From Verrucomicrobiia bacterium (GTDB lineage Bacteria; Verrucomicrobiota; Verrucomicrobiia; Verrucomicrobiales; DEV007): a DNA stretch of 33,258 bases. A program made the translations under genes and the position numbers. Of the stretch, positions 1 through 33,258 are shown in pieces. Each line of letters opens with the position of its first letter. Position 1 is the first letter of the stretch. The notes beneath the pieces were generated by a model, which ran no database searches, was not told the DNA's origin, and saw only the letters and a list, made by a program, of their open reading frames with translations. The stretch spans positions 1 to 33,258 of the forward strand of contig JAUICH010000041.1 in NCBI GenBank assembly GCA_030427505.1, read 5' to 3'.

Positions 1-217
1 CCTCCTCGCGCCTTGAATTTGAAAAAGAATCCTCGCGAATTTCGTCCACCTATTTCGCAAACACCACACAGGTTCAAAAAACGGGACCCCCCGCCTGTTC
101 TGTTCTTACCCGAACAAACGCTTGAAACCCTCTCCGGGTGAGCGAAACTACCGGGCTCGCTCGCGAGATGATGCTTCCCGAGAAGGAAGAGACTCTCCCG
201 GGCTTTATTTCTCACCA

Positions 218-234
218 CACCGCTTCAAGCGGTG
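218..234. other. Short hairpin just upstream of tRNA-Pro
   Basis: The arms CACCGC (218-223) and GCGGTG (229-234) enclose a five-base loop, six bases before the tRNA begins. There is no T-tract, so it is not a convincing terminator. It could be a processing structure in the tRNA precursor or chance. The rest of bases 1-240 shows no gene that I can support. Confidence 0.3.
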
Positions 235-240
235 GAATGG

Positions 241-317
241 CGGGGCGTAGCACAGCTTGGTAGTGCGCCTGGTTTGGGACCAGGAGGTCGTAGGTTCGAA
301 TCCTATCGCCCCGACCA
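241..317 (+). tRNA. tRNA-Pro, anticodon UGG
   Basis: This 77-base sequence folds as a standard cloverleaf. The acceptor stem is CGGGGCG (241-247) with CGCCCCG (307-313), followed by discriminator A314 and a genomically encoded CCA (315-317). The anticodon stem CCTGG/CCAGG (268-272, 280-284) encloses the loop TTTGGGA, giving anticodon TGG at 275-277, which reads proline CCN codons. The T-arm has the canonical GGTTCGAATCC. The matching prolyl-tRNA synthetase is encoded about 16 kb away in the same window, which is probably coincidence. Confidence 0.97.
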
Positions 318-379
318 GTGGATTCTGGATTTTCAGGACACGACAAATCCCTGGAGACAGGGTCCGGAGAGAGCGTTCC

Positions 380-898
380 TCACTGGTTGGGTTCCAGTTC
401 GGCAAGTTTCCTCTCCAGCTTGCTCCGGAAATTGGCGGCGTGCATGGCGGCGCTCAACTCGCCCTGTTTGGTTAGGCCCGAGGTCAAAGCGTCGAGCTTG
501 GGCAGGGACCATCGAATCATTTCGATGTGAATCCGGAGAACCTCCGATCGGAGTTCCTGGTGGGCGCTTTCGTAGACCTGACGAAGCGTCTGCAATTCCG
601 GAAGTTCCGAATAGTCCCGGGTTCCTGCTTTGTCATGTTTTCGAATCTCAGATTCCACCAGCAGCACTTCCTGATAGCGGCCCGCCTTTTGCTTGGCCTT
701 TTTGAGTTTTTCCAACTCCGCGCGATAACACGCATCCAGGTTCGCAAAGGATGCTTCTGATTGCTGAATCCATTGATGGTAGGCCGCTTCCGCATTGGCT
801 GCCGGGTCGTCTTCCTGGGCCTGGCCGAAGACGGCGAAGGCGAGCCATAGGGCCGCTGCCACGGGCACCTGAATCAAGGCGGAAAAAGAAAACTTCAT
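380..898 (-). CDS. Small secreted helical protein, function unknown
   Basis: A 172-residue protein with a typical signal peptide: hydrophobic residues roughly 5-26, with cleavage likely near GQAQ-ED. The mature part is charged and almost entirely helical, with runs such as ELEKLKKAKQKAG and LRSEVLRIHIEMIRW that suggest a coiled coil or helical bundle in the periplasm. There is one cysteine (DACYRAEL). It stands alone between tRNA-Pro and a divergently transcribed acyltransferase gene. I do not recognise a family. Small secreted helical proteins of this kind are common and mostly uncharacterised in Verrucomicrobiota. The frame and signal peptide make it a convincing gene; no function is claimed. 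Confidence 0.75.
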   Translation of the reverse strand: MKFSFSALIQVPVAAALWLAFAVFGQAQEDDPAANAEAAYHQWIQQSEASFANLDACYRAELEKLKKAKQKAGRYQEVLLVESEIRKHDKAGTRDYSELPELQTLRQVYESAHQELRSEVLRIHIEMIRWSLPKLDALTSGLTKQGELSAAMHAANFRSKLERKLAELEPNQ

Positions 899-1055
899 GA
901 CATCGCGGAGCGGTTAGGCTTCTTTCGTGGATGATTCGAATGGCGGGAACATACGCGGAAGCAGCGCACGCCGTCAATCTCATGGAAAGGGAAATGAAGG
1001 TGTAGAACCCTCGTAAATCAACCAAGTATGTGCGGCTTGTTCGCTCTCCAGTCTT

Positions 1056-2243
1056 GTGCATCGCTTACTAAAATGCTGGTACCAAAAATGCGGACGAGTT
1101 ACCTCTTCCGGAAATCATATACCAGAGATTGATGGCCTGAGATTTTTGGCCCTTTTGTTGGTTTTTCTCCTTCACGCGAACCATGTCGTGCAGGCGCGCC
1201 CGGATTCTGCGGGAGTTCAGAACGATGCCATGGAGAGATTCGGCGCCGCCATGGAATACGGGGCGCGCGGGGTGCAGGTATTCTTCTGTATCAGCGGGTT
1301 CATTCTCGGACTGCCCTTTGCCCGCTACTACCTTTCGATGGGAAACAGGGTTTCGCTGAGATCATACTACCTCCGCCGCCTGACCAGGCTGGAGCCGCCG
1401 TTGTTGATTAACTTACTGCTGCTGTTTGCGGTCTATCTGATAGTTCAAAGACCCAGCCTGGCCGAAGGGCTGCCGCATCTGCTGGCTACCATGTTCTATA
1501 TACATAATCCTATCTATGGAACCGTCAGTCCCATCAACACGGTAACCTGGTCGTTGGAAGTGGAAGCCCAGTTTTACCTGTGCGCGCCGTGGCTATGTCT
1601 GATATTTGCGATAAGACAAATCCACATAAGGCGTTCGCTCATGTTGGTACTGATATTTATTTCAGGATTGTCCATCGGCGTGCTGCCCAGATATACGTTG
1701 GTTCCGCAACTGCCTTTCTTTTTTGCGGGCTTTCTACTGGCGGATGTTTATCTGACCGATTGGAATGCCGCCCCCAAATCAGTCTGGTGGGGGGATTGGC
1801 TGGGATTGATCAGCGTGGTTCTCTTCGTGGTAACTATCTGCTTCCGGAAATCCATTTGGCTGCCCATGGCATGGCAATCCCTTTTTATTGCCAGCTTTTT
1901 TGCCGCGGTGTTCCGAAGCGTGTGGCTGCGCAAATTCTTCAGGCTTCGTGCGCTGGTTACCTTGGGGGGCATGTGCTACACCTTCTATCTCTACCACCTG
2001 GCGATCATCAGCGCGGGTGCGCGGGGATTGGAGAAGGTGGTATCTGGGGCGGGCTATTTCACGACCTACTTGATCTACGTCTTGGCGACGGGAGCCACCT
2101 GCGTCGTGCTGTGCAGCGTTCTTTTCGCTTTGTTCGAGCGCCCTTTCATGAAGTGGCGGCCCGTGTCCGGGAATCTCGGAAATGGCCTGTGGAGACGAAC
2201 TTCGGTATCGCAAAAAGATGCCGGTTCGCCAGAGGGAGCTTAG
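1056..2243 (+). CDS. Acyltransferase 3 family membrane protein (OafA/YrhL-like)
   Basis: An integral inner-membrane O-acyltransferase of 395 residues, the usual size for the family, which transfers acetyl or other acyl groups to surface sugars, lipids or peptidoglycan. The N-terminus shows the family's opening motif IPEIDGLRFLALLLVFLLHA, whose histidine is the proposed catalytic residue, followed by GARGVQVFFCISGFILG, the RRLTRLEPPLL motif and about ten membrane helices. WSLEVEAQFYL is also characteristic. The start is a GTG: an in-frame stop lies at 1014 and there is no in-frame ATG before the conserved motif. The gene is visibly richer in A+T than its neighbours (two sampled 60-base lines are about 45-47% GC), which suggests horizontal acquisition. 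The acceptor substrate cannot be told. Confidence 0.92.
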   Translation: MHRLLKCWYQKCGRVTSSGNHIPEIDGLRFLALLLVFLLHANHVVQARPDSAGVQNDAMERFGAAMEYGARGVQVFFCISGFILGLPFARYYLSMGNRVSLRSYYLRRLTRLEPPLLINLLLLFAVYLIVQRPSLAEGLPHLLATMFYIHNPIYGTVSPINTVTWSLEVEAQFYLCAPWLCLIFAIRQIHIRRSLMLVLIFISGLSIGVLPRYTLVPQLPFFFAGFLLADVYLTDWNAAPKSVWWGDWLGLISVVLFVVTICFRKSIWLPMAWQSLFIASFFAAVFRSVWLRKFFRLRALVTLGGMCYTFYLYHLAIISAGARGLEKVVSGAGYFTTYLIYVLATGATCVVLCSVLFALFERPFMKWRPVSGNLGNGLWRRTSVSQKDAGSPEGA

Positions 2244-2266
2244 AAGGTCAGAGCACTAGCAAGCGC

Positions 2267-2283
2267 GACCCGGACACTGGGTC
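2267..2283. terminator. Weak hairpin between convergent genes
   Basis: GACCC (2267-2271) and GGGTC (2279-2283) flank a seven-base loop in the 41-base gap between the acyltransferase and the convergent small gene. The position suits a bidirectional terminator, but the stem is only five pairs and no T-run follows on either strand. Confidence 0.25.
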
Positions 2284-2284
2284 C

Positions 2285-2617
2285 CTACCATTCCTCATGG
2301 TTCGGCTGGCCGGCTTTCTTGAGGTTTTCCTTCAGCATGTCGATGAGAAAAGCCTCCACATACGCGGCCACGCCCTCTTCCTGCGTCATTTCCTCACCCG
2401 AATTCAGGGCGGAGGAGAGCAGTGACTCCGGGGAGGGATCGCTGCTGGAAGCCTCGGTGGATGAAGAAGCGAGCGCCTGCTCCATGGAGGCGCGAAGCGC
2501 TGCCAGTTGATCGGTCTGATCCTCCTGCGATGTTCCGTTGTAATCGGAGGACGTTTCCTGAACTCCAGGAATCTGAGTCGAACCGCTGCTCGCGGAAATT
2601 TCGTTGAGGTCGCTCAT
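2285..2617 (-). CDS. Small acidic Ser-rich protein, function unknown
   Basis: A 110-residue protein. I place the start at the ATG opening MSDLNEISASS; an in-frame extension to 2671 adds basic residues unlike the rest. The first two thirds is rich in Ser, Glu, Gln and Thr and probably disordered. The last 35 residues (EEGVAAYVEAFLIDMLKENLKKAG) look like one or two amphipathic helices. There is no signal peptide, membrane segment or cysteine, so it is probably cytoplasmic. It lies downstream of the secreted coiled-coil gene on the same strand, 144 bases away, and faces the acyltransferase gene. I do not recognise a family. Confidence 0.6.
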   Translation of the reverse strand: MSDLNEISASSGSTQIPGVQETSSDYNGTSQEDQTDQLAALRASMEQALASSSTEASSSDPSPESLLSSALNSGEEMTQEEGVAAYVEAFLIDMLKENLKKAGQPNHEEW

Positions 2618-2761
2618 GGCGAAGACGGATGGGTGTTGGCCTCTTAACTTAACGTCGCGTCCCCGAACCATGCGGCATTTTGCCGCTGGAAACCACCAAA
2701 AACTCCCCTTTTCCGTTCTCAGGTAGAAGCGAAATGCTCCACAATCCCGGCGGAGACGGCG

Positions 2762-4435
2762 TCACTGACCTTGGGCCGGCTGGCTCAGGATCTTCTCCTT
2801 CATTTCCAGATTCATCTTGTCCAGCTTCAGACTGGCTTCGAGGAGGGCGGTTTCCCTCTGGGCATTCATGGCGGAGGTCCGCAGCGAGGAAAGTTCCTTG
2901 TTCAGCTCCTGCATGCGAAGGTTCATGGCTTCGATAGACTTCTGGATCTTTTCGAGTAGGTCCGCGCTGGAATCTTCAGCCGGAGCCGTCACTTCGGGTC
3001 TGCCGGGACCACGGCGGTAGTTGGAGAACGTTTCTCTCTGAACTTTGCTTTTTTCGGCATAGGCTTCCTGGATCTTGGTCCTCAGTTCCGCGGATTCCTG
3101 GGCGATCTCATTCTGGCGTTTTTCGATGTAGCCCGCGCTTCCCACCCGGTTGGGATCGTTCAGGGTCGCCAGTTGGGCTTCCGATGCCGCGATCTTTTCT
3201 TTCAGCTCTTGCACTTCTACCGCCATCGCCTGCATCCGCTGGTCCCGCTCGGAGGCTTCGTTTGCCATCTGCTGCTGGTAGCCCGCCGGGTTGATGATGC
3301 GGTCGAAGAGGCGGGGGACGTTGAAGGAGTCGTTCTCATACCGGTACACGGAGAAGGGGTCGCGATCCGCCACGATCTGGTTCACCTCCGCGAAGGCTTT
3401 CTGAATAGCCGCTTCGCCGAAGCGTTCTTGGTAGGAGGCGTAGTCCGCCACCGCTTTCTCCCAGCTCATGCCCGGCTCCCACACCGCGAAGGTGGCGATG
3501 ATCTGAGCCTTCCCGGTCAGTTCCTGGGACAGCAGCCAGTCAAAGGCGTCGGACGTCCGGGAATATTCCGCGCCGCCCTTCGAGCGCAGCGGGTTCTGGA
3601 GGAACAGAGGCGACTCGTATTCGTAGGTCATCATCTTTTCGCAGACCTTCCGGACCTTGTCTTGGCCCGCCACCTCGATGAGCTGGGTGACGAGTTTTGC
3701 CGTCTCATCGTCAGAAAGCACCGCGTAACCAGTCCCGGACGTCCGGCCGAAATATTTCACGTTGGAGAACAGGAAATTGTCCCAGGTCCCATAAAAGTCC
3801 GGCACCGTCTTTCCGGCGGCCAGATACTCCGCCCAATCGCGGAAGATCTTGTAGCGGTCGTAGTGCTCCGCCGTCGCCGTCAGAATCGGTTTCACATTGG
3901 CGGGAGAAAACATGACCATGTCCGGCTGATTCCCTGTGTGATTTCGGGCGCCCAGCTCCTCGCGGATCGCGATCATCCATTTGTTGTAATAACGGACCGC
4001 GGACTTGGGGATGCCGCCGTCCACCTTGCCCATCATCATTTCGACGAATTTCGTGCGCGGACCGTAGGGACCCTCCGTCACGCCCAGGAGCATGAGACCC
4101 AGGTCCTTATTCCACAACTGCTCCGCGAACTCCTTCGAAGCCGCGGCAAACTCCGGGTTCTCCGGGTCCGTGGCATGATAGCGTTCCCACGCATCCCAGA
4201 ACTTTCGCCGGGCGGCGATGATCTGCGCCGTCATCTCCGCGTTCGCCGCCCGCGCCGTCTGCGCGGCATCGATGTAGGCATTCGCCGCGTTCCCCAGGTT
4301 TTGCCCCAGGTAAAACGCGCCCAAGGATCTTCTGGGCACGATGTAGACCTGTGACTGCCCCACCTCCGGAACGGAGAAAAAGCAGGCCACGGAAAGCGCG
4401 ATCAGACAAATACGGAAAGAAACAGTCGTCCTCAT
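2762..4435 (-). CDS. Secreted coiled-coil protein of unknown family, downstream of RND operon
   Basis: A 557-residue protein. The chosen start is the ATG at 4435 (MRTTVSFRICLIALSV), which gives a clean signal peptide ending near VGQSQ and has GGAAG about eight bases upstream; the frame stays open upstream, but those residues overlap the RND gene. Residues ~30-330 form a helical, aromatic-rich region with motifs such as FYGTWDNFLFSNVKYFG that I cannot assign. Residues ~340-420 and ~470-545 are heptad-like and probably coiled coil, separated by a Pro/Gly/Arg-rich linker. It begins 98 bases after the RND pump stop on the same strand, so co-transcription is plausible and a periplasmic role beside the pump is possible. 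That role is inference from position only. Confidence 0.7.
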   Translation of the reverse strand: MRTTVSFRICLIALSVACFFSVPEVGQSQVYIVPRRSLGAFYLGQNLGNAANAYIDAAQTARAANAEMTAQIIAARRKFWDAWERYHATDPENPEFAAASKEFAEQLWNKDLGLMLLGVTEGPYGPRTKFVEMMMGKVDGGIPKSAVRYYNKWMIAIREELGARNHTGNQPDMVMFSPANVKPILTATAEHYDRYKIFRDWAEYLAAGKTVPDFYGTWDNFLFSNVKYFGRTSGTGYAVLSDDETAKLVTQLIEVAGQDKVRKVCEKMMTYEYESPLFLQNPLRSKGGAEYSRTSDAFDWLLSQELTGKAQIIATFAVWEPGMSWEKAVADYASYQERFGEAAIQKAFAEVNQIVADRDPFSVYRYENDSFNVPRLFDRIINPAGYQQQMANEASERDQRMQAMAVEVQELKEKIAASEAQLATLNDPNRVGSAGYIEKRQNEIAQESAELRTKIQEAYAEKSKVQRETFSNYRRGPGRPEVTAPAEDSSADLLEKIQKSIEAMNLRMQELNKELSSLRTSAMNAQRETALLEASLKLDKMNLEMKEKILSQPAQGQ

Positions 4436-4533
4436 GATTCTTCCAGACAATCGTGCCAAAGGGCCCCGTTTCATGCAGGATCGGACAAAATTCGCGGGCC
4501 GATCAGGCTCCGCAGTTCCACGGATCTTTCGTC

Positions 4534-7500
4534 CTACGCGTAGGTTCTCCGATAAAACAGGTAGAACAGCACCGGGCAGAGGAACAAGGTCAGCAGCGTC
4601 GCAAACCCCAGGCCGAACATCATGGCGTAGGCCATGCTGCTCCACATGCCGCCGCCGCTGAGGGCAAGGGGGAGGAGGCCGATGATGGTCGTCAGGGTGG
4701 TCATCAGGATGGGGCGGAGGCGGGACTTGGCGGCGGCCACCACGGCGTCGAGCAGGCCTTGGCCCTCCACCTTTAGCTGAAGGTTCGTTTCGTCGATGAG
4801 GAGGATGGCGTTGTTCACGATGATGCCCAGCAGGGCGATCATGCCGAGCAGGGTCATGAAACCAAAGGACGAACCCGTGACCAGAAGACCGGGCACGACG
4901 CCGACCATCATGGGGGGAATGGTGATGAGGATGATGGCGAAGCGGCGCAGGGAATTGAACTGCGCGATCAGGATGAAGGCCAGGCAGGCCATGGGCAGGG
5001 GCATGCCGGATACAATGTTTTGCTGCGCTTCGGCGGAGTCCGCGATCTCGCCGCCGTAATCAATCTTGTACCCCTGGGGCCAGTCTTCAGACGCGGTCAG
5101 GGCAGCGAGGCGGGGCTGGATGTCCGCCAGCGCGGCGGAGGCGTAGCGGCCCCGGACCCGGCCTTGGATGGTCATGGTGCGCAGGGTGTCCACCCGCTTG
5201 ATGGAACCGGGAAGAAAGTCCACATGCACGTCCGCGATCAGGCCCAGCGGCACCACGCCGGTCTTGGAGCCGTAGACCGGCAGGTCGGGCAACCTTTCCA
5301 GGTGGTTCCGGTATTCGTCCCGGGCGCGCAGGACCACGGGAATGGAGTCTTCGCCTTCCCGGTAACTGGTGGCGTAGAGGCCGGAGAACTGCTGCTCCAG
5401 CGCTTCGGCGATGGTGTCGGTGGTCACGCCCAGGTGAGAGGCGCGCACGGGATCGGGTTCCACGGTTACTTGCTTGGTCCAGGCGCCCCAGTCGTCGCGC
5501 ACGTCGTAGAGGCCGTCCACCTGCTTCACTTCCGCGACGATGCGGTCGCGCAGTTTGTAGATGGTGTCCATGTCCTGACCGGAAAGCTCGATCTGGATGG
5601 GGTCGCCCACGGGGGGGCCGTTTTCCAGCACCTTGGAAGTCACCCGGGCATCGGGAAAGGTCTGCTGGGCATAGAGATTGATTTCGTCAGTCAGCGCTTT
5701 GATCTTTGCGGGATCGTCATCATAGGTCAGCACGGAGAGCAGCGCGTAGTTCGGGCTGGAGGTCTGCGGGACCAGGGAGAGGTACCAGCGCGGGCCGCCC
5801 TCGCCGATCCAGGAGGACACGCTCCGCACTTCGTCCGCGTGTTCCGTGAGCAGCCATTCTTCCAAGCTGGAAACGCCGGCCTCGGTGGCTTCGATGTTTT
5901 TCCCCAGCGGCAGTTCGAAGTCGATGGTGAACTGGCCGCGTTCGTTCGGTGGGAAGAAGATGGAGGGCACGAACTTGAAGGCGCCCAGGGCCAGGATCGT
6001 CAGCACCAGGATCAAGAGAGGGTAGGCCCACCGCAGCCGGATGGTGAGGCGCAGCAGGCTTTCATAGGGCTGGTAGAATTTTGTCAGGACTCTGCCCACA
6101 AAGGTGTCCCGCTTCAGTGGCTTCAGGAAGTAGAAGCAGAGCATGGGGATAATGGTCAGAGAAAGCAGCCAGCTACCCAGCAGGCTCAGCGTGACCACGG
6201 CGAAGAGGCTGAAGGTAAACTCCGCCGCCCCTCCCGGCGCCATGGCGATGACGCCGAAGGCGGCGATGGTCGTGCCGCTGGCGGCCAGGAGCGGGACGAT
6301 CAGCCCCTGGATGGACTCCGACACCGCCCGCATCCGTTCCTGGCCTTCGTTCAGGCGATTCAGGATCTGTTCGCAAACCACCACCGCGTTGTCCACCAGG
6401 ATGCCCAGCGCAATGATGAGGGCGGCGATGGACATCATTTCCAGCTCGACCCCCAGCATGGGCATGAAGGCGAAGCAGAACAGGCAGACCGAAGGCACCA
6501 GCACGCCCACGATGACCGCCAGCCGCCAGCCGGCGAAAAGCAGCATGACCAGCACGACGAAGAAAAAGGCCTGGCCCAGGTTCACCAGGAAGGCGGCGAT
6601 GGAGGCATCCACATACTCCGGCTGGAAGAACATCTGCTCGATCTCCAAGCCCACCGGCAGGGTTTGCTCGATTTCGTCCAGGCGCGTCTGAATGCGCTCG
6701 CCGATTTCGGTGACCACCCCGCCCTCCACCATGGAAATGGCGAGGCACAGCACCCGCTCCCCGTTGAAGTGGCTCAGCGCGGTGGGAGGATCTTCATACT
6801 CCCGGCGGAGGTGGAACACGTCCGACACCCGGACCGAGGTAGCGTCTCCTGGCATGGAGAGGCGGAACTCTCCCAGCTCCTCCACGGATTTGAACTCGCC
6901 CAGGGTGAGGATCTGCAGCCGTTCGTCCGCGTAGTCCGCCGAGCCGCTGTCCACGGCGGCGTTTTGCGAACGGAGCTGGCCGGCGATCTGGCTGGGCGAA
7001 ACGCCGCGGGCTTCCAGTTCTTTGCTGGAAAATTCCAGGTAGATCCGTTCGTCCACGTCGCCGTGCAATTCCACCTTTCCCACCCCGTCCAGGGCCAGGA
7101 CTTCGTCGCGGATGTCCTCCGCGTAGTCCTGCATTTCGGCGAAGGTATAGCCGTCTCCCTTCAGGGCGTAGACATAGGGAAACTCGTCGCCGAAGTCGTC
7201 ATTCACCATGGGGGTGTTCGCGCCGTCGGGCAGTTGCGCCTCGTCCAGCTTGTTCCGCATGTCGGTCCAAATGTCCTCCATGTCCGCCTCCCCAAAGTCT
7301 TCGGAAATGGAAACGGTCATGATGGAAAGGCCCGCTTTGGAGGTGGACTTCACCTCGTCCACTTCCGGCATTTCGCGGACTTTCTGCTCCAGCACTTCGG
7401 TGACTTCCTCTTCCACCTGCACCGCGGTCCGGCCGGGATACCGCGTCACGACCTTTGCGTCGCGGATGGTGAAGGCCGGGTACTCCCGGCGGCCGATGGT

Positions 7501-7593
7501 GAGGAAGGTCATCACGCCCAGGAGCATGAGAACCGTGTACAACACCAGGGACGTCCGGTTGTACTTAATGGAGAACTGTGCGGGATTGAACAT
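4534..7593 (-). CDS. RND-family efflux permease (AcrB/HAE-type)
   Basis: The inner-membrane pump of a tripartite efflux system, 1019 residues against about 1030 for AcrB. It uses the proton gradient to expel drugs, lipids or other compounds. It has the family layout: a first helix at residues ~14-32, a large periplasmic porter loop, helices 2-6 at ~335-500, a second loop and helices 8-12 at ~870-1010. The proton-relay segment reads GILVDNAVVV, keeping the first Asp (residue 401) but with Asn where AcrB has its second Asp. The matching helix-10 segment is GIIVNNAILLIDE, with Asn replacing the AcrB Lys; this pattern is shared by other HAE-like branches. The adaptor gene ends 28 bases upstream, indicating an operon. 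Substrate unknown. Confidence 0.96.
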   Translation of the reverse strand: MFNPAQFSIKYNRTSLVLYTVLMLLGVMTFLTIGRREYPAFTIRDAKVVTRYPGRTAVQVEEEVTEVLEQKVREMPEVDEVKSTSKAGLSIMTVSISEDFGEADMEDIWTDMRNKLDEAQLPDGANTPMVNDDFGDEFPYVYALKGDGYTFAEMQDYAEDIRDEVLALDGVGKVELHGDVDERIYLEFSSKELEARGVSPSQIAGQLRSQNAAVDSGSADYADERLQILTLGEFKSVEELGEFRLSMPGDATSVRVSDVFHLRREYEDPPTALSHFNGERVLCLAISMVEGGVVTEIGERIQTRLDEIEQTLPVGLEIEQMFFQPEYVDASIAAFLVNLGQAFFFVVLVMLLFAGWRLAVIVGVLVPSVCLFCFAFMPMLGVELEMMSIAALIIALGILVDNAVVVCEQILNRLNEGQERMRAVSESIQGLIVPLLAASGTTIAAFGVIAMAPGGAAEFTFSLFAVVTLSLLGSWLLSLTIIPMLCFYFLKPLKRDTFVGRVLTKFYQPYESLLRLTIRLRWAYPLLILVLTILALGAFKFVPSIFFPPNERGQFTIDFELPLGKNIEATEAGVSSLEEWLLTEHADEVRSVSSWIGEGGPRWYLSLVPQTSSPNYALLSVLTYDDDPAKIKALTDEINLYAQQTFPDARVTSKVLENGPPVGDPIQIELSGQDMDTIYKLRDRIVAEVKQVDGLYDVRDDWGAWTKQVTVEPDPVRASHLGVTTDTIAEALEQQFSGLYATSYREGEDSIPVVLRARDEYRNHLERLPDLPVYGSKTGVVPLGLIADVHVDFLPGSIKRVDTLRTMTIQGRVRGRYASAALADIQPRLAALTASEDWPQGYKIDYGGEIADSAEAQQNIVSGMPLPMACLAFILIAQFNSLRRFAIILITIPPMMVGVVPGLLVTGSSFGFMTLLGMIALLGIIVNNAILLIDETNLQLKVEGQGLLDAVVAAAKSRLRPILMTTLTTIIGLLPLALSGGGMWSSMAYAMMFGLGFATLLTLFLCPVLFYLFYRRTYA

Positions 7594-7621
7594 GGCGCGG
7601 AGTTCCTGGCTGGGAAATATG

Positions 7622-8692
7622 TTAGGGCAGGGCGACCACCATGCCTTCGTCCAGAGAGTGGACGCCGCGGCTGACCACCGTTTCGCCCGGTTCCAGGCCG
7701 CTTAAGACTTCGATGTCGCCCTCGCCGCTCAGCGCTCCGGTGGTCACCACGCGCTTTTGCACGGCCACCGTCCTGGCATCCGCTTCCGGAGCGACGACCC
7801 ACACGTAGTTGTCCCCTCCCGGCGCGCCCACCACGCAAGCCGCTGGAATGCGAATCGCTTTGCCTTTCGGGTTGGGCAAGGTCAGGGCGCATTCCCCATC
7901 CATACCGGCGCGCACGGCGGGGTTGGCGCTCGCTTCGGGCGAAAAGGTCAGGATGACCGGGTAAGTCCCATTGTCCGCCACGTCCGGAGAGATCTCCGTG
8001 ATCTTGGCTTCGAAGGTTTCTTCCGGGAGCGTGCGCAGGCTGACCCGGCCGCTGACGCCCTCCTTCAAAGCGCCGACATTTTCCGCCGGCACGCCGATCT
8101 CGAATTCCTTCCCGGACTCGCCCTGGATGGTCATGACTTTCTCACCGGAGGAAACCACTTGCTGGGCTTCGATGCCGATGGTGCCGATCACGCCGTCGTA
8201 GGGCATTTTCAGTGAGCAGTCTTCCAGGGCTTTCCTGGCGTTTTCGAAGCTGGCTTCGGCGGAGGCTTTACTGGCGGTGGCGCTTTCCACGTTGCTCAGA
8301 CTGGTGTTGCCGGAGGCGTAGAGCTGATTCACGCGGCTCAGTTCCTGTTTCGCGTTCGTCAGGCTGGCCTCCGCGCTGTTCAGTTGGTTGCGGTAGCTGG
8401 TTTCGTCCACCTTTGCGAGGACGGTACCGGCTTCATAGCGGGTCCCTTCCTTGGCGTTCACCGCCACGACCCGTCCGCCAGATTCAAAGGCCAGGGCCGC
8501 GCCTTCCGCCGTTTCCACCTGGCCGGTGTAGCGGCGTTCGATGATGGCGGAGGGAGCGGGCACCTCCACCGTGAGTACCGGCCGGGGTGGCGCGGGCGCG
8601 ACGGGGGCTTCCTTGCCGCATCCGGTCAGCCCCGCCAAGGCGGTCAGGAGACTGGCCGAGAGGGCAACGAAGGGGATTGGTTTTGGAATCAT
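7622..8692 (-). CDS. RND efflux periplasmic adaptor (membrane fusion protein), lipoprotein
   Basis: A 356-residue adaptor of the HlyD/AcrA type that bridges the inner-membrane pump and the outer-membrane factor. The start is the ATG at 8692: it gives a lipoprotein signal with lipobox LTGC (Cys25), so the mature protein should be lipid-anchored. A longer reading from a GTG at 8731 would destroy this signal and overlap the upstream gene. Domain order: first lipoyl half around GGRVVAVNAKEGTRYEAGTVLAKV, a helical hairpin (~90-150), second lipoyl half around MPYDGVIGTIGIEAQQVVSSG, a beta-barrel, and a membrane-proximal domain at the C-terminus. The upstream outer-membrane gene ends two bases before this start and the pump follows, so the three are surely co-transcribed. 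Confidence 0.95.
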   Translation of the reverse strand: MIPKPIPFVALSASLLTALAGLTGCGKEAPVAPAPPRPVLTVEVPAPSAIIERRYTGQVETAEGAALAFESGGRVVAVNAKEGTRYEAGTVLAKVDETSYRNQLNSAEASLTNAKQELSRVNQLYASGNTSLSNVESATASKASAEASFENARKALEDCSLKMPYDGVIGTIGIEAQQVVSSGEKVMTIQGESGKEFEIGVPAENVGALKEGVSGRVSLRTLPEETFEAKITEISPDVADNGTYPVILTFSPEASANPAVRAGMDGECALTLPNPKGKAIRIPAACVVGAPGGDNYVWVVAPEADARTVAVQKRVVTTGALSGEGDIEVLSGLEPGETVVSRGVHSLDEGMVVALP

Positions 8693-8694
8693 GA

Positions 8695-11289
8695 TCAGTC
8701 GTTCTTGCGATTTTTCAGAAAGGGGAACCACCCCTTTTTACGGGGCGTTTCGGTGGCTTCATCCTTGGTGGATTCTTCTTTGGCGTCTTCGGCAAAGGGT
8801 GAGTTTCCTTCCGCGTCGAGGACGGCTTCTTCCGCTTCCTCTTGAACCGGGCTGGCGGCCTGGTGCTCCACTGGCACGGCGCCGTTCAGGAAGCGCTGGA
8901 TCAGTTCGCCCATGCTCTGCTTTTCCACGGGCGTCTTTTGGTATTCGAACCAGGCAATCGCGCGCTGCATGCCGTGCACGGCGTCGAGGTAGTCGTAGGT
9001 CGCGGACACCGCTTGTTGCTCCTGGCTTTGCAGGGTGTCTTGGGCGTCCAACAGGTCCAGGATGGATGCCGCGCCCTGGGCGTATTTCTCCTGGGTCGAG
9101 TCGTAGTTCTTCTGGGCGGACTCGAGCGAGATGCGGCTCAGCTTGATGTTCGGAAACGCGCTGGCCAGTTCTTCAAAGGCGACCAGCGCCTGCACCTCGA
9201 TCTGTTCCACGGCCTGTTGCCGGCGGGCGGCGAGCTGGCGGATCTCGCTCTTCTGTTTCAAGACATCCGCCCGGCGGCCGCCTCCGTCGAAAATGGTGTA
9301 GCTGAGCTGCACGCCTACCGTGACCTGATCCAGGCCGTCGATGCCCTCCGTGTCCAACTTGGTCTTGTCGTAGCTGAGGACTCCCGCCAGTTCGGGAACT
9401 GCGAAGCTCCGTTGTTTCTGCCGCAGCAGAATTCCCTGGGCGCTGAGGGCGTGGTCGTAGGAGGCCAGCTCGGGGGAGTTTTCCACGCTGAACCAACGCA
9501 GAAAGGTGCGAAACCGGGAGAACTCGTCCCGGTTGTTCAGGAGCGGCACCAGTTGATCGTCGAGGAAGTAGCTTTCTTTTTCGCCGATCTCGATGTCTTC
9601 CACGCGCCATTCCGTTTCCCGGGGGAGGGCCAGCACGCGGTTGAGCTCGATCAGCTGAATCTGGCGGGCGGAATCGCGCTGAATCAGGGTGGCCTTCCCG
9701 CGCGCCGCGGACTGTTCCCAGCGGTACACTTCCGAGGGTTCCGCGGAGCCGATGTCCACTCGCGTCCGGGCGAGTTGCAGGCTGTTCTCCGTCAGGCGCA
9801 GGTTGTCTTTTTCAATCCGGTACAGGGCCTCCGCTTCCAGATAGCCCAGGTAGGCGCTGGCCGCCGCGTCGATGGCATCCAGGGATTCGGACAGGGTGTC
9901 CAGCCGGGTGGAAGCTTCGTTTTTCCGTTGGGCCTTGAGGGAAGAAAACAGCTCGTCATTGAAGAGGACCTGTTTCAACTCCGCGCCAAAGGCTTCCGTG
10001 TTGGAAAAGTCTGACGAACCGCCGATGGCTCCCGACTCCGGACTGAAGAAAATTTGCTGGCCACCGCCCGGGGAACCGCCGGCGTCGATTTCCGTCTTGC
10101 TGCCCTGGTAGGAAAGGTCCGTGCTGACTTCTGGCAGCAGGTTGCTGCCGATGAGCTTGGTTTCCTGCCGCTGGATCTCCTCTTCTTCCTTGGCGATCAA
10201 GACGCCCGTGTTTTGTTCGGCCGCCCGCTGCATTGCTTCCTGCAGCGTCAGCTTTTCCCGGTCGCTCTTGTAGAATTCGCCAACCAACTCCGCTTCCAGC
10301 ATGACTTCGTAGCTCGGCGACCAGTTGGCGCGCTGGGCCGCGGGGGCGTTGACCAACAGCCGGTCCTGCACCGGTAGCACCACCGGCAGGCTGGTGGTTT
10401 CGGAACCCAGCAAGATGAGGTGGGCGTTCAGGGCCGCCAGGCGGGCCACCTCCTGCACGTTGTCCGGCGCCAGGCCCGCCACGGCGCCCAGCCTTACGTC
10501 TTCCGCGCCCAGCATGGAGACGGTCACGGCTCCGCGGCTGGACAGTCCTTCGTAGAACTGGCGCCGCTCCTCCGCGCTCATCCGGGCCATGATGGGCACG
10601 TAGACCGCTCGCGCGTTTTTGGGAATGCGGCTCAGGGCCGCGCCCGGTCTGGCCGGAATGGGATGGAATTCGATCCGCACGCCAAAGGCTTTCTCAAACG
10701 CTTCCCGGGCCTGGTCGACCCCCGCGATTTCGGGAAACACGATCTCGTCCACCGGCACATGGAGCGTCTTGGCTTCCGTAAGGCGCAGGAGGAGCTGTAC
10801 GTCCGAAGCCACCCGGTTTGGCTCTGAGATCAGAGTATAGTTCGGCTGGGCCGAAGACCCGTCCGCCGTCAGCGGGTGGGTGCGCAGGTCGGAAAACAAC
10901 ACGGCGCCCGCCATCACGGGCTTCGTCCGCTCCGCCTCGGGCATGTGAGCGGCCAGTTCGCTGGAAATCATGCCGGCGGCATAGATCATGTCCACTTCCG
11001 GATCCGCCAGGGCCTCGCGCAACAGCTGAGCAATGCGCTCGGGATCGTGACCGCCGTCGTACCCTTCCTTGACCGTCAGTTCATAACTTTGATTCGCCCG
11101 GGTGCGCAATTCCTTCAGGAAAAGCTCTTCAGCGCGCTGGAAGTAGGGGGAGTCTCCGTCGCGCACCACCGCCAGGGTGTGGGTTTCCTGAGCCTGGGCG
11201 ATTCCGGCGGACCCCAGGAAAGAAAACAGCGCCACGGCCAGGATCAGGCGGGCGGCAAAAAATCGATTCACGAGGATGACGCAATACAT
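8695..11289 (-). CDS. ABC-type substrate-binding domain fused to TolC-family outer-membrane factor
   Basis: An 864-residue secreted protein, nearly twice the usual TolC length. A signal peptide ends near residue 34 (AQAQ-ETH). Residues ~37-340 match the ABC_sub_bind (PF04392-like) periplasmic binding fold, including its closing pattern: LLGSETTSLPVVLPVQDR, then LLVN and a final helix. From ~347 a TolC/OEP region begins with LTLQEAMQRAAEQNTGV; its second repeat contains YTIFDGGGRRADVLKQ and YAQGAASILDLLDAQDTL, as in type I outer-membrane factors. An acidic tail ending in KKGWFPFLKNRKND follows. It is the first gene of the adaptor/pump operon and so the likely exit duct. The binding domain may sense or capture a ligand; this is inference. 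The reading frame is continuous across the join. Confidence 0.92.
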   Translation of the reverse strand: MYCVILVNRFFAARLILAVALFSFLGSAGIAQAQETHTLAVVRDGDSPYFQRAEELFLKELRTRANQSYELTVKEGYDGGHDPERIAQLLREALADPEVDMIYAAGMISSELAAHMPEAERTKPVMAGAVLFSDLRTHPLTADGSSAQPNYTLISEPNRVASDVQLLLRLTEAKTLHVPVDEIVFPEIAGVDQAREAFEKAFGVRIEFHPIPARPGAALSRIPKNARAVYVPIMARMSAEERRQFYEGLSSRGAVTVSMLGAEDVRLGAVAGLAPDNVQEVARLAALNAHLILLGSETTSLPVVLPVQDRLLVNAPAAQRANWSPSYEVMLEAELVGEFYKSDREKLTLQEAMQRAAEQNTGVLIAKEEEEIQRQETKLIGSNLLPEVSTDLSYQGSKTEIDAGGSPGGGQQIFFSPESGAIGGSSDFSNTEAFGAELKQVLFNDELFSSLKAQRKNEASTRLDTLSESLDAIDAAASAYLGYLEAEALYRIEKDNLRLTENSLQLARTRVDIGSAEPSEVYRWEQSAARGKATLIQRDSARQIQLIELNRVLALPRETEWRVEDIEIGEKESYFLDDQLVPLLNNRDEFSRFRTFLRWFSVENSPELASYDHALSAQGILLRQKQRSFAVPELAGVLSYDKTKLDTEGIDGLDQVTVGVQLSYTIFDGGGRRADVLKQKSEIRQLAARRQQAVEQIEVQALVAFEELASAFPNIKLSRISLESAQKNYDSTQEKYAQGAASILDLLDAQDTLQSQEQQAVSATYDYLDAVHGMQRAIAWFEYQKTPVEKQSMGELIQRFLNGAVPVEHQAASPVQEEAEEAVLDAEGNSPFAEDAKEESTKDEATETPRKKGWFPFLKNRKND

Positions 11290-11339
11290 AAGTGATTCTG
11301 TGGTTCGCGATTCGGAAGTGTCACTAACTTTTGGAAGAT

Positions 11340-11367
11340 ATTCTAGTCACTCAGTCAGGCCGGTGAA
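11340..11367 (-). promoter_or_regulatory. Possible sigma-70 promoter of the efflux operon
   Basis: On the minus strand, TAGAAT (11340-11345, one mismatch to TATAAT) lies 16 bases downstream of TTCACC (11362-11367, four of six matches to TTGACA). Transcription would begin near 11333, giving a leader of about 45 bases. This is a consensus match only. Confidence 0.35.
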
Positions 11368-11393
11368 ATCGTGAATTCGGATCGGCGGTGATG

Positions 11394-11410
11394 TTCCAAG
11401 CCGCTTGGAA
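11394..11410. promoter_or_regulatory. 17-bp perfect palindrome, probable operator
   Basis: TTCCAAGC (11394-11401), a single central base and GCTTGGAA (11403-11410) form a perfect inverted repeat. A one-base centre cannot form an RNA hairpin loop, so a dimeric DNA-binding protein is the likelier reader. It lies about 105 bases upstream of the efflux operon start, 27 bases upstream of its candidate -35 box, and 192 bases past the end of the kinase remnant. No regulator gene is adjacent. Confidence 0.5.
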
Positions 11411-11558
11411 TGAAGTATTCATCGTGTCCGATTGCGGCTCTCATGGCTCGCCCGCGAAGCGTCCTTACCCGGCTCTTGATATCATTCCTGGAAAAACGAA
11501 GCAGGAACACACGCAGAAATAGCGATTTTTTTATAATAAAACCTCAACTGAAAGAGAA

Positions 11559-11579
11559 TCTCTCTTTGCCGGGGAGAGA
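11559..11579. terminator. Hairpin downstream of the kinase remnant
   Basis: TCTCTC (11559-11564) and GAGAGA (11574-11579) flank a nine-base loop, 22 bases after the kinase stop. On the minus strand a T-rich stretch follows only about 18 bases later, so terminator function is doubtful. The remainder of 11290-11601 shows no gene; it holds the efflux operon's upstream region. Confidence 0.25.
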
Positions 11580-11601
11580 CGGAGCGCGGGCTTTCTTCCC
11601 A

Positions 11602-12105
11602 TTATCTCGCCTCCGCCAGAATCGAATCGATCTCTGTCCGAAATTCGCCCGCGCTCTGATAGCGGCTGGCCGGATCTGGCTGCATGGATTTCAGGACCAC
11701 GTGGTCCAGGCGCTTGTCGGTGCCGGATCTTTCGGACGGCGGGGCGAAGGCCCCGCGGGGGAGTTCGCCCGTGAGCAGTTCGTAGAACAACACGCCCAGG
11801 CTGTAAATGTCCGCCCGGTGATCCACCGCCCGCCCCTCAAGTTGTTCCGGTGCGCTGTAGGAAGGGGTGCCCAGAACGAAGCCGGCTTCCGTCAGCCCCA
11901 GGGCCAGGGTGGGTGCGCCGCCGTCTTCCGCTTCATGCACCACCTTGGCCAGGCCAAAATCCGCCACTTTCACGGAACTGCCGGGGGTCACGAGGATATT
12001 CGCCGGTTTGATGTCGCGATGAACGAACCCCTGGGAATGGGCGTGGTGAAGCGCCGCGCTAGTCTGGGAGTTGATCTTCAGGGCATTGAGGGATGAGAGT
12101 TCCCC
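11602..12105 (-). pseudogene. Ser/Thr protein kinase, N-terminally truncated (C-terminal two thirds)
   Basis: The kinase-like sequence runs from about GELSSLNALKINSQTSAALHHAH to the stop. It contains the Hanks-type catalytic loop VHRDIKPANIL, the VADFGLAK magnesium-binding motif, the activation-segment end GTPSYSAPEQLEG, and DIYSLGVLFYELLTG. The whole N-lobe is missing: no glycine-rich ATP loop, no VAIK lysine, no C-helix glutamate. The open frame continues to a GTG at 12132, but those residues (MRIFTCSR) are antisense to the sigma-factor fragment and look unrelated. Such a protein could not bind ATP normally, so this is a remnant or an assembly artefact. It stops right at the end of the kinase domain, with no membrane segment or sensor domain after it. 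Confidence 0.85.
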
Positions 12106-12106
12106 G

Positions 12107-12592
12107 GACCGGGAACAGGTGAAAATGCGCACCTTTCTCCTGCTCCGCCTGAAGCGTCACCTGAATGACGTCCGGAAACACAACAATGCCCAGAAGAGGG
12201 GTGGCGGCGTGGAGATCGTTTCGGTGGATGGCGGCGGACTGGGGCTGGCCGCCGCCAGTACCGGTCCGGGACATCGGGTGGAATATGAGTTTGACCGCCG
12301 GTGGACCCAGGCTCTCCTGAACCGGGCGCTGGAGCGTCTGCGCCAGGAAGCCGAACAACGCGACAATGTAGAGGTGTTCGAAGCGCTCAAAGCGCAGCTT
12401 TCCGGGGAGAACCCGGTCCGCCTTCGCGAAGAAGCCGCCCGGCTGGGGCGCTCGGAAGGCGCCCTCCGCATGGCCTTGTCTCGCCAGCGCGACCGCCTGA
12501 ACGCCGTCCTTCGCGAAGAAGTGACCGAAACCCTGGAGCCCGGAGCCGACGTCGCCGAAGAACTCCGTTACCTGGCCCAAGTGCTGGGCTGA
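12107..12592 (+). pseudogene. ECF-like sigma-70 factor, N-terminally truncated
   Basis: About 160 residues match the C-terminal two thirds of the sigma-70-family regulators that accompany Ser/Thr kinases in Planctomycetota, Verrucomicrobiota and Acidobacteriota. Recognisable parts are MRTFLLLRLKRHLND, the NAQKRGGGVEIVS motif, YEFDRRWTQALLNRALERLR, the region-4 helix-turn-helix LREEAARLGRSEGALRMALSRQRDRL, and the end ADVAEELRYLAQVLG. Region 2, which binds core polymerase and the -10 element, is absent. A TTG at 12071 or ATG at 12125 could start a shortened product, but without region 2 it would not act as a sigma factor. Its 5' end abuts the 5' end of the opposite-strand kinase remnant within a few bases. 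Confidence 0.82.
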
Positions 12593-12607
12593 AGTTGAAG
12601 CGCGGCC

Positions 12608-12940
12608 TCAGGCCAACGCTTCGAGCTTCTGCACGAGACCCTGTTTTGGCGTTCCGGCGCCAATGACCTGGTCCTTCACTTCGCCGTTCTTGAAGAACAG
12701 CAGGAGGGGAATGGAGCGCACGTTGAAGCGCTGCGCCAGGGCGGGATTTTCATCCACGTTCACCTTGGCGATCTTCGCGGAGCCGTCCATTTCTCCAGCG
12801 ATCTGGTCCAGAAGCGGTCCGATGGCTTTACAGGGACCGCACCATTCGGCCCAGAAATCGACCAAAACGGGAACGGAAGACTGCTCGACTTCTTCGGCAA
12901 AGTTGTCTTCGGTCAAAGTGACAATGGTATCGTGAGCCAT
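12608..12940 (-). CDS. trxA: Thioredoxin
   Basis: A 110-residue cytoplasmic thioredoxin that reduces protein disulfides and is recharged by thioredoxin reductase. It has the WCGPC active site (Cys34, Cys37), the buried Asp in VLVDFWAEW, the lysine in AKVNVDENP and the cis-proline loop RSIPLLLFF. The length matches canonical TrxA. The start is the ATG giving MAHDTIVTLT: the purine-rich AAGGAAGG lies about ten bases upstream. An in-frame extension to 13075 adds 45 non-conserved residues and is rejected. It converges with the sigma-factor fragment, whose stop lies 15 bases away. No thioredoxin reductase gene is nearby. Confidence 0.96.
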   Translation of the reverse strand: MAHDTIVTLTEDNFAEEVEQSSVPVLVDFWAEWCGPCKAIGPLLDQIAGEMDGSAKIAKVNVDENPALAQRFNVRSIPLLLFFKNGEVKDQVIGAGTPKQGLVQKLEALA

Positions 12941-13330
12941 GGTAAAAGGTTCCTTCCTTCTTAAATTGATTCGTTTGGTTGATTGATGGTGCGGATGAGC
13001 CGGGCCGGATCTTTCAGGACGGTTGGCGGATTCCCGGACCGCATAAGAAAGAGTCTTCAGGAACTCGCTTGTCAAGCCTTCAACCCGTCTCCGGCCCCTG
13101 TCAGTCGCAGGCGGCTGGCGCGGATTGAATCTGCCCTCTCGAAAGACAGGCTACGTCTCACCAGCGGTTTACGGATCTAGACGGAACCATGGCCGAGTAC
13201 CTTTCATCGCGCCAAAGGCTGCGAATCCAAGTACAAAGCAAATCACGTCCGCTCGCGAAACCCGCGAAGCGGCACCCTGAAGGTTTATTGCCTGAGGAGG
13301 GAAAGGAGGAGATCGAAATTCTTAACCAGC
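12941..13330. other. Gene-free 390-bp spacer upstream of thioredoxin
   Basis: I see no supported gene here. On the minus strand a perfect TTGACA occurs at 13070-13075, 130 bases upstream of the thioredoxin start, but no good -10 lies at normal spacing (TCTTTC at 17 bases is poor). The stretch separates thioredoxin from the Pro/Ala-rich membrane protein gene and should contain the thioredoxin promoter. Confidence 0.4.
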
Positions 13331-14110
13331 TCAACCGCCCGCGGCGAGCTTGGTCATGAATTCGATCGCCAACACTCCGATGGCGAACAGCAGTACGATG
13401 ACGGCAAAAGGCATAAGTCCAGCTTCTTCGTATTCGTCTTCCCATTCGTCTTCATCATCGGCGGCCGTGGACTGAATGTCCGGCAGCTTGGAGATGGTTG
13501 ACGGGGGCACGGCACCAGCGCCGCCACCCATGGGTTGAGTTTTTTGGAGTTTTACCGTGGCTTGCGGCAGCGGCTTGGCCGCTCCGGGGGTAGCCAGAGG
13601 AGTCGTTTGGCGGCCAACGGACGGCGGCGCGGCGCCACCGGCTCCAGGCGGTTTCGCCAGAGGAATGGTTTTGGCGCCCACGGCCGGCGGCGGAGTGCCA
13701 CCGCCTGGCGCCACGGGGGCGGGGCCACGACTGAGAGGAATGGTTTTCGCGCCGGGCGCCACCGGAGGAGCGCCGCCTGCGGATGGCGCGGGCGTCATTG
13801 CCGTCGGCCGTGGCACGGGAGCGGGCGTCGCCGGGGCCGGCGGAGGAGCAACGGGGCGGGGTGGGCCTGCAACCGGAGCGCCGGGAGGTTTGGGCGCGGG
13901 AGGTGCACTGGGAGCACTTGCCGTCACCGGCTGCGTGCCTGCCTTTGCTGGAACGGGCGCCGTGGCGCCTTTCGGTGACACCGTCACCGGTGCGCTGTCT
14001 TCAGGCCGGGCCCGAAGCGTAATGCGCACGGTCTCCTTCTTCAGCGGTACCGTCGATGTCTTCGTCGTCGGCTTCGGCGGGCGAGGTGCGTTGGAGTCTT
14101 GGTCGCTCAT
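13331..14110 (-). CDS. Pro/Ala-rich protein with C-terminal membrane anchor
   Basis: A 259-residue low-complexity protein. Residues 1-30 hold a conserved-looking KKETVRITL motif. Residues ~45-190 are Pro/Ala/Gly-rich and carry repeated short motifs AKTIPLSRG, AKTIPLAKP and RQTTPLATP, then ATVKLQKTQPMGG. An acidic stretch DDEDEWEDEYEEAG precedes a single membrane helix (GLMPFAVIVLLFAIGVLAIEF, ~230-250). With no signal peptide, it should be tail-anchored with its bulk in the cytoplasm. From memory, proteins with KKETVRI motifs, a Pro-rich body and a terminal helix recur in Verrucomicrobiota; no function is known to me. The extreme G/C content is a product of the Pro/Ala/Gly composition. It is divergent from the epimerase gene. 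Confidence 0.82.
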   Translation of the reverse strand: MSDQDSNAPRPPKPTTKTSTVPLKKETVRITLRARPEDSAPVTVSPKGATAPVPAKAGTQPVTASAPSAPPAPKPPGAPVAGPPRPVAPPPAPATPAPVPRPTAMTPAPSAGGAPPVAPGAKTIPLSRGPAPVAPGGGTPPPAVGAKTIPLAKPPGAGGAAPPSVGRQTTPLATPGAAKPLPQATVKLQKTQPMGGGAGAVPPSTISKLPDIQSTAADDEDEWEDEYEEAGLMPFAVIVLLFAIGVLAIEFMTKLAAGG

Positions 14111-14149
14111 CTCAATCTTTTCAAAAAAGTGACTCTCGGATCTTCTCTT

Positions 14150-14180
14150 ACTATAGTCTAATTCGGGAGCCGGGTGTCAA
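14150..14180 (-). promoter_or_regulatory. Candidate sigma-70 promoter of the Pro/Ala-rich gene
   Basis: On the minus strand a perfect TTGACA (14175-14180) is followed after 19 bases by TATAGT (14150-14155, one mismatch). The spacing is two bases longer than ideal. Transcription would start near 14143, about 33 bases before the ATG at 14110. This is the best -35 match in the window. Confidence 0.5.
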
Positions 14181-14287
14181 TACCCTATCTCTGAATCGCT
14201 TGGCTAGATAATTTTTTACAAGCGCTTCATTTTCAGCCGGGAACTTTTTCTTGCCGCCTCTGAAGCCCGTGCCATAAGTTCCGCGCC

Positions 14288-15253
14288 TTGGAAAAGAAGA
14301 TCTTAGTAACCGGCGGAGCGGGCTTTATCGGGTCTCATACCGTGCAGCGCCTGCTCAAGGAAGGGTGGAACGTCACCATCCTGGATGAGTTCAACACTTT
14401 CTACGATCCCGCCATCAAACGGGCCAACGTGGAAACCTTCGAGGGCGGCGCTCGTGTCGTGGAAGGAGACATCCGGGACCGCGACTTGGTGGACCGCCTT
14501 TTCGAGGAGTCGAAATTCGACGCCGTCATCCATCTCGCCGCCCGCGCTGGGGTACGGCCGTCCATTGACGAGCCGGAACTCTACATTTCCACCAACATCA
14601 ACGGCACTTTCAACCTCCTGGAAGCGTCCCGGAAGACCGGCGTGCCGAAGTTCCTTTTTGCCTCCAGTTCCTCGGTTTATGGAGTGAACAAGAAGGTGCC
14701 CTTTGCCGAGACGGACCCCATTCTTTCCACCATCAGTCCCTACGCGGCCACGAAGATGGCGGGCGAGCAGCTCTGCTCGAACTACCATCACCTCTACGGC
14801 ATCAAGATCATGAGCCTGCGGTTCTTTACCGTGTATGGCCCCCGGCAACGGCCGGACCTGGCGATCTCCAAGTTCGTCCGGCTGATCGAGAACGGCCAGC
14901 CCATCGACCAGTACGGAAACGGCAACACGGGCCGTGACTACACTTTCATCAAGGACATCGTCAGCGGTATTTTCGGCTCTCTGCACTACGAGGATACCGG
15001 TTTTGAAATTTTCAACCTGGGCGGTTCGGAGAGCATCAAGCTTCACGAACTGATCTCCGTGGTGGAGGAGGCCGTGGGCAAAAAAGCCCAAATCAACGTC
15101 TTGCCCGAACAGCCGGGCGACGTGCCGTTAACTTCGGCGGACGTATCCAAGGCCAAGCGTCTCCTAGGCTACGAACCCACCACGCCCATTCGCGAAGGCG
15201 TGCCGAAGTTCGTGGAATGGTACCGGCAGTGGGCCACGGACGGAACGCGGTAA
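14288..15253 (+). CDS. NAD-dependent nucleotide-sugar epimerase (UDP-glucuronate 4-epimerase-like)
   Basis: A 321-residue short-chain dehydrogenase of the extended type that interconverts nucleotide sugars for polysaccharide or lipopolysaccharide synthesis. The NAD-binding glycine motif GGAGFIG (9-15) is intact, as are the catalytic Ser cluster (ASSSSVYG, ~126-132) and the YxxxK pair (Tyr152, Lys156). The AARAGVRPSI segment and the RFFTVYGPRQRPDLAI motif resemble UDP-glucuronate/UDP-galacturonate 4-epimerases; a GDP-mannose 4,6-dehydratase or UDP-glucose 4-epimerase cannot be excluded. The start is TTG: an in-frame stop lies at 14261 and no ATG intervenes. The length is standard for the family. 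The M20 peptidase gene follows after 87 bases. Confidence 0.93.
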   Translation: MEKKILVTGGAGFIGSHTVQRLLKEGWNVTILDEFNTFYDPAIKRANVETFEGGARVVEGDIRDRDLVDRLFEESKFDAVIHLAARAGVRPSIDEPELYISTNINGTFNLLEASRKTGVPKFLFASSSSVYGVNKKVPFAETDPILSTISPYAATKMAGEQLCSNYHHLYGIKIMSLRFFTVYGPRQRPDLAISKFVRLIENGQPIDQYGNGNTGRDYTFIKDIVSGIFGSLHYEDTGFEIFNLGGSESIKLHELISVVEEAVGKKAQINVLPEQPGDVPLTSADVSKAKRLLGYEPTTPIREGVPKFVEWYRQWATDGTR

Positions 15254-15317
15254 CGCCAGCGTTCAAGAGTGGCCGCTTTTGCTGGCCTCCGCGGGGCTCT
15301 GGGCGGATAGTGGGGGC

Positions 15318-15334
15318 TCCGCCGGCATGGCGGA
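15318..15334 (+). promoter_or_regulatory. Hairpin covering the ribosome-binding region of the M20 gene
   Basis: TCCGCC (15318-15323) and GGCGGA (15329-15334) enclose a five-base loop and are followed by ATCTTT and then the start codon at 15341. The purine-rich GGCGGA is the only Shine-Dalgarno-like stretch before this start and is the 3' arm of the stem. The hairpin could lower translation, act as a weak terminator for the epimerase gene, or be chance. Confidence 0.35.
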
Positions 15335-15340
15335 ATCTTT

Positions 15341-16492
15341 ATGGAGGATCAACCGTCCAGCGCCGTCGAACTGTTGCAGGCTCTTGTCCGGATTCCCAGC
15401 GTGAATCCGGATGGGGATACCCAGGCGGATCCCAGGAACACGGGCGAACAAGCCTGCGCGGAGTACGTGGGGGGCTTTCTTCGGACCTGTGGCGCGGACG
15501 TGGTGCTGGAGGAAATCGAGCCCGGCCGGCCGAACGTCTACGGCCGCTTTCCATCCGCGCCGGGCAGCAAACCTCGCATCCTCTTCGCGCCGCACACGGA
15601 CACGGTGAGTGTCAGCGGCATGACCATCGACCCCTTTGGGGGCGAGCTCCGCGACGGCCGCGTCTGGGGCCGGGGCGCCAGCGATACCAAGGGCACCATG
15701 GCGGCCATGCTCTGGATGTTCTGGGAGCTGCGGGACGTCATCCCCACGCTGGGCGCTGAGGTCGGTTTCGTGGGATTGATGGGGGAAGAAACCGGGCAGC
15801 CCGGGTCCAAACACTTTGCGGCAAACCACGGCAGTGAGTGGGATTTCGCGATTGTGGGTGAACCAACCGGTTTGGATATTGTGAATACCCACAAGGCCTG
15901 CCACTGGGTGGAACTGACCGCCACTGGCGTCGCCGCCCATGGCTCCACCCCGGAGCGGGGCGAGAACGCCATCATGAAAATGCTCCGCGTCCTGAACCTG
16001 GCGGATGGCGAACTGCGCGAGAAACTGGCGGGCTACACCCATCCCGTGCTGGGCCACAGCACGGTGAATATTGGCACGATTGAGGGCGGAAACCGCACCA
16101 ACATCATTCCGGACCGTTGCGTGGCGACGCTCGATTTTCGGGAAACCCCCAGCCTGCACGAGGCGGGAGGCGCGGTGAAGCTTTTCCAGAACCTGCTGAA
16201 CGAGCGGGGCATGGGTGACCTGGTTTCCCTGCGTGTGACCGTGGAAAGCGCTCCGTTGAATACCGGCCCCGAAAATTCGGAGGTGAAGCGCCTGGAATCG
16301 CTGGGCGCGAAGTGCGTGGGCGCGCCCTGGTTTTGTGACGCGGCCTGGCTGGCCGAAGGCGGCATTCCCGCCGTGGCGATCGGGCCGGGCACCATCGCCC
16401 AGGCCCACACCGTGGACGAACACCTCGCCGTGGCCGATTTGGAAGGCGGGGTGGACTTCTACCGGAAGTTTCTCGAAACCTTCCAGCCGTGA
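15341..16492 (+). CDS. M20-family metallopeptidase/deacylase (ArgE/DapE-like)
   Basis: A 383-residue zinc-dependent amidohydrolase that removes acyl groups from amino acids or cleaves small peptides, probably in the cytoplasm since no signal peptide is visible. All family metal and catalytic positions are present: HTD (His85, Asp87), ASDTKG (Asp115), MGEE (Glu149-Glu150), VGEPTG (Glu174), and the late histidine in QAHTVDEH (~350). The dimerisation domain includes GVAAHGSTPERGENAI and GGNRTNIIPDRC. ArgE (acetylornithine), DapE (succinyl-diaminopimelate) and carboxypeptidase G2-like enzymes share these motifs, so the substrate is open. The neighbours (an epimerase and a tRNA synthetase) do not settle it. 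Confidence 0.93.
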   Translation: MEDQPSSAVELLQALVRIPSVNPDGDTQADPRNTGEQACAEYVGGFLRTCGADVVLEEIEPGRPNVYGRFPSAPGSKPRILFAPHTDTVSVSGMTIDPFGGELRDGRVWGRGASDTKGTMAAMLWMFWELRDVIPTLGAEVGFVGLMGEETGQPGSKHFAANHGSEWDFAIVGEPTGLDIVNTHKACHWVELTATGVAAHGSTPERGENAIMKMLRVLNLADGELREKLAGYTHPVLGHSTVNIGTIEGGNRTNIIPDRCVATLDFRETPSLHEAGGAVKLFQNLLNERGMGDLVSLRVTVESAPLNTGPENSEVKRLESLGAKCVGAPWFCDAAWLAEGGIPAVAIGPGTIAQAHTVDEHLAVADLEGGVDFYRKFLETFQP

Positions 16493-16601
16493 GCCGCCGC
16501 GCGGCGCGCTTTCTCGCCGCCGGTTGACTTTAGGGCGTTTGCCCGTATTCCAGTTATCCCTTTTTCCTGTCTCTCTGACCTCCCGTTTTACTTGTAAACC
16601 T

Positions 16602-18131
16602 ATGGCCAAACAGCCCCAGAACGCCATCAGCCCCACGCGGGCCGAAGATTTTCCCGAATGGTACCAGCAGGTCGTTCGCGCCGCCGACATGGCGGAGAAC
16701 TCCGAGGTGCGTGGCTGCATGGTGATCAAGCCGTGGGGCTACGGCCTGTGGGAGCGCATCCAGAGTCAGTTGGACGCCATGTTCAAGGCCACGGGCCATA
16801 AGAACGCGTATTTTCCCCTGCTCATTCCGGTGAGCTACCTGGAGAAAGAAGCCGCTCATGTGGAGGGCTTTGCCACCGAGTGCGCCGTGGTCACCCACCA
16901 CCGGCTGGAGCTCAAGGATGGGAAGATGGTGCCCTCAGGGGAATTGACGGAGCCCTTCGTCATCCGGCCCACCTCGGAAACCATCATCGGCGCGGCCTTT
17001 GCCCGCTGGGTGCAGAGCTATCGCGACCTGCCGCTGCTCATCAACCAGTGGGCCAACGTGATGCGCTGGGAAATGCGCACCCGCCTGTTTCTCCGCACGG
17101 CGGAATTCCTTTGGCAGGAAGGGCACACCGCCCACGAAACGCCGGAGGACGCCATGGAGGAAACGCGGAAGATGCACGGTGTGTATGAGACCTTCCTGCG
17201 CGAGCATCTCGCCATTCCGGTCATCCCGGGAGAGAAGACGGAAGCCGAGCGATTCCCCGGTGCGCTGAATACCTTCACCGTGGAGGCCATGGTGCAGGAC
17301 CGGAAGGCCATCCAGGCGGGCACGTCTCACTTCCTGGGGCAGAATTTTTCGAAAGCGGCGGGCATCGAGTTTGAAAGCCGCGCCGGCCAGCGGGAATTTG
17401 CCTGGACCACCAGCTGGGGCGTCAGCACCCGGCTCATCGGCACTCTCATCATGGCCCATGGCGATGACGACGGCGTCATCATGCCGCCCCGCGTGGCCCC
17501 CACTCAGGTGGTCATCCTACCCGTCACGCCGAAGGAAGATACCAAGGCTGCCGTCCTGGAAGCCTGCGACAAGCTGGCCTCCGAAATTCGCGCCCAGTCA
17601 TTCCATGGGGAGCCCATTCTCGTGGAAGTGGACGACCGCGACTTGGGCGGTGGTGTGAAAAACTGGGAATGGATCAAGAAAGGCGCGCCCCTGCGCCTGG
17701 AGATCGGTCCCCGCGACCTGGAGAAAGGCAGCGTGGCCGTGGCCCGCCGGGATCGCGCGCCGAAAGACAAGGAATTCCTCGAAGCCGGCAGCTTGGCCGG
17801 ACGCATTCCGGAGATCCTTCAATCCATCCAGGACGGCCTACTCGAGCGCGCTTTGGCATTCCGGAACGAGAACACCAAGCGGATCGACTCGATGGAAGAG
17901 TTCCGCTCCTACTTCACTCCCTCGAATGAAGAGAAGCCGGAGATCCACGGCGGCTTTGCTTTCGCCCACTGGGGCGGCTCCGCCGAGGACGAAGAACGCC
18001 TTCAGAAAGAACTGAAAGTCACCATCCGCTGCATCCCCACCTCCGGAGACTTGTGTGAGGAAGAAGCGGGCGAATGCGTCTTTACCGGAAAACCGAGTGC
18101 GCGCCGCGTGGTGTTCGCTAAATCGTATTGA
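16602..18131 (+). CDS. proS: Prolyl-tRNA synthetase, archaeal/eukaryotic-type (short form)
   Basis: A class II synthetase of 509 residues that charges tRNA-Pro with proline. The start is the ATG giving MAKQPQNAISP; the frame is open further upstream but those residues overlap the peptidase gene. Class II motif 2 appears around NQWANVMRWEMRTRLFLRTAEFLWQEGHTAH and motif 3 around GVSTRLIGTLIMAHGDDDG. The anticodon-binding domain begins near TQVVILPVTPKED. The length and the absence of the ~180-residue editing insert between motifs 2 and 3 mark the archaeal/eukaryotic-like form, with its extra C-terminal domain (CIPTSGDLCEEEAGECVFTG, with zinc-ligand-like cysteines) ending in a tyrosine, rather than the long E. 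coli form. Both forms occur in bacteria. Confidence 0.96.
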   Translation: MAKQPQNAISPTRAEDFPEWYQQVVRAADMAENSEVRGCMVIKPWGYGLWERIQSQLDAMFKATGHKNAYFPLLIPVSYLEKEAAHVEGFATECAVVTHHRLELKDGKMVPSGELTEPFVIRPTSETIIGAAFARWVQSYRDLPLLINQWANVMRWEMRTRLFLRTAEFLWQEGHTAHETPEDAMEETRKMHGVYETFLREHLAIPVIPGEKTEAERFPGALNTFTVEAMVQDRKAIQAGTSHFLGQNFSKAAGIEFESRAGQREFAWTTSWGVSTRLIGTLIMAHGDDDGVIMPPRVAPTQVVILPVTPKEDTKAAVLEACDKLASEIRAQSFHGEPILVEVDDRDLGGGVKNWEWIKKGAPLRLEIGPRDLEKGSVAVARRDRAPKDKEFLEAGSLAGRIPEILQSIQDGLLERALAFRNENTKRIDSMEEFRSYFTPSNEEKPEIHGGFAFAHWGGSAEDEERLQKELKVTIRCIPTSGDLCEEEAGECVFTGKPSARRVVFAKSY

Positions 18132-18190
18132 TTCCGGGAGGCGTTCGTCATCCCTTTCCTCAGATTAACTTTCCTACCTAACTTCCCACA

Positions 18191-18448
18191 ATGAGCGATT
18201 CATCCGAAATGGTGGTGTACGTAAAAACCGGTTGTCCCTGGTGTCACCAAGCCCTCGACTACCTGAACCGCGAAGGGTTTACCTTCGAAACCGTGAACGT
18301 CCTCGAGGACCGGGCCGCCTACGCGGAGATGCAGGAACTCTCCGGCCAAAAAAAGACGCCCACCATGACCTATGGCGATCTCCTCCTGGCCGACTTTGGC
18401 CTGGACGAACTGATACCCTTTCTGGAAAAGCACGGCATTCAGCCGTGA
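18191..18448 (+). CDS. Glutaredoxin-family protein
   Basis: An 85-residue thiol-disulfide oxidoreductase of standard glutaredoxin size. It has a CPWC active site (Cys15, Cys18) after a first beta strand (MVVYVKTG), and the cis-proline loop KKTPTM (Pro57). Instead of the usual GG before the last helix it has ADFGLDEL, a common variant. The partner is probably glutathione or another low-molecular-weight thiol, acting in the cytoplasm. It starts 59 bases after proS on the same strand, so co-transcription is possible. CPWC rather than CPYC is a minor variation. A NrdH-like or mycoredoxin-like role cannot be excluded. Confidence 0.92.
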   Translation: MSDSSEMVVYVKTGCPWCHQALDYLNREGFTFETVNVLEDRAAYAEMQELSGQKKTPTMTYGDLLLADFGLDELIPFLEKHGIQP

Positions 18449-18482
18449 CGGTTTCTCGTTTGGGCACGGTTCCTATTTTTTG

Positions 18483-18815
18483 ACCACAGATGACTCAGAT
18501 AGCACAGATATTGTGAACCCGAGGGGACGCTGAAGGTGGTCCTCGACCTCCGGGCGAGGAACTCGGGCACCGATTGATAGAAATTTGTGCGGCGGTTTCG
18601 TCTTTGGATTGACGCGCGACGAGGAAGGGGACGGGCGAAGGAAGAATCTTTGCCCCGCCTGCGGCTCCTCCTACGTGGGCAAGTTGCGGCCGTCAGGGCC
18701 AATCGCGAACGCGCTCGGAGATCGCGTACCACCTGGCTCGGCATTCATCGATCGAAAACAGAAGCGGCGTTCGTTTACCCAACAGCTTATCTGAGCCATC
18801 TGTGTCATCAGCGGT
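18483..18815. repeat. 333-bp gene-free element bounded by inverted nonamer arrays
   Basis: The left end (18485-18511) is three tandem 9-base units with consensus CWCAGATRR, for example CACAGATGA and CTCAGATAG. The right end (18787-18813) reads the same way on the minus strand, for example CACAGATGG and CTCAGATAA, with a diverged first unit CGCTGATGA. Over 27 bases the two ends match at 22 positions as inverted repeats (18483-18509 against 18789-18815). The interior has no convincing gene. The form suggests a non-autonomous mobile or REP-like element, or a long-stem RNA. The whole gap between glutaredoxin and the multiheme cytochrome (18449-18845) holds nothing else I can support. Confidence 0.6.
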
Positions 18816-18845
18816 TCAATTCCTGAGCTGCGAACCCTCCAGTCT

Positions 18846-21317
18846 TCATTGCCCCCGCGGCATCCGTGTCTGGATGTCCTGGATGAGGGCCTGCACTTGG
18901 GGATTGTTGCGGTCGATGACCTCGAGGCGGCGGGCGTAGTCCAGGGCCAGTTGATACTCGCCGGCGTCGCGGGCGATGGCGGCGATGCCGGCGAGGTATT
19001 CCGGATTGGTTGGAGCCAGGCTGGCGGCCTTTTGCAGGTAGGGCAGGGCTTCACTGAAGAGGCCCAGGGAATTCAGGGCCACCCCGTAGAAATACTGCAC
19101 GCCCGGGTTGCGCGGCATGAGTTCGGCGGCTTGGCGGAGATGCTCGGTGCCCTTGTCGTAGTCCTTCTGCCGGATGAGGAAGCGGGCGTAGGCTTCATGC
19201 GCAACGCCGGGTTCGATCGGTGACTCCAGGGCCCTTTGGAAGTTCTCGTCGGCTTCCGCGACCTTACCCTGTTGGTAGAGCATTTCCGCCAGGTTGATGC
19301 GGCAGGGCAGGTCGTCCGGCTGTACCTCCAGGCCTTGCCGGTAGGCGGCCTCTGCCTTCATCGGTTGGCCCAGGCTTTGGTAGAAGAGGCCGAGTCCGAA
19401 ATGTCCCGCCGCCCGGTCGGCCACGGCGTTTTGGCGGGCGACGAATTCTTCGGACGCCGCCGCGAAGTCCGCCTGCTGTGCCGCGTTCATGAAGGCCGTG
19501 CTGGCCGCCAGGACGCGGGCGGCTTCGGTGCGCACCGCACGGCTGGAATCCTTCAGGCTGGCGGCGGCCAGTTGCACCCGTTGCTGAGGTTGCACCGCTT
19601 CCAGACCCGCCAGTGCTTCATAGCGGACAAGGGGATCTTCGTCTTCCAGACGGCTCAGAATGACCTGCATGTTGGCCTGGCTGGGGGCCTGGCGGGTCAG
19701 CTCCATGACCGCCGTGGCGCGGACGATGTCTGGCCGGGAAAAATCTTCCGCCAGTTGGCGCAGCCGTTCGTCCGCTCCGGGGAACCCCTGACGGGCGGCG
19801 GCGAGGATTTCGCCATAATGCGGCGGACGCTGTTTCTTTCCCCACCACTCATGAAACGCTTTGGTGGCCCATTCCGTGGTTTGATCCGTGTGGCAGTTGT
19901 TACAGGCGTTCGGAGAGTCCAGCTTATCCGAGAGGTCAGGCCGGGGAATACGCAGGCTGTGGTCGCGCCGCGCGTCCGTGACCATGAAGTTCTTGGTGGG
20001 CATGTGACATTCCACACAGCTCGCACCGGGGGTGTCCGGCGGGTGAAAGTGGTGGGCCTGAGTGTTGTATTTATCCGGCTGGTGACAGCGCACACACAGC
20101 GCGTTGCCCGGCAGGATGAGCTTCATGGTGTGGGGGTGGTGGCAGTCCGTGCAACGAACCCCGGCCTGGAACATTTTGCTCTGGGTGAAGGAGCCAAACA
20201 CGTAAACCTCTTCATCGATCTGCCCGTCGTGATGATAGAGCGTGTCGCGCAGCGGAGAGGGCGTGAAGCCATCCAGAAAAGGTTGCCCGGCAACGAAATG
20301 TTCCTGGAGCAACTGGCGGTGGGAATGGCAGCGGGCGCAGGCGTCGACCTGGACGTGGGACTCCAGGGGTGGATAGCGCTTAGGCATCTGGGTAGCCGGA
20401 TCGATATTCCAGACGGCGTCGACGGGTTCTTTCAGGGTCACGAGGAGCCCTTTGCTTTCCATGTATTCCGCCACTTTCGTGTAGTCCGGCTGCTGGCTTT
20501 CCTTGGCCCACTTCACATGTTCCGAGCCCGGGCCGTGGCAGGCTTCGCAACTCACATTGATCTCCGACCACGTGGTGTCGTAGGTCTGCGTGGCCACGTC
20601 GTAGTTTTTCTTAAGATCCGTGGAGTGGCAGTCCGCGCACATGTAGTTCCAGTTGAACTGCTCCTTGGTCCAATGCAGCACGTCCGTGGATGGGATGGCT
20701 TCATCCGGATACAGGTGATACCAGCGCTGGCCACCTTGTTCCGCCGGACGGGAATCCCAACAGACTTGAAAGGCCTGGAGCCGCCCGCCAGGAAAGGCGA
20801 TGAGATACTGTTGCAAGGGATAGAAGCCGAAGGTGTATTCAATCTTATACTCCTGCTGCTGCCCGTTCGGCCCCTCCGTCCGGACCCAGTATTCCTCTCC
20901 TTTCCGGAAGAAGGTGGACTGGTGTCCGAAGTGCTCGAACGAGGCATTGTCAAAATCGCCGAGCACGGTCTCGTCACTAACTTCCATCATGGACTTAAAG
21001 TGATCGGACGTGTGCCAGTCCGTCACTTCCTGGGCGTGACATTCCTGGCAGGATTGGGAGCCCACGTAGTTGGCGGGAATGTCAGGGTGGTAGTGGGAAA
21101 AAGCGGCATTCTCCGCCGCCGAAGATGCCGAATCTCCTTGGGCCAGCGACTTGCTGCTGCTGCTTGAGCTGGAGGTCTGAGTTTCTGGAGCCAGGTCCTC
21201 CTTTTCACCGCAGGCGCCCAGACCAAATGCCAGGCAGACGGCAAAAAGGGCAGCCATCGTAGCCGGGAAAGTAGATGCCGGTTCTGACGCGGGGCGGCTG
21301 CGGGGAGGTCTCTTCAT
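18846..21317 (-). CDS. Octaheme c-type cytochrome lipoprotein with C-terminal TPR repeats
   Basis: An 823-residue exported protein. The ATG at 21317 gives a lipoprotein signal with LGAC (Cys36), followed by a Ser-rich linker. Eight CxxCH heme sites are visible at about residues 89, 226, 256, 326, 388, 407, 433 and 471. Most lie in a cytochrome-c554/NrfA-like fold, with extra His-containing motifs (GPGSEH, HHPHTM) that could supply axial ligands. Residues ~530-610 are HEAT-like (RLEDEDPLVRYEALAGLEAV) and ~640-815 hold about five TPR units. It likely transfers electrons at the outer side of a membrane while the TPRs bind partners; substrate unknown. It is the last gene of the sulfatase cluster, 103 bases after the propeller gene. 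Confidence 0.92.
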   Translation of the reverse strand: MKRPPRSRPASEPASTFPATMAALFAVCLAFGLGACGEKEDLAPETQTSSSSSSSKSLAQGDSASSAAENAAFSHYHPDIPANYVGSQSCQECHAQEVTDWHTSDHFKSMMEVSDETVLGDFDNASFEHFGHQSTFFRKGEEYWVRTEGPNGQQQEYKIEYTFGFYPLQQYLIAFPGGRLQAFQVCWDSRPAEQGGQRWYHLYPDEAIPSTDVLHWTKEQFNWNYMCADCHSTDLKKNYDVATQTYDTTWSEINVSCEACHGPGSEHVKWAKESQQPDYTKVAEYMESKGLLVTLKEPVDAVWNIDPATQMPKRYPPLESHVQVDACARCHSHRQLLQEHFVAGQPFLDGFTPSPLRDTLYHHDGQIDEEVYVFGSFTQSKMFQAGVRCTDCHHPHTMKLILPGNALCVRCHQPDKYNTQAHHFHPPDTPGASCVECHMPTKNFMVTDARRDHSLRIPRPDLSDKLDSPNACNNCHTDQTTEWATKAFHEWWGKKQRPPHYGEILAAARQGFPGADERLRQLAEDFSRPDIVRATAVMELTRQAPSQANMQVILSRLEDEDPLVRYEALAGLEAVQPQQRVQLAAASLKDSSRAVRTEAARVLAASTAFMNAAQQADFAAASEEFVARQNAVADRAAGHFGLGLFYQSLGQPMKAEAAYRQGLEVQPDDLPCRINLAEMLYQQGKVAEADENFQRALESPIEPGVAHEAYARFLIRQKDYDKGTEHLRQAAELMPRNPGVQYFYGVALNSLGLFSEALPYLQKAASLAPTNPEYLAGIAAIARDAGEYQLALDYARRLEVIDRNNPQVQALIQDIQTRMPRGQ

Positions 21318-21349
21318 CAATTCGGTGGCGGGGGAGGCTCTCGAAAGTT

Positions 21350-21366
21350 CCCCGGATTGCGCGGGG
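21350..21366. terminator. GC-rich hairpin between propeller and cytochrome genes
   Basis: CCCCG (21350-21354) and CGGGG (21362-21366) enclose seven bases in the 103-base gap. No T-run follows on the minus strand, so it may only attenuate or do nothing. Confidence 0.2.
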
Positions 21367-21420
21367 CGTCAAACGCGCTGCCGCGTGTTCAATGAAGAGG
21401 CGCCGGTTCGGGCGAAGGTG

Positions 21421-22581
21421 CTATTTCAGACGGTTCTCCAGCCAGTAGAGCCCGCTCCGGCCACTGACCACGAGATCCAGATCGCCGTCGCCGTCCATGT
21501 CGGCGGCTTTCGGGTCGAGACAGAAGCCCACTTTTTCGTGATGGGAAATGACGTGGCGATTCCACTCCGTCGCGGCGGGATCGAACTCATAGCGGTAGAT
21601 GCCCAGCGGTTCGTAAGCGCCGGGATCTTTGCCGTCGTGAGCCATGTAACGTTTGCCGGTGACGATCTCCGGCGTGCCGTTGCCGTCCAGGTCTTCCCAT
21701 AACAGCGTGTGGGCCTGGGACCAGCTCTTGTCGATCTCGTGCTTCGTCCACTGACGTGCCCCACCGCCCTCCTGAGTTTGTTCAAGCCAGTAGAGACCGT
21801 AGTCGTGGCCGCGCCCATAGATGAGGTCCGCGTCCCCGTCGCCATCCATGTCCACCACCAGGATGGGAATGCTGGCGTCCTTTTCCATTTCGTACTCCGG
21901 ATGCCATTGCCAGGAGCCGGTCCGAGGATCGTCCGTTGGGGTTTCGAGCCAGCCTTTCTGGCCCGCGATGTCGCCCCGCCCGTCCCCGTTGATGTCGCCA
22001 AAGCCAATGCCGTGGAGGCCCACTTCGGCCGGCAGGTCGTGCTGAATCCAGCGCTTCACCATGTGACCGCCATCGCCGGGAACCTCATCGATCTCCCACC
22101 AGGCGGCAAACTTGATGCCGTTGGGCAGGAGATCCAGGTCGCCGTCGCCATCCACGTCATAGAGCCGTCCTGTTTCCATGGCGCCCGGCAGGGCGAGGGT
22201 GTGTTTCCGCCATCCGTTTCCGGTTGGGCCGGGGTTTTCCACCCAGTAGATGGACTGGCTGCGGTAGTTGACGTTGATGAGGTCCGTCCGCCCGTCGTTG
22301 TTCACGTCATAGGGCAGGTGAGAATACCCGTCGAAACGCCCGCGAATCACTTCCACGTCCATGACAAAATGCTTCTCCCAGTCCGGCGCGGCGTACCACC
22401 AGCCGCCGCAGACAATGTCCAGTTTGCCATCTTCATTCACATCCAGCACCGCGCAGGCACTGTATTCCGACTCCGGATTCACTGGGTGGACCGTGAATTC
22501 CAGTTCGCCGGCGAACAGCTTATGATTCAGGGTAGTCAACCAGGACAGGGCGACTGTCAAAATCACCGGGGCGAGTTTCAT
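21421..22581 (-). CDS. Secreted FG-GAP/VCBS-type propeller protein with seven calcium loops
   Basis: A 386-residue protein starting at the ATG giving MKLAPVILTVALSWL; the frame is open upstream but overlaps the sulfatase gene out of frame. A signal peptide ends near residue 25. Seven calcium-loop motifs of the form DxDxDGxxD recur at near-regular spacing: DVNEDGKLD, DVNNDGRTD, DVDGDGDLD, DINGDGRGD, DMDGDGDAD, DLDGNGTPE and DMDGDGDLD. Most are followed by hydrophobic strands, and blades carry IYWVENPG-like or LYWLE motifs. Seven loops fit a seven-bladed integrin-alpha-like beta-propeller, which usually binds protein or carbohydrate. It begins 62 bases after the sulfatase stop on the same strand, so the two are probably co-transcribed. 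No catalytic domain is visible. Confidence 0.9.
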   Translation of the reverse strand: MKLAPVILTVALSWLTTLNHKLFAGELEFTVHPVNPESEYSACAVLDVNEDGKLDIVCGGWWYAAPDWEKHFVMDVEVIRGRFDGYSHLPYDVNNDGRTDLINVNYRSQSIYWVENPGPTGNGWRKHTLALPGAMETGRLYDVDGDGDLDLLPNGIKFAAWWEIDEVPGDGGHMVKRWIQHDLPAEVGLHGIGFGDINGDGRGDIAGQKGWLETPTDDPRTGSWQWHPEYEMEKDASIPILVVDMDGDGDADLIYGRGHDYGLYWLEQTQEGGGARQWTKHEIDKSWSQAHTLLWEDLDGNGTPEIVTGKRYMAHDGKDPGAYEPLGIYRYEFDPAATEWNRHVISHHEKVGFCLDPKAADMDGDGDLDLVVSGRSGLYWLENRLK

Positions 22582-22643
22582 CTCTTGATAGATTGGAGGG
22601 TAAGAACTGGGGAATGGGGGATGTCGAAACGAGTCCTGCCTGG

Positions 22644-24212
22644 CTATTGCGCCTGCGTCCCCACCGCGGGCAGGTGGTCCGCCATCTTCGCGCCGGTGCG
22701 GTGAAGCTCGTCGATGGTGGACTGCCGGAATTTCTCCAGCGTCTTCTGGTGACCCGATTCCAGGGCCAGGTTTTCGAGTTCTTCCGGATCGGTTTCCATG
22801 TCGTAAAGTTCTTCCATTTCGCCCTCGATCAGGGTGCGGACATATTTGTAGCGGCCCTCGCGGAAGGACACCCACCACGGAACGCCGCCGCCCCGGTAGA
22901 GGACTTCCTTCTCCTTGGGACTGGGGACGCGGTCGCAGTCCGCGCCGTAACTGGCGCCGGTCAGGATGGTCATCACGCCGTGGTCCCAGTCGCCTTCCGG
23001 ATTTTCAAGGAGGGGGGTCAGGTCGTGCCCATGCATTTCCCAGGGCAGATCAATCCCGGCGAAGTGAAAGAAGGTGGGAATCAGGTCCGGTCCGCCCACG
23101 GGGTGAGGGCAGACCTTGCCGCTGGGAAGCTGGGCCGGCATGCTCACGATCATGGGCGAGCGGATGGTGGCGTCATACGGCGCCAGCTTGGAGCGGAATC
23201 CATGCTGCCCCCAAGCAAAGCCCTGGTCTGAGGTGAAGACGATGAGGGTGTTCTCATACTGCCCGGAGTCCTTCAGCCCCTGGATCACGCGGCCGATGCC
23301 TTCGTCCAGCGCCAGGACGGCTTGGTTGTATTGTTGGACCGCGCTGGTCAGGGACTGGCCTTCCTTGCCGTTTTTCGCCTTCACATGCGGCTGACCGTCC
23401 GCGCCTTTCACCCAGGCCTGGGTCCTGTCCAGGTAAGCCGGCTTTTCAGGCCGGGGTCCATAGACATCCGCCGGGGGCGTCACGCTGGCGTCGGGGTAGG
23501 ATTCCATATGCCGGTCCGCCGGGGTATAGGGGCCGTGAACGCCGCCGTAGCACAGCCAGAGATACCAGGGCTTTTCTGGGTCGCGCCCTTCTCGGCCCGA
23601 GATGTAATCCAGCGCCCAGTCCGTGTATTTGTCCGTGGAGTAGCCTTTGACCATCTTGGCTTCGCCACCGTTTTTTTCGATGAGCTGGTCGGAGTAGTAG
23701 TTCCCGGAGTTCTCGGGAAATCGAGGCCGGTTCCAGACAATCTGGTAGTCCCAGTCGCGGCCATAACCCGTGTCCGTGCCGGTGTGCCATTTGCCGATGT
23801 GAGCGGTCTGGTAACCGTTTTTCCGGAAGACGCTGGGCCAGAAATGGCACTGCTCTGCATCGTACTCACTGCCGGGGTATTTCCCTTCCATGCGCATGGA
23901 CTGCACCCCGTAGGAATGCAGGCCGGTCAGCAGGGTGGCGCGGGACGGCATGCACCAGGTGCCGATGTAGGCGTATTCAAAGCGGACGCCCTGCTCCGCC
24001 AGGGCATCGATATTCGGCGTGGAGACCCACTTGTGAGCCTCCGGATAGCAACTGACCGTGCGGTAAGAGTGGTCGTCCGTGTAAATGAACAGGATGTTCG
24101 GGCGATCCGCGGCCCTGGCCGACGGGGCGGAAAGAAACAGGCCGGCCGCCAGGATGAGCTTCAGGCGGATGGAAAGAGTAGGAAAAGGAAGGGGAAAGGC
24201 AGAGGTTTTCAT
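22644..24212 (-). CDS. Secreted type I sulfatase
   Basis: A 522-residue arylsulfatase-superfamily enzyme that hydrolyses sulfate esters, probably from sulfated glycans. The ATG at 24212 gives a signal peptide ending at PSARA-ADRP. The catalytic signature CMPSRATLLTG places the cysteine (Cys87) to be converted to formylglycine. Metal ligands are present in IYTDDHSY (Asp46, Asp47) and in TSDQG. HIGKWHTG matches the conserved GKWH motif and YGGVHGPY the substrate-sulfate histidine region. The C-terminal MEELYDMETDPEELENLA is the usual sulfatase ending. Activity requires a formylglycine-generating enzyme, which is not in this window. It sits between a small secreted protein and the propeller gene, all on the minus strand. 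Confidence 0.95.
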   Translation of the reverse strand: MKTSAFPLPFPTLSIRLKLILAAGLFLSAPSARAADRPNILFIYTDDHSYRTVSCYPEAHKWVSTPNIDALAEQGVRFEYAYIGTWCMPSRATLLTGLHSYGVQSMRMEGKYPGSEYDAEQCHFWPSVFRKNGYQTAHIGKWHTGTDTGYGRDWDYQIVWNRPRFPENSGNYYSDQLIEKNGGEAKMVKGYSTDKYTDWALDYISGREGRDPEKPWYLWLCYGGVHGPYTPADRHMESYPDASVTPPADVYGPRPEKPAYLDRTQAWVKGADGQPHVKAKNGKEGQSLTSAVQQYNQAVLALDEGIGRVIQGLKDSGQYENTLIVFTSDQGFAWGQHGFRSKLAPYDATIRSPMIVSMPAQLPSGKVCPHPVGGPDLIPTFFHFAGIDLPWEMHGHDLTPLLENPEGDWDHGVMTILTGASYGADCDRVPSPKEKEVLYRGGGVPWWVSFREGRYKYVRTLIEGEMEELYDMETDPEELENLALESGHQKTLEKFRQSTIDELHRTGAKMADHLPAVGTQAQ

Positions 24213-24281
24213 GGATTCGGGGCGGAGTGCATGTCTGCCGGAAATCCCGGAAAGAAACAAGTCCGCAACCACGTCCCTCCT

Positions 24282-24866
24282 TTAGTCATCCTCCGCCCCG
24301 TAGGCCGTGGCATACGGCTCGCCGAAGTGCGCGATCAGCGAATCGACGATCGGCAAATTGGGATCGTCCGGTTTCTGCCGGGCCATGCGCCCTCGCGCCG
24401 CCTTCAGCTTTTCCGAATCCCCACTAAGAAAGGCTTCGGTGGCCGCGACGTAGTCATTCCAGGACAGCGGACTGCCGGTGGGTTCCGGCTCCAGGCGCGC
24501 CTTGGGGATGTGACCCAGGGCTTTCTCCGTTTCCCCGGCAAAGGCCAGGAGCTGGGCGGCATGCCAGTGCAGGTTGGCCCGCTGAAACCGGTCCAGCCCG
24601 GTCTCGCCATGTTTTGAAAGATAAGTCTCGATCAAGGCTGCCGCCTCGGTCCGGCGGGACTTGTCGGCTGCCAGGGACCGCCAACCGCCCGCCGGAGTTT
24701 GGTCAAATTCCTGGTAAGACAGATCGAGGAGAGCCGTGGGGGAAGGAGAATCCTCAGGAGTACCGTTTTCTTTCGCATCTTCGGCCCAAGCCGAAATGAT
24801 TCCGGCCAGCGCAAGCACGATGGCGGCTGAATACTGGAGCCAAAGATTAGGGCGGGGAGGTTTCAT
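24282..24866 (-). CDS. Small secreted TPR-like protein, function unknown
   Basis: A 194-residue protein with a signal peptide (hydrophobic ~11-27, cleavage near ISAWAED). After an acidic linker the mature domain is helical, with the phrase RFQRANLHWHAAQLLAFAGETEKALGHI, which resembles a TPR or TPR-like pair, and ends in an acidic EDD. I have an impression of related DNA-encoded hypothetical proteins elsewhere but cannot name a family. It is the first gene of the sulfatase-propeller-cytochrome cluster, its stop 69 bases before the sulfatase start. It may act as a periplasmic scaffold; that is inference. Confidence 0.75.
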   Translation of the reverse strand: MKPPRPNLWLQYSAAIVLALAGIISAWAEDAKENGTPEDSPSPTALLDLSYQEFDQTPAGGWRSLAADKSRRTEAAALIETYLSKHGETGLDRFQRANLHWHAAQLLAFAGETEKALGHIPKARLEPEPTGSPLSWNDYVAATEAFLSGDSEKLKAARGRMARQKPDDPNLPIVDSLIAHFGEPYATAYGAEDD

Positions 24867-25202
24867 GAATCACCGGGGAGAGGCCCTCATTTTGCCGGAG
24901 TTCCAACGTGGGAACCAGCCAGAACGTAAGGGCGAGGCACCAGTATTCGACAAAATATTTGGCGAAAACGGCACGGCAGCGGCTTTGGAGACAAGTATCA
25001 GAGCCTGTAATGTGCAAGATAGTCGATTAAGGGCTTTTAATTTTCAGGATTTCTGAGCTAATCTGACGGCGTCAAATTTCTCATAGTTCCTGAGGGTCCA
25101 AGGTCAACACCATCCAACGTCCCATGAACCTAGCCGCGACTCTTTTGGTGGCAGGACCGCTTTTACTGTCGGTTCTTCCAATTCTGATTACATTGCCGGC
25201 CC
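24867..25202. other. Divergent promoter region between the sulfatase cluster and the ABC-F gene
   Basis: I see no supported gene in these 336 bases. They must hold promoters for both directions. The stretch 24990-25090 is A+T-rich compared with its surroundings, as expected of a promoter region, but I find no pair of boxes good enough to call. Confidence 0.4.
24900..24915. promoter_or_regulatory. Interrupted palindrome ahead of the sulfatase cluster
   Basis: GTTCC (24900-24904) and GGAAC (24911-24915) flank AACGTG, whose core ACGT is itself palindromic, so the 16 bases form a palindrome with one mismatched pair. It lies 34 bases upstream of the first gene's start on the minus strand, a typical operator or leader position. 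Confidence 0.35.
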
Positions 25203-27221
25203 ATGTTGGCGGTCGAAAACGTAAGCATCCAGTTCGGCGCGAGAGTTCTCTTCAGCGAGCTTTCGTTCACAGTGAGAGCGCGCGAACGCATGTCACTGGC
25301 GGGGCCCAATGGGGCGGGCAAGTCGACCCTGTTAAAGATCATCGCTGGAATCGAATCACCGGACACCGGCCGGGTAGCTAAACCAAAGCAGGTTACCGTC
25401 GGGTACCTGCCGCAGGAGGGGGTCTACCACTCTGGCACCACGCTTTTCAAAGAAGCGGAGACGGCGTTTGAGGATGTCCTGAAGCTCCAGGCGGAACTGC
25501 GCGAAGTAGAGGCGCAGATGGACGCCATTGAGGACACGGGTTCCGACGAATACGCGGACGCCCTGGAAGTCTTTGGCGACTTGCAACTCCGGCTGGAGCA
25601 CCACGACCTGGCGCGGATGAAGCCGCGTATCGAGACCATCCTGAACGGCCTGGGCTTCAGCCAGGCGGACATGCAAAAGCAGACCGACACCTTTTCCGGT
25701 GGCTGGCAGATGCGCATTGCCCTAGCCAAGCTGCTCCTGCGCGAGCCGAGCGTGCTGCTGCTGGACGAACCGACCAACCACCTGGACATCGAAACCGTGC
25801 AGTGGCTGGAAAACTGGCTGAACCAGTACGGAGGCGCCATCATCCTTATCAGTCACGACCGGGCCTTCCTGGACAACCTGACCAACCGCACCCTGGCTTT
25901 CGAGCGCGGGGACGTGCACGAGTATTCCGGCAACTACTCCTTCTTCCTGCGGGAACGCGACGCCCGGAAGGAACAGCAGGTGCGGGCCTACAAGAACCAG
26001 CAGCGGGAAATCGAGAAAGCCGAAAAGCTGATCAACCGCTTCCGGGCCAAGGCCAGTAAGGCGCGGATGGTGCAGAGCCGCATCAAGCAGTTGGAAAAAG
26101 TGGAGCGCATTGAGCTGGAGCAGGAGCAGACGACCATCGGCTTCAAGTTTCCGCAGCCCCTTCGCAGTGGCCAGACGGTCATTACCCTGGAAAACATTGT
26201 GAAGCGTTACGGCGACAACCTCGTTCTCAACGGCGTCGATTTCGAAATCGAGCGCGAGGAGCGCATCGCCATTGTGGGCGTGAACGGCGCGGGGAAATCC
26301 ACTTTTTCGCGTATCCTTTCAGGGGTGGAAGCCCCCACTAGCGGCACCCGGGAACTCGGGCAGAAGGTGATCGTCTCCCACTTTTCGCAGAACCACGCCG
26401 AAGAACTGGACCCGAAAAAGACCGTTCTGGAAACCGTGGAGGCCGTCGCCACGAAGCAGTCCTCCACCAATTTGAGGACCCTGTTAGGGTCCTTCCTCTT
26501 CCGGGGCGACGACGCGTTCAAGAAAGTGTCCGTGCTATCAGGCGGGGAACGCAGCCGCCTCGCCCTCACCCGCATGCTGCTCCAGCCCGCGAACTTCCTC
26601 ATCTTGGACGAACCGACCAACCACTTGGACATGCAGTCCCAAGAAGTGCTCCAGCACGCCCTGTCCGAATACACCGGCACCTACGTCATCGTTTCCCACA
26701 ACCGGAGCTTCCTCGATCCCATCGTGACGAAGGTGCTGGAGTTCATCCCTGGCCAGAAGCCCCGGGTGTTCCACGGCAATCTCTCCTACTATTTGGATAA
26801 GATCCAGGAAGAGCGGGGGGGCACAACGACTGACAGCGTGGATGCCGCGCTGAGCAGGGCGAATGTGCCGGGCGGTGGTGGCGGCAAGTCCGCCTCGAGC
26901 GGAGCGGGAGCCTCCGGGAGCAGTCGAAAGGAACAGCGCAGGCAGGAAGCCCGGCTCCGGCAGGAAAAGGCGCGCGTCCTGAAGCCCCTCCAGGAAAAGC
27001 TGGAGGCCGTGGAAGCACGCATCGCGGAACTGGAAGAAACTAAGGCGGAACTGACGAAGAAGCTAAGCGACCCCGTGTTCTTTAAGGAAGAAGCCGCCGC
27101 CGCGAAGCTAGCCTCACAAAACTACCACCAGGCGGAACAGGACCTGGAGACCGTCTATTCCCAGTGGAGCACCCTTACTGACGAGATCGAAAAGGCGGAG
27201 GCGAAGTTTGGTGACGACTGA
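25203..27221 (+). CDS. ABC-F family ATPase (Uup/translation-factor type)
   Basis: A 672-residue soluble protein with two ATP-binding cassettes and no membrane segment, as in ABC-F proteins that act on ribosomes. Cassette 1 has Walker A GPNGAGKST (34-42), signature FSGGWQMRIALAK and Walker B VLLLDEPTNHLD. Cassette 2 has GVNGAGKST, LSGGERSRLAL and FLILDEPTNHLD. The basic helical linker between them (RERDARKEQQVRAYKNQQREIEKAEKLINRFRAKASKARMV) is the P-site interaction motif region. After cassette 2 comes a Gly/Ser linker and a C-terminal coiled coil (~565-670) like that of Uup/YdiF. A housekeeping role in translation is likelier than antibiotic resistance, but this cannot be decided from sequence alone. 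Confidence 0.96.
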   Translation: MLAVENVSIQFGARVLFSELSFTVRARERMSLAGPNGAGKSTLLKIIAGIESPDTGRVAKPKQVTVGYLPQEGVYHSGTTLFKEAETAFEDVLKLQAELREVEAQMDAIEDTGSDEYADALEVFGDLQLRLEHHDLARMKPRIETILNGLGFSQADMQKQTDTFSGGWQMRIALAKLLLREPSVLLLDEPTNHLDIETVQWLENWLNQYGGAIILISHDRAFLDNLTNRTLAFERGDVHEYSGNYSFFLRERDARKEQQVRAYKNQQREIEKAEKLINRFRAKASKARMVQSRIKQLEKVERIELEQEQTTIGFKFPQPLRSGQTVITLENIVKRYGDNLVLNGVDFEIEREERIAIVGVNGAGKSTFSRILSGVEAPTSGTRELGQKVIVSHFSQNHAEELDPKKTVLETVEAVATKQSSTNLRTLLGSFLFRGDDAFKKVSVLSGGERSRLALTRMLLQPANFLILDEPTNHLDMQSQEVLQHALSEYTGTYVIVSHNRSFLDPIVTKVLEFIPGQKPRVFHGNLSYYLDKIQEERGGTTTDSVDAALSRANVPGGGGGKSASSGAGASGSSRKEQRRQEARLRQEKARVLKPLQEKLEAVEARIAELEETKAELTKKLSDPVFFKEEAAAAKLASQNYHQAEQDLETVYSQWSTLTDEIEKAEAKFGDD

Positions 27222-27293
27222 TTGAGGCCAACGGCGGATCGCTCAAGGGTGAAAAGCCGTATCACTCAAGATTTGCGTTTTGGGGCGAAATCC

Positions 27294-27315
27294 GTTATGG
27301 CAGAAGAGCCATAAT
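27294..27315. terminator. Stem-loop downstream of the ABC-F gene
   Basis: TTATGGC (27295-27301) and GCCATAA (27308-27314) pair perfectly around a six-base loop, and a G-T pair extends the stem to 27294/27315. It lies about 73 bases past the ABC-F stop and is followed by a T-rich but interrupted stretch. A terminator is the simplest reading; a binding site in the 5' region of the next gene is the alternative. Confidence 0.4.
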
Positions 27316-27409
27316 CGTTATGTTATTCGGAATCAGTGGAATGGCGGAACTGCTTGTATCCACAAAGTAACCAAGGTTCTTTTACGTTTCACGCTGAAAA
27401 GCTTTCTAC

Positions 27410-27421
27410 TTGATCGATCAA
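27410..27421. promoter_or_regulatory. 12-bp palindrome upstream of the L,D-transpeptidase
   Basis: TTGATCGATCAA is a perfect palindrome ending 37 bases before the transpeptidase start codon. It could be an operator or chance; no other copy was noticed in the window. Confidence 0.25.
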
Positions 27422-27458
27422 AGGCCTAACTGACCCACCATTCTTTCCTCGCTGCGAC

Positions 27459-28400
27459 ATGAAAGTTGACGCTTCAATTCTCCCTTCTCGCGAACCTCTG
27501 GCGGTGAGCCTCGCCGCCGTGGTGGCCGTGACCTTTTTGGTGGCGGCTCCCGCTTTAGCCAATCCTTTTTCCCGGGGCGGATACCGGCCCCGGAATGAGT
27601 CCCGGCAGGAAGCTCCGAAGCCGTCACCCCAAGTGGAGACGGCCGCGCCGGGTAGTGTGCGCGTTTCGAGCACCGGGAATACGGGAGCGTCCTCCGGCGC
27701 CCAGGTGACCCGGGTCACGGTCACACGGACCGCGGCGGCCCCCATGGTGGCGGCGGCTGCCATTTCACCCGCGACGGCGCCACCGGCGGAAGAATCGAAG
27801 CCGAAGAAGAAAGGCGGCTTGTTTTCGCTGCTCTTTGGAAGCGGCAGCTCCTCCGATAGCCGCGACAAGTCTAAGAATCGAAATGATGTCGCCACTGCTA
27901 TCGAGAACAATCCACAGTACCGCCCCTATCCTAATGCCGTGCAGATGCCGACGCACATCGACGATCTTCGACTGGCCACCAGCACGGGTTCCAATACTCG
28001 CGTGATTATCGATATCGCCCGCCAGCGGGCCTATCTCCTGGTGGACGGTCAGGTGGCGATCGATGCGCCGATCTCAACCGCCCGCACTGGCAAGTTCACC
28101 CCGCGCGGAACCTTCCAGGTGACGGAACGGGTTCGCACCGGCAAGATTTCCACCATCTATGATGTGTCCATGCCTTACTGGATGCGTCTGAACCATACGG
28201 TGTTTGGCGTTCACGCGGGCTACCTGCCGGGTCACCCTGCTTCGGCGGGATGCGTGCGGCTGCCGGTGGAAGCCGCGGAGAAGATCTTCGACCACACCCG
28301 TTCCGGTACCACCGTGGAAATCCGCGGCACTTGGGAAGCTGCCCCGGAAACCGGGCTGGTGGGCCAACCGGTGCGGTTGGTGTATAAGGTGCAGGCCTGA
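27459..28400 (+). CDS. L,D-transpeptidase (YkuD domain)
   Basis: A 313-residue exported enzyme of the YkuD family, which forms 3-3 peptidoglycan cross-links or attaches proteins to the wall. Residues ~14-34 form a signal sequence ending APALA-NPF. Residues 35-150 are a low-complexity Pro/Ala/Ser linker with a basic patch (KPKKKGG). The catalytic domain (~175-312) has VIIDIARQRAYLLVDGQ at its start, GKFTPRGTFQV, and the active-site block GVHAGYLPGHPASAGCVRLP with His252 and the nucleophile Cys265. The gene faces the DUF1501 gene tail to tail. No LysM or other wall-binding domain is seen. Confidence 0.94.
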   Translation: MKVDASILPSREPLAVSLAAVVAVTFLVAAPALANPFSRGGYRPRNESRQEAPKPSPQVETAAPGSVRVSSTGNTGASSGAQVTRVTVTRTAAAPMVAAAAISPATAPPAEESKPKKKGGLFSLLFGSGSSSDSRDKSKNRNDVATAIENNPQYRPYPNAVQMPTHIDDLRLATSTGSNTRVIIDIARQRAYLLVDGQVAIDAPISTARTGKFTPRGTFQVTERVRTGKISTIYDVSMPYWMRLNHTVFGVHAGYLPGHPASAGCVRLPVEAAEKIFDHTRSGTTVEIRGTWEAAPETGLVGQPVRLVYKVQA

Positions 28401-28414
28401 GCGAACAAGACTCC

Positions 28415-28434
28415 GCCCCTGTGTGCCGGGGGGC
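28415..28434. terminator. GC hairpin between convergent genes
   Basis: GCCCC (28415-28419) and GGGGC (28430-28434) flank a ten-base loop in the 50-base gap between the transpeptidase and DUF1501 stops. The placement suits a shared terminator, but there is no T-run. Confidence 0.25.
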
Positions 28435-28450
28435 TGGACTGGGTGTATTG

Positions 28451-29929
28451 TCAGGCCACAATGCCCTTCACCACCTCCCCGTGAATGTCGGTGAGGCGGA
28501 ACTGGCGGCCCTGGTAGCGGTAGGTCAGGCGTTCGTGGTCGATGCCCAGCAGGTGCATGATGGTGGCGTTCATGTCGTGGACGTGCACGCCGTTTTCGGC
28601 GACGCCGTAGCCCAGCTCGTCCGTGGTGCCGTAGACCGTTCCGGGTTTGGTACCACCCCCGGCCATCCAGATGGTGTAGGCTTCTTTGTGGTGGTCGCGC
28701 CCCACTTTGGTTTCGTTGCCACTGCCTGAAGTGCCCTGACCCATGGGCGTGCGGCCGAACTCGGCGGACCACACCACCAGCGTGTCTTCCAAGAGACCGC
28801 GTTGCTTCAGATCCTTGATAAGGGCGGCGATGGGTTGGTCGACTTCTTTGCACTTCTTCGGCAGGCGATCGAAGACGCTGCCGTGGTGGTCCCAGCCCTG
28901 GTCGAAGAGCTGGACAAAGCGCACGCCGCGCTCCACCAGCCGGCGGGCCAGCAGGCAGTTGTTGGCAAAGCTGGTCTTGCCAGGCTCCGTGCCATACATC
29001 TCGTGCGTGGCGGCGGACTCGCTCTGGATGTCCATCAGCTCCGGCACGGAAGTCTGCATGCGGTAAGCCATTTCATACTGGCTGATGCGGGTGGCGATTT
29101 CCGGATCTCCCACATTCGCCAGCCGCATGCGGTTGAGTTGATTCACGGAATCCACCACCTTACGCCGGTCCACTGGTTCGACCCCGCCGGGATTGGACAG
29201 GTAGAGCACCGGATCTCCCTGGCTGCGCAGCTCGATACCCTGGTGAACCGTGGGCAGGAAACCGCTCCCCCAGGCGCTGTTTCCGGCGCCCAACACCTGC
29301 CCCGTGACCAGCACCACGAAGCCGGGCAGGTTCTGGTTCTCGCTGCCCAAGCCGTAGTTCACCCAGGAACCGATGCTGGGTCTTCCGAAGCGGCCGAAGC
29401 CCGTCAGCGAAAAGAGCTGCGCCGGGGCGTGGTTGAACTGTTCCGTGTGCAGCGTGCGGATGAAACACAGCTCGTCCGCGACGGTCTGCAGGTTTGGCAT
29501 CAGCCCCGAAATTTCGATGCCCGACCGGCCGCACCGCTTGAAAGCAAACTTGTCGTCCTTTGGCGTGCCCAACAGGCTGGGCCGGGAACGGATGAAGGCC
29601 AACTGTTTCCCTTCAAACATTTTTTCCGGGCAGAGCTGACCGGATCGCTTTTGCAGTTCGGGTTTGAAGTCGAAGAGATCCAGGTGAGATGGAGCGCCGA
29701 CCAAGTGAATGTAGATGACCCGCTTGGCCCGCGGGGCAAAATGGATGCCGCGGCGCTGGACGCTTTCCGCGCCTTCATTCCCGGCCACGTTTCCGAAGGC
29801 GTCCTGGTTCAACAGACTGGCCAGGGCAAAACCGCCGACACCCATGCCGGCCTGCTGGAAAAGCTGCCGCCGGGTGAAGTTCCGGTGCTGACTGGCCAGG
29901 CTTTCGAGGGAAGGTTTAAACGGGTTCAT
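28451..29929 (-). CDS. DUF1501 family exported protein (sulfatase-like fold)
   Basis: A 492-residue member of DUF1501, related by fold to the alkaline phosphatase/sulfatase superfamily. The N-terminus has a twin-arginine-type signal, [23 protein letters not shown] (Arg20-Arg21), so export is probably folded through Tat. Family landmarks include the [22 protein letters not shown] opening, [84 protein letters not shown] and [20 protein letters not shown]. It starts 33 bases after the stop of the PSD1-type cytochrome gene; this pairing is a hallmark of Planctomycetota and Verrucomicrobiota, where many paralogous pairs occur in a genome. The reaction is not established. Confidence 0.95.
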
Positions 29930-29962
29930 GGCGTGCGTTGGGAAAGAGGAAGAGGGGCCGGT

Positions 29963-32900
29963 TCAGTCCTTGGTGATGGTTTCGTCCAGATTCAGCAGCA
30001 CATTGGCCACGTAGAACCAGGCGGCGAGTTCCGCCGTGCTGAGGTTTTTCGTAGGTTTGAAGACCGGACTTCCCGTCGCGACGACTTCCCTGGCGGTCTT
30101 TTCGTCCTTTTGCAGTGCCTTCAACCGTTCCTCCACCATGCCGCGGAGAAACTCCCGCTCGTCGCTGCGCGCGGGGCGGGCCAGCACCAGTTCGAATGCG
30201 TGATCGATCCGTTCGCTCACGCCGGCGTCCGGTTTCTCCCGCAGAATGCGGTCGGCCAAAGCGAGCGCCATTTCCACATAGGCGGGGTCATTTAAGAGCG
30301 TGAGAGCCTGAAGCGGGGTGTTCGTCCGGGGCCGGGCCACCACGCAGGAACTACGGTCCGGACCGTCAAAGTTCACAAAGCTGGGGTAGGGCGCGGCCCG
30401 GCGCCAAATGACGTAGATGCCGCGGCGGAAGCGGTTTTCGTCTTTCTCGTCCACCCACTTCGGTTCGTTTCGGCCCACTTGCCGCCACAGCCCGTCCGGC
30501 TGGTAGGGCATGATGGGTTCGCCATGCATCTTGGTTGAAAGCAGGCCGCTGACGGTCAGGGCGTTGTCGCGGATCATTTCCGCGTCCATGCGGAAGCGGG
30601 GGCCGCGGGCGTGGAGTTTGTTCTCCGGGTCGCGCTCCAGCAGCGTGGGAGTGAAGTCCGAACTCTGCCGGTAGGCCGCCGACGTGACCATCACTGAAAG
30701 CATGTGCTTCATGTCCCAGCCGGACTCCATGAACTCCACCGCCAGCCAGTCCAGCAGGCCGGGATGCGTGGGAGGTTCCGCCTGGGTGCCAAAATCTTCC
30801 TGGGTGGAAACGATGCCCTGTCCAAAGAGCTGTGCCCACCAGCGATTTACCGTGACGCGGGCCACCAGGGGATTGTCCGTGTCCATCAGCCACTGGGCAA
30901 AGCCGAGGCGATTCTTTGGCAGCTTGGGGTCCAGGGAGTGCAGCCGTTCCGGAGTGGTGGGGGACACCTTGTCCGTGGGGCTCAGGTAGTTGCCCCGCTG
31001 CATGATGTGGGTCTCGCGCGGCTCCTCCATTTCCACCATGACGAGAGTCGAATTGGGTTCGATGGCGGACGCCTGCTTCTTCACCTTCGCCAGCTCGGCG
31101 TCCAGCTTGCTGAGGACGGGATCGGTTTGGGCGTAGTAGTCATCCAGCTTGGCGGCTTCTTTCTTCGACCGTTCTTTGGCGGGCTTCAGCAGGATGTCCT
31201 TCAGGTCGCCCGGCATGTCCGTGGTGGAAAGATCGCCCACCAGCGCGGACAGGCGGATGCGGCCCAGGGTGCGGCCCCGCCCATAGTTCTGGTCCATCGA
31301 GAACCGCAGGGTAGTGGTTTGCCCTGCCTTCCCGACCGGTTGAGCCGTGGGGAAAACGGCCCAGTGATCTTTCTGGAAGCCACCGCCGATGGCCCAGCCC
31401 GTTTTGCGGTCGCCATCCAGGGCGAATTCCACGTTCCAGTTTGGCTGGGAAAAGTCCGCCTGAGCGCCCGCCAGCGGCACTTTGGCCAGTTCCTTGGCGT
31501 CCGCTTCCTGGCAGCTCACTTCGAACTCACTGAGGATGAAGTTCGGCCGCTCCGCGTCCCCGCGTCCCGGGCCCGTGCCCGGCAGGTCTTCGTGAGTCAG
31601 GGCCTCCAGTTTGAAGGCCGTGATGCCTGAGAGCTTCGTGTTGGCCGTCACTTCATAGTGCGTGACATTGGGAACGGGCCCCGTCACCAGCACGGATTGA
31701 TCGTCCAGAACGCGGTGCGTCTCGCCGCCTTCGGACTTGAAATTGACGATTTCCAGCACATGCCATTCGGCGGGTTTTTCCAGGGCTTTGCGCATGCGGT
31801 CTTCCCAAACCAGACGCTGGGCCTGCGAAGCGGCCGCCAGCTCCGTCCGGCGGGCCTGGAGATCCTTAAGCCGAGCCGCGAGCCCGGCGCGCCAGGCTTC
31901 CTGCTCTGGGTCCAGCGGCAGGTCCATCTTCGGCCCATAGAAATTGAAGGACACGCCTTTCCCGCCAGGGTTTTCCACCTCCAGAGGGGTGTTGTTGAAA
32001 TACGCGAAGAGGCTGTAGTAGTCCTTCATCGTGAAGGGGTCATACTTGTGGTCGTGGCACTGGCAGCATTCCAGCGTGGTGCCCAGCCAGACCGTGCCGG
32101 TGGTGTTCACCCGATCGACCACCTGATTGACGCGGTTTTCCTCCGGGTGCACCCCGGCCTCCACGTTGCAGGTCACGGTCCGGTGAAAGCCGGTGGCGAT
32201 CTTTTGGTCCAGGGTGGCGTTGGGCAGGAGGTCCCCCGCGAGCTGCTCGATGGTGAAACGGTCAAAGGGCATGTTTGCGTTCAGGGCATCGATGACCCAA
32301 TCACGATAGGCCCAGCTGTCCCGCAATTGGTCGGCCTGAAAGCCGTTGGAGTCCGCGTAACGTGCCAGGTCCAGCCAGGGCCGGGCCCAGCGCTCTCCGA
32401 AGCGGCCGGACTCCAGGAGCCGGGCGACAACTCTCTCGTATGCTCCCGGCGACTGATCCTTGATGAAGGCGGAGACTTCTTCCGGCGAGGGCGGCAGACC
32501 GGTCAGGTCCAGCGAAACCCGGCGAATCAAGGTGTGGCGATCCGCCTCGGGCGAGGGCTCCAGACCTTCCTGGTCCAGCCGGGCCAGGATGAAGCGATCC
32601 ACGTCATTTTTCACCCAGGCGGCATTCTTCACTTCCGGCAAAGCCGGGCGAACCGGTTTGGCATAGGCCCAGTGTTCCGCGTAGGCTCCGCCGCTGTCGA
32701 TCCACTGCTTGATCAGGTCTTTCTGCCGCTTCGTCAGCTGCCGGTTGGAGTCCGGCGGAGGCATGAGATCGCCCTTGTCCTCCGTGGCGATGCGGAGCCA
32801 GAGTTCGCTTTCGTTTGCCTTCCCCGGTACCAGGGCATGATAGCCGCCCAGGTCTTTCCGGGCGTCGTCCTCCACATCCAGGCGCAGGTCCGCCTCCCGC

Positions 32901-33052
32901 TTGTTGGCGTCCGGGCCGTGGCAATGGAAACAGTTTTCCGAAAGAATGGGCCGGATGTCCCGGTTAAAATCGACCGGCTCAGCGCCGCGAACGAGTGGTG
33001 TCGCGGCAGCCAAGAGGCCCAGTATCAGATAGTTATGAATCCGGAAGATCAT
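29963..33052 (-). CDS. Planctomycete-type cytochrome c / DUF1549 / DUF1553 protein (PSD1 family)
   Basis: A 1029-residue secreted protein. I use the ATG at 33052; a TTG four codons earlier is less likely. A signal peptide ends near VRGA-EPVD. PSCyt1 (~30-130) has one heme site CFHCH (41-45) in FNRDIRPILSENCFHCHGPD. DUF1549 (~155-370) includes RRVSLDLTGLPPSPEEV and a second CxxCH, CCQCHDHKYDP. A middle insert (~400-620) has a jelly-roll-like character and may bind carbohydrate. DUF1553 (~690-960) includes NPLVARVTVNRWWAQLFGQGIV, MDAEMIRDNAL and RPRTNTPLQALTLLNDP. It precedes its DUF1501 partner by 33 bases. Known genomic links are to polysaccharide degradation; the chemistry is unproven. Confidence 0.95.
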   Translation of the reverse strand: MIFRIHNYLILGLLAAATPLVRGAEPVDFNRDIRPILSENCFHCHGPDANKREADLRLDVEDDARKDLGGYHALVPGKANESELWLRIATEDKGDLMPPPDSNRQLTKRQKDLIKQWIDSGGAYAEHWAYAKPVRPALPEVKNAAWVKNDVDRFILARLDQEGLEPSPEADRHTLIRRVSLDLTGLPPSPEEVSAFIKDQSPGAYERVVARLLESGRFGERWARPWLDLARYADSNGFQADQLRDSWAYRDWVIDALNANMPFDRFTIEQLAGDLLPNATLDQKIATGFHRTVTCNVEAGVHPEENRVNQVVDRVNTTGTVWLGTTLECCQCHDHKYDPFTMKDYYSLFAYFNNTPLEVENPGGKGVSFNFYGPKMDLPLDPEQEAWRAGLAARLKDLQARRTELAAASQAQRLVWEDRMRKALEKPAEWHVLEIVNFKSEGGETHRVLDDQSVLVTGPVPNVTHYEVTANTKLSGITAFKLEALTHEDLPGTGPGRGDAERPNFILSEFEVSCQEADAKELAKVPLAGAQADFSQPNWNVEFALDGDRKTGWAIGGGFQKDHWAVFPTAQPVGKAGQTTTLRFSMDQNYGRGRTLGRIRLSALVGDLSTTDMPGDLKDILLKPAKERSKKEAAKLDDYYAQTDPVLSKLDAELAKVKKQASAIEPNSTLVMVEMEEPRETHIMQRGNYLSPTDKVSPTTPERLHSLDPKLPKNRLGFAQWLMDTDNPLVARVTVNRWWAQLFGQGIVSTQEDFGTQAEPPTHPGLLDWLAVEFMESGWDMKHMLSVMVTSAAYRQSSDFTPTLLERDPENKLHARGPRFRMDAEMIRDNALTVSGLLSTKMHGEPIMPYQPDGLWRQVGRNEPKWVDEKDENRFRRGIYVIWRRAAPYPSFVNFDGPDRSSCVVARPRTNTPLQALTLLNDPAYVEMALALADRILREKPDAGVSERIDHAFELVLARPARSDEREFLRGMVEERLKALQKDEKTAREVVATGSPVFKPTKNLSTAELAAWFYVANVLLNLDETITKD

Positions 33053-33135
33053 GGGGGTAGGCAAAAATCTTTCTCAGTCTATCAGAAAACGGCGCCCTTT
33101 GGCGATACGTCTTTGCGTGAGTGAGGCGGCTCGAA

Positions 33136-33159
33136 TTGCGCCAAAATAAATGACACCGG
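33136..33159 (+). repeat. 24-nt direct repeat, copy 1
   Basis: This copy begins TTGCGCCA and ends ATGACACCGG. A second copy begins 57 bases later and matches at 21 of 24 positions. It lies 84 bases upstream of the PSD1 start codon. Confidence 0.6.
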
Positions 33160-33192
33160 GGAGAGGAACCTTGAAGAGGGAATTTACCTACG

Positions 33193-33216
33193 TTGCGCCA
33201 GAATGGATGACACCGG
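33193..33216 (+). repeat. 24-nt direct repeat, copy 2
   Basis: The same TTGCGCCA...ATGACACCGG unit as copy 1, with three A-to-G differences in the middle. It runs directly into the hairpin at 33214-33232. Tandemly placed copies could be regulator sites for the PSD1/DUF1501 unit or the end of a mobile element that continues beyond the window. Confidence 0.6.
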
Positions 33217-33232
33217 ATGGATCGCCCATCCG
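33214..33232. other. 7-bp hairpin next to the direct repeat
   Basis: CGGATGG (33214-33220) and CCATCCG (33226-33232) pair perfectly around five bases. It shares its first bases with repeat copy 2. The remaining bases up to 33258 show no gene. Confidence 0.45.
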
Positions 33233-33258
33233 AAATGAGTCAGAGGAGCCGAGACGAG

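Follow-up and report, generated by a model that had tools for sequence, protein, structure and literature searches.

What a substrate-binding domain might do on an efflux duct

The opening of TolC-type ducts and their matching to pumps are still debated. The window analysed here (the whole stretch of DNA, 33,258 nucleotides, from a Verrucomicrobiia bacterium) contains a gene in which a periplasmic binding-protein domain is followed, in one frame, by an outer-membrane factor. This raises the question of whether such a fusion is real and, if so, what a binding domain could do on an exit duct.

The features of the gene, its neighbours and related loci are collected in Table 1. The original prediction had described one continuous 864-residue frame at positions 8695-11289. 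These coordinates were correct, the strand, which had not been given, was minus, and the 864 codons read from 11289 to 8695 contained no internal stop. A single-chain structure prediction of the full-length protein gave a mean pLDDT of 84.7 and a pTM of 0.72. The domain limits proposed earlier (about 37-340 and 347-800) were supported by fold alignments, which gave residues 35-337 and 347-785. In the C-terminal extension, the pLDDT was below 50 at residues 842-856 and 858-864. A basic, aromatic tail similar to that of the duct (window 8698-8934, minus strand) was seen in loci L016, L017, L019 and L020 and was absent from many other family members. Residues 398-428 formed a low-confidence insert between two barrel strands, which was longer than in the aligned relatives and is likely an outer loop.

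Table 1. Features of the fusion gene, the adjoining pump genes and the channel-like genes of related loci (window coordinates unless a locus is named).
Feature	Position	Strand	Basis
Fusion gene, 864 aa: binding-protein domain and TolC-type outer-membrane factor	8695..11289	-	Open frame, predicted structure, full-length relatives elsewhere
Signal-peptide-like start, residues 1-34, without lipobox cysteine	11188..11289	-	Reading of the sequence
Class I substrate-binding domain (predicted), residues 35-337, nearest the TrpX/CD0873/VC_1101 group (ABC_sub_bind fold)	10279..11187	-	VIA and profile
Linker, residues 338-346, about 9 residues	10252..10278	-	Gap between aligned ranges 35-337 and 347-785
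TolC-type outer-membrane factor, residues 347-785	8935..10251	-	PF02321 and 1EK9 alignment
C-terminal extension, residues 786-864, basic aromatic tail at end	8698..8934	-	pLDDT and family comparison
Periplasmic adaptor; ATG two bases past the fusion stop; LTGC lipobox-like motif (by eye)	7622..8692	-	TIGR01730, 195.7 bits against 94.9
RND permease, 1019 aa	4534..7593	-	PF00873, 574.8 bits
Channel-like gene	L017:11627-12286	+	
Channel-like gene	L018 from 16261	+	
Channel-like gene	L056:11618-12286	+	
Channel-like gene	L057:2691-3353	-	
Channel-like gene	L072:2363-3016	-	
Channel-like gene	L020:12743-13396	-	
Channel-like gene	L022		
Channel-like gene	L070		
Channel-like gene (fragment)	L058		

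Identity of the two halves

The duct half is a full TolC-type outer-membrane factor with the beta-barrel and alpha-barrel fold, as had been claimed earlier. PF02321 matched residues 347-785 as two stretches, with an E of 3.3e-45 and 154.7 bits (cut-off 22), and the same residues were aligned with residues 1-411 of TolC (1EK9) with a VIA Z of 28.2 and an rmsd of 2.9 over 399 residues; for OprM (1WP1), Z was 27.1. All 24 full-length members matched PF02321 at E<=0.01. The score for the NCBIfam subfamily TIGR01844 was below the cut-off (117.9 against 225.15 bits). The full duct fold is common to TolC, OprM and the window protein, but the window duct, which is encoded beside an adaptor and an RND permease, has a 300-residue binding domain ahead of the position of TolC residue 1.

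Pfam recognised only the duct half in the window protein. Taken alone, this protein did not reach the gathering score of PF04392, and its N-terminal half matched no binding-protein family; the sole domain-level Pfam match of its domain sequence was PF02016 (E 0.065). The fold was more informative. In the whole-protein model, residues 35-337 were aligned with 3LKV with a VIA Z of 25.0 and an rmsd of 3.7 over 288 residues, and Z was 24.3 to 6HNI, 24.1 to 3LFT and 20.3 to the open form 6HNJ, while the binding proteins ranked next reached 16.5. When the domain was modelled alone, the ranking was the same (24.2, 23.6 and 22.9, with 19.8 for open 6HNJ and 16.0 for the next). A profile built from eight relatives found only two solved binding proteins at E <0.1, namely 3LFT (1.1e-4) and 3LKV (0.012), and a profile from sixteen relatives found the same pair (1.4e-4 and 4.5e-4); the profile alignment to ABC_sub_bind proteins covered the C-terminal half of the domain. 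At the family level, PF04392 matched five of eight domain sequences at E<=1 (best 1.5e-10). Residues 35-337 are therefore firmly predicted to be a full class I binding-protein domain, nearer to the solved ABC_sub_bind members than to other binding proteins. The original assignment to an ABC_sub_bind-like domain and the proposed check for a binding-family match of residues 37-340 were thus upheld by fold and family profile, whereas PF04392 gave no match to the window protein alone.

The ABC_sub_bind proteins (PF04392; SP1069/TrpX 3LFT, VC_1101 3LKV and CD0873 6HNI) have this two-lobed class I fold in common with residues 35-337, but they serve an ABC importer, whereas the window domain is joined to a duct and stays below PF04392. 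Genes for an importer permease and ATPase were not found beside the fusion, whose neighbours are the adaptor and the RND permease; among the window frames scanned, the sole ABC_tran match was a two-ABC-domain protein at 25203-27221. Crystals of the three nearest solved relatives contained phenylalanine, tyrosine and tryptophan (PMC6816091).

Occurrence of the fusion

In the family survey, 9 of 74 genomes matched the domain (eight fusions and one non-fusion). The order sample, which was partial, gave matches in 11 of 336 genomes, eight of them being the family members, and the likewise partial phylum sample gave 19 of 387 (16 fusions and three non-fusions). Over all samples, the fusion was present in 26 genomes of the phylum at one locus each, where the split domains of G038 and G065, lying on two stretches, were each counted as one locus. 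One of these genomes matched an Opitutaceae assembly identically (loci L014 and L056), which places this group in Verrucomicrobiota. A scan of genome contigs found one relative, a scan of plasmids found one full-length relative, and a scan of phages found no full-length relative of the fusion. Beyond this phylum, the protein WP_041667226.1 of Sulfuricurvum kujiense (plasmid pSULKU01) is related over its full length, with 24.7 % identity over 88 % of the query. Its architecture is that of the window protein and both Pfam families exceeded their cut-offs, with 38.6 against 25.9 bits for PF04392, yet its annotation reads just 'ABC transporter substrate binding protein'. Among full-length members, PF04392 matched 4 of 24 at E<=0.01; since the domain is missed in the other 20, the architecture is easily overlooked and is usually annotated as one half only.

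In all 26 loci, which come from different genomes, and likewise on the Sulfuricurvum plasmid, the frame was open across the junction of the two halves. This recurrence excludes the concern raised with the original prediction, that an overlooked stop or frameshift separates two genes, and an error of sequencing or assembly that joined two genes was thereby refuted, its remaining probability being negligible. Considering these data, it is nearly certain that the window protein is a real and conserved fusion of a binding domain and a duct. The fusion of L018 (G050:C181) is intact but for one in-frame stop in its duct part, that of L021 changes frame within the binding domain, close to a contig end, and four further copies (L022, L069, L073 and L074) were cut by contig ends.

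Several other candidates, four of them weak survey hits, were rejected as fusions. On reading, the free-standing 402-aa frame of G589 resembled a binding protein on its own; in G371 the frame was tandem and binding-protein-like, with one stop; in G576 no frame could be recognised; and the frame of G001 resembled an LD-carboxypeptidase. A 793-aa frame of L113, considered as a second kind of fusion, was a read-through overlapping the RND frame and had no binding-domain match.

Conservation of the two halves

Over 300 pairs, the mean identity was 32.7 % for the binding domain and 34.0 % for the duct (r 0.906), and the binding domain was the more conserved half in 123 pairs. Judging by these near-equal values, the binding domain is not decaying relative to the duct, and both are equally constrained. 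The full two-lobed binding fold was kept in members down to about 22 % identity. The presumed cleft-lining loops, defined crudely, showed no extra conservation compared with far-side loops (entropy 1.96 against 1.88, p 0.62) or with all other positions (p 0.21). The most invariant positions of the domain include R283, A286 and N288, which lie on a helix outside the tested loops. The conservation pattern therefore does not establish that members of the family share a ligand, or bind one at all, and binding of an aromatic amino acid gains no support from it.

Pump genes and exchange of the engine

The adaptor exceeded the cut-off of TIGR01730 and the permease matched PF00873 with 574.8 bits, in agreement with the RND operon claimed earlier. 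The genes for these two proteins and for the outer-membrane factor lie side by side on the same strand, so that the window locus is, by its predicted gene products, an RND tripartite efflux operon. Adaptor and RND genes adjoined the fusion in 26 of 26 Verrucomicrobiota loci. The fusion was the first gene in 22 loci and the last in four (L064, L065, L067 and L068). In Sulfuricurvum, the neighbours were a HlyD adaptor, an RbbA-like ABC ATPase/permease and an ABC permease, with no RND gene, so that the engine there is an ABC exporter as opposed to the RND permease of the window locus. The proposed check of whether the fusion always precedes adaptor and RND genes thus came out positive for adjacency within the phylum, but neither for gene order in the four loci nor for the plasmid.

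RND relatives at E<=1e-200 occurred in 7 of 74 family genomes, all seven at fusion loci. In a quick tree search without bootstrap, with long-branch warnings and with L021 left out, the 25 partner RND permeases fell into two separate, distant clades of 21 and 4. Because the module is kept across two RND clades and an ABC exporter, the binding domain appears to belong with the duct and not with any one pump, and the module of duct and binding domain apparently outlives changes of engine.

A channel-like gene of about 220 aa adjoined the operon in 9 of the 26 fused loci, the L058 copy being a fragment cut by a contig end. PF07885 matched in five of five tested copies, and the protein carries the motif TTxGYGD, which we take to be K+-filter-like. 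The gene overlapped the RND stop by 4 bases in L017, L018 and L056, and no match to it was found in ten comparison loci (L113-L122). Elsewhere in the window, a Ser/Thr kinase frame (11602-12132, minus strand) lacked its N-terminal part, with the Pkinase profile starting at position 91 of 263, and stood head to head with a frame (12071-12592, plus strand) that reads as sigma-factor-like and had no Pfam match. As we read it, their meeting point may be a rearrangement or an assembly junction.

Unfused relatives of the duct

Of the 387 phylum-sample genomes, 18 carried a duct of the fusion clade (E<=1e-45), fused in 16 and unfused in two. For the two unfused ducts (L130:6955-8481 and L131:6854-8413), there was no binding-domain match nearby; the neighbours scanned included a photolyase-like protein, an amidohydrolase and a dehydrogenase complex, with no adaptor or RND gene among them. 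By reading, these ducts had no lipobox either. As neither adjoins pump genes, the duct can apparently do without the binding domain where no dedicated engine adjoins.

In a first duct tree of 26 fused and nine chosen plain ducts, the fused and plain rows lay on two sides of one branch with a support of 100/99. In a second tree, from which three long plain rows (L115, L118 and L121) were dropped and to which the two unfused relatives were added, L130 and L131 nested among the fused rows (88/67). The fused rows no longer formed one clade, and p-AU was 0.138 for all fused rows as one clade. A loss of the domain in L130 and L131 would rest on two genomes of one genus and is not settled by the tree.

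Probable position of the binding domain and its possible role

In tip-to-tip models, adaptors meet the duct at its tip. In the structure comparison, TolC residue 1 was aligned with model residue 347. In ducts of this type, helix H1 is located in the equatorial ring, at mid-height of the alpha-barrel, and mutations of the equatorial domain affect duct function (PMC8277102). Considering the alignment at 347 and the position of H1, the binding domain should lie on the outside of the barrel, at its equator, and neither within the lumen nor at the tip, which corrects the earlier placement beside the adaptor at the periplasmic side of the duct. Of the roles proposed earlier (gating, cargo delivery and sensing), direct hand-over of cargo into the duct is less likely from this position than regulation, capture nearby or a role in docking.

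The reading to which we give the highest probability, roughly two in five, is a ligand-regulated duct, in which binding of a periplasmic small molecule would alter duct opening or pump docking. We infer every step beyond the identity of the domains. The duct would be a trimer, so that three binding domains would form a collar round the alpha-barrel at the equatorial ring, each tethered to the first duct helix by the linker of about nine residues. Binding of the small molecule would close the clam-shell, and closure, transmitted through the short linker, could shift the equatorial ring and thereby change duct opening or adaptor-pump docking. A periplasmic ligand, possibly the substrate of the pump itself, would then license the exit duct. 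This reading was judged the likeliest because the domain accompanies the duct with all three kinds of engine and is missing from the ducts that have no engine beside them. The fold and limits of both domains, the short linker, the equatorial H1 and the equal constraint on the two halves count for it, as do the nearest solved relatives, which bind Tyr, Phe or Trp (PMC6816091). The lack of special conservation in the cleft loops, with the invariant R283, A286 and N288 outside them, and the origin of the domain-less case from two genomes of one genus in an unsettled tree count against it.

An equatorial addition to a duct has a known counterpart. In the E. coli TolC-YbjP complex, extra protein mass is located at the duct equator (PMC13082787), with three copies per trimer (PMC13095208), and the collar proposed here may be likened to it. 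Unlike the window domain, YbjP is a protein of its own, a lipoprotein of the DUF3828 family (PF12883), and does not represent a binding-protein fold joined to a duct. It is reported to be bound between the TolC equator and the outer membrane, and the authors of that study regard an allosteric or signalling role as unsupported (PMC13082787), which also counts against ligand coupling.

Two other roles are serious rivals to the ligand-coupled duct. The binding-protein fold could serve as a scaffold, independently of any ligand. It would hold the duct in place relative to the outer membrane or to peptidoglycan, or else bring in the adaptor, in the manner of an N-terminal lipid anchor or of YbjP. 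The unremarkable cleft loops, the missing lipobox cysteine of the window protein (by reading) and the reportedly non-allosteric binding of YbjP (PMC13082787) agree with such a scaffold, but the two unfused clade members, which have no domain, are also without a lipobox (by reading), and a full two-lobed fold is retained down to about 22 % identity; we consider this role unlikely. Alternatively, the collar could bind the pump substrate, or substrate leaking back, in the periplasm and so raise its concentration near the adaptor and pump. In importers, binding proteins raise the local substrate concentration. The domain has a fold found in a family of proteins that deliver aromatic amino acids to ABC importers, and an RND pump adjoins all 26 fused loci. 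However, the expected equatorial site outside the barrel would be far from the periplasmic entrances of the pump at the inner membrane, and all three kinds of engine with which the module occurs unchanged would need a common substrate, so that capture appears quite unlikely. It is very improbable that the domain acts as a sensor reporting a ligand to another envelope protein, such as the K+-channel-like protein encoded beside some operons. The adjacency of the channel-like gene and its overlap with the RND gene would suit this role, but the gene is missing at the other 17 loci, although three of these end at a contig end right behind the RND gene, and it is absent from the window, its relative (40 % identity) in the same genome being on another contig.

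Significance

Both halves belong to known families, and their combination is predicted to be a TolC-type duct with a built-in binding domain. In agreement with the original remark that no characterised protein of this design was known, a literature search of partial coverage found no published description of the combination. A whole binding domain at the periplasmic end of the duct, beside pump genes, suggests a duct that may respond to a putative ligand. More broadly, and only as a tentative and rather unlikely proposal, there could be a family of ducts with a built-in periplasmic switch, in which a collar of binding proteins would open or dock the duct solely in the metabolite-bound state, and a single module would have moved between RND and ABC engines. 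This natural joining of duct and binding domain, which persists when the pump changes and is lacking in two relatives without adjoining pump genes, would make ligand control of an exit duct directly testable.
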